The notes under the pieces are model-generated. The model was given only the letters and a program-made list of their open reading frames with translations, searched no databases and was not told where the DNA came from. Positions 1-64,000 of a stretch of 64,000 nucleotides of DNA are shown piece after piece. This DNA comes from Isoetes taiwanensis (Eukaryota; Streptophyta; Lycopodiopsida; Isoetales; Isoetaceae). The stretch spans positions 494,001 through 558,000 of the forward strand of contig JAJEKV010000185.1 of the NCBI GenBank assembly GCA_021234155.1, written 5' to 3'. How positions within the stretch are numbered: position 1 is the first letter of the stretch; each line of letters begins with the position of its first letter. The translations under genes were made by a program, and so were the position numbers.

Positions 1-1059
1 TTTCCCGTTGGATGCACGATGGAGCATCATATGTTACGCAAGGAGCATCACATCAAATATAAAGGATATTTGAATTATGTTTTTATAACTAGTGAAAACA
101 TTATTTCATAGGTCATCAACCTTGAAATAAAAAAACTAGACTATGGTAGGTTGGATTGCCAAAGAAAGCAGGGATAAGTTGGAAAAATGATGAAGCACAA
201 AGTGAAGACTTGGAAGGCATGCCAATGTTCATTCTCCAGGTGAAAACACGATTATTGATATCTCGAAATGATTTTACCATGGGGAAAGCAAGGATATTCA
301 CGAAACAAAATCAAGGCTAGAAATGTACAAAGCTTGGGTCTGTGTTTTCTTTGCGGTTTAGAATTTGCCCCTCTTTTTCTGAATGGTTAAACATTTATAT
401 CTAGGTTTACTAGGTGAAACTCAAACAAAGACAACATTTAACCACTTGGATTGTGACTTAGCATGACTGTTGATGCATATTTTGCTGCGAGGAATTGCTT
501 CATCCACAATCAGAGAGACCTAAAAGTCTAGATTGCTATCATTTTATGAACCATTGAACCACAAAAACATAAAAGCAAATAAAATGGACAAAGTCTCTGA
601 GAAATCTATTGATCAAGAATAAATTTTATCATTGCATAGGTTATTAACTCAGACATCTTTCCATTCCATTGTGTGTGCACCGGAATAGGAGGTGAGAAAA
701 CTCAGGTTTTAATTATGCATATTCTAAAACATATAGACCAGATGATGAAGACTAATGTCCGCAATGCCTTGGCCACTACCATAATTCTTTTGTATAAATT
801 AAACATGCGAAAACATTTACGAAACAACAACAATTTTTGTATTTGTATAGATCAAATCGGCTATGATAAATTTTTGGCGTAAATTAAACATGTCATGACA
901 TTTACAAGACAACAACTCTCAATTTTTATTTATTTGACTAGATGAAAATCTTAATTAATTTCAGAACCTTCAATTCGACATGTTAAATATTAGGTCTATA
1001 TATCAGAATCTTAAGTAGCCAGCCACTCTTACTTAGGGGATGAAAGAATCAGATTTGTT
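1..1059. other. AT-rich intergenic DNA, no gene seen
   Basis: No frame here shows a recognisable protein. Short open frames (for example minus strand 116-301) have no motif, splice signal or codon pattern that I can support. The last part of the segment should hold the 3'-UTR and polyadenylation region of the minus-strand O-methyltransferase that ends at 1060. Confidence 0.5.
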
Positions 1060-2278
1060 TTACATCTTAAATGCTTCAATGACTGAGAGATAGCTGGGCA
1101 TGTTGTGTATTTTGATGGAGGAGAATTCTGCAGCATGGAGAATAGAGTGCCATTCCTCTTTAGTTCTCTCTTTTCCTGCATGAAGAACGCTCATCATCAC
1201 ATCAAACGCCATCTTCATGTTCACAAAATGGCCTCTTCCAAACGGATCTAAAACCATGTCTACAATTATAATCTTGCCATTCTCAGGCAAAGCTCTATAG
1301 CAGTTTCTCAGAATTTGATGGCATTTTTCGTCGTCCCAGTCATGCAATATGCTCTGTAACAGACAATAAATCAGTGCATATAATATGAGAGTTTTATTCA
1401 TGTTAAAATTAAGTTACCTACCTTCATGAAAATGGCATCTGCAGAAGGAATTGTTTCAAACATGTCTCCACCCACAAACGTCACACCTGCAGAAACAAAA
1501 AATAGTCTAGATTAGACATTATAAGGTACAGAATTTCAAAATTTTACAGAATAGGACCTTCGGCCTTTTGATTTGCCACAGAGATGACATGGGGCAGATC
1601 AAAGCAAATAACTTGAATATGAGGATAAGTTTGCAAGATTTTTGAAGCCTGGACACCAACGTTTCCACCGACATCAGTAAGCAGTTTGATATTGTTAAAG
1701 CCATGGTAATGTTGCAGAATAGTGTCCATGTTAGAAAGGCTAATTTCCGCCATAGCCATGTTGAAGGTGCGGTTCCAGGCGGGATCCTGCTTTGCAAGGT
1801 CCCAGACTTCTTGGCCGCTAAGCTCCTGCCCAAGAACTCTGTTACCAATGTTAGACCAAGCATTGAGGAAGAAATCCCTGGCCTTTTTATCTCGATAAAA
1901 GGAATAGCCGAATCTAGCAACATTTTCTCTAAGAAAGCACTCAGACCTTGCGTTGAGGCAAAATGCTGCTTCTGCTTTATTGTCGATTAAATTTTGGCTA
2001 AATATTTTGTGGTGCACAAGATACCTCATGAGACTGAAGAGGCAGGTTTTTTTGGGCGATGTGGTAGGAAGAGCGTGACAAATTTGGTCCAAAGTGAGGC
2101 CCAAGGGGCTGGACTGTGCAAGAATGTCTGGAATGTTAAGATCCATAGCTGCCTTCACTGCATAGGTTAGGCCATATGATAAGAAAGCATTCCATGCTTC
2201 TGATTCTGCTTCTAACAACTCCTCCTCTGGGCTGAAAGCATTTGCATTCTCATTTTGATTATGAGTCTGTTCAGCCAT
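1060..2278 (-). CDS. Plant O-methyltransferase (COMT-type), three exons, intact
   Basis: Predicted class II plant small-molecule O-methyltransferase, which transfers the methyl group of SAM to a phenolic hydroxyl in the cytosol. Exons on the minus strand are 2278-1558, 1486-1422 and 1353-1060. Both introns are GT-AG (short, about 70 bp each) and the phases join without a stop to give 359 residues, the normal family length. Residues 1-110 form the N-terminal dimerisation/helical region (ESEAWNAFLSYGLTYAVKAA). SAM motif I is LLTDVGGNVG near 199-208, followed by FDLPHVI; then GGDMFETIPSADAIFMK, the catalytic-His motif SILHDWDDE (His about 266) and GKERTKEEW with the conserved Glu near 324. The start was chosen at MAEQ (2278): a longer open frame begins upstream at GTG, which is not a likely plant start. 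The substrate cannot be read from the sequence. This is the only fully intact host gene in the window. Confidence 0.9.
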
Positions 2279-2345
2279 TGCGTTGTACACATTGGTGCAC
2301 TATGTAAGTATGTATACTTATATGCTTCTGGCTGGTTGATACTGG
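2279..2345 (-). promoter_or_regulatory. Putative core promoter / 5'-UTR of the O-methyltransferase
   Basis: Read on the minus strand, a TATA-like stretch (CATATAAGTATAC, around 2308-2325) lies about 30-45 bases before the ATG, leaving a very short 5'-UTR. The position fits a core promoter; no transcript start can be seen directly. Confidence 0.4.
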
Positions 2346-2411
2346 ATCCAGAAAATCAGCCACAAAGTAAGCAGTCTTGTAAACTATCGGTTTCAACCCT
2401 TACAATTCAAA

Positions 2412-2500
2412 GCTTATGACATCATAGCCTATGCGGTAAGCATTGAATCATGGCATCAAAACCTATGAGGTAAGCATTGAAGCATGGCATTCAAAGGCCC
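2412..2500. repeat. Two-copy direct repeat upstream of the O-methyltransferase
   Basis: The phrase CCTATGxGGTAAGCATTGAA followed by xCATGGCAT occurs twice with a spacing of about 44 bases, only a few point differences apart. It sits in the proximal upstream region of the O-methyltransferase, so it could contain duplicated promoter elements. Confidence 0.6.
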
Positions 2501-2779
2501 CTCATATTTCTTTGCTACAATTTGATAACAAATTGCAAGACTTCGACATCCCTATGGGTATATTCAAGTTTCACTTTGTCCTCAAATTATGAGACTTGTG
2601 AGCTTGTGGCCTTGATTTTAGTGGTGAATACCCCATGCATGTCAACTAAAGTGCAATCATATAAGGGGCATTTAGCATGCTTTGTAGTTGTGCTACTTAG
2701 CATGCATTGTTTAGTTGCAGCATGTGATGAATTAATGCCACATGCACTTCCAATTGAGCTAGGCCATGTTAATGAATAG

Positions 2780-2930
2780 ACAACAACTATTGACTTAAAT
2801 GATTTGAATGCTAGCATAGATGCTAGCAGTCTTATAGACCATGTATGCGTTGTACACACTAGTGTAAATATGGTCATGGCTAGTTAATATCGGAGCTGGA
2901 AATTGCAGCCACAAAATGTACACAAACCTA
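2780..2930 (-). pseudogene. Degenerate duplicate of the O-methyltransferase 5' flank
   Basis: The sequence GCGTTGTACACA followed by TxGTG and TAAxTATG, then GGCTxGTTxATAxxGGA and CAGCCACAAA, matches the 2280-2375 region just upstream of the intact gene, in the same order and orientation. Coding similarity beyond the start is too weak to claim. This looks like the remnant of an older tandem duplication of the gene's 5' end. Confidence 0.4.
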
Positions 2931-3950
2931 ATCGACTAGACTCTTTTTCACATTATCATTGGGTTTACATGCTATTATAACTCGCTTTCCCATAGGCCTT
3001 ATGGGGTATATTTGTAGTGAGATAGTAGTGGTTATCTTGGGTACGAATTTAATAAGCGGTTTAATTATGAAATGGGTTCTATTGGTTTAACAAAGCAATG
3101 TACGATTGTGATATAATCTAACTAAGTATTCTCATTTGGTAATTATAACTAGTTTAGAGTCAACAAAAGGGAACCTCAAAATCTTGTTTATAAAGTCTAG
3201 CCTTTGTTTGACTAATCTCGCCCCTCCTTCCTAAATTTTTGAATTCAATATTTTCTTAAAAATGGTGCAAGCTAGGTTTCCTTGATCCAAGATAGCTTGC
3301 TTTATTGGTAGCTAATTTGTTTGGTTAACATGTGGGGGGACATAGCATTAGCTAAAAGCTCTCAATCTCAGTCATGTTCTCGATAATCATGTATGTAATT
3401 TCTCTTGCTATCATAATGGTAATGCATCAAATAGCTATATTTAGTTGCCATTTTTTATGTAATACTTCAACATTTTGCTATAATGCTTAAGCATTTTGGA
3501 CAATTAATACTCAAGTTCGATACATCAGATAATATTCATTATGCTTATACATCCTTACATCTTTTATAGTAGGTGATTAATACACATCGTTACATCTGAT
3601 GCACACATTATTGATGGCATACATCTAATTTAGATGCACATATTATTGATGGCATACAGTCAATGATTCACTCATCAACCCCTGCTAACGTGATCGCATT
3701 CAGCTCGTAGGTATGGCGCTCAAAAAGCCAAACAAGATGGATCACAACACGAGTAAGGCCGGGGCAATGACACTCACGACCATTAGCTTTGGATTGCAGG
3801 TAGGGATCGAGATGAACACCTCTATGTATGCATCCAACAAGATCATTGTAGCTCATGGAGCAAGTAATGGTCTCGAACTGATTTGGACGAAGCAGATAAG
3901 TTATGGGAGATGAATGACTTCTACCACTGAATGGAGCTGCTTTTATAGTC
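2931..3950. other. AT-rich spacer with short repeated phrases
   Basis: No gene seen. A phrase ATTATTGATGGCATACA is repeated near 3605-3665, and a motif TGCTTAxxCATTTTGG recurs near 3484. The open frames at 3668-3982 (minus) and 3713-3913 (plus) overlap each other and have no recognisable domain. Confidence 0.4.
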
Positions 3951-3951
3951 G

Positions 3952-4056
3952 TTGTAGCATTATTGGTATAATACTTCAGCATTATTGGTATTATACTTCA
4001 ACATTATTGGTATTTATACTTCAACATTATTGGTATTATACTTCAACGTTATTGGA
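3952..4056. repeat. Minisatellite, about 22 bp unit
   Basis: About five tandem copies of ACTTCAACATTATTGGTATT with one- or two-base differences. Ordinary minisatellite by appearance. Confidence 0.85.
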
Positions 4057-4128
4057 TTCGTAGCTATAAATTCTTTCACCTTGCTTTCACTTCTCACCCA
4101 CGAATTTATCCCTGCAGCTCTTTCTCAC

Positions 4129-4213
4129 CTTGTGTGCTCCTTGCTCCTTGATCTTGTTCCTTGCTTCTTGCTCGTTGTTCCTTGCTCCTTGCTCTGTGTT
4201 CCTTGCTCTGTCG
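4129..4213. repeat. Pyrimidine-rich TTCCTTGCTC repeat
   Basis: Irregular tandem copies of the decamer TTCCTTGCTC and variants. The protein-like open frames on both strands over this stretch (Ser/Leu-rich on plus, Gln/Glu/Arg-rich on minus) are products of the repeat and not genes. Confidence 0.8.
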
Positions 4214-4448
4214 GTGATCCTTGCTTGCTTTTGCAAATGATTGGACCTAATCCTCCCTGGGCTACTCCAGAAGCGCTGCAATGGTTGTTGTCTATGTTGC
4301 CATGTAGTATGTAGTAGCTATTCATTGGAAATTGTGCATTGTGGGACATGCTTGTATGGATTGCTAACTTGAGTTTCAGGGGCGAGGCTACGGTAAGGTT
4401 AAGTTTATTGTTTTTTGGATGGATGCATTATGTTGTTGATGCTTAGGC

Positions 4449-4836
4449 ATGTCCTAGAACCTCGATCCCCACTTAGTCCCTGTGACTAACCCCATTGTTG
4501 ATGGTGTAAGCAGACGTGCAAGAGGCCCTGGAGTGTAACTAAGCTTTGGGAAGACGATAGTAGGAATTGGATTGCAAATAAACAAACTTGTTGATTATTA
4601 CAAGAACTGGGTTGAAACTATAATTGCTAAGTTCATGGATGTAGCGTGAGAATATTATTATTGGTTATGGGGGAATAGTTTTTGGGACCTTGGAATATTG
4701 ATATAAAGATTAAATTCTTTATCTAAGTGTTCATGTTGCAGATGCATGAGTTAATTTCTTAAGTTTTTAAACTTAAGTAGATCCAATGGTCGAGATTGAT
4801 GGGATCTCCAGTTACTAACTGGTCAGGCCCGTCACA
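4449..4836 (+). mobile_element. LTR-like segment immediately 5' of a tRNA-Met primer site
   Basis: The stretch ends ...CCCGTCACA, two bases before a TGGTATCAGAGC primer-binding site, the expected position of a 5' LTR end. Its sequence differs from the 158 bp LTRs further downstream, so the left TRIM unit seems to have a foreign or recombined 5' LTR. The left border (a TGTCC at 4449) is a guess. Confidence 0.35.
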
Positions 4837-4838
4837 GT

Positions 4839-4987
4839 TGGTATCAGAGCAGGTCTCGAGTTCGAGTCTCCATGGGTGCCTATATGCATGGGTAATTAAA
4901 GACTTGCTAATCATTGTGACATGGTATGACATAGACATGGTATAGCCTTGGATGCTCGAGGACGAGCATAGTTCTAGTGGGAGAGAC
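4839..4987 (+). mobile_element. TRIM internal domain, uninterrupted copy (PBS to PPT)
   Basis: Begins with the primer-binding site TGGTATCAGAGC (4839-4850), complementary to the 3' end of initiator tRNA-Met, and continues with AGGTCTCGA, extending the pairing apart from one missing base. It ends with a polypurine tract GTGGGAGAGAC just before the LTR at 4988. The whole internal domain is only about 150 bp and has no coding capacity, which is typical of a terminal-repeat retrotransposon in miniature. It contains GACATAGACATGG (about 4928-4940), the site at which the next copy is split by the hAT element. Confidence 0.7.
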
Positions 4988-5145
4988 TGTAACGGGCCCA
5001 TGGTAGACCGCTCGAGTATTCGATCCTTGAATGTACCTGTGGGGCGTTCCCGAGACACCAGCATAAATGGATAGAAGCGACTACTCATAAATGTCTAGAC
5101 AGTTTTGCCCAGTTGATTAAGGGCATGTCGGTTAGGAACGTTACT
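4988..5145 (+). mobile_element. TRIM LTR, copy 1 (158 bp)
   Basis: Starts TGTAACGGGCCC after a polypurine tract and ends GGAACGTTAC before a second primer-binding site (5148-5159). The length is far below that of ordinary plant LTRs. It is closely matched by copies at 16000-16151 and 16158-16282. Confidence 0.75.
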
Positions 5146-5247
5146 GTTGGTATCAGAGCAGGTCTCGAGTTCGAGTCTCCATGGGTGCCTATATGCATGG
5201 GTAATTTGCAAAGACTTGGTAATCATTGTGACATGGTATGACATAAT
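5146..5247 (+). mobile_element. TRIM internal domain, left part of the split copy
   Basis: Primer-binding site TGGTATCAGAGC at 5148-5159, then near-identical sequence to the internal domain at 4839-4937, breaking at TGACATAAT where the hAT terminus CAGGGATAGGTT begins. The remainder of this domain resumes at 15937. Confidence 0.75.
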
Positions 5248-5384
5248 CAGGGATAGGTTCAATATCAGATAATGCTTTTATAATGCACACGTATTTTTCG
5301 CTTGATACGGGCACAAATTTGACGCTTAATACGCCAAAAAAATACGGCTAAAAAATTTCCGGCCGGAAAACTTCGCAAGCGTAG

Positions 5385-5610
5385 TTTAAAACAACTGCTT
5401 TTTAAACGCGGAAGTCTGGTTCGCGTAAGCGAAATAGTATTTTTCGCTTACGCGAACCAGAAATAGTTTCGCGTAAGCGAAATAAACTGTTTCGCTTACG
5501 CGAAAACATCTTCGCTGCAGTTTAAACAAAAGCTCGCTTTTACGCCAAACTATTTCGATTCACGTGTTTAAAAATAACTGCTTTCGCTTTTACGCCAAGA
5601 TGTTTTCGCC
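5385..5610. repeat. hAT left subterminal palindromic repeats
   Basis: Multiple copies of TTCGCTTACGCGAA and its reverse, mixed with GTTTAAAC-type words and TTTTACGCCAA. Repeated short motifs just inside the termini are where hAT transposases bind, so this is probably the left recognition array. Confidence 0.55.
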
Positions 5611-5639
5611 GTGTTTAAACAATTGTTTTTCGCCACGCT

Positions 5640-6290
5640 AAACTTTGCAAAGCATCTTGGGCCTTTTGCTAAGGGAAAAAAAACTTTTTGCCCATCGTTG
5701 GGTCTATTTTGTGCGTGAAATATTATATATAAGGAAAACTTGTTTAGCTCTAGAATTACCTAACGCTGACTACCGTGTTGAGTCCACATACCCTTGGGAA
5801 ACGGTCAGCCTTTTTGAGGTGTGGGTTTTTAAGGTCCGGGCCTCGACGCCTAATTGTGAAGTGAGATTCCTCCTTCACGAAGTTTTCCCGACCTTGGGTT
5901 CCTACCCCGCTCCTTAGAGACCTATAGGTTCCTCGGCCCTTCACTTACGCTCGAACCGGACGCCGATGTAACATATGCGCAGCGAGCTTGCTCCTTCGCG
6001 GTATATAGACGCCGGCCTTTAGTTTGGACGATTATAGAGTCTTTACCCTTTAGCATACTAAAACAGGGATGAATTTTTAGATAGCGCCAGGGATGCCACC
6101 GGTCATGCATCTACATCAGGTGCCGCCACGCCATGCATCCACATCCGGCAATGGGGCGGTCATGCATCATCGCCTAGGGGTGCGCAGCCATTGCGCTGTC
6201 ATGGCATGGCAAAAGCCACGGAGTTGGAACAAAGACGGGAAGAATTATATGTCAAATCCCGTGGTCGAAAGAGAGGTCCCGAGGGGGATT
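5640..6290 (+). other. hAT 5' untranslated/leader region
   Basis: Lies between the subterminal repeats and the first zinc-finger-like residues. Broken open frames here (for example 5645-5917) carry no domain that I can name. The start of the transposase cannot be placed because of indels. Confidence 0.3.
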
Positions 6291-6299
6291 TGTGAAAGG

Positions 6300-8480
6300 A
6301 ATTTGGTCGAATGAGTGGCAATGTGTATTTTGTGGGTACATCGTTAATAAATGGATCCGCCACAAGAATACGAGCTCATCTTTTACTGGATCCTAGAATT
6401 GGGGTGCAAACATGTACCTGACATCTCACGACATACCACAAGATGCACTTGAAGTGTTGGGTCGAAAAATAATAGAAGCGTAAGAACACGCCCAAGGGAT
6501 AGCCAAGAACCTTCACCATGCCAAGAAGAAGAGATCAATTACACCACCCTCCTGCAGCCTTCCAACGCACCAAACCGTGGGGTGGACTAGGGTCGATAGG
6601 TGGGTTAAGCACGGGCTAAAAAGAATGGCGAGACAATTCGATAGTGGAAAGACAGACTAAGCAACAGAGGGTTGACCAAAGCTTAACATCGAGCAACCAA
6701 GAAGACACAATTGAAGGTTGTAGAGGCCTTTCTATACGCCGGGTTGTCTCCACATATTTTGGAGCACAAAGCAATCAAAGAAGCCTTCCAGAAGTTGCCA
6801 AAGCAGGCCCAGCCTTTTAGATTGCCTTCATACAAACATGCTAATAACAAAATGGTGGATGAAATTCATGGAAGAATGGTCGAGAGGGTGGAACCGGTTA
6901 AGTCGAAGTTACCAAGCCAGGCCAGCCTCTCTAGTCACCGATGGTTGGAGCAATGTAAACAAGGACCATCTTATAAATTTCATGATCAGATATCCAGGGG
7001 CTAAGTATTCTTGAAAACCAGAAACCAAAACCCACCAAGTCACAGGAGATTGGATTTTTCAAAAGACAAAGGTCGTGGATAGAGAGTTTTGGACCAAGAG
7101 AATATTTCAGTCGTAATGGACAATGCATCTAATTGTAAGTTAGCGGTGAAATGTTGAGTCTCAATTTCCGTGATTGCACGCCATCACCGCCAATGCCATT
7201 GCCTAAACTTATTGTCAAGGACTGGTTTTCACAAAGACGCTTGGTTCAAAGATCCCATTCAAAAGGCCCGCCGCCTCGCGGAAATTCATCACAAAGAAGC
7301 CGCAATTTACGCCATATACAAGTCATTAAGGCCGAAGGCCCTTGCACTCATGAATCCCGGGCGTATCTGCTTTGGTTCCAATTACATTTGTCTTGAAAGA
7401 GTGCTCGTGTGTCGCGACTGATTATCTCGACCTTCAACCATACGTAGTTCTTTGAATGGGAGAGGAGGCGTATGGGAAAATGCGTTAAAACACCGGCAAA
7501 GAAGCTGCCGCCGAGAAATGCTTTGGGCGGAGACATTTTGGAGAGGCGCAAGAATGTTGTCAAGTGCATGCAACCTCCGCTTGTCATGCCATCAAAACCC
7601 TTGATTCTTCAAGGCAAGCACCGAAAGGTGTGGAGGTGCTGGCACTCCATTCAATCCTTTCTAGAACGCCATGGCCCTAATGCACCCTTTTGACAATGCT
7701 AAGCGCCAAGAAAGACCGCTAGAGACTTTAATGAACGATGGAAGAAGTCCTATAATGATCTTCATGGCGCCAAGACATGCCTTAGACCCACACAACCATG
7801 ATATGGACCAGCATACGATAAAGAAGTGATGGGTTCATTGAAGAAGGTTGCAAAAATGTTTTACCCCAACAGCTCCGGACTACAAAGTTTTCATTGCCGA
7901 AGTTAATCAATACCGTAACTTGAGTGGAAGGTGGGCGATGAAGAGCTTCACGATGCAATCGAGAGTCACAAGAAGGAACCAAATATGGAATCTTATGCAT
8001 GGTGGCAAGCCCATGGACAAGTTATCGATACGCTATGTGCCCTCGCAATGACTATCCTCTCCTTGGTATCCTCCAATAGTGCAAGTGAGAGAAACCGGAG
8101 TGCTTATAAATATATACATAGTGTGACACGAAATCGCCCCCGCATAAGAAGGTCGACAAACTTGTATATAACTTCAAACCGGGCGCCTCTTTGAATCGCA
8201 AATGCTGGTGCAGCCAGAAGTTGATAAGTCGCAGCTTCCTTTCATGGATGCGCATTCTCAAGGCGGAAGAGGACAACTCAAGACAAAGGAGGACGAAGCC
8301 GCTTGTCAAATGCCGCTAACCATGTTGACGAGGACATTCAACGATTCCATTTTGTCGATGCCGAAGATGATTTAGACAAGAACATGTTCCTGACAACCCG
8401 CATTTACAAATAAGATACGTAAGAGGAGTCGATACGTAAAGGCCGTGTCCAAGTAATACAAGAGATCAGCCTGAGGACTT
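6300..8480 (+). pseudogene. hAT transposase (BED finger, DUF659, hAT C-terminal dimerisation), frame-broken
   Basis: Read across frameshifts the domains appear in family order. Near 6311-6420 is a BED-type finger remnant, WQCVFCGYIV followed by IRHK. At 6711-7004, VVEAFLYAGLSPHILEHKA and PPS-like LPSYKHANNKM fit the start of DUF659. Near 7115 comes VVMDNASNC, then a region ending RICFGSNYICLERVL (family TRFGSNF). At 7931-8190, SYAWWQAHGQ, LVSSNSASERNRSAYKYIHS and RNRP form the C-terminal dimerisation domain (WW...SS..ERN.S). These are well-known plant hAT signatures. At least five frame changes and several stops separate them, so no functional protein can be made from this copy as read. Confidence 0.8.
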
Positions 8481-9180
8481 AATGGTACGCGAGCCACGGA
8501 CTCTCCAATGCCAATGACCCGCATAAACAGCAACGAGTCGAAAGAACACATCTCGAGGACGCTCCAAAGAAGGGAAAAGGCCGAGGAGGTTGAGCCTAGG
8601 CCACCGGGCGTAAGAAGACTAAGTGCGATGATGAAATTGATGAAGACGGGTGATGTCTAGAGAGAGGAGGTGATGACTACCCCTCACCGGCCTATTGTAA
8701 TCGTATGAGGATGTTCAAAACTATTGTAACCATCCCCGCACTATGAATTAAAAAGTAAAGTTTTTTGTTACAAGTTTTTGTCTTCCATATATTTCGCTAT
8801 CCTTGTCAAATTTTCCTTTCATGTATGATGTTTGTTTCATGTATTGTATGATGGTTCATGTAACTTCCGGCCCATGTTTCATTCATTTGTAATATAAGTC
8901 GATCTAATTTAGAGAAATCTCGCGACCGCCTTCTTTCTGATGCCCGCTGACACTTGCCTCTTCGCATGCCACATTACATGTAATCTTGCCGATGAGAAGT
9001 AATCACGCATGCGAAGGGGTCAAACGGCCACGGGTCGGGCCGATACGACTCTAACGGATACGATGTCACTAGATACACGATTCACTCTCCAACCACTAGA
9101 TAGGTGAGTGCAAGCATGGGTCACCGGATATCAAAGTCAAAGATCGAAATTTCCCATCTAGCCACCCTCGCTTCTCAGGG
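8481..9180. other. hAT interior, 3' of the transposase
   Basis: No further domain seen. A phrase around CTCTTCGCATGC...GATGAGAAGTAATC occurs near 8960-9005 and again near 9420-9465, so part of this stretch is duplicated about 460 bases downstream. Confidence 0.35.
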
Positions 9181-9183
9181 ACA

Positions 9184-10680
9184 ATGGAACTTAGCATTCA
9201 AGCTAAGCTACATTGCCCAAAGAGGCGGGAAAGAAAGAGTGGGAAGTGTCGCTGCTTGAACTCGCCAATCACCGAGCTATCTTATTTTATGTCGAACTTA
9301 CCCCAAAGACCGGGTTCATGTATGATAGTTCTTTCTATGTTTCTTTTCATGTGTACCGCCGCGCAAGTTCTCGAAAACCTTTTCGTTGATCGCACCCGCC
9401 TCGACCTCCGTTGTTGCTTGCCTCTTCGCATGCGCCGTAATCTTGCTGATGAGAAGTAATCTACGATGCGAAGGGGCCAAACAGCCTCGACCAGCCCGGA
9501 CGAATCTGATCCATCGGGTTCACAAGGTACTTCGTACCAAGTCGGAATAACTTTGGTATGCCAAATTGGGCTTTGAATGTTATTCGACCTATAATTGACG
9601 ATTTATTCCGGGTGGCACATGCTCAATACCCAAATGGGTTTGCATGGCATGTGCCACCCAAAGGAATGGAGGTACAAATTATAGGTCCGTATGGCATCCA
9701 AATGGCGATTTGGCATGCCATCGGCGGCAACCACGTAATCACAAGCAAACCACTAGGCTGATATCATCCGCCGCCACAATAAAATAGAGTACTCAAAACC
9801 TTGTTACCTACAATCCACCACCTTGCCAAAGGGGACGCCAGACATCTAATTTGACGTTATAGTGATGCCTCAAGGTTCTCCATCAATAGCGGAGTTAGGA
9901 TGTTCCATGATTTGGTGTCTAACAACCGCTATATAGATGGACAACACCGAGGCACCACTTTGGCTTGAAATTAGAGTGCGCTCACCTCCTCGACGCCATA
10001 GCAAGTTCAACCTCTAGAACGAACGATTTTTTCTCCGACTTCCATTGTGAGCCTCTTTGTGTAATATAACCTAGCAAAGTGACTAAGCTACATTGACACG
10101 TAGAGACTACACAAGAGAGTCGTAACAAAGCCCGCCTTTGTAGAGGAGGTAACAAGAATTTCGAGAAGTCTATATTGTTTGTAGCAACAATATCAAGCCC
10201 GGGTGAGTTGACAACCATTCAAGAGGATCACGCCTCCAAAGCCAGATGAAGAGACTGAGTAGCATCGAGACTTCCCAAACCTGTTACCCTCTTGAACAAT
10301 GGAACTTAGCATGTAAACTAAGCTACATTGCCCAAAGAGGAGGGGAAAGAAAGATTGGGAAGTCTCGATGCTTGAACTCATCAATCACTAACATCCAATT
10401 AACCCGAAGACTGGTCAAGCATCGAGACGCCCCAGCTTTTTAGCACTGCTTCTTATGGACAATGGAACTTAGCATGTAAACTAAGCTACATTGCCCAAAG
10501 AGGCGGGGAAAGAAAACGGGAAGTCTCAAGCTTGAACTCATCAATCACTAACATCTAATGAACCCACGTAATCGCAAGCTCCTTCTAAAGGAGGTAACAA
10601 GAATTTCGAGAAGTCTATATTGTTTGCCATGGAGAATATAAAGCCCGGTGACCCCGACAACCATTCAAGAGGGAGTTAGC
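9184..10680. repeat. Composite direct repeats inside the hAT element
   Basis: The unit AATGGAACTTAGCAT followed by CTAAGCTACATTGCCCAAAG occurs at about 9184, 10300 and 10461; the latter two are followed by CTTGAACTCATCAATCACTA. A second unit, AGGAGGTAACAAGAATTTCG followed by AGAAGTCTATATTG, occurs at about 10145 and 10588. The open frames here (9184-9459, 10246-10443) are repeat-derived and not supported as genes. Confidence 0.7.
9550..9725. mobile_element. Nested hairpin MITE, about 175 bp
   Basis: The sequence folds back along its length: TTGGTATGCCAAAT pairs with ATTTGGCATGCCAT, GACCTATAATT with AATTATAGGTC, and GGGTGGCACATGC with GCATGTGCCACCC, in properly nested order. This is the architecture of a foldback MITE or a MITE-derived small-RNA precursor. 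The plus-strand open frame over it is a by-product. Confidence 0.6.
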
Positions 10681-10794
10681 TTTTGGCTTACTTCCTTTTC
10701 GAAGTTTCCTCGTTGACGATCTAATTCGCCACCGAAAGTGAGCCGGCGTCATCCTAGGGGGCAAATTAGATACACCAAAACAGAAAACGAAAGA

Positions 10795-10890
10795 GACTAA
10801 GCCGTGGTGAGCGAAGTTGAAGTCTCGAGAAGTCTCGAAGAGACTAAGCCGTGGTGAGCGAAGTTGGAAGTCTCGAAGTTAGAAGTCCAC
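10795..10890. repeat. Two-copy tandem repeat, about 50 bp
   Basis: GAGACTAAGCCGTGGTGAGC followed by GAAGTTG and AAGTCTCGA appears twice in tandem. Confidence 0.75.
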
Positions 10891-10899
10891 TAATCCTAA

Positions 10900-12900
10900 T
10901 TGGCATCCGTCCCCTAATTAGGATGTTCAAAAATCACTAACATACTTTACTTTTACTTAACTACAACACAAACAACTCAATGCGCCGCAACCCAACCCCC
11001 AAAATGTTATTTAGACAAAAAATCCTCGCCAACGTTAGTTCATTCATGTGCATCCGAGATCTCGGGAAAAATATCAAAAAAAAAAATGTAGAGTAGCTCA
11101 TGGGTTAATGTAATCGTCAGATCCACATTCGCGACTACTATCACCGCTGGCCCAGTGAGCGATTAATGGTGTACTAATTAATGTCCGGTACCTTCTTCAC
11201 CTTCACGCTGTTCTTCTACCCCCTCATGAAAGCAACCATAGGTGGTAAGGGAGGCATGCGTGATTGCATGTTGAGCATTGCATACCGGGCGCCCGGTATA
11301 ATATATCCATCATTTGATGGACGTAACCTACCGCCCATCATCCAATCCAACAAACATCTCAAATGCGCACGATGTCCACACCCTAAGGCATACCAACCAA
11401 CTTGGGTCGATTTTCCAAGACATACTTGACAATATCTAAAGTCTCCGCTTTTACATCATCCCACCGACCGTCATATAGGTATTCGGGAGGGAGGTATGAA
11501 ATACCCCGCCCTTGGAGACTCTAAGGGGATCAGAATCTAAAACTCTTGATATTGTGCGATATGGTCATTGTCTATTCTCAACACCGTATTTTCCCTACCC
11601 AAAGCCGCAAGTTGATTCTTTGTGTCTAGTAATTCTCGCAGCCCATCTTGTCATGAGCATTTGCACGATCTTTTTAAGCGCGACGCTTTCCTCCTCGACA
11701 AAGTGAGGTTTCACTTTTCATTCTCTAACCGAGCCTTCAAATCTACCTCATCCGCCATCGCACTCGCCGCTTCAACCGACGCTTACCTCTAAAAGTTTTA
11801 TGGCATCTTGAAGCAAATAAGTTATAGTCACGGCTCATCACCAAGAGCTTTTAATCCTCCGCAAGCTTCACCTCTTTGTCGCTACCACCGCCGCCTTTTG
11901 TTTCCACTTTCTAATCGCATAATTTACGACCTCCCTCTCACAATCTCATAGTACACTTGCTTGGCAAATGTCTTAATCAATTCGTGGTTTTTATCATTGT
12001 TCCTTTCACTTGCACCCACCTCTCCAAAGCTCTACCTCGGACTTCGTGGATCTTGCGCCATATGCCTTATACTTACCGCTTCCCGCTTGGCCCCGTCGCC
12101 AAACCGCTTACGCCTAAATTGGCCTCGAGATCGCCAAAATCGGCTCCATGCGGGCAATGTACCGGGCCCATGTCACATGCAACCCCATGCACCTCTCAAA
12201 TTGTGACACCTTTGTTTCTGGCCACTTCCCATTGCCCCCAACCTCAACAACTCTTTTCAAGACGCAACTCATTCATCCTAGCATGTTCCTCCGCTTCAGA
12301 ATCAAGCAGCCCTAACCTCCGACAATCGTAGGTAGGGAAGGGAATACAAACCGATCTCCTTCTCCCCGAGTTCTCAAAATGGACGGTGATCTCAAGTCGC
12401 CTCATGTCCCGCTTTTCACCAACATCTTCTCCTCGGCCCGAGACGAACTCGCTGGTTGTTCGTGACATTCTTTTGGCATGGCACTAGACAAGTTGTGCAA
12501 TAGTATTCCAAAGAAATAGGCTTTACGTTAACTCAAGTGGAAATAAACAACAACTCAATATGACTTACAAATTATAAAAATAAAAAGTGCAACAAAAAAT
12601 AAACATAGCAATGCCAAAGATATTTTATTAAAGTATTTTTCGCAATTGCTCAATCAATATTTTTTTGGTTGCGCATAAGAGAGCTTTTCATAAATGGCAC
12701 GCTAAGCGTGACTTGGTCCAAATTTTTGGTCAAGATCGTTCGCTACCGACCCAACTTGAGGAATCCAATCTGATTCCATTTGGGGTCTTGTGCAATGTGT
12801 TGGAGAGCAATTCCGGTGCTCGCATGGTGTTCAAGAGTCGGGTTCGATCAAACTTATGTGCCTTGTCTCAGATTGGGATTCTCGCACAAGGTTTCAAATA
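10900..12900. other. hAT interior, possible continuation of a minus-strand gene
   Basis: No domain recognised. On the minus strand, residues around 12244-12468 and a Lys/Arg/Glu-rich stretch (KLAED, KLLVMSRDYN, LKARLENEK in broken frames, about 11700-11870) look like charged, coiled-coil-prone protein. This may be the C-terminal part of the same decayed gene described at 12913-14200. Support is weak. Confidence 0.25.
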
Positions 12901-12912
12901 ATCGCACATGTT

Positions 12913-14200
12913 TCAAACCTCTGGTTTGTTCATTGGTACCCATGGTCTCCAAGAAAGAATGCTTTTGCGTGCAAAATCAGCAAGGTAATAAATAAAGTAG
13001 GCTGCCCCTAAGAGGTCAAAGTCTACCTTTGCATTCACCGCCTTCGCTCCATCTTTGTTTGGACCCCAATACAAATCATCGCATATGTAAGGATAGGCAA
13101 GCCTTTCATTCTCAATTGCCTTTTGGCAGCGGCATCCATGTTTTTGTATGCCCACCGCTTCCACTTCCACAGTTCGCTTATTAACCGCTCTTCTCCCCAC
13201 CACATATACCAATATAAATGTACTGGGGTCCGTGGGTAAAACTCTCTTTTCCCAAATTCAAAATGAAGCAAGACATTGCCGGGTGCAAGTCCATGTAAAT
13301 GGTGTTTTTATGAAGCTTAAGCAAGCCGCTTAAAAAATGACATAGTTAGATCATCCACTTTTTGAGCAACATATAACTCTTGCTTTTTTTTCGCTGCTCA
13401 AGCTTATGGACGCCGACCTCGACAAGAGGTTTATACCCTAGTCTCTTAAATGCATGCCCGGAAAAGTCATTATCTCCATGATTCACAAAAAGAGATGCAC
13501 AAGAACCCCCCATTCCAAAAGAGGGAAATATCAACCCCGTTTTACCAACCCTGTTGTAATGGCCAATGCAACAGATGATAGACCCATGTCTAACCCGCAT
13601 TTGTGATTCCCTCATGTTTTTCATCATGGCCTTTACTATCACATCAGGCCCGGCCGCATCTAACCGCACGCCATCATTCCTGAAATTTAACACAATAGGG
13701 TTCGCCTTTAAGAAAACTAGAACCCGTGATATTGCATTTGAATACCGCTCCATATGTTCCTCGAACCAATTCTCGGGTCTTGTTGATTATTTGAGAGTAA
13801 TCCACCATTGCAAACCATATAGTCTTGGCATCCGCCCCTTTTTCTTGCTTCCCACTCTTTATCGGGCCACCAGACGCTTGGCTCTAATAGTCTCGTGCCA
13901 ACACTTTCTTAACTAGGTGGGGGTTGATGGGTTTCTTTCTAAGCTTTCGATTGATCCAAGTCGTGTTCCATTCCACAGCCTTTATCTTTCAAAGACTCTC
14001 CTCAAGCGCGACTAGTTAGATTTGCTAACGCATGTATCATGTTTCCAGCTTGTACGGATACATTGCCATCTATCCAAGCATACCTTTCTAATCAATCTTT
14101 TTGTTCTAGGTCTATCATTCGAGGCCCAAAAGCTCTTTTCAAAGATCTCGCATGAGACCTCGAGTGGAAGTCTAGCCATCCTTCTTCCTCGTTGTGGTAA
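12913..14200 (-). pseudogene. Unidentified minus-strand coding remnant carried in the hAT element
   Basis: I do not recognise this protein. On the minus strand, 13753-13346 gives 135 open residues (ISRVLVFLKANPIVLNFRND, GPDVIVKAMMKNMRESQMR, ICCIGHYNRVGKTGLIFPSF). It is followed by overlapping broken frames with LNLGKREFYPRTPVHLYWYM and MWWGEERLISELWKW (13271-13035) and by YICDDLYWGPN (13212-12913). Upstream, about 14190-13760, in-frame runs such as DKEWEARKRGRMPRLYGL and QWWITLK continue it. It runs opposite to the hAT transposase. It may be a captured host gene fragment or an accessory hAT ORF. Confidence 0.35.
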
Positions 14201-14219
14201 TCAACTCTAACTCGTGATG

Positions 14220-15480
14220 GGGGTGGCAAAGACGTATTCGCCACAAAGCCAATTCATTAAAGCAGGTCTTAGGTTGGACCATGGTTGTTGGGGTCTTGAT
14301 CTTTTCCTTTGCATCTTAGTAGAGGGCCTCGGCCTCTACATTGATGTGGGGCTCGCTTCTACCCTAGGTCCTTCTCTAGGGCTCATGTGAGGCTCTCGCT
14401 ACTTGTAGTCTAAGCCCGCCTAACTCTTGTGGATTCATAGCAACTTTAGAAGAAACTCGTGTATAGATAGCGATATGCCAACCAGAAGTAAAGCAAAGAT
14501 CAACACCTAAGAGTCCGAGAAAAAAAAAAAAAGCCGACTTTTAGTGAATGTTAATAAGCCTTGAAATGGTTCATTAAGATTTTAGTAAACTACTAAGTTT
14601 CAAGCTTGATAGCTTTTAGGCACTCTACCGGGCCCAAGTTGAGGGTTATAGGCACTCTATAGTTTATCTACCGAGTTTGATGTTCCGTTATATGCAATGC
14701 ATTTTTCTCATTCTCTTTCCACAAGTTTAACTTATGATCTGATCCAAATATCGACTCCATTGGGAAACTCCCTCACAGAGGTTGGCAAAGACTCAACTCA
14801 ACATATTGCATAAGACCACCTTTATCGAAGTCACGAATATTTAATGAAATATACGCCACTCCCTATATTAGTGTTGGACTTTCGTCAACAACACCGGCCG
14901 TAGAAAAATAGGGTATATCTCATTAAATATTCTTCCTCGACCGACCTTCCATAAGAGTACAACACCCACCCTTTAGCACCACAGGACCAAGCCAACAACA
15001 AGCAGAGAGAGGGCTATACATCTAAATTGAAGGTTGACCTCTAGCAATCCTCAACATCAAGAATGACACCCACCATCTCCATGGCACAATTAAATGTGGC
15101 ACGCCAGCAAGGGTCATCGCCTGACCAAGGATCACTCCGACTTAACCTAGCTAAGGATCACTTTCTACCCTAACTACTACCGTTGTCGGCGAAAGGGTAG
15201 GCAACCAAATTTTTTTCTTATTTTTATTTCTATTTCATTATTTTTTTTTTCTTTATTTCTATTGCATTTTATTTTCTTTTTTTTTTTTTTTTTCTTAAAA
15301 AATCAGTCCTGATTCAACCATAGGTCGAGACGCCACCATCGCCACGCCCCCTCAATGGAGGGGGGGCAATGTGCAAGGGCCTCACTATGGAGGAACCCTA
15401 GACCTACAATTAAAAAACAACAAAACTACCTAGGTTTGGCTAAAAACTAAGGGAAAATGAAAAAAAAGGCAAAGGGGCAC
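14220..15480. other. hAT right interior, no gene seen
   Basis: Non-coding by appearance. It includes an A-run near 14521, T-rich low-complexity DNA at 15209-15300 and a GA-rich linker before the right subterminal array. Confidence 0.4.
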
Positions 15481-15539
15481 AAAGTTGTGGAGCGTATGCA
15501 GTGGTTTACCTTGTTCTCAGCGCAGAAATAACGTAAACG

Positions 15540-15905
15540 CCGAAAATATATAGAAAACTTCGCAGTAAGTTTAAAAACTTCCGCCGCCACGCTGAACCGC
15601 CGTAGTTTAAACGTAAAGAATGCTTACGTAACAAAAAAGTTTCGCCGTAGTTTAACCTTTATACCGCTTTACGCCAAAAGAGTTTCTCGCCGAAGTTTAA
15701 CATTAAGGCTTTCGCCACGCCGAAAAGTCGGCGAGGGGATTCGCTGCGAAGTTTAAAACTTAGGACTTCGACGCTACGCCGAAAGAAAGTTCGGTGAGCG
15801 AAAATCGGTTTTTCGCCACGCCAAACTTTTTTCCCGCCGGCGAGTATTAAATACAAAAAATACGATTTTTCCCAAAATACGTATTTTTGCTTTATACGCC
15901 CAAAA
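15540..15905. repeat. hAT right subterminal repeats
   Basis: Repeated CGCCGTAGTTTAAAC, TTTCGCCACGCC and GAAGTTTAA words echo those at the left end (5385-5610). Open frames on the minus strand here (15659-15979, 15774-16013) are repeat artefacts. Confidence 0.55.
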
Positions 15906-15936
15906 AATAGTTTCATACGTACGTAACCTATCCCCG

Positions 15937-15999
15937 CCACATAGATATGGTAGACTTTGATGCTCGAGGACGAAAGCATATAGTTCTAGTGGGAGAGAC
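15937..15999 (+). mobile_element. TRIM internal domain, right part of the split copy, with PPT
   Basis: Resumes the TRIM internal sequence interrupted at 5247: ATATGGTAGACTTTGATGCT, CGAGGACGAAAGCATATAG, then the polypurine tract GTGGGAGAGAC. It matches 4934-4987. Confidence 0.7.
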
Positions 16000-16151
16000 A
16001 GAATCGGGCCCATGGTAGACCGCCGGTATTATTCGACTTTTGAATGTGCCCGTGGGCATTCCCGAGACACCGCATAAATGGGTAGAAGCGACTACTCATA
16101 AATGTTCAAACATTTTGCCCGCTGGTTAAGGGCATGTCTAGGAACGTTACA
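16000..16151 (+). mobile_element. TRIM LTR, copy 2
   Basis: Begins at ATCGGGCCCATGGTAGACCG after the polypurine tract and ends GGAACGTTACA. It aligns end to end with the LTR at 4988-5145, about 85% by eye. Confidence 0.75.
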
Positions 16152-16157
16152 AACCGC

Positions 16158-16282
16158 TGACCGCCGAAAGATTCGAACCTTGAATGTGCCCGTGTCGCTC
16201 GAGAATTCCAAGATAAATGGGTAGAAGCGACTACTCATTTAACGTCTAGACAGTTTTGCCCAGTTGGTTAAGGGCATGGGGG
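16158..16282 (+). mobile_element. TRIM LTR, truncated copy 3, abutting copy 2
   Basis: Starts GACCGCCGAAAGATTCGAAC and runs to GGTTAAGGGCATG. It repeats the LTR without the first ~20 and last ~20 bases, and no internal domain separates it from copy 2. Confidence 0.65.
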
Positions 16283-16299
16283 GGAACTTAGATGTGGTT

Positions 16300-17880
16300 T
16301 TTTACCGAAGTGTTTTGGGTGTTTTTCTCAAAAAATGAGGTTAGGGCACAGGCCATGCAAATGACAATTTGGGTTTGCATTGGTAAGGGGAGTATTGTTG
16401 GTAACCCCTTTTAGCCCTGAATTCCAACAATGGCCTGATAGCCTAGCCCTGAAATAACCACGGCATGCTGAAGACGACAATGTGGTCTGATGGAAAAATC
16501 AATCATTACATAAAATTAAAGAGCTAACACATGCATGCACAGCCTGCTCTAAACAGTAAATTTCAGAGATTAAGTTTGCACAATACTTATGTTTGCTGCT
16601 CTCTTAGAATCACCTCTGTATTGAGGTCATTTTTCTTAAAGGGGCTTAAGGCTACATCAGCATGCAAAGGTATAGAAGATAATCCAATGATCCATTATGA
16701 TGTCTTCATGCATTTTAACAGAGGGTGTCAGAATGGAAGGAAAAGTGCAGATGAATTCGTCCAGCTTTTGCCATAGGTTATACATTCGTGAAGAAATGTG
16801 AACTACAAATTCTAATAAAAGTACAAACTTCATATCTGATGTCCAAGCCCTTAGAACAGACAATCCCAATAGCAAACTTGAAAAATTATATCCTACAATA
16901 TACCTGCTGTTGGAAATGACAAAATTATGTGTCATGTGATATTCTAATCTATGAGAAGCAGTGGCAGTAGATTAGAGTTGTTAAATGGTGTCATGTTATT
17001 CAAAGCTATGCAGTTGAATGGGGGAGACCTATGAGAAGCAGTGGCAGTAGGTCAAAGTCAAAGTCAAAGTCAAAGGTGGCGGGCACACCCTACCCGGATG
17101 TTGCTGGGCTCGCTAGAAACACACAGACACCCCCTGCCCGCCACTTAGGGTTTTGGGTTGACTGGTCAACGGTCAAAGTCAACGACAGCTGGAAGATAAG
17201 GACAGCAGGGCATCCTATTATTTAGGCAAGTTGAAAAACTTTCTATATGAAGGGCATGCACGATTTGACAAGTGGATATATCCAGGTTAATAAGAATATA
17301 AATAAATGAATGATGGATATGGAAATGTATGAGCTGAGTGCAGATACAGGTGCGTGTATGCAGCTTTAGGAGCAGGTGGGTTTGAAGGAGACAGAGTCTT
17401 GGCATACTTGGGTTCAAACCCCAAGCTCTGATTCTAACACCTGCGATAGTCAAAGCAACAAACTACATCATGGCATGTTTAACAATGCCCGAGCACATAC
17501 AACTTTTGCCCTTATAATCACCAGATGATCTCAGGAATCAAGAAGGCAGTTTTTAGGCAACACGAAATAACAAATCACAGATGTTATGCTGGCTTTGAAG
17601 TCCCCTTTTGGTGAAGAACCTGTATCTACAGGATTAACCAATGTGCATTCTGAAACAGAAGACCATAAACCAAAAGAAAATCTAGTGATGTTTACAAAAA
17701 AATCATTGATCTTGTAGCAGAGGAAATCATCATGGGTTGCATAGGCCAAACATCATGGTTGCAGTAAAATCCCAGTTTTGGTAATGATATTACAGTAAGC
17801 TTAGTGGAATTAAACCACTCATACATACCAAACATAGCCTATCATCAACAATCATTTGCAGCTAGAATTTTATGCTTATT
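16300..17880. repeat. Non-genic DNA with small direct repeats
   Basis: No gene seen. ATGAGAAGCAGTGGCAGTAG occurs at 16951-16970 and 17031-17050. It is followed at about 17051 by four tandem GTCAAA hexamers, and GGTCAAAGTCAA returns near 17171. Around 17360-17440 a tRNA box-B-like word GGGTTCAAACCCC is present without a convincing box A at the right distance. Confidence 0.55.
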
Positions 17881-17889
17881 TAAACAATG

Positions 17890-18085
17890 AACACCTGCTT
17901 ATCTGCCTCCAAACACCTGCTTATCTGCCTTCGAACACCTTTAATGCAAGATCTAAACATCACATGCATTCAAGAACAGTATCAAGAATGGATTTCCTTT
18001 GCGCAAACACCTTTATTGCAAGATCTAAACATCACATGCATTCAAGAACAGTGCCAAGAATGCATTTCCTTTGCGCATGTCAAAT
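17890..18085. repeat. Tandem repeats: 24 bp and 72 bp units
   Basis: AACACCTGCTTATCTGCCT is repeated twice (about 17890-17930). It is followed by two copies of a 72 bp unit beginning GCAAGATCTAAACATCACAT (17946 and 18018). Confidence 0.85.
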
Positions 18086-18389
18086 AGCTTCGTTATCTGA
18101 AATTTCAAAATAAACATGTATATACGTTTGTTTTTGCAAAATCTGAAATTTCAAATATTGCATTAGAAAATGCCAGAAAGAATTTTGCTTGAAACAACAA
18201 CACATACATCAGTAGCTTGCATATACAATAATTACAGCTATCAAGCTATTTTCATTCAAGCATAGCATTAATTAAAGAAATAAAAGTAGCATGGCATGAC
18301 TTGTAAAACATGACCTGGTATTGTAGAAGAAGAAAAAGCAGAGAAAACGCTGCAAAAAACATTCAAAGTTACAGGTTAGGAACGGTTCT

Positions 18390-20440
18390 CTAATTCTTAG
18401 AAGTTACTAGCTTCTTTTTCTCAAATGGGATTCTAAATTGGACAATGAGAAAATGAATAATTTATGTATTGCCACGGTCTAAGCCTAACCTAATGGAATA
18501 AGGAATGCTTTCTGGCTTTATTCAACTCCATTGAGACATATATCTCTACTCTGTATTCTATATCTAGGCCCCCAAGATCTTTTATTCAACTAGACCTTTC
18601 CAAAGAAATTTCTTTGGCCATCTCGTACATCAATGCTTTTGGCAAGAAATTTTCTTTATCCTTAAGATGGTCTAGTTTTCCATCACAGGATCAAAAATGC
18701 TTTCGGAGGCACTTTTGGTATGCTGAATATGAAGAACTTATCAGAGAAAGAAACTCATATATTTGGTGAACAAGTAAATTAGAAGTCACAGCAGATAAAA
18801 GGTTAATAATGGCAGTAACAATATAGTGACAACATGTAAGCAGATTATCGGACCTAGTTGTGAACCTAGTGCTACTACATCAATTCATTCCATCCAGAAG
18901 GTGAACACTTTGCTTAGGCCAATGCTAATGGTAGCTTCAAAGGAGTTCACACAAAAGGAATGGCGAGGGAGAGAATACAAGTTGCCTCTAACTAGCAACT
19001 TTGGAGTACAGTTCTCAAACAGTTCTAAGCCATAAGCTATCCTTTGGATGGAGCCATTAAAATGTATGTTAAGGGTAAAAATCTAGTTAAGGAGGTAGAT
19101 ACAATTGCTTCTTTATATACAGTTAAGAAAAGCTTAGTTCTACATTGAATATGATTATTCAAGATGTTGAAAACCAACAAAAAGGCTGATGTTCTTATTC
19201 TTTAATCGATTATCCAATATCTAATAGTAGTAAGAGTGGTCGTCTAACTGAGAAAGCTCGAGGAAATTTTTATCATAAGCAACATACAAAGGCTAGTCCA
19301 AAGGCGGCTACACATAATGCCAAAGACTTAGCTCCAAATGCAGCTGCGTCCAATGCCCAAGACGCATATACTCAAGTACAACAGCAAGGGGCTTCCTCTC
19401 ATTATGAGAAAAAACTACCCTCTCTTCTTCTGCCAATTGTTATTAATAATTCTCCAGCTATTAACAATTCAAAATCTACAAAAGACATCACAAATCCTTT
19501 AGGTACAATGTAATGTGGCTGATAATGGAAAATAATCGTGAAAAGACAACTAGTTCAAAGTATTGGCTAACTTAAACCTAGAACAAAATTATGATTTTGT
19601 GTTAAAGAGCAATAATTTCCATGTTAGTTCTTGCCCTCAAAAAGATCCATCTGTTGATATCCTAGTCACTAATAGCTCATGATCTTATTGACTTGAGCAC
19701 AGATGTTCAATCTCCCAAATGGACCTATCTTTACAGATCAAATAGTTGCATTACAAGATGGACTGCTTCAGGACATTGAGGTTTAGGGACATAAGGCACA
19801 TAATAATTTTGAGATGGGTTAGTCAGTCAACAAAGCAAAATGAACAAGAAGAAAAGGAAGAGAATATTGATTAGGTGTTGACACTCCAGAGAGATAAGTT
19901 GTTTTTGTGAAAACATAATGGTGAGACCACATTGCTAGCAGAAAGGAATACCTTTTCAATTCAATTCCTATTGATGATTCTACAAGGCACGACGTATCTT
20001 TTGAAATATTATAAATCTAATGTGGAAGTCTCTCCATGTATAAGTTTCCTAAGAATAATATGTCTAAATTTATTCCTAGAAGGGCTTCAGATGATAGTGA
20101 TGATGAAGCAATTCTAGAAAGAGATAAGGAAAATTGGGGTGATGATAATTTTCTCTCTGCTCTTTTGCTCCATCTAAAAGAAAGGCCAAAAAGTTAAGCA
20201 ACGATGTTCGTACTAACTTGCCTCTGAATGTTAACAACATTCATGCACGTAATACGAGGAGTAGGAAGAAAAAAATAGCAAAATAGAAGGGTATTTCCCC
20301 TTAACCTTCTCATTTCTCTCTCTAAAATTAAGGCTCTAAGTGATTTCCTCGTGATTATCAAATTTAATAAAAGTGAGATTAGACTTGACAAACTATGGGC
20401 CTTGTTGGAAATTCAAGAACAATCAATTTCTTTCTCAACT
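18390..20440 (+). pseudogene. LINE ORF1-like region, tandem copy A
   Basis: This segment matches copy B (20441 onward) along its full length, offset by about 2.05 kb. Pieces of protein similar to copy B can be read between stops: SIQFNSIETYIS-like sequence, then CSYSLIDYPISNS, then PKAATHNAKDLAPNAAASN. It ends with an acidic/basic tail (RASDDSDDEAILERDKENW, about 20080-20140). It has more stops than copy B, so it is the more decayed of the two. See copy B for the family argument. Confidence 0.5.
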
Positions 20441-21981
20441 ATGGTCCTCTAATTTTTGAAAATTACTAGCTGTCTTTTTTCAAATGGGATTCTAAATTGG
20501 ACAATGGAAAAATGAATAATTTATGCATTGCCGTGGTTTAAGCCCAACCTAATGGAATGCTTTTGGGCTTTATTCAACTCCATTGGAACATATATCTCCA
20601 CTAAGTATTCTCCATCTAGGCCTTCAAGATCTTTTATTCAACTAGACCTTTCTAAAAAAAATCATTTGGCCATTCCGTACATTGATGCTTTTGGCAAGGA
20701 ATCTTCTTTATCCTTAAGATGGTCTGGTTTTTTATCACAATGTCAAAAACGCTTTCAAAGGCACTTTTGGTATGCTAAATATTTGGAGAACTTATCAGAG
20801 AAAGAAACTCATGTATTTGCTGAACAAGTAAACAGAAAGTTACAGCAGATAAATATTAACTCTAAGGTTAATAATGACAATAACAATGGCAATACATTGA
20901 CAAGATGTGAGCAGATTATTATTGGAGCTCGTTGTGAGCCTAATGCACTATATCAATTCATTCCCTCTAGAAAGTAAACACTTTGCTTAGGCTATGATTA
21001 ATGGCAGCTTCAAAGAAATTCACAAAAAAGGAATGGTGAGAGAAAGAGAGAAAGAAGACGGTTTGCCTCTAACTAGCGACTTTGAAATGCAATTCTCAAA
21101 TAGTTCTAAGCCATAAGTTATTCTTTGGGTAGAGGTATTAAAATGTTTATTAAGGAAAAAAATTTAGTTAAGGAGGTGGACACAACTGTGTCTTTAGGTA
21201 CAACTACAAAATGCTTAGTTCTACTTTGAATAAAATTATTCAAGATGCCAAAAATCAACAAAAAGACCAGTGTTCTTATTCTCTAATTGATTATCCAACA
21301 TCTAATAGCAATAAGAGTGGCTCATTAACTGAAAAAACTCGGGAAACTTTTGTCATAAGCAACATATATAAGGCTACTCCAAAGGCAGCTCCACATAATG
21401 CCAAAGACTCAGCTCCAAATGCAACAACATCCAATACCAAAGATTCATATACTCAAGTACAACAGCAAGGGGCTTCCTCTCATTGTAAGAAGAAACTATA
21501 CTCTCTTCTTTAGTCAGCTATTATTCATAGCTCTCCAGCTATTAACAGCTCAAAAGCTGCAAAAGACATCACAAATCCTTTAGATAACAATGTGGCTAAT
21601 AATGATCATGAAAGTAAGCATGATTGAATGTTCTAACCAGTTAAAAGTATTAGCTAACTTAAACATAAACCCAGAACAAAATTATGATGTAGTGCTAAAG
21701 AGCAATAATGCCATATTATTTTGTGCCCACAGAAAGCTCCATCGGTTAATATCCCAGCCACTAATCTGTATGTTCGCTCTACCTTTATGACATCTCTTAT
21801 TGACTGAGCATAGATGTTCGGTCTTCCAAATGGTTTTCACCTACTATTTCTCCTGTCTTTGCAGATCAGCTGCATTACAAGATATACTGCTTCTGGACAT
21901 TGTGATTTAGAAACATACGATACAAATAGTTTTGAGATGTGTTATAGTCAGCCAACAAGGCAAAATGAATAGGACAAGGAT
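20441..21981 (+). pseudogene. LINE ORF1-like (DUF4283 / CCHC_4-type) region, tandem copy B, 5' part
   Basis: The 149-residue open stretch at 20528-20977 has MPWFKPNLM, NSIGTYIST, the conserved LDLSKK, IPYIDAFGKE and SLRWSGFLSQCQKRF. Its spacing matches the second half of the plant LINE ORF1 fold (PW.P...; IG..I..D; V.VDLSK; YE.LP..C..C). That part normally leads into a CCHC knuckle, here reduced to SQCQKRFQRH. It is followed by a low-complexity Asn/Ser/Thr region (21211-21513). The copy is cut at 21981 by a TIR element and resumes at 24649. Confidence 0.5.
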
Positions 21982-21984
21982 TAA

Positions 21985-24645
21985 ACACTAGAGTGGTCAG
22001 GTGATGGACTAGAAATGGTCCATTTGAAGTGTTCACTTTAAAATTCATATAAAATCAATGGTACAAAATCTATTCGAACCCTTCCTAGGAGTTCATATAT
22101 GGCAGTCATGGTCCACTAGAAAAATACCTAAAAATATATATACCTCCATTCTTGTAAGTTATGCTCTAGCAAACTCAGGGGGGTCAAGTACCAAAAGCTT
22201 CATGTTTACATAAAGTCAAACTGTCTCAACAAAATGATTTTTTCAAATTTTTTGATTACGATGATATTTTTCTACATGAGATAGGGAAAATGAAACAAAA
22301 AACCACATGTCAATCTGAAGTCTGTGAAGAAAGATAGGGCCATTCAAATATGACAGGGTCAAAACTGCTTTCTGCCTCCTCAGAACCAATTATGGTTTAC
22401 AGAAGGCAGTTGTAGTTTAAATACAACAACTTTCACAGGGAAATTCATTTTGAGCTAATATTTGATATATAAGCATTTGACAAGTTCCTCCATCCCATAA
22501 AAATGTTGGTTGGCCTTGGATTTGATGTTTGGACTTTCACTTTTGATCTCAATTTTAGGTAACTTATAATAATGATTAATATTTCCCCATATAGAGCAAA
22601 ACTTACTCTATGATGTCCTCTAAAAAATCTTAGTATGAAAGTTCAAAATGATATGAAGCCAATGCAAAAACAAGCTCATTAAAAACGCAAAAGACGTGGT
22701 CACAAGAAATCAAGAAAGGTTTCTGTACCCCCATTGTTGGGCCATAGGTCCATTTAAAATCAATAACTTTCTTATGTTAATTGACCTCAAGTTGAATTTT
22801 GGGATATGAATAGCTTCTGATTTACTTTAATAATGAAAAATATTTGTTGATCATAACCTTGAGATTTGGATTAAACTTTATAGCATTAGATTCAAATATG
22901 TCTTCTATGTTTATTCTAGATTTATGCCTCGAGATGTGACTTTGAAAAATTGCATTCTCAAAATGTTCCATGTCATGAAATCAATGAAAAAAAATCAAAG
23001 AAAAATATGGAAGTTTATGACTATAAAAAGTCAAGTTAGACTACTATGTGCAGTTCCACTTGCAGACCATTATTGGTCCATAGGACTGAAAGTTTAAAAA
23101 TTAATTGAGACAACATCTTAATCAATTTTGATCTCAACTTTAGAATATAGTTTATGCATACAATTCTCTATAGGATAAAATTAATTGGTTAGACGAGCTT
23201 GCATAATTTGAGGGCAATGTTTAAGCACAAACGACTGTGAATTTCTCGTGTACTTATTCGCCAATTGAATCTACATGGACTTCCACTCACATCTTTCAAA
23301 AATTATGTTATTAAAGGTAAGAAACCATGGTATCATTATGGGGACAAAATAGATAAGACTAGTGAGAGATATATGCTCTATACAATTGGTCTAGTTATGG
23401 ACCATAAATGGTTCATGCTTAACTATATTCGTATCTTTCAAATAATACGTTATTTCAATATGAAAATAGAGAGTTATATTGCAAAGGAAGGCCCACATTC
23501 ATGAAAAATATAGTGTACATGAAAGATGACCTATTTGTAACATTATCCTACTAAAACTCTAATGATTTGTAGCAGCAATGGATATACTAGTTTTATACTA
23601 GTAAGAAATAACCATGTTTCTCTGTATCTTTTTGCAAGAAAGCCACACAACCTACATAAGGGAAATATGTCCCTTGTCATATTTTGAACAAATTGAAAGG
23701 CTTATTTGGAGAAATATAGCATGTTCTCTACAAAGCTGAGAAAGACGCATCAAAGGTAATATGATTTAATTTTTTATTCTTATACTTAAACTTCACGATC
23801 TTCACTTTCATTCATCAATAAACATCACTAGCTAGTAAGTGATGAGTTTTTAGCCTATAATTTTTGAATTAACTCAAATCTTTAACCTCTAATGTGTTAA
23901 TCATATGGTTGTACATCATTTTTAAATCTAGTTAATTGCATGGTTAAACCCTAATTACACTATATGCAAGTCGATAGAGTAATTTTTATGTAGATATAAG
24001 AATAATGCAATATTTGTTACCCTCGTAATACTTACAGGTGGTGATTTTGGAGCATTTTAACATAAAATTTTGTCCTAAATTCTGCGTAGGAAATTCTTTT
24101 TTAGATTTTGAAATTGATATAACTTATGAACACTCCAAAAAAACATAAAATTGTACTTCATATAGTTAAGAAACCATGGCCACAGGAACTAAGCCAAAAC
24201 TTGGAATAATAAGAGACAAATAATTCATAAACCACAAGCAGCATTTTTGAACAAAATAGGGTTTGCCGGCTTCCACGGATGTTAGATGATAGCAATCAAA
24301 ACTGAAAACATACAAATCAATGTGTTCTATCATAAATAGACAAGTACTTCCAATTTTAGCAAGATTTAGACCTGTTTATGCTAGGAAAATCCAAGAATGC
24401 AGTTCTGGACTGTTGCAAAAACTGTCAAATTCTCTAATATTTGAACAATCACTACAACATATAGGGAAGTTCATTGGTCTTGAAATTCTAAAAGGTCATT
24501 AAGAATCAAGTAAAGATTGATATGGTGGCAATATATCGTGAAATTGGAACTTCTATTCTCAGATATACTGGTTTAAGTGGCAGTGGGTCAACTGAACCAA
24601 TTCTGGTCCATGGACCAGGAATGGATCCCGGGACCACTCTAGTGT
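21985..24645. mobile_element. Non-autonomous TIR transposon (2.66 kb) inserted in LINE copy B
   Basis: Left end ACACTAGAGTGGTC and right end GACCACTCTAGTGT are a perfect 14 bp inverted pair, with direct TAA on both sides (21982-21984 and 24646-24648). Copy A of the LINE repeat runs uninterrupted through the equivalent point, which confirms an insertion. The interior is AT-rich and has no transposase-like frame. A 3 bp TAA duplication fits PIF/Harbinger. The CACTA letters suggest En/Spm, but then the 3 bp duplication does not match. Confidence 0.75.
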
Positions 24646-24648
24646 TAA

Positions 24649-25580
24649 AATATTGATTATGTGTTGGACATTCTAGAGAGAGATAAGTTGTTTTTGCAGA
24701 AACAATATGGTTGACCATATTGCTAGCAGAAAGAAATCCCCTTCCAATTCGATTCAAATATGTAGCACAATAACAGGGGGTTCCAAGGGGATTTGATATG
24801 GATGTAAAAATTACAATTTCTGAAACCATAAACCATATTCTAAAATAATTGAACGAGTTGTTATAAAAAAAAACATAGATTTGGATAGAAAATAATCACG
24901 TTAGCTCTGGTTATATTAATCAATATAGTCTTATTAAGACTTTCAGTTATTTTGGTAGAGGTTCGAGCTCTTATATTTCATATTTTAAAACCCTAGACGA
25001 AGCCATATAGAGGCTTGATATTCCATCAAAACCATAGGCGAATGCGTGCTTCAAATTTCAAATCATAGGCGCCCCCAATCATAAATGACAATAAGCAAAA
25101 CAAGAGGTGCCTAGGGGCTCCAACATACGATCTGGGCCGTAGGATCGATAGATCCCACAAATGTGGTAGTCCTGGGTGCATCTCATTTAGATTCTACAAG
25201 GCACTTTTCATGAACTAGATATATCTAATGTGGATTTTAGTCTATCAATGTATGAGTCTTCTAAGAATAATATGTTTGATTCATTCCTAGAGGGGCTTCA
25301 GATGATAGTGATAATGGAGCAATTCTAGAAAGTGATAAAAAAAATTTGGAGTCATTATAATTTTCTCTCTAGCTCCTTTGCTCCTTCCAATGACCTACCT
25401 TCATCTAAAAGAAATGCCAAAAAGTTAAGGAACTCTACTCTTACTAACTTGCCTCTGCATATTAACATAACCCATGCGCATAAGTCGAGGATTAGGAAGA
25501 AAAAAGTTAGCAAAAAGATCATTAGAAGTCCCGTGCAATGTTCCCATTGTAGGACATTAAACCCGCCACAGCCGAGGTAA
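24649..25580 (+). pseudogene. LINE ORF1-like copy B, 3' part
   Basis: Continues copy B with TTGGACATTCTAGAGAG and GCAGAAAGAAATCCCCTTCC, matching copy A at about 19870-19970. It is then broken by about 430 bp of unrelated sequence (about 24760-25188). It resumes at GATTCTACAAGGCAC through the acidic tail to basic RIRKKKVSKKIIRS and CSHCRTL near 25580. The 430 bp interruption has no clear terminal repeats and is probably another small insertion. Confidence 0.5.
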
Positions 25581-26095
25581 CGGGTTTGATATTGGCCAAT
25601 GTACTTGATGTTGTATTTCTATGGAGATCCTTATGGAATGTAAGATGCGTCAAAGGGCCCTTAAAAAGAAGGCATGAGATTGCTCAAATGCTGAAATAGT
25701 TATAAACCCAACACAAAGACGATAGGGCTCCAAAGACAACATTGTGGGCTATCAAAAATACTATATTTTAAAAAGAATGTGATCCCTTTCTTTTAGAATG
25801 GGTTGCAAACGCAGGATACAAGGTCGAGGTTGTGCCTCCTCCCATCTCTGTTAGTATTTGTTAGTTTCTTACTTCTCTAGCCTTTGCTCTTCAAAACTAA
25901 AATCTTACGATCTATAGCATGCCAACACGAATTTTACTGAGGCGGAGGTGCTACATGAATAGGCTAGAATTGAAGAAAGGATGTATTGGGGAATAAAATT
26001 TGGGATGCCATTCCCTATTTTATCCGGTGGATAAACAGGGAATGGCAGACCAAATACCATTCCCCTAGAACAGAGAAGTTGGGGAGCCAGTTTTA
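25581..26095. other. Non-genic spacer
   Basis: No gene or repeat recognised. A short palindromic phrase GGGAATGGxAxxCCAAAT-like repeat around 26000-26065 may be a small inverted repeat. Confidence 0.35.
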
Positions 26096-26305
26096 AGCAC
26101 GGTTTGGCAAGTCTAAGAACAGATTCGATGAGTTTTAGCAAGATTCAGAAGGTTTAAGCACAGATAGGCAAGTTTAAGCACAGATTTGGCGAGTTTAGGC
26201 ACAGAATCAGTGAGTTTTAGCACAGATTCAGAAGGTTTAAGCATAGATAGACGAGTTTAAACATAGCATTGGCGAGTTTGAGTAGGTTTAAGCACAAATT
26301 CGACA
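26096..26305. repeat. Minisatellite, about 22-25 bp unit
   Basis: Degenerate tandem copies of GxGAGTTTxAGCACAGATT, about eight units. Confidence 0.8.
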
Positions 26306-26793
26306 CTTTCTTTTGCGTAAAGGAGACGATCTGCTGTCGTTTTGCACAGATCTGCTGCCATTTCTTTCGTTGTTTTCTTTCGTTGTTTTGCAAAGATCTT
26401 TAGTTGATTCGGCTGCTTGATTCATTTGCATGGATCTTCTACCATTTTTGCATAGTTGGGCAAGCTGCAACAAACCGACGCTCAACCTATATACCTTGCC
26501 CTAATCGACCGGCTACGTACCGGATGAGCAGAATGGAGCACCGAACTTCCATTCCGTGTTATTGTGGTGTGCCACGTGTTGGCATTAAAGTGCACGCCAG
26601 ACAAAACTGGCGACCCAACTTCTTTATTGTAGGTCTGGTAAGGCTGGTGTGCTAAAAGAAAAAGATTTAGTTGTGAAGGGATAGAAACCCAAAAAGGAAA
26701 TAGAATAATGCAAAACCTTGAATACCAAGTATTTTATATCAAAATACCAGGTATTTTGGACGAGCCGCTTAAACCCTCTTGGTTCGTTAGGTT

Positions 26794-26802
26794 TAGGGTT
26801 TA
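26794..26802 (+). promoter_or_regulatory. Telo-box upstream of TIM17
   Basis: TAGGGTTTA lies 23 bases before the ATG, with a related AAACCCT at 26771. Telo-boxes near the start are common in plant genes for ribosomal and mitochondrial biogenesis proteins, which fits a mitochondrial import gene. Confidence 0.5.
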
Positions 26803-26824
26803 AGGTTCAGGAGGAGGAGGAGCT

Positions 26825-27488
26825 ATGGCGAGGCCGGATCACGCAAGGGAGCCATGCCCAGATCGAATTCTAGACGACATAGGAGGGGCCTTTGGAATGG
26901 GCGCCGTGGGAGGATCAATCTATCATTTCATTCGAGGAGTCTACAATTCTCCAAGAAGCGAGCGCATCATCGGCGGCACACAAGCTGTAAGAATGAATGC
27001 TCCTAGAGTAGGCGGTAGTTTTGCAGTCTGGGGCGGTTTATTTTCTGCATTTGATTGCACAATGGTGTATATAAGGCAAAAGGAAGATCCTTGGAACTCT
27101 ATTATCTCAGGGGCTGCCACAGGGGGTTTTCTTCAGCTCAGGGCAGGCCCCAGAAGTGCAACCAGGTCTGCCATTTTTGGTGGGGTTTTGCTTGCCATGA
27201 TTGAGGGTGCTGGTATAATGCTGAACAGGGTTTTGGCCCCCCTCCTCCTGCTGAGTACTTTGATCAGCTCCAAATGATGGGCCCAAATGGTTTGCCTTTG
27301 CCTAATCCATCTGCAGCCTCTTCTTCATCAGCTCCTTCTTCTCAACCTTCTGTTGACAGTAACAATTCATGGTTTGGCTGGTTTGGAGGTTCTTCAAAGG
27401 AGAAAGAACAGCCCCGATCCACGCCGAAACACTCGATAGCTTCGATGCCAATCCTGCTCCTCCTGTTCCTGGCTTTGAATTCAAATGA
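26825..27488 (+). CDS. TIM17: TIM17, mitochondrial inner-membrane translocase subunit (two -1 frameshifts as read)
   Basis: A core subunit of the TIM23 presequence translocase. Residues 1-140 are textbook TIM17: [74 protein letters not shown] and [20 protein letters not shown], spanning the four membrane helices. The open frame then jumps at a six-C run (27237-27242). One more C restores [18 protein letters not shown] and the low-complexity Ser/Pro tail with [14 protein letters not shown] second jump at a four-C run (27412-27415) restores the conserved plant ending AETLDSFDA...PVPGFEFK and the TGA at 27486-27488. Both lesions are one-base losses in C homopolymers. They could be consensus errors over a functional gene or real damage. 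The gene has no intron within the coding region. Confidence 0.85.
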
Positions 27489-27490
27489 AG

Positions 27491-27575
27491 GTATTGTTGT
27501 TGCACATAATTAATCTACCTGTTATGTTTTTTTTTTTTTCTTTGTTGCAAATATTTACATGTATGCTTTTTCCAG
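27491..27575 (+). other. Predicted 3'-UTR intron of TIM17 (85 bp)
   Basis: Donor AAG|GTATTG two bases after the stop codon, a T-rich tract at 27527-27541 and acceptor TTTTTCCAG at 27575. Because it sits so close to the stop it should not provoke nonsense-mediated decay. The downstream exon (from 27576) is part of a segment repeated at 36.2 kb. Confidence 0.55.
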
Positions 27576-28235
27576 ATATGAGGTAGCTATTCTTGCCTCT
27601 GTTGCTTATACCACGAGCTTGCAGCAGAATATCACCAACACCACAGGACACGTTTGGTTATCTTGTAATTAAGTAAGAATAGAGTTACTTAGTTGCTCAA
27701 ACTATGAGCCTTAACATGGCCATGCTTTCAGGTAAAGGGATATTTTGTAGAAATTTTGTACTTTTAAGGGATGTCAGACACGGACGTGTGCCATTCACAC
27801 TGTAACAGAGCATACTTTCACTTGTCTGCCTTTGCTGTCAGTTTTCAGTTCTGTTATGCATTACATATTTCTACTAATTTATAACAATTTTAGAAGGAGG
27901 CCATTAGCATTTAATCTAGGTCTAAAATTGGGTGAAATACACCCTCCCCCGTTATGTATGTTGCATTTGGCCAGTCTTTTGCATGCTCCAAAAATTTGAC
28001 TCAAAAGTGTTTGCTATACCAACACAGTGCACAAGAAACAAAAATAAAATAATGTTTTAGTACAGTTAGTGAGATTAGATTATGCACAAAGAATAAAATA
28101 AAGTGAAATAAAATAAGGTTAACCGAGGGTTCAAGTCAGGTTCCTTTTCCACAACACTAGTGTCTTATATATTTAAGAAGATATTATTGGGCCACATAAG
28201 TATATAAGGCATGCTGGTTTTTCCACAGCGACTTA
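27576..28235 (+). other. TIM17 3'-UTR and downstream, copy 1 of a duplicated segment
   Basis: From the intron's acceptor region (about 27562) to 28235, and again after the MITE from 28648 to about 28730, this matches 36247-37018 in the same orientation at roughly 90% by eye. It includes ATATGAGGTAGCTATTCTTG and the later TCTAGGTCTAAAATTGGGTG. It may contain the true 3'-UTR exon and polyadenylation signals. Confidence 0.8.
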
Positions 28236-28647
28236 GGGGCTTTTCACACGATTAGCGTGTCTTATGTTTTAAGGCATACTATTGGTCCATGTCAATATTT
28301 AAGAAGAATTGGTTTTCACACCTGAGCTATTTAGGTTCCCGGGTTTGGATAGGTTCTAAGAAGGGCAATGGAGTCTTATTTTTATACCGGGGACTCCCCC
28401 ACCATAAAATAAGACACCACTTATTATATTCTATTTTATTCTATTGACCAATCATATTCAAAATAATAGGTGGTCTTATTTTGTGATGGTTTTCACACTA
28501 GTATTTGTTAGTGTCTCATTTACATAAGACACCCTGTAGTGTGAAAACAACTTATATTTGTGTGTCTTATTTTTTGCTTTGGAGTCACAAATGATGTCTT
28601 ATATGAAATAGGACAGTCGTATTATAAGACATTGTGTGAAAAGGCCC
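28236..28647. mobile_element. Tourist-like (PIF/Harbinger) MITE, 412 bp
   Basis: Termini GGGGCTTTTCACAC and GTGTGAAAAGGCCC form a 14 bp inverted repeat with one mismatch. The element is flanked by TTA at 28233-28235 and 28648-28650. The duplicate segment at 36.9 kb has a single TTA (36957-36959) with no insert, so borders and target duplication are confirmed within the window. The interior has further TTTTCACAC words in both orientations (28313, 28488, 28534) and no coding capacity. Confidence 0.85.
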
Positions 28648-28789
28648 TTATAAGACATGTCTTAAAAGTATTTTGTCCAACTATGGAGTCTCATTTTCTT
28701 TCGAGGGAAATCCCCCGCCAAAAAATAAGACGTCTAATCTTATCCAATGGGAGGGTTTCTTGGCCTAAAATTTAAGGTGTGAAAAGAAA

Positions 28790-29400
28790 GAGCTTTTGAA
28801 ATGGAATGCCACAGTCCAGAATGCTACAAGTTGGAAACATGTCAAATTGCCATCAAACAGGTCAGATGCAACAGGTTGGGTTTCATTAAACAGGTCGGAA
28901 GCATCCGAGGTTTTATTTTTTTATTTTTTTTGTGCAGGGTACAGGCAGGTTCGAATCTATTGCTGCAGTTACAGTTCTAGATTGTTCGAATCTCTTGCAT
29001 TCATTTTGGTCAATTCCAGTTGGTTCTTCAAACAATGTTCTGTGGGTTCTTCTGGAAACAAATTCCAAAACAAATTCTGGCCGTTGTATTTTGTGGGTTC
29101 TTCTGGAAACAAATTTCAGAACAACTTCTAGCCGTAGTATTCTCAAAACAAATTCCAGTTAAACTACTATTGCAGGTTGAAGCAAGAATTGCAGGTTGAA
29201 GCTCTTGCAAGTCACTTTGCAGCTCGAAGAAATTGCAAGACTAAGCTTTTGCAGGTCGGATTTCCAGCTTTCCCAGGTCGATTGTTGTAGCAGGTCTTTG
29301 CTCCAAGACCTGGAAAAGTGTCATTGCACAGGTTTGTGGAAAACCCAGATTATAAGACACGTCCTATCTTAAGCACATCTTATATTTAAGCAATGGAAAA
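28790..29400. repeat. Spacer with a two-copy 60 bp tandem repeat
   Basis: GTGGGTTCTTCTGGAAACAA followed by ATTxxAxAACAAxTTCT and GCCGTxGTATT is repeated at about 29041 and 29094. Variants of CAGGTCG and AAACAGGTC also recur. The open frames on both strands over it are repeat artefacts. Confidence 0.6.
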
Positions 29401-29412
29401 TCGATTTCTTTA

Positions 29413-29960
29413 GGAATAGAATAGAATAGAATAGTTTTTTTTATCGTCCACTGAGACCAATCGGCCTATGGGACCCAGAAGGAGCGCAGCAAACTTATTA
29501 CTGTCCGGGTTAAAAAACCCCCGCCCCGAAGGGTTTTCGAGGGAAAAACCGTGGCAGTAATAAGAATGCTGTCAAACTGTACAAGTATACATCATCATGA
29601 AATAAATGTGTATGTACATGTCAAGTGCGTGCCCGAGGACATAGCTGATCTCGCATGTCCATGACCTCCTGAAGGTATGATCCTAGCATCCGTACGGATG
29701 CCGTGCTCAATGTCACATGTAGCGGCTGGCCAGGCCTGACCAACTCAGCATAGCGCGTCCGGATTTGATCATATGCTGGGCAACTTTGAAGGGTATGAGA
29801 TTCATCCTCAATGACTCCCATTTGGCAGCATTGACAGAGCCTGTCCTGACGTGGCTCACCAATCCATCTGCCTGTCTCAATTCGAAGATGATGTGCCCCT
29901 GTGCGAATGGAGGCAATGAGTCTGCGTCTTTTCATGGGCAAGTGGTATATGATATGGAGC
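29413..29960 (-). mobile_element. LINE 3' end, copy 1, with C-terminal zinc-knuckle coding remnant
   Basis: The minus-strand frame 29941-29621 (106 aa) has IRTGAHHLRIETGRW, CQCCQMG and IEDESHTLQSCPAYDQIRTR, the usual C-terminal cysteine/histidine motif following the reverse transcriptase in plant LINEs. It is followed on the minus strand by a short 3'-UTR and a (TATTC)n tail (29413-29434 on plus as GAATA repeats). The element is heavily 5'-truncated. Its 3'-UTR phrases (GGGACCCA, GGTTTTTxCCC) recur in copies 2 and 3. Confidence 0.75.
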
Positions 29961-30039
29961 TGACATGGAGCCCAAAACAGTGTCTTATAATAACGTGACT
30001 GATGTGGAAGAAGGGCCTCAGATTATGCACTTGAACATT

Positions 30040-30335
30040 TACTTTAGTGGTAAGACACTAGTTTAAATACAAAAAAAATAGGTTTTGAGTTTGAGACTAT
30101 CGCAGTGCACTAGGGCATTTGGTTTAATGGTAAGACACTAGTTTAAATTCAAAATAGATCTTCATTTGGTTTAGTGGTAAGACACTAGTTTAAATTCAAA
30201 ATAGGTCTTTAGTATGAGACTATCAAAGTGCGTTAACGTGCATTAATGGCATTTGGTTTAATGGTAAGATACTAGTTTAAATTCAAAATAGGTCTTCAGT
30301 TTGAGACTATCAGAGTGCATTAACATAAGGTAATT
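30040..30335. repeat. Four-copy direct repeat with tRNA box-A-like word
   Basis: Four copies of TTTxxTGGTAAGACACTAG followed by TTTAAATxCAAAATAGGT (about 30045, 30124, 30171 and 30257), alternating with TTTGAGACTATCxxAGTGC. TGGTTTAATGG fits a Pol III box A, but no box B lies at the right distance. Confidence 0.75.
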
Positions 30336-32690
30336 GCGGGAAGAACCAACGAAACCATCATTTATTTGCTTTGGGACATTCATTTAACTTTAGGATTACA
30401 TCTTAATTTTGGAACAATTTGGCCAATTTGGCCAATCTATCTGTTCTTAGAGCCTTTCCACGTGGTTATTGTTATCCCCATTTGCTCATCCACCTTATTC
30501 GTCTCATTTGTTATGATAAAGAGACACAAATTCTTCTGTTTGTCCCCCTCTTTATGTGGAACAAATTTATGCTTATTTCTATATACCACTTTCTACCAGG
30601 GTTTCATGTGACAACTCTCTGTACGTTCTAAGGTCCTTAGAATATTTCAAACTTTGAGATGTGATCCTTCCAAGCAATATATGCAGAAGTAAAAGTTCAT
30701 TGTATTAACACTACAAGCACATTACTTGCACAATACACATAATCAAATAACATGAATAGAAAACACAACTTCCAAAGATCGCAAGCGTCATAAAAAGAGA
30801 AATTGCAAAAATATAATAGTGTTTTATAAAATGTTTTATGGCCATGCTATCATATAAAAACAGGGACTTCCCAACATTTATATCCCGCAGCTTCCTCTGT
30901 ATTGCTTGATGATGCTACATCATGCGATTTCCTATGCAATGCATAGACAAGGAATATTATTATATGCTTGGGTCTTGGAGCTTACAAAGATCAATGCGAT
31001 CTCTTTGACTAATAACAAAGGCGAAGAAGCTAAGTAGAATTGCATGAACGATCCTACTAATCTAAGACACAAGATCAAAGCTCGAGGAGAGGTCGTGTAC
31101 GCGATGCCACTAAATTGAGACATTGAGGTCCTCTAAGGTTATTGAAGCCATAGTACAGCTCAAACTTTGGTCATCCATCACGAGTAAGCCGTAACTCTCG
31201 GACTACAAGACCAAATGAAAGCCTTAAGAAGTACACAAGCATGTAAAATTTCATCGACACTGTGGAGCAAATCACACATAAAAAGACTTAATGCAATAAA
31301 TGAAAATAGAAAAAATTGAAACTGAAACCGAAAGAAACAAAAGGGGCTCGCTAGACACCTAAGAAGCAAAGAATGCGAGAATGCTAAAGAACCCGAGATC
31401 AAAGGGATTTTGTTAGTTTGATAACATATAAAAGCAGAGTAAAGAGAATCAAATGCTTGCATTGCAAAATGTAATCTAACTAGATAATGAGCATCGATAA
31501 GGGGACGAAACACTTACATAAATATCATGTAAAATATGACCGCATATATGCAAAAAGAATCAAAATTACTGCAACTAAAAGGTAAATATTAATAAGATAA
31601 TGTCAACTAGAACGATATACAACAGATAGTGACCAAACAAGCAAGACGATATGATCAAAAGCATCGGTAGATCAATAGGAGCAAAATGTGCAAACTGGGG
31701 TAAAGTGAAACAATGAAAAAATTTGCGCAAAACTATATAAGACGAGAATAAAAACCAAGAACATCAAAGAAAGGCCAAACATCTATATCTCAACAGAAAC
31801 AAAACCAAAACTAAATAACGAGGTAATCTAAATGAGCTAGATATCTATATGAGCACGATGTTCAGCAATAGATCAAAATGCATCAATATGTGCAGGCTAA
31901 AAAATGAGAGCAAACATACGCAATATTGAAAATGGACCAAATTAATACAATGATGAGAAGGGCTTCTATAAACTAACAATGAAGCCAATGCTATTATCAT
32001 TGGAATGACTATCACATTTGCAACAAATACATGCAACGAATCAAATAAATTCATGTAACAATGGGTATATTGAACCATGAACTATAGCACGGAGACAAAA
32101 AGTCGTAATGATGGACCACATAGGACTAATAAAGAGATGGTAAATATAACAAAACAGTTTCTCACTATCCCATTATCTTTAGATGACCTATAGGACGTAG
32201 TTTCTAATACATCTAGGCAAAAGAACACCAAAGAACTGGCATCGGAAAGCTAAACTTCCTATACATAAGATGCAAACACCGAATATCAGTTGGTAAACCA
32301 CAAAAAAATAAACAAGATGGAGTGGGTCAATGATGGGCCTCATAGTTGACAATCTTGAATAAGCAAAGATGTTCTTGACACTCAAATTACCATAATGCAT
32401 TAGGAGACTTCAACATGCCAACACTATATAAAAATGTCTAATTCCAACCCATATAAACTTAAGAAAAACGGGGTAATGTAACTTGGAAAGTCATCAAAGC
32501 TTGACCTTTTGGCACATGGGAAACACCAAACATCAACATTTTGGCATGCAAGACATAAGGATGCTCACAGGCAAAGGTCAAGTTAATGATACAAAGAATG
32601 CTCACATGCGAAGATCACATCTATGATAAGAAAAACCAACGGACTTTCAAGTGGCAAACAATATCGAAATGACAAAGAATGTCAAGCATT
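30336..32690. other. Long non-coding, A-rich decayed repeat DNA
   Basis: No domain found on either strand; open frames are short and overlap. Base composition on the plus strand is strongly A-rich (about 31200-32650), as expected from an old retroelement read on its non-coding side, but I could not identify its family. Confidence 0.35.
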
Positions 32691-32699
32691 TGGTAAATT

Positions 32700-33565
32700 A
32701 TTTTCCTATTCACCATTAGAAATAGGTGTATTTTGGTGATGATACGTATCATATTTTAGAGATTTCCACTTGTAGTCTTGTGTTTATATTCTTGAGGTGT
32801 TCTCCATGCTCCTGCATTGCAAATAACGTGCTTTCGGTTGCTCGCCTTGCTGACTTAGATGTTGTGCAGTTTGAAAAAAATGTACGTCACTTTATTGTTA
32901 ATGGTTGTGGAGCAACTGCTCATCGCATCACATGGGAAACCTCTATCAAATAAATCTTACTGATAATTTCGTGAATGTAATGACCGATAAAAGAAGTAAT
33001 TTTTCTTTATCATGGCATCGCCAGTTTGGTCATGTCATTGGGGAGGTTGTGATACATGTGCCCATGGAAAATGCATAGGCAATCGTTTTTCAAATCCAAA
33101 ATTTCAGCATCTAATATTCTTGAATTGTCGCATTCAAATATTTGTCGTCCATTGTCGTATTCACAAGGAGGCGGCCGATATCTTTTACTACTCATTGATG
33201 GTTTTTCTCTATATACATATGCATATGTTCTCAAAAATAAATTTGAGGTGTTATCTAAGTTCAAGACACTCAAGAGGATGGTTGAAACACAAACAAGTGT
33301 GTGAATGAAGACATTGAGGAGTGACAATGGTGGAGATGCAATCACATGCTTTCACACAATTTTGTAGCAAAGAAGGTGCTTATCATGAGTTCACCATTCC
33401 TCATGCACATCAATAGAATGGAGTGTTTAAAAGAAAAAATCATACTATTTTGAATGTTGCTCGTTGTATGTTGATCCATGCGGGACTTGAAAGTTTTTTT
33501 TGGGCAGAATTTGTGGCAACATTATGTGTCTTCGTAATAGATTGCTTTATGTTGCTTTAGGTGAT
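32700..33565 (+). pseudogene. Ty1/copia pol remnant (protease end, GAG-pre-integrase, integrase core)
   Basis: Read across frames. About 32820-32900 gives LSVARLADLDVVQFEKN (region after the protease). About 33015 gives SWHRQFGHV (GAG-pre-integrase). About 33047-33110 gives CDTCAHGKMHRQSF. The frame 33056-33304 carries ILELSHSNICRPLS, YLLLLIDGFSLYTYAYVLKN and KFKTLKRMVETQT (integrase with first catalytic Asp). LRSDNGGD at about 33317 has the second Asp. About 33420-33480 gives NGVFKRKNHTILNVARCM, in which the catalytic Glu of the usual ERKNRT is replaced by Lys. Frameshifts separate the pieces, so the element is dead. Confidence 0.8.
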
Positions 33566-33990
33566 ATGATTCTTATCGCTATGGGCTGATGATAAGTCGG
33601 ATGTTGCACACTTTGCGTAGATGTTTGGCTTCAAATACATACATCTACTCATAAAAAAAATTGATCCGATGCCTAGAAGGTGTATTTTCTTGAGATACTA
33701 GTTATGATGCCCGGTGTTGCCGGAAGCTTAGTAGCAATTTGAAGAGGTGGCCGCTTTGAATAGAATAGATTGCTTTATGTTGCTTTAGGTGATATGATTC
33801 TTATACGCTTATGGGCTGATGATAAGCTGGATGTTGCACACTTGCGTAGATGTTTGGCTTCGAATACATACATCTACTCATAAAAAAATTGATCCGATGC
33901 CTAGAAGGTGTATTTTCTTGAGATACTAGTTATGATGCCTGGTGTTGCCGAGCTTAGTAGCAATTTGAAGAGGTGGCCGTTTGATTGTTA
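33537..33990. repeat. Tandem duplication, two copies of about 228 bp
   Basis: ATAGATTGCTTTATGTTGCT to AATTTGAAGAGGTGGCCG occurs at about 33537-33755 and 33765-33984 with very few differences. It lies in the 3' part of the copia remnant and is probably recent. Confidence 0.85.
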
Positions 33991-33994
33991 GGTA

Positions 33995-35360
33995 GAATAG
34001 ACAATGTGGCTTGGAAGGGCCAGGGTAAAATAGAGGAACTTTTTAAGATTCATTGGCATAGAGTTCAAAATATTTGCATAGTGGTATTTGAGACTTAACC
34101 TTGATCACGTTATGCTGGACCAAGTATAAATATTCACAACCCTAAATGTACTATAGCAAAACTTTTGTGGTTTGATATGCAAGTAGTTGAGTCAAATTTG
34201 AGGGCATACAATTTTTGAATATGACCTATATGCCAAGATAACTTAACAACTAGACCATGCATGTAATTATATAATCGCCTTCGGATAGTTGATCCTTTAT
34301 TTTTCGTAAGGACAACAATATAGGATAAGACTATAGTTCTAAATTGCAATAAGGAGGATGGTAATGTAAACTAAACATAATAAATAAGTATCAAATGTCC
34401 AAATACCTTTTCTATATATGCGGAATAAACTTCGGAATAGAGATAATAACTTCATTTTGGTAGTTGTTTAGATAGATCGAAGACTACCCATGCAAAGATG
34501 CATGCACTCACTTTTCTCATCCTATAGTAGTAGATGAGTTTTTGTGCCTTAATGTGGTTGCCTCCATAACCCATTTGCAAGTTGGCAAACAATGTCGATT
34601 TGAAAAAGGACCAAATTTCGCAATGTCTTACATGAAGACCCTAATTTGAACAGATGTAAATACACTTTTCTTGAAGGAATTGAAATGATTCACAAGGTTT
34701 GATATAATACCAAATAATCTCACAACTTGAGTGGTTCTTTCAAAGACATCTCAGAATCATGGCTAAGGATACCCTATAACACTTCCTCTCTAAAATTGAC
34801 ACTACATACTGAGATATCTAGAAACCAGAAATGGATACCGAATCACAACCAGTTGTTGACATGTATGTTCCAACTCGCTGGAAGTTCTGAAGAACATCCT
34901 GCAAGCCCGACCCCAAGGACATTAATATTCACTGGCTTTTGAGTTAGCCCAGCCACTAAATCCTAAACCAGAAATGATCATTGTCCGCAAAATTGATAAT
35001 ACAAAATAATATTTCCATCTTGTTGCATATAACCACAGAGCCACATGTATTCCCAACGTGTCCAAATGTTCCACTCCATGCACAGGCTTTCTTTAAAGAA
35101 AGGAGATTGGAGCATGTGGAAAGAGGAATAAGTACATCTCCAAACAAAATAATGTTTGAGCCAAAGCCTATAAGACCGCAAAGATAAGGCGACATAGATG
35201 TGGCATTTGTTCTCTTACACCCCAAACCTATAAAAGATTTTTTTGAAAGAAGAGGTTTACCGCACAAACCATCCATGAACTGGCTTTCTTTAAGGAAGGA
35301 GATTGAAGCATGTGGAGAGAAGAATAAGTACTTCTTCATGCATTGTCAAAATAATGTCTA
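33995..35360. other. Decayed retroelement DNA with a small direct repeat
   Basis: No confident gene. GGCTTTCTTTAAxGAAxGGAG with GAGCATGTGGAxAGAxGAAT occurs at about 35086 and 35282, in the minus-strand frame 35339-34956. This may be LINE-related because it directly abuts LINE copy 2, but no domain is readable. Confidence 0.35.
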
Positions 35361-35560
35361 AGAATAGAATAGAATAGAATAGAATAGAATAGAATAGTTT
35401 TTTAACGTCCAACCTGAGACCAATAGGTCATGGGACCCACAATTAATGAGCTAGTACAATCTACTAGGATTAAAAAAACCTCAGGGGAAAAACCTTTGCA
35501 AGAATGATGATACTAGACAAGCTTAGACAAAGCCACAATAGCGAGCCTTTCAGATAATCC
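35361..35560 (-). mobile_element. LINE 3' end, copy 2
   Basis: Seven GAATA units on plus (a TATTC tail on minus, 35361-35397), then a 3'-UTR matching copy 3: TGGGTCCCATGACCTATTGG, TTAATCCTAGTAG and AAGCTTGTCTAGTATCATCA in minus-strand reading. Confidence 0.75.
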
Positions 35561-36243
35561 CCAACTTCCAAAATTAAAGTGATTTTAGGAATGGCTATGT
35601 TGTACATGATGAAGCCCCAAAAGGGAGTTTATTATAGTACGCTTAGAAGTATAGCAAAGACAATCAAAGGCCAAAAAAGTGATAATAAAAAAAGTGAAAT
35701 GACAATAGGGCGTGATTTGAAGCGCATGCTAAGAAGCTATTGCCCAAGAATGTCCAGATCGAAGTCTCAATATAGTGTGAAGAAATTGGTCAAAAGCTGG
35801 CTTCACCACATGCAAGATGGCAGGTGCATTATTGCATGCTCACAATCAATTTTTAGGTCCCAAATGATGATTCGAAGTGTGTTGTAATGAATAATAGTCT
35901 TTTTGTCTTCCGTCAATTTAGAGATATAATAATCAAATTATACAAAGGGCAAAACTATGATTTACTTAGACAAGTAGAGGTCCTAAAAGTGCAAGTGTAA
36001 GAATGATACAAATCAACGCTCAATACTATGGCCATACTATAATAGCTCTCGTATTGCAATTTGATAAGTGGCAGTCAGATGTCGTTATGTTGCAATATAT
36101 GATGTACTATATGATTCATGAAGCAATAAGCTAAAGAAACAGGTGTAAATCTATAAAATCATTCAAAGAGAATCCTAAAGCATTGAACCATACCTTCGCT
36201 TGAAGCTTGAGACTATATGGCTGGCAAGCAAAGCAGAAAATAT
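35561..36243. other. Spacer with one unexplained open frame
   Basis: The plus frame 35579-35887 gives a Lys/Arg/Ser-rich 102-residue stretch with no domain I recognise; it may be a retroelement fragment. The rest shows nothing. Confidence 0.3.
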
Positions 36244-36246
36244 GGC

Positions 36247-37018
36247 ATATGCTTTTTCCAGATATGAGGTAGCTATTCTTGCCTCGGTTGCTCATACCAC
36301 GAGCTTGCAGCAGAATATCATCAACACTACAGGACACGTTTGGTTATCTTGTAATTAAGTAAGAATAGAGTTACTTAGTTGCTCCATATGAGTCTTAACA
36401 TGGCCATGCTTTCAGGTAAGGGATATTTTGTAGAAATTTTGTACTTTTAAGGGATTTAAGACACAGACGTGTGCCACTCATACTGTAATAGAGCATACTC
36501 ATAGACGTGTGCCACTCACACTGTAATAGAGCATACTTTCACTTGTCTGCCTTTGCTGTCAGTTTTCGGTTCCGTTATGCATTATATATTTTTACTGTAA
36601 TGGAGCGTGCAATTTATAACAATTTTAGGACGCCATTAGCATTTAATCTAGGTCTAAAATTGGGTGAAATATACCCCTCCTCCCGCTATGTATGTTGCAT
36701 TTGGCCGCCTTTTTTGCGTGCCAAAAAATTTGACTCAAAAGTGTTTGATATACCAACATAGTGCACTTAAGAAACAAAATAAAATAATGTTTTTGTACAG
36801 TTGAAGTGAGATTACGCACAAAGAATAAAATAAAATAAAATAAGGTTATCGAAGGTTCAAGTCAGACCCTTTTTCCACAACACTAGTGTCTTATATTCAA
36901 AAAGATATCAATGGGCCACATAAGCATATAATACATGCTAGTTTTTCCACTGCAACTTATAAGACATGTCTTATAAGTATTCCGTAATCTGGGGAAATCC
37001 CCCGCCACAAAATCCTAT
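36247..37018 (+). pseudogene. Duplicated TIM17 3'-UTR segment, copy 2, MITE-free
   Basis: Starts in the TIM17 3'-UTR intron sequence (TATGCTTTTTCCAG) and follows copy 1 through TTGTAATTAAGTAAGAATAG and TCTAGGTCTAAAATTGGGTG to AAGACATGTCTTA and AATCCCCCGCCA. There is no TIM17 coding sequence before it. It carries a private 44 bp internal duplication (GACGTGTGCCACTCA units, about 36466-36530) and lacks the 412 bp MITE, keeping one TTA at 36957-36959. Confidence 0.85.
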
Positions 37019-39115
37019 ATTATAATGTTTTAGTGCAAGTAATAGACCACGCCCTAGAAAATTCAACGGCCCTAGATTTAACAATAAGAGTTGGACGATC
37101 TAGATATTTGTGGCCTCCTCACGACCCTAGGGCTCCAAAGCGCAAAAACATGCTGAGCTTATGCACATTATCAACTAGGTCTTCGAAGCAAATATGGCTA
37201 TGGCGAGACTCGGCCGGGACCAGATCCATAAGATCCATATTGCCGCCTTTGGTATTTGGGCATACCAGAAATCTTAGGGTTGGATGCCACAGCCTTTAGA
37301 GCGATCTTCCAGATGTAATTTTCTTGACAAACTGATGCAGTGTTTCATAATCCATCTTTGGCAGGGGTTTTGCCATTTTCCAATGTTATTTACTCTTTTC
37401 TTAGGTCTCCCCTTCAAAAATGTTGCACAGAATGATGACTTGAAGATTGGTCATGATCTCAACAATTCAATGTATGAAGTTAATGGGTCTGACGCATTTG
37501 GAGTTAGATCTTGCAATGGTATTTCATGATATTCTTATAGTTTCGAGATACAGCCTTCAAGCTGCACAATATAGACAGGTTGCTACCGCTTCTCACAAAG
37601 ATGAAAGATATATAAGAATTCTGATTGAGATAGAGCTAGAGCTGAAATAATACAACAGTGATGATCATGCTTGACATTTGCATATATGCATGTGTACTTC
37701 CATGGCAGAAAACCATATGCAATTCTGTTTATTCAAGGCAATTGAGAAGGAAGATTCAATATTGGAGGTAAAAAGAAAGATGCTTGCTAGAACTATTCTT
37801 CCGTTGGTTAGTCATCATAAATGTAAGCCACAACTTGATGTTCTTTTTCTGAAAAATTCCTTTACATGATCTATTTCATTTTGTTTTGATTGTTGCATTA
37901 CATCTAGTCTACGCAGGTGTCATACTCACTGAGACTTCAATGCACGCGACCCGGTAGAACAACCCATGAGATTTGATCCCTTTGACCGATGATATATTGC
38001 GCTAAGGCCCCGCGGTAAGGAGCTTGGCTACCGGACATCGATGACAATCAGGTCGTACACGCTATGGTCGGCGGTTGCTTTTGCTCTGCAGTATCTTTGA
38101 CCTGGTAATGCAATGGATCGGGCATTGGCCTTCCACCAAGAAGAGCACTTGTAGGCGTGGAAAACCGGGGGGCCAAAACCTGCGTTTTCCTCTCTCTCTT
38201 CTTATCCCAGCCGCCGAATCAGAATGGAGATGGAGATCTGCATCAACCTTTCTCCTTGTTTTCTCATGGCAGGAGGCATACCTTCTCCTTAATACTTGGC
38301 AGCTTGCATTCATGCCAAGAAAGAATACAAATGGTCAGGCGTTAATAGCTTTGATCAAATGAATGAACAACAATTACTTAAATTTATTTGTCCGTGGGTG
38401 TAGATTGCAAAAACTAGAATATATCACTTTAAATAAATATATTTTGGGTTGAAAACTTTGAGAAATACTTAATTTTCTAGAGTAATATATTCTGGTTCAT
38501 TATTTAAAACTTGAAGTTCTTCATACTAGTTGTCATTGCAACTATTTCAACCGCAATACAAAAAAATAGTTCTGAAAAAATACAGAAGTACTTAACGTCT
38601 CGCACGTAAAGTAATGTATTTTACGTGATTCTAATAAATATTTTATAATTCAAAAACGTATTTGAAGTACTTTTTTAAATGAGAGGTATGCATACGGCAT
38701 TAATACGTTACATAATAATAATGCATTACCATATTAAACGCACGACAACACCGGGTCCTTTGGTGCTTCTTGGCCAAGGCGTGGTCTTCTTACAAAACTT
38801 GGTCCCCTGCAACATCATGAGTTTGTTGGCAAAGTTAATTCACAGTTCGGAGGTGGAAAAATCACCATTCCCATTGCATTTTGACGCCATTGACCTTTTT
38901 TTTTTGATTTCATTCTACAATTTCTCCTAGCTCTTTAATTATTTTTACTCTTGGGTTTTAGGCACTAGCAATTTTGGTCATCTAATTAAAGTGCCAATTG
39001 ACCTCTTTGCAAGAATCCAACCATAAGAAATATTAAAGCATATGAATCAATTGATAATACAATCCTTGGGATTGACCGGGATCGATGTCGGGCCTAGGAT
39101 TCTAGGTTTGGCGCT
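37019..39115. other. Non-genic DNA
   Basis: Several overlapping short frames on both strands, none with a recognisable domain. A T-rich tract ending CTCTGCAG at about 38092 could be a 3' splice site, but the sequence beyond it does not give a protein I can name. Confidence 0.3.
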
Positions 39116-39320
39116 TTTTTTTTTTTTTTTTTTTGGGGTTGGGAATTACAATTTTGAGAAGTGTTGTTTCAATAAAAAAGTAGTGATTACCTTTAGTAAT
39201 ATGGAGGTTCTTGCCATTTCCATACATCCGTGATGAAAAGGAGCTTGTTTTCAAAAAGAAAAATTACCTTAAGTAATCTGGAGGTTCGCATCCGATGAAA
39301 GGAGCTCGCTTCACCTAGGG
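39116..39320. repeat. Poly-T tract followed by a two-copy 80 bp tandem repeat
   Basis: About 18 T at 39116-39134, then ATTACCTTxAGTAATxTGGA followed by GGTTC and CATCCGxxGATGAAAxGGAG, at about 39185 and 39264. Confidence 0.7.
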
Positions 39321-40287
39321 AAGCAGTACTAGGAGTTGTTGCTGCAACATCTGTATCAAAGCATGTGCACGAACTAACACTTAATTCTTCATCCCGCCAT
39401 GGGGCAACAATGGAACTCTTACATGTATTGTCCGTAATATTTGTTGCTTTATATTACATGCATGGTGAATGACAGAAACACTTGCAATCTCCCGCCCATT
39501 ACAAGGAGAAAGACCATCAGATGATTTTAAAGATTGAAGAACTGAATTTAGAAACTGTAAATCGCTTTCTATCCTTTATATTCCATACTCTATCAATGCT
39601 TTCAAAATAGGATTCCGTTGATCTAAACCGGCTTTTACCTTTCTCAAACTTTATATAAACAACTAGATCTCGTTACATATCTAAACCATCATTGTAACAA
39701 TAAGATAACATGTCTATAATATCTTTATGTATTCACTCTTCTCTAGACCATCGATATATCTAGATAAGCACAATAGATAAAGATTGTCAAAGCACACTTG
39801 ATTGTAAGCTCCTCTTGGTGGAAGAAATGCAAATTATATGATCCTAAATAATTTTTTCTCTTACATAAGCAAAATTTGCACTCGAAGGAGGTCATGCATT
39901 GATTCATCCTCTAGAAAACAATTAAAGAGCAGATACCCAATGTACTACAATGTTAATTCTTCAAATTTAACTCAATATGAGCTTCACAATGCATATATAT
40001 TTGAACTCAATGATAAACTGTTGGAAATACTTTAGCATTTTTACTGTTCATTTGGGGTCAAGTCAAACACTGTAGCCGTATCAAATTTCCTTCGAGAGCC
40101 CAAGTGCTTAATTGAAACCATCCATCATCTCTGGATTTTCCCTGAATGCACAATTCACTACTCAACTCAATATCTTGGTAAGTCCTAGTCTATATCTTTA
40201 TCTTATCTTCTATATTATATCCTCCTTAAAATTGTGATAAACTAATGTGTAGTTCAACGGCAAATGTCTAGGTTATCTATTTCCTTA
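39321..40287. other. AT-rich spacer, no gene seen
   Basis: No domain, splice signal or repeat of note recognised. Confidence 0.35.
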
Positions 40288-40546
40288 TGCATATTCACAC
40301 GGGGGGTTACTCCGGGCAACGAGAGCTGTCAGATGGGCATATTTGCCCTTTATTCCAAGATCTGGACCGTACATAGTGATCCTCGTTTGTGGGGTATGCA
40401 TGTACAAGTTTTTGTATACTGTATATTAAGGCTTACAAAATACTATAAGGTTTGAGAGTATGTACTTAATGGTGTTAATTTTGTACATGTATTGTAAGTT
40501 CTTAGGGGCTCTCGCTGTCCTACGTAACCCCCCGTGTGAATATGCA
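40288..40546. mobile_element. MITE-like inverted-repeat element, 259 bp
   Basis: TGCATATTCACACGGGGGGT followed by TAC at the left is an exact inverted match to GTAACCCCCCGTGTGAATAT with GCA at the right (23 bp). A further loosely inverted GAGAGC/GCTCTC lies inside. No coding capacity. A target duplication is not obvious, so the true ends may extend a little further. Confidence 0.6.
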
Positions 40547-43500
40547 CCCAAACCAAAGGGGGTTTCAGGGGGATTATAATTTAAAAATGTTAGATGCAAT
40601 GGTTTAGGTTAATTAATGTTAATGGTAGTTATGTGTTGGTTGTTGTATTAAAAAAATTTTTGGGCCCTTCGGGGCCCTTAGGGAAAAAAAGATTGCAAAC
40701 ATATCTTGTGTAGAACTACAAAACCTTTATTTCTCTTTGCAATGCAATATCCAGAAAGTGACAAGATAAGTTTTGTTTGCACAATGTTTAGTTGAAAAGG
40801 GGGCCCAATAAGCTTACATGAACGTGATAATAAGACTCGTAATCATTGAAAGAAATATGCAAGGTAATCATATGGATAAGGCCCAATCATGGGCAATTAC
40901 AAAATGCCCACAACCAATACCATCCCACGGGTATAGATCCAAACTAATCATACGAATGTTGCACCTTCACAATACAAACATGAAGTCGGGTGGAAGCCCA
41001 TTGCGTGAGGACGGATCCAAATGCACGCAGTCCATCTCGTACCCAAATCAAAAAGTTGGAGAAAAGGGAAAGTTTAGATTCTTCAAGCTCCGATTCTTAG
41101 TACTCAAGCAAAGAACTCCATGATTAGAGGATGATTTGCCATGGGCTTACAACAACGCAGCGGGGCCTACACTCCCGAACCCTAAAAAGATTTCGACCCT
41201 TGCATGAGAGAGGTAAGCCAAGGGCTAGACCATTGAAATATGTCATTAATAACTAAAATTGTGTATGCAGCTCTAGATGTACCGATTAGTAAGCCTCGCG
41301 CAATACATCAAATCATAGGAAAACGATAGCAAAAACGTATAAAAATTCAAAAACAAACCCCCGTTATTTTGCTACATATTGCAACTTCATTGCTATATAA
41401 CAAAATTATCATTACCAACTTCTTTTTGCCCAATTCCTAATTTTGCATCTTCCAGTGGCAACCGGATGTAGGATATAGGACTTGAAATCGCACCAAATTT
41501 AAATTTTATGAATTTAAAGACTCCTTACCCAGTTGTTATTTCCTTTCAAAAATTCCCCTCTTCTCCTGTCCCTTGCCACATAATGATCCAAAGCGGTTGT
41601 CTTTTACGTCTTTTTCTCGGCTTTCTCGCTTTGCCCTCAAAGTATGTCGATATGATTCTTTAGGTTTAAATTATGGCTATAATAACGGCTCTGGGTTCTG
41701 CAGGCGACGGCTATGGCAATTCATTTTACTTGCGCCGTTTTTCTTTGCTCAATGGTATTGGTTATGGCTAAAGTTTATTTTAACTTGGATTTGCTTTGTA
41801 ATCACTAGCTTAAAATGTTGCCGACTGGAATTTTTTATATGAAGGTTCTTTTGTTCACTAATAGAGGTCTCCTTAAACTTTCCCAAACTAGCTACAAACT
41901 TGACAATATGCGACTATGTGTCTTTTCCCCTTACTTGTTCTCTTGCGCCGAGGAGTCAATCTTTGCTTTTATGGTTCATCACACTAACTCGCGCACTTTC
42001 GTCGCTTTTGTTCTTAATCATATAATGAGGATTACATGCAATGGAAGTCGGGCATTTTTGGCCAAGCTCACAACTCGGCTATTATTTGTTAGGGTATGTA
42101 TAGATATTATAACCTTTGTTTTCCCTTTTGATAAGAGAAGATGAACGAGATAGCAATATTTTCTAGTTTTATTTGCTTTTACTGTTTTTATGCGCCTACT
42201 TTTTCATCGCAAATACGCTTAGTGTTGATTTTTTTTTAGTCTTAAGAGTGCATAAGTTTTAGTTTTAGATAGGACTTTTGGTTAAAGATTTAGTTAGGTG
42301 GCTTGCTCTTTGTGGTTAGATTTCCGTATTGTTTCTAGTCTTTTTGTAGTGTTAGAGTGTCTCTTCCGTTAATGCCGCTGTAGACTAGTGTAATGCCCCA
42401 TGTAAAAAATACATATGACAACACACGTCACCAACCAACTTTTCTTATGATGGAGCAATCCCACCATGAACCTATAAAGCAAGGGTTCGAACCTTGACCA
42501 AGTTACCTTTTGGGGCATAGTACCCCTTTGGCACTATAGGCTATGTTTATAATACAAAACTAGAACGGCCTCGCTCACGATGCCGCATTACTGCGGACGG
42601 TGGAATGGATAGACATAATAAGATATGTAGGTTCCCCGTTAACATTCCTCGCAATATTGATCACATTTAAAAGGACATCGTGGGATATGGTTAGATCACA
42701 ATCTATCACCAAATGGACGAAGCAAGAAGAAGGAAATGGCTTAAAGTGAGGAAAATGGTTTCAACATTTTTATTTTTGAATGATGATGTGGCCTTTTAAA
42801 CCGCAAATATGCACCTCGCTATGATTAGGAATTCAAGACCCCCGCTTTGTAATACCATCGTGGGCTTTTTTGCAAGCTCACTATAGAAGCATACATGTCC
42901 GGGATTCTAATAAAAGTATATTTCAAAAATTGACATTTAGATGAAAAATAAAGTAGGAAACAAATGGAATGTTTGAAAATGCTAGTAGGAGATGTCTTTA
43001 CAAAGGGTGTAATGTGGAATTTCATAAACATCATCAACAAATAACATCCTTTATGCCATTGTGCATCCACCTCGCTGAAGATTGCAAAGGCCTAATGTCA
43101 CCTTATATACCCATGTGCAAGCAAAGATTCTTGTTTCTCAACATCGTTATCGTAAAAGTGAAAGATGAGGCAAATTCATTGATCTAATCTACCATCAATC
43201 AATGAACTAACTGGATCAAGTATTATCATATCACAATATTGTATACTACCTTGGGTCGGGTCTTACTTCATATCCCTATAAAGGTGCAACCCTTGCCACT
43301 TAAGAGGAACTCTATAAAGGGAATTCCTATGACAACATTGAACCGAGAGCAAAATGCAAGAGAAGATTGCATTTCGATATCATGAAATCATCATTCTAAG
43401 TTACAAATTGATGTTAGAAAAAATAATGCGCCATTTCATTGCCACCGATGCGTTGTATTCGCTTTGGTTTTACTCTCAACCCCTAATTGTGTTTTACTTT

Positions 43501-44220
43501 CTATAAATTGATCAAATGTCTTTATGATTTTATTCCCAAATGCCATGTACAAATAGGGATAGGTGTATTTTAATTGTTATTTATTTGGTAAAAAATATAT
43601 GTAACAAATATTTTTTTTTGTTATTCCATCATTAACAATTTAAAGCTTAGCACCAATTTCCAATATAAATATCAACTTGTATGAAGCCCAACACCATTAT
43701 TCCAACTCTCCCACATGCTATAACATGTGATTAACCATCTATAATAATGCACATTGCATCAACACAATGGGTTTTCTAAACCGCCAATGTCTATTTTAAA
43801 ATGTCCTTGAGTGTTGAAGTTTCCAATCAGCGAGCTTTGCAAAGGACGATAAACAAACTTTGGAGAAATAAGAAGCCTTATTTAACATACCAAATTTGAC
43901 ATGGATTATACCACCGCGGAGAGCTCCAAATGCACAACCCAAAATAAACAAATTAGATTCCAGCTATAACCGATAGCTATGCGTAAATACCTTAGAGCTA
44001 GATTTCTAAACAGAATTTAAGCAACAAAAAAAAAACGCTAAAAATCCTTTGTCGGAAATTCTCAATTTGTTTCAAGCTCAAAAATACCTATCTAGTGGAA
44101 TGCATTATATAATCCAAGGAGCAAGTAGCTAAGTGAAGAAATAGGAAATCATATAGTGGATTAATAATGTTAAAGCTATTTATTGTATTCAAATTAGGCA
44201 TTTAACATACCACAACAAAG
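40547..44220. other. Non-genic decayed repeat DNA
   Basis: No confident gene. A palindromic GGGCCCTTCGGGGCCC lies near 40662-40677. At about 42479-42500 a box-B-like GGGTTCGAACC in AGCAAGGGTTCGAACCTTGA suggests a tRNA-derived SINE fragment, but no box A is convincing. The Leu/Phe-rich frames at 41573-42144 have no clear domain. At about 42990 a phrase resembling the copia end (DVFTKG in one frame) is too short to rely on. Confidence 0.3.
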
Positions 44221-44284
44221 ATTGCACTACATGAGCGTTTGCTAATTGCAGGTAAACCAGAAATCGCCGATGCTTCCCGGCTCG

Positions 44285-44952
44285 ATCCCGAAGCTTTTTG
44301 CAACAATATCTTAATGGTCGCTTTTTCTCAAAAGATATGGGACGCAGCATTTTGGCCCAAGTGAAAACCGGTCATTATCATGCACACATAAATCCCACTT
44401 TGGCACCAGTGGCCCCAAGCTTATTTGCTTGCTTCATTGTCCAGAACAAGCTTGTAGCTATTGCATCAATTCAAGCACCGGTCCCACAAAGCTACGGATT
44501 GAGACAGAGATGGGAGCCGCCGCAATTGCCGCTGTGAAGCGAGACTATGTGCCCGCTGCCGCCATGTGTTATTGAAGATGAAAGCCATACTCTTCCTCGG
44601 TTGCCCCGCTTTTGAGATAGTCCGAATCATTTTTTCGACCTTAGCATTCCATTCCACGCCCATTAACTTCTCAAAGGCACCATCCGTTGCATGACTTGGC
44701 ATTATACATACTTGAGGTTCTAGATAAACATCCGCAATTAATGAGCCCTCAATAATAGTCATTATCTAAGCTTGTCTAGTATCATCATTACCGCAGCGGT
44801 TTTTCCCTTGAAAACCTTTTTCGAAAAGGTGTGGGGTTTTTAATCCTAGTAGTAATGATTGTACTAGCCCATTGTATGGGTCCCATGACCTATTGGTCTT
44901 CGTGGATTAAAAAACTATTCTATTCTATTCTATTCTATTCTATTCTATTCTT
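44285..44952 (+). mobile_element. LINE 3' end, copy 3, with C-terminal coding remnant
   Basis: At 44358-44400, VKTGHYHAHINP matches the RTGHY motif found C-terminal of LINE reverse transcriptases. About 44555-44620 reads HVxIEDESHTLxGCPAFEIVR across frames, the same motif as IEDESHTLQSCPAYDQIR in copy 1. The 3'-UTR (TTAATCCTAGTAG, TGGGTCCCATGACCTATTGG) leads to a (TATTC)n tail at about 44917-44952. It is 5'-truncated, like copies 1 and 2. Confidence 0.75.
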
Positions 44953-46180
44953 TTGGGTAGTTGTAATTATATGGCCTGCTCCAAATTCCATTCCCATCCA
45001 CAAATATGGCTTCAAGCTCCTACTAATGAGATATTTATCAAATTATGCAAAGAAACATTTGTACCATATCTATAAAAATATACCTTATCATCCCTATGGT
45101 TCACCTTATCATCCCCGGATTTCATGTCATTGCATCTCTTTGGGAACCGGTAACACCATTGTTTTCTATTTTAGGAGTCGCAACCATATCATCACTTCCT
45201 CCTAGATTTGTGGCTAAAGCACCACCGGCCGATGCCATATAATTTTTTCCCTGCTTTGAATATTACCTACCAATGTTTCCTTTTGTTGTCATGTTGGCCA
45301 CCTTCCTAGCTTATATTTCTTAACAATCCAAAAGTGACCGATAGCAGGAAATCATTTCCGTAGTAGCAACAAACATGTCTTTTTTCCATCTAAAAAAAGT
45401 AAGCAAAAAGTACGGTATTGCTTCCCATTTAATTCTCGCCTTTGAGAAGCTCACGCCTCACTATTCCAATACACAACCCCAAAAACAATGTAAAACCATG
45501 AAGAATCTAAAATACCATCCGACATAAAATCTGATGTCGCTTCAAAGACATAACCAAGTCCCCGTCCTACATAACATGGCATCCATTAGCAATGTAGAAC
45601 TCCAAATCATGACTCAAGATAGAGTAATAACATGAAAGCATTACATTCAAGCGATGCTTACACTCATTTATTTTTTTACCAAAATTTTCTTCCTGCCCTC
45701 AACAAAGTCGCATTCAAAGCATTCAAGTGAGCAAGCAAATTTGAAAAGACAAACCAAGATAAATGAAATAGTGAAGTACGTGCATCCGGCAGAGCTAAGG
45801 ACCCATTCCTCGCATTTACTTCATCATATACTATGTGTTCCTGTAAGATTTAGGCTTAACAGCTTAACTAATCCAAAAATCTAACCTTAAAGCCTAAACT
45901 GAAAGTGCCCAATGAAAGGCAAAAGATGGAACTTTGTTAGAAAAATGGATAACTTAAAAGATTTTAAATTAAATGCCCACACGAAAAGCAAAAATGGAGA
46001 GGTAGAGATTTACCACGCAGATGAAACAACACTGTGCCTCATGCGCTTGGTAGAAAGATTATAATGTGAAATGATTCAAAGCAAGACCAAATCTCAAGAC
46101 AAAATCTGAATGAGCAATATTCATTTCGCATGTCCCTTGCCCCAAATCTGCAATAGATATGAAAAAAGAATTAGATCTCA
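44953..46180. other. Spacer, no gene seen
   Basis: Contains the phrase CTTATCATCCC repeated around 45083 and 45106. No domain is recognised in the frames at 44831-45205, 45045-45242 or 45654-45884. Confidence 0.35.
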
Positions 46181-46989
46181 ACTTGTTTCTTTTGAACACG
46201 GTTTCCCTTGAACATAAGATCCCCAGAAGACGCCCGATCCTCAGATTTCAAGATTTCGAGAGTAATATCTTACCCCTGATCCGCTTGATCGAACTCGACC
46301 AAAAATCATTGCTGTGAGGAGTGAGGAGGCCAAGAATCATAAAAACCGTGAGACCGGTGTGATGGAGGGAACAACTTGTTTCTTTTGAACACGGTTTCCC
46401 TTGAATGTAAGATCCCCGTAGGCGCCCGGATCCCCGTATTTCAAGATTTCAAAAGTTATATCTTACCTCTGTTGATCATGAACTTCGACCGAAAAAATCG
46501 TACTGTGAGAAGCACAATTTCATTATAATGGGAAAATTTTTAGTAAACTGGAATTTTTTTATTTTGGGGGTTGTATAGACCTTATGCAGGGGTTGAGTAC
46601 CCTGTATCATATACCTTATGCAGGGTTGTATACACCACCATGAAATATTTAGAAAACATATTTACCCCCAGATCATACACCTTCTCCATGCGTGTTAGGT
46701 ACACGTATGACACCCATGTATCATACATATATTTTTAAGATACATGAATAGATTTATAGACCTTTCAGCGTGTGTATGATACACGTGAGTAGTACACATC
46801 TATCATACATATGTTTATAGCATACAAGCCTCAACCAAATCTTACATCCTTCTTTGGCAACTAAATAAATGCACCTACCGCTTCACCAATGTTATCTCGC
46901 ACCCCAAAAGATATGATTGGAAGTTCAATAGGCACCACAGATTTCGGGTGATCTCTCTTTGCTAAATTCAATGGATCAACATCCTTGCC

Positions 46990-47640
46990 ATGAAGGGTGG
47001 CTCTCTTTACCCCAAAATGGCATGTATAATTGCCCCTCAAGTTGGCTCCCCCAATGGCTCCATGGGGGGTGCCCTGGGGTATACCCCCCCTCCCCTCCCC
47101 CCCCCTTTCCCCCAACCCCCATTTGGGGTATACATACCCCCCCAGCACTAACCAAAATGGGGGTATACCCCCTCTCCCCCCAAAAACCACCCCCAAATGG
47201 CGCCATTTGGGGGTATACCTACCCCAAAAAAAAATAAAAAAAAAAAAAATTTAAAAAAAAAATAAAAAAAAAAATAAAAAAATAAAAAATAAAAAATTTT
47301 TGGCGGATGCAAATGGCGCCATGGCGCCATTTATGGCGCCATTTGCATCCTCAAGGTGCCATGTGGGTATATACACCCCCCCCATGGCACCCCAAATGGC
47401 ACCATTTGAGGGGTATACACCCTCCGGCACCCCCCAATGGGGCCATGGAGCCATTTGAGGGCTCCAATGGCACCCCAAATGGCTCCATAGCGCCATTTGG
47501 GGTATACCTACCCCCTCGGCACCCTCTAAAATGGCCATTTGGGTGGTATACCTGCCCCTGGCACCCCACAAATGGCGCCATGAAGCCATTTGAGGGCTCC
47601 AAATGGGGCCCCAAATGGCTCCATTTGGATGTATACATGT
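46990..47640. repeat. Palindromic ATGGCGCCAT / GGGTATACCC array with A-tract
   Basis: Repeated CCAAATGGCGCCATTTGG-type units alternate with GGGGTATACCCC and C-runs, interrupted by an A/T-rich tract (about 47226-47300). Every long open frame here (for example 46861-47196, 47251-47658, 47307-47642) is an artefact of the repeats. Confidence 0.8.
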
Positions 47641-47935
47641 GATGAATGGCTCTAACAAAAAGACGATGCATATAGAAAGACTTACCTGGATATGGTGGTC
47701 ACCATTTTGGTGAAAAAACTATCGGCGACTGGAGTATATGGATCTTGTAAGAATATTGCAAATACCAAAAAGAAGCCCAAAAAACCCCTGCAAGCAAACA
47801 AATAATGTTACAAAAATAAATGACCGCAAGAAGCCGCCTAGAAGTGCCGATCGGTATGGAACCATCAAGACCCTCGATTCCGCCTATAGAAGGATCTATA
47901 CAAGTTCCTAAAGAAATGATATGTCGAACAGCAAC

Positions 47936-48360
47936 AACAAATTTGGGATTTCAAATTTTGAATTTCAAATTTGGGCGGGCGGAGGGCTTTCAAATTTGTG
48001 CGGGCGGAGGGGTTTCAAATTTGGGCGGGCATTTTTAAATTTACGCTCGCCTTCCACGAGCTTCGCCATACCCACCCGCCACCTACATTCCGCTTCAGCG
48101 CTGCCGACTACCGGCGCCATTACCGCCATCAGATGGCCCTATTGGACCTGGCGCCCGGCTAGATGGCCATTGGACCTGCGCCCATACACCGCTAGATGGC
48201 CTAGCGCCACATCCCCCCCGCTTCCGCTACATCCCCGACTTCCCGGCACATGGATTCATTTGATCACAATGGCCGGCCGCTAGATGGCCCATTGGACCCA
48301 AGCGCCAACGCCAGCGCCCTGCAGCCTAGATGGTGGCCCTAGCGCCAGTGCGTTGAGCTG
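47936..48360. repeat. TTTGGGCGGGC and CTAGATGGCC repeats
   Basis: Three copies of TTTCAAATTTGxGCGGGC at 47948-48030. These are followed by at least five CTAGATGGCCxATTGGACC/TAGCGCC units (about 48130-48350). The first motif recurs in the arrays at 57-62 kb. Confidence 0.7.
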
Positions 48361-48599
48361 GCAAATGCTTAGCCTTTGTTTTCATCACTCTAGACACTAA
48401 AGATATCAAGAATCATGAAGGCAAGTCTCCAAGGCAAAGGTAGGTCTTCTTTTACTTGATTTTTTAGTTTTCCTAGTCAAATAGCACCAGTTTCTTGAAT
48501 ATATGTTTGCTTGATGCATATTGAGGAGGCAAATGGCATGCATCCTTAGCATGATTTGCTTTATTAAATGCATGTTGAGGAATGCAAAGGGCCGTGGCG

Positions 48600-48730
48600 C
48601 CATTTGCATTCACCACCATGCATAACAAATGCATCTTATGGATGCCTCATCATGTTTGAAATGGCACCTTGATGCAAAATGGCGCCATGGCCATTTTGCA
48701 CTGCCAACAACAAAAAAATTTCAAAAAATT

Positions 48731-48768
<38 letters not shown>

Positions 48769-48945
48769 GGGTGCAAATGATGCCATGGCGCCATTTGCAC
48801 CCCAACACCCTTTTTGGGGAGTTTTTTTTGGGGTGTCGGGGTGTAATGGCACCATGTTGCATCCTCAAGGTGCCATTTCCAAGATCTTGAGGATGCAAAT
48901 GGCGCCATGGCGCCATTTGCATTCACTAGCATGCAAAAAATATGT
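48600..48945. repeat. Second GGCGCC palindrome cluster with poly-T
   Basis: A poly-T tract (48736-48765) is flanked by ATGGCGCCAT units. GATGCAAATGGCGCCA followed immediately by TGGCGCCATTTGCATT (about 48892-48923) is a nearly perfect 32 bp palindrome. Confidence 0.8.
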
Positions 48946-49739
48946 TGAGGATGCATTCACCAAAGATGCATTTGGTCCGCTTATAGCAAAATGCACGCTC
49001 GTGTATGCCGGGAGATTTGCTGTGGGAGTCACCTTCGATCCCGCTTTTTGGTACCACTGAAGATTTTAGTCAATGAGATTCAAAAATGCGCTTACAACTT
49101 TGACGAAGAGGCATTTAGTGGGGCAGGATTTGACATTCTTATGAATGTTGGCAAAGAAAAGCATGATCCTACTAATGGCGTTGATTCAATTCAGAACAAA
49201 TTTCAGATTTTAGCTTCATAAACAAATTTTCTTGATGTGTAAATTTGTCAATTTGAAGTTAATGATGCCCTTCTTCCCCGTAAAATAGGTAAAACTTGCT
49301 AACTTAAGTTGCGATATTTTTTTTTTGTTGTTTCCCCGATATTAATGGCGCCAATAAATGGCACTTTAGATGCATTTTTTTGCTAAATTGCCATAATTGC
49401 TCAAAAAATGGTCATAAAATGGATTAAAAGGATTTTCATCCCTAATTGGAATCAATTAAATTTCATTTTAATGAAATTGTGCTTTGAGGAGGAGGCGCCA
49501 AGAATCATAAACTGTGAGACCAGTGTGATGGAGGGAACATCTTGTTTCTTTTGAACACGGTTTCCCTTGAAATGTAAGATCCCTCAGACGCCCGATCCCC
49601 TCGTATTTCAAGATTTCAGTAATATCTTACCTCTGATCCGCTTGATCATGAACTCGACCGAAAAAATCGTACTGTGAGGAGTGAGGCACCAAGAATCGTG
49701 AAACCGTGAGACCGGTGTGATTGAGGGAAGAATTCAGAA

Positions 49740-50495
49740 ACGCCGAGGAAGATCCCATGTAGGTGATCGAGATCTCTCATAATTTCCATTCAAATTTTGC
49801 AATCAAAGCGGCAACATGCGTCCCAGAAAAGAGGAGCCGAAAAGGGGAACGCCAAGATGCGCCTCAGACCGCTGGGCGCTCGTGCACAAAGTCCAACACC
49901 TTTACCAAAAAAAAAAAAAAAGATATACACCGCCTATTACGTCGCCAAAAGTTGTCGTTCCTATGATTCTTGGCGTGGGTTACTCAAAAATGGGAAAAAA
50001 TGTTTTTTTTTTAGGTTATGGCATGATGCTTTTGCATGGTCGAAAATAGCGGGGCTTTTTGTTTCACGAAATGCTGCTAAGAGTACGGCTGGAGGCGCAG
50101 TCTGGACCACGGATGGAGAAGGCGATGGAGGCCATGCAGGCACACAGGCCCCGGCCTCGGTTCAAGGCCTCATGGCATCTGACTTGGTTCTTGGCAATCC
50201 CAAAATTTCACCTTTTTGGTTCTTCTCTTTTCTTCCTGGATTGCGGGGTTTGGACCTGGCTATCTTTGCCTTGGTTTGGTTTGGAGGGTGTAGACATGGT
50301 CCTTCAACGTGACTGTTGGGGTTTTCTCGCGATCTTCATTGGCTTGGGATTGGAGCCTCAGAATTGCCAGATGGCCAACGAGGTGCGGTCCGCATACAAC
50401 CGGGGTTAACAAATTAAATGTAGAGCATTTTTCGTTTTATCCCTTTGGCGTAAAATAGTTGGTCATGCGCAAATGGTCCGCCTCTCGATTTTCAT
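49740..50495. other. Spacer with uninterpreted open frames
   Basis: Plus-strand frames at 49797-50312 and 50059-50409 overlap and have no recognised domain; the A-run at 49908 produces a spurious poly-Lys. Possibly the remnant of a captured gene. Confidence 0.3.
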
Positions 50496-50498
50496 TGT

Positions 50499-50585
50499 TG
50501 CTCCTTCACGCTTCTTGCTTCATTCCTCTTGCTTCGATTCTTCTTGCCTCTTCTTGCTTCTTCCTTCTTCTTGCTTCGTTATATC
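50499..50585. repeat. CTTCTTGC pyrimidine tract
   Basis: Irregular repeats of CTTCTTGCTTC and CCTCTTGC. Confidence 0.8.
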
Positions 50586-52460
50586 GTCTTAGCGGATAGT
50601 CCGGCGCTTGGTTTAGGTCTGCTACATTGTGCAGCTTTTCGCACATGTGACATAACGATTGTGCGGCCGTGTTCGAGAACCCGATTGCAAAATATTCTCT
50701 TCCCAATGGTTCATAGCCTTTGTTTGATTCCCGGATGTATTTTATACCACGTAATGCGCATTATGGGGGGCGTTGTGCTATCGGGTGTGAGCTGTAAAAT
50801 GCCTTGCCCTTGATCTGGCATATTCTACACATCATACCATCATCTAATGGACCATAAAACCCATATATGTATATGGGGTATAAAGATACAACATGAAAAT
50901 AGAATAACTAGGTGCTCTCCTTGTATACAAAATAGAAATGGGATCCCAGATTTCTGTCGGCGTCCATTACTGTAGCGCCATCTGGCACCTCTCTACACTG
51001 CAAAATAGAACTAGGGTAGTTCCATTCCGCTCGACTAGCTGCGCAGGTTCTAGGGTTATGAATGCCCAACCTTTTTTTAGGTTTTTCTTTTTCTTCGAGC
51101 TTTGCAGTTCTTCGACCGCTTCGAGGCATGGAAATACTCTGCCGCAGGTGTTTCAGGCATGGAAAATAACTCTACATGTGCACCGCAGGTGTTTCGGCCA
51201 TGGAAATATTTCTCAAGCCAACATACCCAAGTTAAAGCATTTGCCCATGGGGGACTCTTTACCTCCACGATAGAGAAATAAGGTGTTTTTTGGCACCTAA
51301 CTTTTATTAATCCCTTAACCATCGGGGTAAAGGGGAAATTCAGTTCTCGCTTACCAGACATTAGAGGCCAGGTAATAGCATAGCTAGTTGTCGCTATCAT
51401 GCATGAAAATTATATTTTTTGAATACAGTTGTTGTAGTCTATATTTTAGATCAAGTTAGGACATTGAATGAAGAAATGCTTCAAAGGATCAAAGGTCAAG
51501 GACTTGATATAAAATCTTAGATTGTTGTGGTATGTCTTAAACCAAAACAGCTTTTTCCAAAGTATAGTAAACTCTCAAACAGAATTGTACATGTCATTTA
51601 CATGATGGATTCTTATTGTCAGGTTACTCGCCTCATCCCAAATTCAAAAGAGACAGTGTAGTCAGCACATGGAGAAGATAAGTGGCACCGAGCATAGCTT
51701 CATCTTAAGGCTCCTGTTCTGCAGTGGGAAAGGAGTTAAAACTAGGTCTTATGATTTGATATTTGGCTGTATTTTACATATTCTAAATTGCATAGAACCC
51801 AAATGCTAAAGCAAAAGCAAACATCCATGTTTAATTTATGTGTAATGCAGGATGTTGCAAACGAGGTCTGTGCTCAACTTAAGGGGCACATGCTACAGTG
51901 TCTGAACACAGGCTAGGTGTCACTCAGGTTGTTGTCATCAACTATTTTGGCTTTTTCTCTTAATGACTTGCCAAGGATAACCACTGATAACTTATATGTT
52001 ACTGTTAGTTCATGCTGGAGAAGGCAAAGTATCCAAATTCTGATATTTACTGGCAAAAGTATGAAGAGAATATCATCTCTCATGTCAGTTTACTGCTGAC
52101 TCATTTCCATAGGCTTCTAGTCAAGACGAAATTAACTACAAATTCTTATAGATGAAATGGATACTTTGTATTTGCAGTGAAGATGTTGGTCAATCTTAAA
52201 ACCATGCGACATTCAGCTTGCCAGGACTGTAAAATTGTGAATGGAATAAATGTTTTGATCTAAAGTTTAATATTGCTTCACTAGCAGCAGACCAGAAAAT
52301 TTACTTCTTTAATACTGAAAAGTCACCCTGTCTATAAAGTCTTCACAGGATATCGAGAAGCTGTTAGTCCAGATCAGACAGATGATCATATGTAAGTTCA
52401 CTTTAGACTAGGACGCTCCTTGCTGCTTGATTTTGTAAGTTCAGATTGTGCATCATTCTT
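50586..52460. other. Non-genic DNA with a possible lone exon
   Basis: No confident gene. At 51847 an AG-ended T/A-rich stretch precedes DVANEVCAQLKGHMLQ before a stop. It could be a terminal exon of an unknown gene, but it has no partner exon that I can find. Confidence 0.25.
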
Positions 52461-52461
52461 G

Positions 52462-52640
52462 TATTTGTATGTTCTTAGAAATTGTATGCAAGTATCTTAA
52501 CACAAGGGAATACCCACTTACCACTTGATAAAACATTCTATTCCATTGCTTATTTGTATGTTCTTAGAAATTGTGTGCAAGTACCTTTAACACAAAGGAA
52601 ATACCCACTTACCACTTGATAAAACATTCTATTTCATTGT
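52462..52640. repeat. Tandem duplication, two copies of about 89 bp
   Basis: TATTTGTATGTTCTTAGAAA through ACTTGATAAAACATTCTATT occurs at 52463 and 52552 with few differences. Confidence 0.85.
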
Positions 52641-52699
52641 TTATTGCCAGAATGCTTGAATGGACTTGTTTGGGTTCGATTCCCAAAAGGCTTTTTTAA

Positions 52700-53015
52700 A
52701 TAAACTATAGTAAACTTATGTGTGGATATTTCCCGTAGTTTTTATTAGAATGTTGTATTATTAGTTTTCTGTGTATTGTAATATCTAAAATAACGTGTCT
52801 TAACTGAAGAAAATTCAAAGGCTACGTGTGGATATGACGCCGTAATATTTTTTTGTCGATGTTGTAATATTAGTTTTCCACACATTGCAATAATTAAAAC
52901 AACGAAAACAACAATGTTATTAATTATTTTCCACGTGTGGATATGTCATGTAATTTTTCATTCTGATGTAGTAATATTATTTTTCTACGTGTTGTAATGC
53001 TTACAACAATGTATC
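52700..53015. repeat. Three-copy tandem repeat, about 100-120 bp
   Basis: Units start ACGTGTGGATATG or a variant (about 52715, 52823 and 52931), then GTAATxTTT, TGTxGTAATATTA, TTTTCxxCxxxTTG and ACAACG. They are diverged but collinear. Confidence 0.7.
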
Positions 53016-54090
53016 TTACATTGAGAACAAACAACGCCTAGTTGCCCAAAAAAAAAAGAAAAAAAAAAGAAAAAGAAAATAACACATTGATATTTTTAAA
53101 AGACTGTCAATTTTCAATGCATAGACTTTTTAGACAAAAACTACACGTTGTTTCTAGCATTTTTGAAACAAACTATGGATAGTTTTTAAGTGTTGTTTTT
53201 CTGCAAAAAAAGACACCAGAAAACTACATGTTGAGCAGATTTTGGGGTTAGTGTGGGTGATTCCATGAGATTGCGTCCCTGGAAGGCTACAATCACGCCC
53301 ATAGCATGTTTTAGCCTATCTCAAAGTGTGCAAGTGAGGGGCTTAATATAGTGGACTAGCTAGCCATTGTTCTCGGCCAATGCCATGTTATACCTCCGTC
53401 ATTTGTTATCCGGATGCCTTTACGGTCGACCCCCCCTTGAGTCCTGAGCCACTGGTAGAAGCCTCATTTATGGTGCATTTCCTTTGTTATATTGGTATTA
53501 CGGTATTCGTGTTGATGATGATGGGCCACCCTTCGGGTGGTATATATTTTTATTTGTATTGTTGCTAGGTGCTAACATATATGTATGCTTTCGTTATATA
53601 GGATTCCCATAGAAGGCGTGGGACGAATGACACCTCCGTCCTTCACCCGGCGCTTGCCCATCACAAGTGGTCCGAGTCCCACGGAGGGTCTTTCAGAGTG
53701 ATGGAGTTAAGCCATGGAAGGAAATTTCCGTATTTATACAATGGGAGCATTGTATAGGTCCTGTGGAGCGTTATGGATATTGAAAATGCTCAAATGCCTT
53801 CCTTTACAACATGATCTATTGTCATTTCCTATAACAGGAACTTGCCAACTTTGCCATATAATTGACTTATTCTCTTTAAACTAAGCATCTTGCTTACGGA
53901 AAGGTGCACTAACATGGTTTAAGATAGCCATTAAATGGACAATACCTTGAATTGTGGACTTTTTATAAAAGCAGACGCCCTAACATACATCCCCCCGCAA
54001 GTGCCGTCATATGCTTCGCAAATGTTTAGGAATCTTGACACGGTGTTTGGTAGCTTCTTCTTATTGAAGGACTCCGCTTAGGTCGATACT
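53016..54090. other. Spacer, no gene seen
   Basis: A purine A/AAG tract lies at 53048-53080. The frame at 53380-53568 is not convincing. CACCTCCGTC occurs twice and might mark a degraded LTR. Confidence 0.3.
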
Positions 54091-54099
54091 CTATCTCAA

Positions 54100-56940
54100 T
54101 GGGATCACTAGGCCGTCGGCCTCCATCTCTTCTTCCAACAATTGACATAGTTGGCTCGGAACACCCAGTTCCTAACGTGGACAGCTCCCACCAAGTGACT
54201 TGGATAGTCTCAAGTTCTCTTTCTTATCATCCATTTGAGGTTCCTCTCAGGCATACCCTAGCCATGTTGGGCACAAGACATCATCTCGACGCGCCAATAC
54301 AAAACATGCCCTTCTTCAAATCCTTGAATGGATTGAATTCGCACGGGCTTATCCTTCAATGGACCAACATAAGCGGGAGTGATGGTTGCAATTGGCTCCA
54401 CCCACCACGCCCACCACGGTATGTCAAGTCTATCTTGCCTAGTCGGCGCCAAAAGTCCTCGTAAGGACCTTCCACGTTGGTGATGTTACCCGGATCTTTG
54501 CGAAGAGTCCCATCCAATATTCAATTGTCGCCATAAATTGTCTTTGTATATTTGGCCGCCTCTCGTGTGTGCCCTTCTTGTTAAATCGAGCATGCGACCC
54601 AATGGAGGATATGCTTATGGATACTTGTTTGAGTGACCAATGTCTTTTCACCGAGGTCTTAGGTGCTAACATCTTTGGATTTCGGATGGCATTAGGGGTT
54701 TTCCATCCTCTCCTTCTTTCCACATTCTTATTCCGGAGGTAACCAATCCACGAGCGTAGGACGAAGTCTTATGGTACATAATGTGCCGATCACCATTCAT
54801 AGCAAATCTAAAGGTTAGAGGCTCGGGCAGACCCGATCAATCTATCTTCCCCCATCGTGGATATACCCTTCTATGAAACCTTCCAACTGGAACCTTATCA
54901 ACAAGATATGGCAGGCGTGTTGAGATTGCACGTATGAAATTCATACAACAACTTCGGGCATGGTTAGCACTTCAGCTTTCTTCAAGGTAGATGAAAAATT
55001 ACCAAACATAGCATCTATATCATCATGTGTATGGCGGGCATCATAAAACCTAACTCAATCTCATCAAAACACCGAGATAGGATATACAAGGTATGAAAGA
55101 TATGAGAATACATACCTATTTTTGTTTGTCCGGATGCATTGTCTAGTTGCAACATCAATCGCGAGGGAGGCTTCTCAATGAGGGTCCCTCCCAAGTTGAG
55201 GGGGCAACGGGGATGCTCTTGCCGATATTGGCATAACTTGGACACTAGCGCGGTGGTGTCATGTAAGGCCCTTGCCCAATCTGGGGACTGATGGATCCGG
55301 ATCAAAGATGGCCTCCCGCAAAACTCATTAGGCAGCTCCAACCTTTTCAAAATGCTATTCAAGGAACCTACGTGGAAGTTGGAGTCGTCGACCCGCACGG
55401 ATCCAAAGCAAAATTACCATAGGACCCTCTCCATGGCCGTGGGTAAGTGCACTGTCAATGAAGTCTTTAACTTATCTAGTCTCCAAAGGGACTTCACGGA
55501 TTGTAGCAACTTTGGAATCATAGTCTTTGCTTTGATCCATTTTGTCATGAATGATACATACATAGTCCTCGGGATGCACAGTGGGATAACAATCTCCATG
55601 ACCCGATCTTGGAGTGCGACATGATTCTTTGCTCTAGTCTATGTGCCCTTCTCACGATCATGCAATATTCTCCTTTCGGCCTCATCCTTGGTCTTCCAAC
55701 GACCTTCGATGCGGATAACCTGCGCCAAGTGTCACACTTGGAGAATGCAATCTTCTTAACACACGACGTCCTTGAAGCTACGTCTCCACATCCTATGAAA
55801 TCTCAGCCGGAGATACCTTCTTGCCCTGGCCGTGTCATCACTTCAGCGTTGACCTCTTCGAGAATGCATGTCTTCGTAAACATAGCGGGCAACTTCCTCA
55901 CGTTTTCTCGAATCCCATCATCATTCCCCCCCTTTCACGGAGGCAAGGATTCACAATTTTCCTTCACAAACATGGAAAAAACAGCCTCGAGGCCAAGGTC
56001 GCCAAGACGCGTGCTTTCATCGTGCCAATTGCCATGCTCACCTTGGAAATCGAGCGAATTCGCCTTCCACTTGAGATACCCCCGACTTTGAAATCCTAAG
56101 ACCAAGGTACCAAGCTCTCTCCGGACACTGACGCCTTGCAAGACTAGCCGATGGACCCTTCTACCCTTCATATTGTTGCCTAACATATCATACACAAAAG
56201 TGGTCCCACACTGATTTCATGGCGAAGAAATCCTTTAGCATGTTTATAGCTTGATCCCTCTTTCAATTTCTCACAACATCTCATTTTTGCAACACATGGT
56301 CTTCCTATACCTCAAGATGGCTTCATTGGTTGTTAGTCGATCTATCTTTGGAGGCTTTGATGCTCTCTTTGGTCAATTTAGAATGGAAGGTGTATTTACG
56401 CTTCTCGTGCTCGGATGCTTCTCAAGTCAGAAATGCCTGCTCAACGTCGTCATCATCTTTGTTCCACTGGTGCTGCACTTAAAATTTCCGACACCTTCAC
56501 CCCACAAACCCTAACTAGATCATTATTCCACCTTAAAAGCATGCCCGCTTTAGGTATTGTCAAACATGCCCGACACCTAAGTTCACCTCTGTCGGAGGGG
56601 AAAGCCTTCGATAACCGCATACACTCCTTCGGTCTTCATACCCAAGAATCTGGTCACATACCGCATCGCCTCGGACCCGGTGAAGGATATAAATCCCTTG
56701 ACGCAGGGGATGGCGGCACAAGAGTGATAAATTTCGGTCTCGGTCTCCAAAAGTGTGTACCTAGTTAGTGACATAGTGTCTGTTGCTTCCCACTCATTTG
56801 CCTTTTGGATGCTGATGGCACGTCCCGCGACATTGGAGTCGTGAACATCACTTTTCCTCCGTGGAATGAAGGAACCCGACCCCTCACCTAAGGTTCTTGC
56901 ATCTGGAGTAGGCCAACGAGAGAACATGATGCCCCTCAAA
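54100..56940 (-). pseudogene. Transposon gene with DUF7869-type core, frame-broken
   Basis: On the minus strand the best part is 55398-54950. LIEKPPSRLMLQLDNASGQT is followed by KIGMYSHIFHTLYILSRCFD and EIELGF. After one frame change comes RHTHDDIDAMFGNFS, then TLKKAEVLTMPEVV. The pair LQLDN...K and (G)HTHxDID is the signature of the RNase-H-like domain annotated as DUF7869 in many plant and algal mobile elements. Upstream fragments (56939-56583, 56195-55935) and downstream fragments (54723-54439, 54452-54258: DIPWWAWWVEPIATITPAYVG in broken form) probably belong to the same gene but have no motif I can name. It lies divergently from the ParB/methyltransferase gene and could belong to the same element. 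Confidence 0.55.
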
Positions 56941-57245
56941 CATAGCTAGAACACCAACACTCCACAAGTCCATCCGGGATGTCTTTAAAGTGGCATCTCT
57001 CCCCCTCCTATGGCTCCTTTGGCAACCCCCGGCCGCCTTTGAATAGGTACACCTCCCCGCACAAAGAAAACATGAATCGGTTCAAGAGCAAATTTGTAGC
57101 AGATGGTCCTTAGCAGATGAAATTGGCGGGCTTCAATTTGCTCCCTTTGTAATGGTTCTTGGCGGTGAAATTGGGCACCAGCCCAATTTCCTCCATCTTT
57201 GAATCGAGATAGACCCCTTACATGAAAGATTAACTATGTATGGGC

Positions 57246-57854
57246 AGATAGACCCTTACATAGAAAGAGTAACTATGTATCATTATTGTATAGCACCCTG
57301 TGATGGCAAATTGGGCGGGTGCACAATTACAACTGCTAAGGACCACTACAAGGAGAAAATTGGGCGCCCGCCCAATTTCATCTGCTAAGAAAGACTGCAA
57401 CAGGTAGCAAATTGTTCGGGTGCCCAATTTCAACTCCTGAAGATCACTTGCATCAGGAGCAAATTGGGCCGCCACTTTCAATTTCAAGCAGTCTGTCATA
57501 GACAAATTGAGACATGGTGCCCACTTTCAACTCTGAAGACCACTACAATGTTCCAATTTGCTCCCCGCTGTAGTAAACTTCAGAGTTGAAATTGGGCACC
57601 TACCAATTTGTTTTACTATTCGTGTTCTTAGCAGTGTGAAATTGGGCTGCTTCAATTTGCTCCCCCTCAAGCTGTAGTAAACTTGAGAGTTGAAATTGGG
57701 CACCACCCCAATTTGCGCCTGCTGCGCCTTTTCTTAGCAGATGAAATTGGGCGGGCGCCCAATTTGCTCCTTCTAGTAGTCCTTAGCAGTTGTAATTGTG
57801 CACCCGCCCTCATAATGATACATATAGTTACTCTTTCTATGTAAGGGTCTATCT
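57246..57854. repeat. 0.6 kb imperfect hairpin with TTGGGCGCCCAA units
   Basis: The outer arms AGATAGACCCTTACATAGAA / AGAGTAACTATGTATCATTA (57246-57290) reappear inverted at 57812-57854. Moving inward, GCACAATTACAACTGCTAAG pairs with CTTAGCAGTTGTAATTGTGC, and CGCCCAATTTCATCTGCTAAG with its inverse. The loop region near 57550 is about 20 bases or less. The whole could fold into a hairpin of roughly 300 bp arms built from palindromic GGGCGCCC-type words. Confidence 0.75.
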
Positions 57855-58284
57855 CCTTGCATACATAGTTGCTCAGAATCAAACTAGGCACCCACCCTAT
57901 TTGGCCCCCCATCTACCGGGTATGAAATCGATTGCTAACCCAAATGAATAAAAATTGGCCATTCGCATCTACGGGTGTGTAATTGGGTTGTAACCGGAGC
58001 CGACTTCCATGCTACCCCGATAGAATGTAGGCTACATCAGTTATGTTGGGGGACCGGACATACATCTCTCAAACTTCTATTTATTTCTCAAATCTTCTCA
58101 TCAATAATGTTTTATACCAATCCAGGCATCTTAAAATCCGCATCTACCGGAAGAAATTTACCTTTGGTGAATCGCACGCCATCCGCTGAACAAGTAGCCG
58201 CCCAAGAATGTGGGAGAACGAAATACTTATCCGCCCGGCCTCGTGAGAGTAATTCAAAAATTCAATTCTCCCACTAGAGTTTGA

Positions 58285-58460
58285 TTGGGCGGGTGGGCCC
58301 GTAATATATATTCAAATTCAAATTCGGGCGGGACATAATTCAAATTCGGGCGGGCCCGTAGTTTTAAATTCAATTTGGGGCGGGCGGGCTCAGTGCTTTT
58401 AAATTCAAATTAGGGGGGCGGGCCCGTAATTTCAAATTCAAATTAGGGCTGGCGTAGGAC
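58285..58460. repeat. TTCAAATTCGGGCGGGCCCG array
   Basis: Five diverged tandem copies of AAATTCAAATTCGGGCGGGC followed by CCGTAATTT (about 35 bp unit). The same GGGCGGGC core is seen in the arrays at 47.9, 57, 59 and 61 kb. Confidence 0.8.
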
Positions 58461-58599
58461 GTCTATATTAATTTAAAAATCGGCATTTAATGTTTCGGGC
58501 ACATTTATTGCATAAGTCTATTTTTATTGTTATTTCTTTTGGTCTATATTTAGTTAAAACGGTCTATTTTTAAGACTCTTCTTTTGCATGGCTGCCACT

Positions 58600-58856
58600 T
58601 GTCATTCACCTGTTCAATCTCGCCACCGATTCCTAACCGCTTGCTCATTCATTTGAGGTTCTTGCTGCGCCTATCGTCTTGAAAGTGATTGCGCCAGGAT
58701 CGGTACTTGCTCGCCTTGAAAGTGATTTCGCCAGGTTCATGCTGCGCCTAACGTCTTCTAAGTGATTCCGCCAGGTTCTGTTTCTTGTAAGCGCTGTCCC
58801 TGAGCTTCCAGGCGCCACTGGTTTCATGGAAAAACGACCCTTGAAGGAAGGAAAAG
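58600..58856 (+). other. Predicted first exon of the ParB/methyltransferase gene
   Basis: Contains three copies of a ~38 bp unit (AAGTGATTxCGCCAGG, about 58681-58775) and an ATG at 58826 that opens MEKRPLKEGK. It ends with a good donor (GGAAAAG|GTAATG, GT at 58857-58858). The in-frame stop at 58763-58765 makes 58826 the first in-frame ATG. Splicing to the acceptor at 59864 keeps the frame: GKAPMARTKQTA. Confidence 0.5.
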
Positions 58857-59179
58857 GTAATGCTTTTATGTTTAAGTTTAGTTTATTATATTACTGCAGG
58901 CGATAAGCCACTGGCCATAAGCAGTCCACCCTAAATGAAATTCTCAGCTATCCTACATCCATCAATTTTGGATTCTATGCTTCTAATTTTTGGTTGTGAC
59001 TTAGTACCTCGGTGTCCTCTGCTGCAAAATAACCCTGCATCCACACACCCTCTTCCGTGCTTCTAAGCCCAGCTACGGAAACCCCGGTTTGTGATCCTCT
59101 TGCCTCTCCTTGTCTCCAAGCATCGTGGTGGCAAATTGGGTAGGCCCACCTTGCCTCTCCTTGCATCGGTCACTGCATC

Positions 59180-59780
59180 CAAACTTCCCCTAAAGGGTGC
59201 CCAAATGGAGCCCAATTCGCACCCTCTTGCATCACGTTCTGCTTTTTAAGCTTCTGGGGTGGCAAACCCAATTTGGGACCCTCGACCTCTCTGTGCTTCC
59301 TAGCCTCCTGCAGGGTGTCAAATCGGTGAGAGCAATTTGGGAACCCTCTGGCCCCGTCTGTGCTGCTAACCTCCCTCCTGCGGGGTGGCAAATCGGTGAG
59401 CAATTGTCTCCTCTTGCTTCTCGGTTTCTCCATCAAACCTCCTGCACCGGGGTGCCAAATCGGGGGCCCAATTTGGCCTCGGTTCCCTCTTGCCGATGTT
59501 CTTGTTTTTAAAACTCCTCTGGAGTGGCAAATCGGGCGGGCGCCCAATTTGTCTCCTCTTGCCTCGGTTTCTCCATCCAAACCTCCTCTGGGGTGCCAAA
59601 TCGGGCGGGCGCCCAATTTGGCACCCTCTTGCCGATGTTCTTGTTTTTAAAACTCCTCTGGAGTGGCAAATCGGGCGGGCACCCAATTTGTCTCCTCTTG
59701 CCTCGGTTTCTCCATCCAAACCTCCTCTGGGTTAAACCCAAATGGGGTGCCCAATTTGGCACCCTCTTGCCGATGTTCTT
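59180..59780. repeat. Palindromic GGGCGCCC array in predicted intron 1
   Basis: A roughly 125 bp unit is repeated about five times: CTCCTCTGGxGTGGCAAATC, GGGCGGGCGCCCAATTTG, TCTCCTCTTGCCTCGG, TTTCTCCATCCAAACC or TTGCCGATGTTCTTG. The open frames on both strands (59170-59616 minus, 59360-59650 plus and others) are repeat artefacts. Confidence 0.8.
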
Positions 59781-59864
59781 GCTTTTAAAACTCCTCTGTT
59801 GTCCCCTATCTTATTTTAATGCTTGAATACACTACTAATGGGTTTAATGAATGATGTTATGCAG

Positions 59865-60691
59865 CACCCATGGCCAGAACTAAACAAACTGCACATGCAC
59901 CTGGAGCTGGCCCTCCGTTGGCACAGGCATTTGCTGCAGCAAAGGAAACAGAGTCGAGCATTCAGTTCAATGGTATTGAAGTCGTCCCAGAGCTAATGAC
60001 AGCTGTAGCGGACAAGTTTTCATGGTGCATAGAGGTAGGCACAATCCACCCTGGCTCAAGCACAAATCATCTCAAGGATCTGTGCTTGTACTTTGCTGAG
60101 CCCGGGACTCGGAGGATACAGAATGCTGGTATCGCAATTGACATGACTGTGAGCACTGAGGTTGACAACGAGCTAGATGTTGTCGTGGAAGACGTGCTTG
60201 ATAAGTCATTTCAAGGATACAGGTTACCCTTTGAGACTTACAATCCTCAGTTAATGCATGCAAGCATCACTGAGGCTCCACATTCGTGTCAGGCCAAGGG
60301 CTGGGTCCTTGCTTCTTCGAAAAGCCTTGATAGATCTGGACTCACCAAACGGGGAGATATTATAGATGGATTTAACTCAGTTAGACAGTACATACTCGAT
60401 CATAAACAAAATCGATCAAAGGCCCTTTACACAGAATATCATGGGAAGAACCAACCTAAGGTCTATGACACGCCGTGGTTGAGGTCACGTTATGGAGTTT
60501 CTAGGAAGAATGAAGGACCTAAGGGCACAGAAAAGCCAACAGCCGTCTCGTCAGAAAAATTAAATGTTCCAAAAAAGAAAAGATCAGAAACACAAACGCC
60601 AAAAATGATTCTTGGTGGTATCGCGAACTACATCAATGTAGCCCGACCTAAGCATTCGATCGCAGGAGGTATCCGAAAGTCCCCACCGTAA
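59865..60691 (+). CDS. Predicted exon 2: N-terminal region of the ParB/methyltransferase protein
   Basis: Opens after the acceptor TGTTATGCAG|CACCC with an ATG at 59870 and stays open for 273 codons, the longest clean coding run in the window. It begins MARTKQTA, identical to histone H3 residues 1-7 after Met, followed by a Pro/Ala-rich stretch unlike H3. The rest (SIQFNGIEVVPELMTAVADK, SWCIEVGTIHPGSSTNHLKD, YRLPFETYNPQLMHASI) is not a family I recognise. The C-terminal 80 residues are basic (VPKKKRSETQTPK), possibly a nuclear-localisation signal. The TAA at 60689 is probably a frameshift: the next frame continues as PTVNASKKTKLGM and then PRPKKRRDSTPPSTSGGSDG, a linker to the ParB-like part. 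Confidence 0.55.
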
Positions 60692-61480
60692 ACGCAAGTA
60701 AGAAAACGAAGCTCGGCATGAGGCAATAGCTTCCTCGTCCGAAGAAAAGAAGAGACTCGACTCCTCCATCCACATCAGGTGGATCCGATGGGGGGAGTTC
60801 GAATGGGACAGGCTCAGAGGAAGATGACAGGCAAATTGTTAAGTGCTCGACATCCGGGCGGGCCGGGACCCAGTGAAAGCACGCTCACGTCACAAAGCGC
60901 ATTGATCAACATTAGGCAATGAGGAAAGGATCTATCCTCTTGGAATTGAATTCGAAATAGAGGTGGATATATTTAAAATGCATCAAGCACCTGCAAATAT
61001 GACCTGCAGGGTCATCAGTCCTGAACATGTAGATACACTCTATGAATCCTTTATTAATGTCCAGATGCATCCACCTTGTGCGGATGTTGTACCCTTTGAT
61101 CCGCATTAATCGGACGTGCGAAGTGGAAGAAGGCCACCGATTTGGGCAATGCACTTACGGATTGTAAATGGCAATCACACCACCGCAGTTGCCCAAATTC
61201 TTGTTAATCGAGCCTTGGAATGGCCAGCCAGAAAGGGCTCATCTGAAAAGATCTTATTTTTTTTCTTCTACGCTAAAAAGAAAATGTCGCGTGCTGGCCG
61301 GAACCTCACCCTCTTGAATATGTGAAGGTTAGCCAGGAAAGCAACGATATCACCAAGAATACCATCCATCGATGATGTTTACTTCCGAGCAAATCTGCCA
61401 GCTAAGGAATGGAGTGGGCAATCTATGGAAAGCGAAAGAAGGGAAAGCGTGGACTATCCCAAGATAGCGCGTATTCAAGA
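60692..61480 (+). pseudogene. ParB-like (ParB/Srx fold) coding region, frame-broken
   Basis: Frame 60918-61105 gives PLGIEFEIEVDIF, then MTCRVISPEHVDTLYESF and INVQMHPPCADVVPFDP. After a frame change, 61150-61200 gives RIVNGNHTTAVAQILV. The arrangement 'I.P..V..L..S......P..VVP(F)' followed by '(V)NGNH....A' is that of ParB-N/sulfiredoxin-fold domains, where NGNH replaces the more usual DGxHR or GERR box. The preceding linker is basic then Ser/Gly-rich (60730-60840). Later pieces read EYVKVSQESNDITKNTIH and VYFRANLPAKEWSGQSME. ParB-like domains fused to DNA methyltransferases are known from phages and bacterial mobile elements. Confidence 0.5.
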
Positions 61481-61509
61481 AGTCAATTCCTAATTGTTCA
61501 TGTAGTATT

Positions 61510-62050
61510 TTTTTCTCATCAAAGTGGGCCCAATTTGGGGCGCCCTCATGTATTTATGTTAAATTGCACCCCCTTGGCCATCAAATTGGGCTGTGAAATT
61601 TGGGAGGCCTCCATGTGCATTAAGCATGTTAAATCGCATCCCTTGGCCATCAAATTGGGCGGGTTTCAATTTGGGTCCCCCCCATGTCACACCATGTTTC
61701 ATGTAGCCTCCTGGTTTATGAAATTGGGCGGTTCAATTTGGATGCCCCCATGTGTATTATGCATGTTAAATTGCACCCCCCATCAAATTGGGCGAGCCAC
61801 CAAGGAGCCCTCCCATGTCTGATCATCAGTTTCATGTAGCCTCTCGGCTATGAAATTGGGCTGGCCCAATTTCGGATGTCCCCCCATTATGCATGTTAAA
61901 TTGCACCCCTTGGCCATCAAATTGGGCGGGCTCCCAATTTGGGGTTACCTCCATGTGCATTAAGCATGTAAAATCGATCCCTTGGCCATCAAATTGGGCG
62001 GGCTGAATTTGGTAGCCCTCCCATGCATTGGCCCCCATGTGCATTGCATG
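61510..62050. repeat. Palindromic TTGGGC/GCCCAA array in a second predicted intron
   Basis: Six or so units of CCTTGGCCATCAAATTGGGC, GGGCxCCCAATTTGGG, and CCCATGTGCATTxxGCATGT followed by TAAATxGCA. The array lies between the ParB-like exon and an acceptor at about 62118 (ACTATGTTGTGCAG). The plus and minus open frames over it are repeat artefacts. Confidence 0.75.
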
Positions 62051-62118
62051 GTAGCTTGTGCATTTCTCGATTTTGAGATCATATATTTCAAATATGCTAA
62101 GTTTACTATGTTGTGCAG

Positions 62119-63172
62119 GATTGGCTCGCTATAGCGAAGCAGACATTGAAGAAACTTAGCATGCGAGATTACGATTTCTTCGTGTACTTGGATGACCAAA
62201 CTTGGAATATGTGCCTACAAGTGGCTCGGGTTGTTCTATGAAGACCAACTAAAAGATGAATTGGGTGAGACGATAGTGGTTAAGGACCGGCTGAGAATGT
62301 TCACTAATAACAAGTGCCGACCTTTAAAGTCCATGCATCCAATGGATTTGCAAAAGATCGTTGACAGAGATCATGACAGGGCACCACGTACATCAAGACC
62401 ACTAAAATTACACGTAGGCGTGTCATGAAAATCCGTCGGGAACCAAGAAGATTGGCATTGTCGAGCCGCACTCCTTAAATATCCGAAAGATGTAAAGAAG
62501 CTCAAAGTTGACAACATGGCGGATTTGAGGAAAATTCATCCCATATTCACGGAAAATTTGATGTTAATGTTCGCTAACGGTAGGTGATTGGGTTGATAGC
62601 CGCAAGGAGGGAGGCAAAAGCTTAACCTTCCAAAGGCTCTTATCCCGAAGGTTGATGAGTATCTCTGCGACCGTGGAAGATGGATCTAAATCATTCAAAT
62701 GCTACCGTGTCACCCCTCCTGGGATGTCGGTTTGATGTGGTCAATACCTCTGCTTTCGGTTTATCGGATGTGATTTCGAAATATCAAGAAATGGAGCATG
62801 GAGGATTACCGAGTTCTTGGACCAGATCGGTGTGCTAACGGATCAGCAACTATATTGGATCACGATCTTTATCACCCGCATCGTTTGAGTGAATGCTTGT
62901 CCGCCATGAAAACTATAGATGGAGGTAGTCGGTATGGGTGGGAGCGCATGCAGATCCTAAAAGAGAAACCCTTCCTCTCAGTGTTCGCGCGAAATGCGGA
63001 CCCTTTGTTCCGGTGATGTATGTGGCGAGACGCAATGCCCACGCTATGAATGACCTGAATATATGCTTCAACGACGCGGACCATCCTCAAGAGTATTCGA
63101 AGTTTCCGCAAAGACTTGAAAGAAGCCGGAGGACATAGAGAAGAACCTCCCCGATCATGAGTCTTGCAGCAG
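62119..63172 (+). pseudogene. Amino-methyltransferase N-terminal half (motif IV side), frame-broken
   Basis: Follows the acceptor at 62118: DWLAIAKQTLKKLSMRDYDF and FVYLDDQTWNMCLQVAR, then YEDQLKDELGETIVVKDRLR. Near 62700-62775 the frames read CYRVTPPGMS and FDVVNTSAFGLSDVISKY. The FDVV...FGL arrangement resembles methyltransferase motif IV (VV..DPPFGL), but the DPP is not intact here. Then come ITEFLDQIGVLTDQQLYWIT and FLSVFARNADPLF with VPVMYVARRNAHAMNDLN. A donor-like GCAGCAG|GTAATTG at about 63172 precedes a 180 bp intron. Confidence 0.45.
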
Positions 63173-63351
63173 GTAATTGCGGATTTAAACTTGTGTCTCT
63201 ATCCATTTCTTTTCAATATCACTTTATGCCTTGTTGTCTACTATCATTCAACATCTTCGGTTGTATCGGCCTTGGGGTGACAAGAGTGTATGGCGAGGCT
63301 GGGTGCTCTTTTTCCACATCAATTAGATTCCGTGGACATGCACATACCTAG

Positions 63352-64000
63352 TGCGGAAATTTATGCTTGAGGGTTGCAGTGTCCTTGACTTCTTCTCCGG
63401 AGGATCCTTTAGCCGTGCAGCCATGTGCGAAGGATATAAATCCGCTGCATTTGAGATTGATGAGAATATACAGCTTAAACTTGTTCAGATATTTGATCAA
63501 CTTGAAGTTATGCTGGATGAGAAGAAATCGAGAGCCCGTGCATTGCAAAAGATAGCAGAAGGAAAAAAGAAAGCAAGCGGCTCCAAGGCAAGTACAAGAT
63601 GGCGACCCTCCTCCACCTCCTTGTCCATTCCCTGCACAAACGGTGCAAGAGTTGCAATCCACTCTTCGGATGTCTAAGGGTTCTCTCACAGACCATTTGA
63701 GAAAGGTTGCAGGTTTTGGAGCAAAGGACATGTCTTTCTTTAGAAAGAAGAAGGACAACATTAATGCTTTGGCGGGCGCTGCACTAGTGTGCACCCAAGA
63801 TCTGGTCGAGGGTAGCTCGAAGTTTACGGAGCTGCTCCTGAAGGACCAAGAACCTTCTGTTGTATTGGAGACACAAGATGCTCAACCTGTGGACCAATCA
63901 AAGGAGGTTGGGGTTGACGTTGAAAAGGAGCCTCAGGTTATGAAAGAGGCTAACGTTGAGGACGAGGAAGTTGAGAAGGGGGATGAGGTTCAAATGGACG
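63352..64000 (+). CDS. Methyltransferase SAM-binding motif exon and acidic C-terminal tail (runs off window)
   Basis: After an AG at about 63350, RKFMLEGCSVLDFFSGGSFS and RAAMCEGYKSAAFEIDENIQ match SAM motif X/I of DNA amino-methyltransferases (VLDxFxGxG..xxAAxxxGyxxxxxEid). With the putative motif IV lying earlier, the order is permuted, as in the beta class of N6-adenine/N4-cytosine enzymes. After one frame change near 63595 the protein continues: Pro-rich DGDPPPPPCPFP, VQELQSTLRMSKGSLTDHLR, then a long Glu/Asp/Val/Lys-rich tail to the window edge. Confidence 0.55.

Follow-up and report, generated by a model that had tools for sequence, protein, structure and literature searches.

The 64,000-nucleotide stretch of quillwort (Isoetes) DNA analysed here, which we call the window, holds on balance one member of a family of large DNA transposons, the accessory gene of which would encode a chromatin protein with a histone H3-tail mimic and a methyltransferase (MTase)-like domain. 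As read from the coding sequence, this accessory protein would combine the H3-tail sequence ARTKQTAR with a conserved domain that has no assigned fold, with a GNHTT domain, and with an MTase-like domain in which motif I is intact and motif IV is altered. The features of the element are collected in Table 1.

Table 1. Coordinates of the window element and its parts (window numbering; L022 is the stretch that extends the window element rightward, and L023 is the C1033 copy).
Feature	Position	Strand	Remarks
Mobile element, ~11.4 kb	53925..64000, on to ~65323 (1.3 kb past the window, in L022)	.	collinearity with C1033 copy
Left end, degenerate terminal inverted repeat	53925..53960	.	C1033 homology ends here
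Divergent DUF7869 gene, candidate transposase	53930..57000	-	broken frames, limits approximate
DUF7869 (PF25273) domain	54887..55138	-	E 1.7e-14, 54.3 bits, cut-off 26; stops read as X
Iterated palindromes AAATTGGGC-NNNN-GCCCAATTT	57167..57766	.	between DUF7869 gene and MTase gene
Accessory (MTase) gene	58.8-64.1 kb	+	
Possible 5' leader exon MEKRPLKEGK	58826..58856	+	donor AAAAG/GTAATG; 94% conserved in C1033
Palindromes, first intron of MTase gene	59132..59758	.	
First-domain exon, ATG at 59870	59865..60688 (ORF 59855-60688)	+	open, 278 aa
H3-tail mimic MARTKQTAH (window copy)	59870..59896	+	MARTKQTAR in L023 and in sampled copies (see text)
ParB/sulfiredoxin-like candidate domain	60906..61490	+	NGNHTT at 61167-61184; profile searches negative
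Palindromes, intron preceding MTase exon	61520..61999	.	
Linker plus MTase-like domain, first part	62119..63172	+	motif IV ~62705-62760; acceptor GTGCAG/GATTGG, donor GCAG/GTAA, both also in L023
MTase-like domain, second part	63260..64000	+	motif I VLDFFSGG 63381-63404, acidic tail; ORF end 64146 (L022)
Right terminal repeat of window element	~65297-65321 in L022		

The MTase gene and a DUF7869 gene form one collinear unit

Comparison of the window element with the C1033 copy reveals collinear blocks at 53929-54667, 55832-59729, 59207-64207 and 63005-65323, with identities of 83-91% (88.3% for 59207-64207). The MTase gene and the divergent DUF7869 gene form one collinear unit with shared ends in the two copies compared, and it is in these two copies that the linkage of the DUF7869 gene to the accessory gene is seen; the core of the DUF7869 gene is absent from the C1033 copy. 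Terminal inverted repeats are present in both. The left repeat of the C1033 copy is AAGCACAGTTTCATTAAATATGGAC and its ends read AAGCACAGTTTCATTA..TATGGAC, inverted; the right end of the window element is the same and its left end is degenerate. No clear target-site duplication was found in the two copies, the flanks of which are T/A-rich. The DUF7869 protein is the candidate transposase, and its tentative role and the loss of its core from C1033 count against our best explanation. A Pfam scan of the minus strand at 6-16 kb of the window gave a single match, zf-RING_2, which falls below the cut-off (E 0.02). An earlier note on this DNA had placed the locus at 58826..64000; the element is wider, at ~53.9-65.3 kb, and includes the DUF7869 gene.

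The segments that the earlier note had read at this locus do exist, go beyond chance and recur in L023: besides the first-domain ORF, IVNGNHTTAVAQ is located at 61161-61196 and the VLDFFSGG...AFEID stretch at 63381-63461. In L023, four long ORFs (281, 270, 364 and 323 aa) cover the same domains, and the intron ends are GT-AG. Of these ends, the window retains the 62118 acceptor and the 63172 donor, and two others are altered in it. The earlier reading of a spliced, mobile gene in a plant nuclear genome is supported. The window copy itself is broken or error-ridden, with several frame changes across 60.68-63.6 kb, which we count against our best explanation. Sequencing error is a plausible cause of these frame breaks, as the assembly used Nanopore reads.

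The accessory gene is present in many copies. Its motif-I exon has at least 150 genomic matches (all 150 scored, E <= 2.7e-25, from 1573 first-look candidates), and its first domain likewise has at least 150 (150 scored of 1927; 153 matches, 150 listed). Among the first-domain matches listed, 68 of 150 rows are followed, 1.2-3.9 kb further along the same strand, by an MTase match; these represent 67 places, because a single copy on C1056 is split over two rows. The element may account for well over 100, and possibly more than 1000, gene-like fragments in this lycophyte genome. Alternatively, there could be no transposon at all, and the copies could be a hugely expanded host gene family that was duplicated by other mobile DNA. 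It is consistent with this that at most 82 of the 150 listed first-domain rows, an upper bound, lack a listed motif-I match in the next 6 kb of their strand, and that one motif-I fragment, in L006, lies just after a Ty3/gypsy pol (RVT and integrase ORFs). We nonetheless consider a host family improbable, since the homology between the window and C1033 starts and stops at the matching inverted termini of C1033 and takes in a second, divergent gene. We also weighed whether the gypsy neighbour in L006 had moved the gene, and discarded the idea because the copies in C1033 and in the window each have ends of their own.

The histone H3 tail sequence

The earlier note had described the start of the accessory protein as a basic N-terminal region. 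Such a region is present, but the note overlooked that it opens with the sequence of the histone H3 tail (MARTKQTAR); H3 chains in the PDB match this tail from residue 1. The exact start MARTKQTAR is found in 14 of 20 sampled copies, the overall identity of which ranges from 49 to 95%; all 20 starts were picked among rows whose alignment includes the first residue of the query, a choice that favours conserved starts. Among the matches listed, 89 of 150 rows align from residue 1 (hand count) and 61 from a later residue. Pairwise differences were counted in 19 of the 20 copies, L053 being left out, and the pairs are not independent: codons 2-9 have 694 synonymous vs 122 non-synonymous differences, and codons 10-22 have 602 vs 908.

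The H3-like start could be a chance resemblance preserved by recent common descent. The match is just eight residues long, and phmmer did not link the MARTKQTAR start to H3; as the sample was restricted to rows aligned from the first residue, we raised our estimate for this explanation slightly. However, five copies that are just 49-52% identical to L023 keep all eight residues with differing synonymous codons, and the two codons that precede the ATG vary (AP, GA, GV, GI, II, TL, GT); we consider chance resemblance improbable. A many-copy plant element that keeps an H3 tail as the rest of its protein diverges to ~50% identity would offer an example of histone mimicry by mobile DNA that can be put to the test.

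The position of the tail within the protein depends on the leader exon, which could be spliced in frame onto the first-domain exon. If it is, ARTKQTAR would lie inside the protein, some dozen residues from the start. A free N-terminus is required by many H3K4 readers, and this possibility counts against our best explanation.

The GNHTT and MTase-like domains

The C-terminal half of the accessory protein is supported, by motif order and profile comparison, as a permuted beta-class (N6/N4 type) MTase-like domain. Motif I (the C-terminal AdoMet loop, [VL]LD.F.G), here VLDFFSGG...FEID, lies downstream of the place of motif IV, which is the permuted order. An hhalign comparison with four phage/plasmid MTases, from which the misaligned L006 row was dropped, gave a probability of 87.3 over 51 columns, and none of 100 column shuffles scored as well; against a single MTase, the Wolbachia phage WO protein, the comparison lacked significance, as 7 of 60 shuffles scored equally well. 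PHROG 3008 matches the motif-I ORF at E 0.0015 and the longer X-joined domain at E 0.064. The Pfam N6_N4_Mtase profile matches two loci at the same profile position at 11.9 and 14.4 bits, below its cut-off of 26.7, and does not match the X-joined domain. NCBIfam contains no N6_N4 MTase match, and the motif-I ORF gives weak matches there to unrelated or other-class families (E 0.013 and 0.024).

Motif IV reads SPLG, SPGG or SPRG (SPxG), not [DNS]PP[YFW], in the 10 of 20 stretches in which the frame is undisturbed. A frame change lies in or beside the motif in 6 of 20, and 4 of 20 do not extend over the motif; it reads NPLG in L023. The altered catalytic motif casts doubt on the DNA methylation that the earlier note had proposed for the accessory protein, and the MTase-like part is more likely to be a binding or regulatory module than an active amino-methyltransferase. 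Alternatively, the protein could be an active methyltransferase that acts on N6-adenine or N4-cytosine in DNA and so marks the element, SPxG being a working variant of the SPPY-type motif IV. This would be in keeping with the retained permuted order, motif I and acidic FEID strand end, and with the S-P kept in motif IV, a feature of N4-cytosine enzymes. Also in favour, some frame-disturbed copies differ in this motif (TPPG in the window, GPPG in L033, and GPLW, with an aromatic residue, in L028). Given that the aromatic residue of [DNS]PP[YFW] is missing in 10 of 10 undisturbed-frame stretches, we regard such activity as rather unlikely.

The GNHTT domain resembles ParB/sulfiredoxin only by motif. 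FWIVNGNHTT, a candidate for a GNHR-type nucleotide motif, lies in an open frame in five of eight fetched stretches (L068-L071, L074), and the conserved motif is part of a conserved domain. No ParB_N/Srx profile match was found in Pfam, PHROGs, NCBIfam or the PDB. The hhalign comparison with the WO protein was set aside as evidence of ParB identity, 5 of 60 shuffles being as good. The ParB-like half is thus left unsupported by these searches.

Capture from phage or bacteria, also suggested earlier, finds no backing: no relative beyond the weak motif-I similarity was seen in the phage, plasmid, viral-contig and prokaryote-contig collections or among the word-sharing candidates from 5.8 billion proteins. 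In that protein set, the first domain had 396 word-sharing candidates, none at E <= 0.001; the X-joined window gene had none at E <= 0.01 among the best 7999 candidates scored; and X-joined L023 had none at E <= 0.1 among 7628. The sole match in the viral and prokaryote contig scans, L001, is a phage-like region with no MTase-like ORF visible in the matching stretch, and we attribute it to chance. AlphaFold modelling of the first domain alone gave a pLDDT of 31.8, too low to be informative. Below-cut-off Pfam matches to other families (bPH_9, E 0.0014; Ig_NUP210_9th, E 0.0025) count against our best explanation.

Known systems and proposed mechanism

A MuDR-type plant transposon resembles the quillwort element in being a plant element with an accessory protein, there one that acts on silencing; that protein is not MTase-like. 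Dnmt3l itself is inactive, and the ADD domain of DNMT3A is not known from plants. In CHARM, an engineered fusion of the H3 tail to Dnmt3l, an H3 tail is likewise joined to a methyltransferase-like domain (PMC11875203); CHARM differs in being engineered and of C5 type, and it activates mammalian DNMT3A via the ADD domain (PMC11875203). Transposons with DNA- or chromatin-modifying genes are already known in fungi and oomycetes (PMC12730594). Fungal DNA transposons (KDZ and others) encode a TET/JBP dioxygenase and thus also combine a DNA transposon with an accessory gene of DNA-modification type, but they are fungal, the dioxygenase is not MTase-like, and no histone-tail mimic is described in the passages of that paper that concern them (PMC12730594). 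DUF7869 has no occurrences in its main text. HarbingerS and oomycete MuDR elements likewise carry a chromatin-modifier gene, in their case a SET histone methyltransferase rather than the beta-class MTase-like domain of the quillwort element (PMC12730594). Phage ParB-N6_N4 methyltransferase fusions similarly place a permuted MTase, its motif I close to the C-terminus, after a domain in the ParB position (PMC12704722). The WO protein (L044) differs in that it has DPPY and lacks an H3 tail, and no ParB similarity between it and the plant domain could be shown.

We tentatively propose, as a reading that is far from assured, that the accessory protein is a natural counterpart of CHARM, in which a genuine H3 N-terminal tail and a catalytically altered, DNA-bound MTase-like domain recruit or decoy the host H3K4 machinery at palindrome-marked copies, which thereby evade silencing. 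If true, mobile DNA would have a distinct way of taking over a histone code. In our best explanation, which is broader, the H3-like tail would let the protein interact with host factors that read, write or erase H3 in its unmodified or lysine-4-methylated form. The GNHTT and MTase-like parts would be the ones that bind nucleotide, AdoMet and DNA, with the iterated palindromes as a possible DNA target; 11 palindromes are observed vs 0.54 expected. Together, the tail and these parts would alter DNA methylation or chromatin at the site, most likely so as to counteract silencing of the element. Concrete peptides and a domain are supplied here, and, if the genome is that of I. taiwanensis, existing Nanopore data allow 6mA, 4mC and 5mC to be measured at the copies. 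Among 17 sampled genome stretches, the exact half-site occurs in L013 alone, six times, where it is part of a different satellite.

A many-copy gene in a collinear pair of genes bounded by shared ends

The first-domain open reading frame (ORF), the NGNHTT stretch and the VLDFFSGG...AFEID motif claimed in an earlier note on this DNA are all present when all frames are read. Along a codon-usage path trained on ORFs of the same region, the frame of the window copy shifts several times between 60.68 and 63.6 kb, so this copy is broken, mis-sequenced, or both. A second copy on contig C1033 (L023; 88.3% identity to window 59207-64207) carries the gene as four ORFs, namely the first domain and exons of 270 (containing ...EFWIVNGNHTTAVAQILV...), 364 and 323 amino acids (the last containing motif I); the introns that separate the second from the third ORF and the third from the fourth have GT-AG ends.

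The window corresponds to C1002:494001-558000 of the genome searched (1,658,258,908 bases, 1110 contigs); PMC8566536 describes an Isoetes taiwanensis assembly of 1658.30 Mb, built from Illumina, Nanopore and Bionano data, with 204 scaffolds and 909 unplaced contigs (1113 total). The motif-I ORF has at least 150 genomic matches (150 of 150 scored, from 1573 first-look candidates; E 3.9e-72 to 2.7e-25), and 23 of the first 25 rows, the window's own included, lack an internal stop. The first domain has at least 153 matches, 150 of them listed (150 candidates scored of 1927). At least 68 of these 150 rows (two of the 68 being pieces of one copy on C1056) are followed 1199-3925 bases downstream (median 3159) by a motif-I match on the same strand; six other arrangements of the two within 12 kb occur among the matches listed.

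The stretch collinear with the C1033 copy also holds a divergent minus-strand gene with a DUF7869 domain (E 1.7e-14, profile search), and the part bearing this domain is absent from the C1033 copy. Inverted repeats terminate the C1033 copy; in the window element this repeat recurs at the right end and is degenerate at the left. No target duplications are readable at the ends of these two copies. The many-copy gene for the methyltransferase-like protein is one of two genes in a unit whose ends the two copies share. We argue this from collinearity and the shared ends, not from proximity of DUF7869, which is weak evidence alone because the domain is extremely common in this genome (150 of 150 scored above cut-off, 9902 first-look candidates); it was found in none of 14 control genomes. 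DUF7869 forms an enormous superfamily in this plant (at least 150 above cut-off genome-wide).

In a separate stretch (L006:5337-5864), Ty3/gypsy sequences for reverse transcriptase and integrase are followed directly downstream by a motif-I exon, which may reflect capture or insertion.

Positions of features in the window
Feature	Position	Strand	Remark
O-methyltransferase-like ORFs (plant)	1063-2299	minus	by eye
Tim17-like import protein ORF	26804-27274	plus	by eye
Low-complexity repeats and TTTCAAATTTGGGCGGGCGGAGGGC tandem	46864-49057		similar to palindrome half-site
Stretch collinear with C1033 copy	53929-65323
Part holding DUF7869 domain	54667-55832
Gene under study	58826-64000	plus
Possible leader exon	58826-58856		94% conserved in C1033

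Domains of the encoded protein

The claim of an N6/N4 methyltransferase half stands for the similarity around motif I, but Pfam matches remain below cut-off and motif IV is altered. N6_N4_Mtase heads the Pfam results for two loci, which align to one and the same place in the profile but stay below cut-off, and the domain read with frame breaks bridged by X has no Pfam match. Phage family PHROG 3008 is matched with E 0.0015 by the ORF and 0.064 by the bridged domain. A six-row alignment of family copies, from which L006 had been removed as misaligned, was compared by hhalign with four phage and plasmid methyltransferases; the 51 columns aligned around motif I give a probability of 87.35 and a score of 48.84. 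None of 100 column shuffles reached this score, the largest being 23.55. The hhalign comparison with one methyltransferase alone was not significant.

The methyltransferase-like domain carries an altered motif IV. Of 20 stretches, 10 keep an open and undisturbed frame across its place, and these show S-P-x-G there (L025, L027, L030, L031, L034, L036, L038, L039, L040, L041). A frame change falls in or beside it in six (L028, L029, L032, L033, L035, L042; GPLW in L028, GPPG in L033), and four leave it uncovered (L024, L026, L037, L043).

The proposed ParB half found no profile support, and its hhalign comparison with a Wolbachia phage WO fusion gave none either. The GNHTT domain as such is conserved: five of eight stretches read FWIVNGNHTT in an open frame; the others read NGNHTT after a frame change (L067) or NGNYTS (L073), or are without this part (L072). 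Exons gave sub-cut-off Pfam matches to other families, bPH_9 (E 0.0014) and Ig_NUP210_9th (E 0.0025).

An H3-like start retained through synonymous change

The first domain opens with MARTKQTAH in the window copy and MARTKQTAR in L023. The H3 tail is matched from residue 1 by histone H3 chains in the PDB; a phmmer search seeded with the opening 30 residues of one sampled copy (L047) did not find H3. Exact MARTKQTAR occurs in 14 of 20 copies (49-95% identity to L023). All 20 were picked from among rows whose alignment begins at query residue 1 (89 of the 150 listed, counted by hand), a choice that favours kept starts. The remainder read MARTKQTCT (L053, frame break), MARTRQTAR, MARTKSTAR (two), MARIKKTAR and MAQTKQTAQ. 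Among 19 of these copies, L053 left out, pairwise differences, in which pairs are not independent, number 694 synonymous against 122 other in codons 2-9, and 602 against 908 in codons 10-22. The sampled copies keep the H3-like start, with mostly synonymous codon changes within it. The two codons preceding the ATG vary among copies, a point in favour of translation starting at this ATG; judged from sequence, however, the possible leader exon could splice in frame to the first domain, which would place the H3-like motif inside the protein.

Such a protein would enter host chromatin via H3 readers and act close to the element. The nearest analogues are transposons with TET/JBP, SET or VANDAL proteins (PMC12730594); in design the nearest is the engineered CHARM fusion of an H3 tail to Dnmt3l, as outlined in PMC11875203. 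Neither this element nor any plant transposon with an H3-tail mimic turned up in the open-licence literature surveyed.

Palindromes and GC-rich stretches

With three or fewer mismatches allowed, the window has 11 sites for the palindrome AATTGGGCNNNNGCCCAATT against 0.54 expected, all of them between 57.1 and 62.0 kb. Some of these palindromes fill the space separating the two genes, others fall within two introns, and one more lies just past the gene in L022, which runs beyond the window's right edge. We speculate that they are binding sites.

Elsewhere in the genome, stretches L013, L018 and L021 (contigs C1, C10 and C1000) are GC-rich. In L013 a unit of about 1.1 kb recurs in tandem, and its G/C runs often differ slightly in length; the array resembles a satellite, perhaps one that contains consensus errors.
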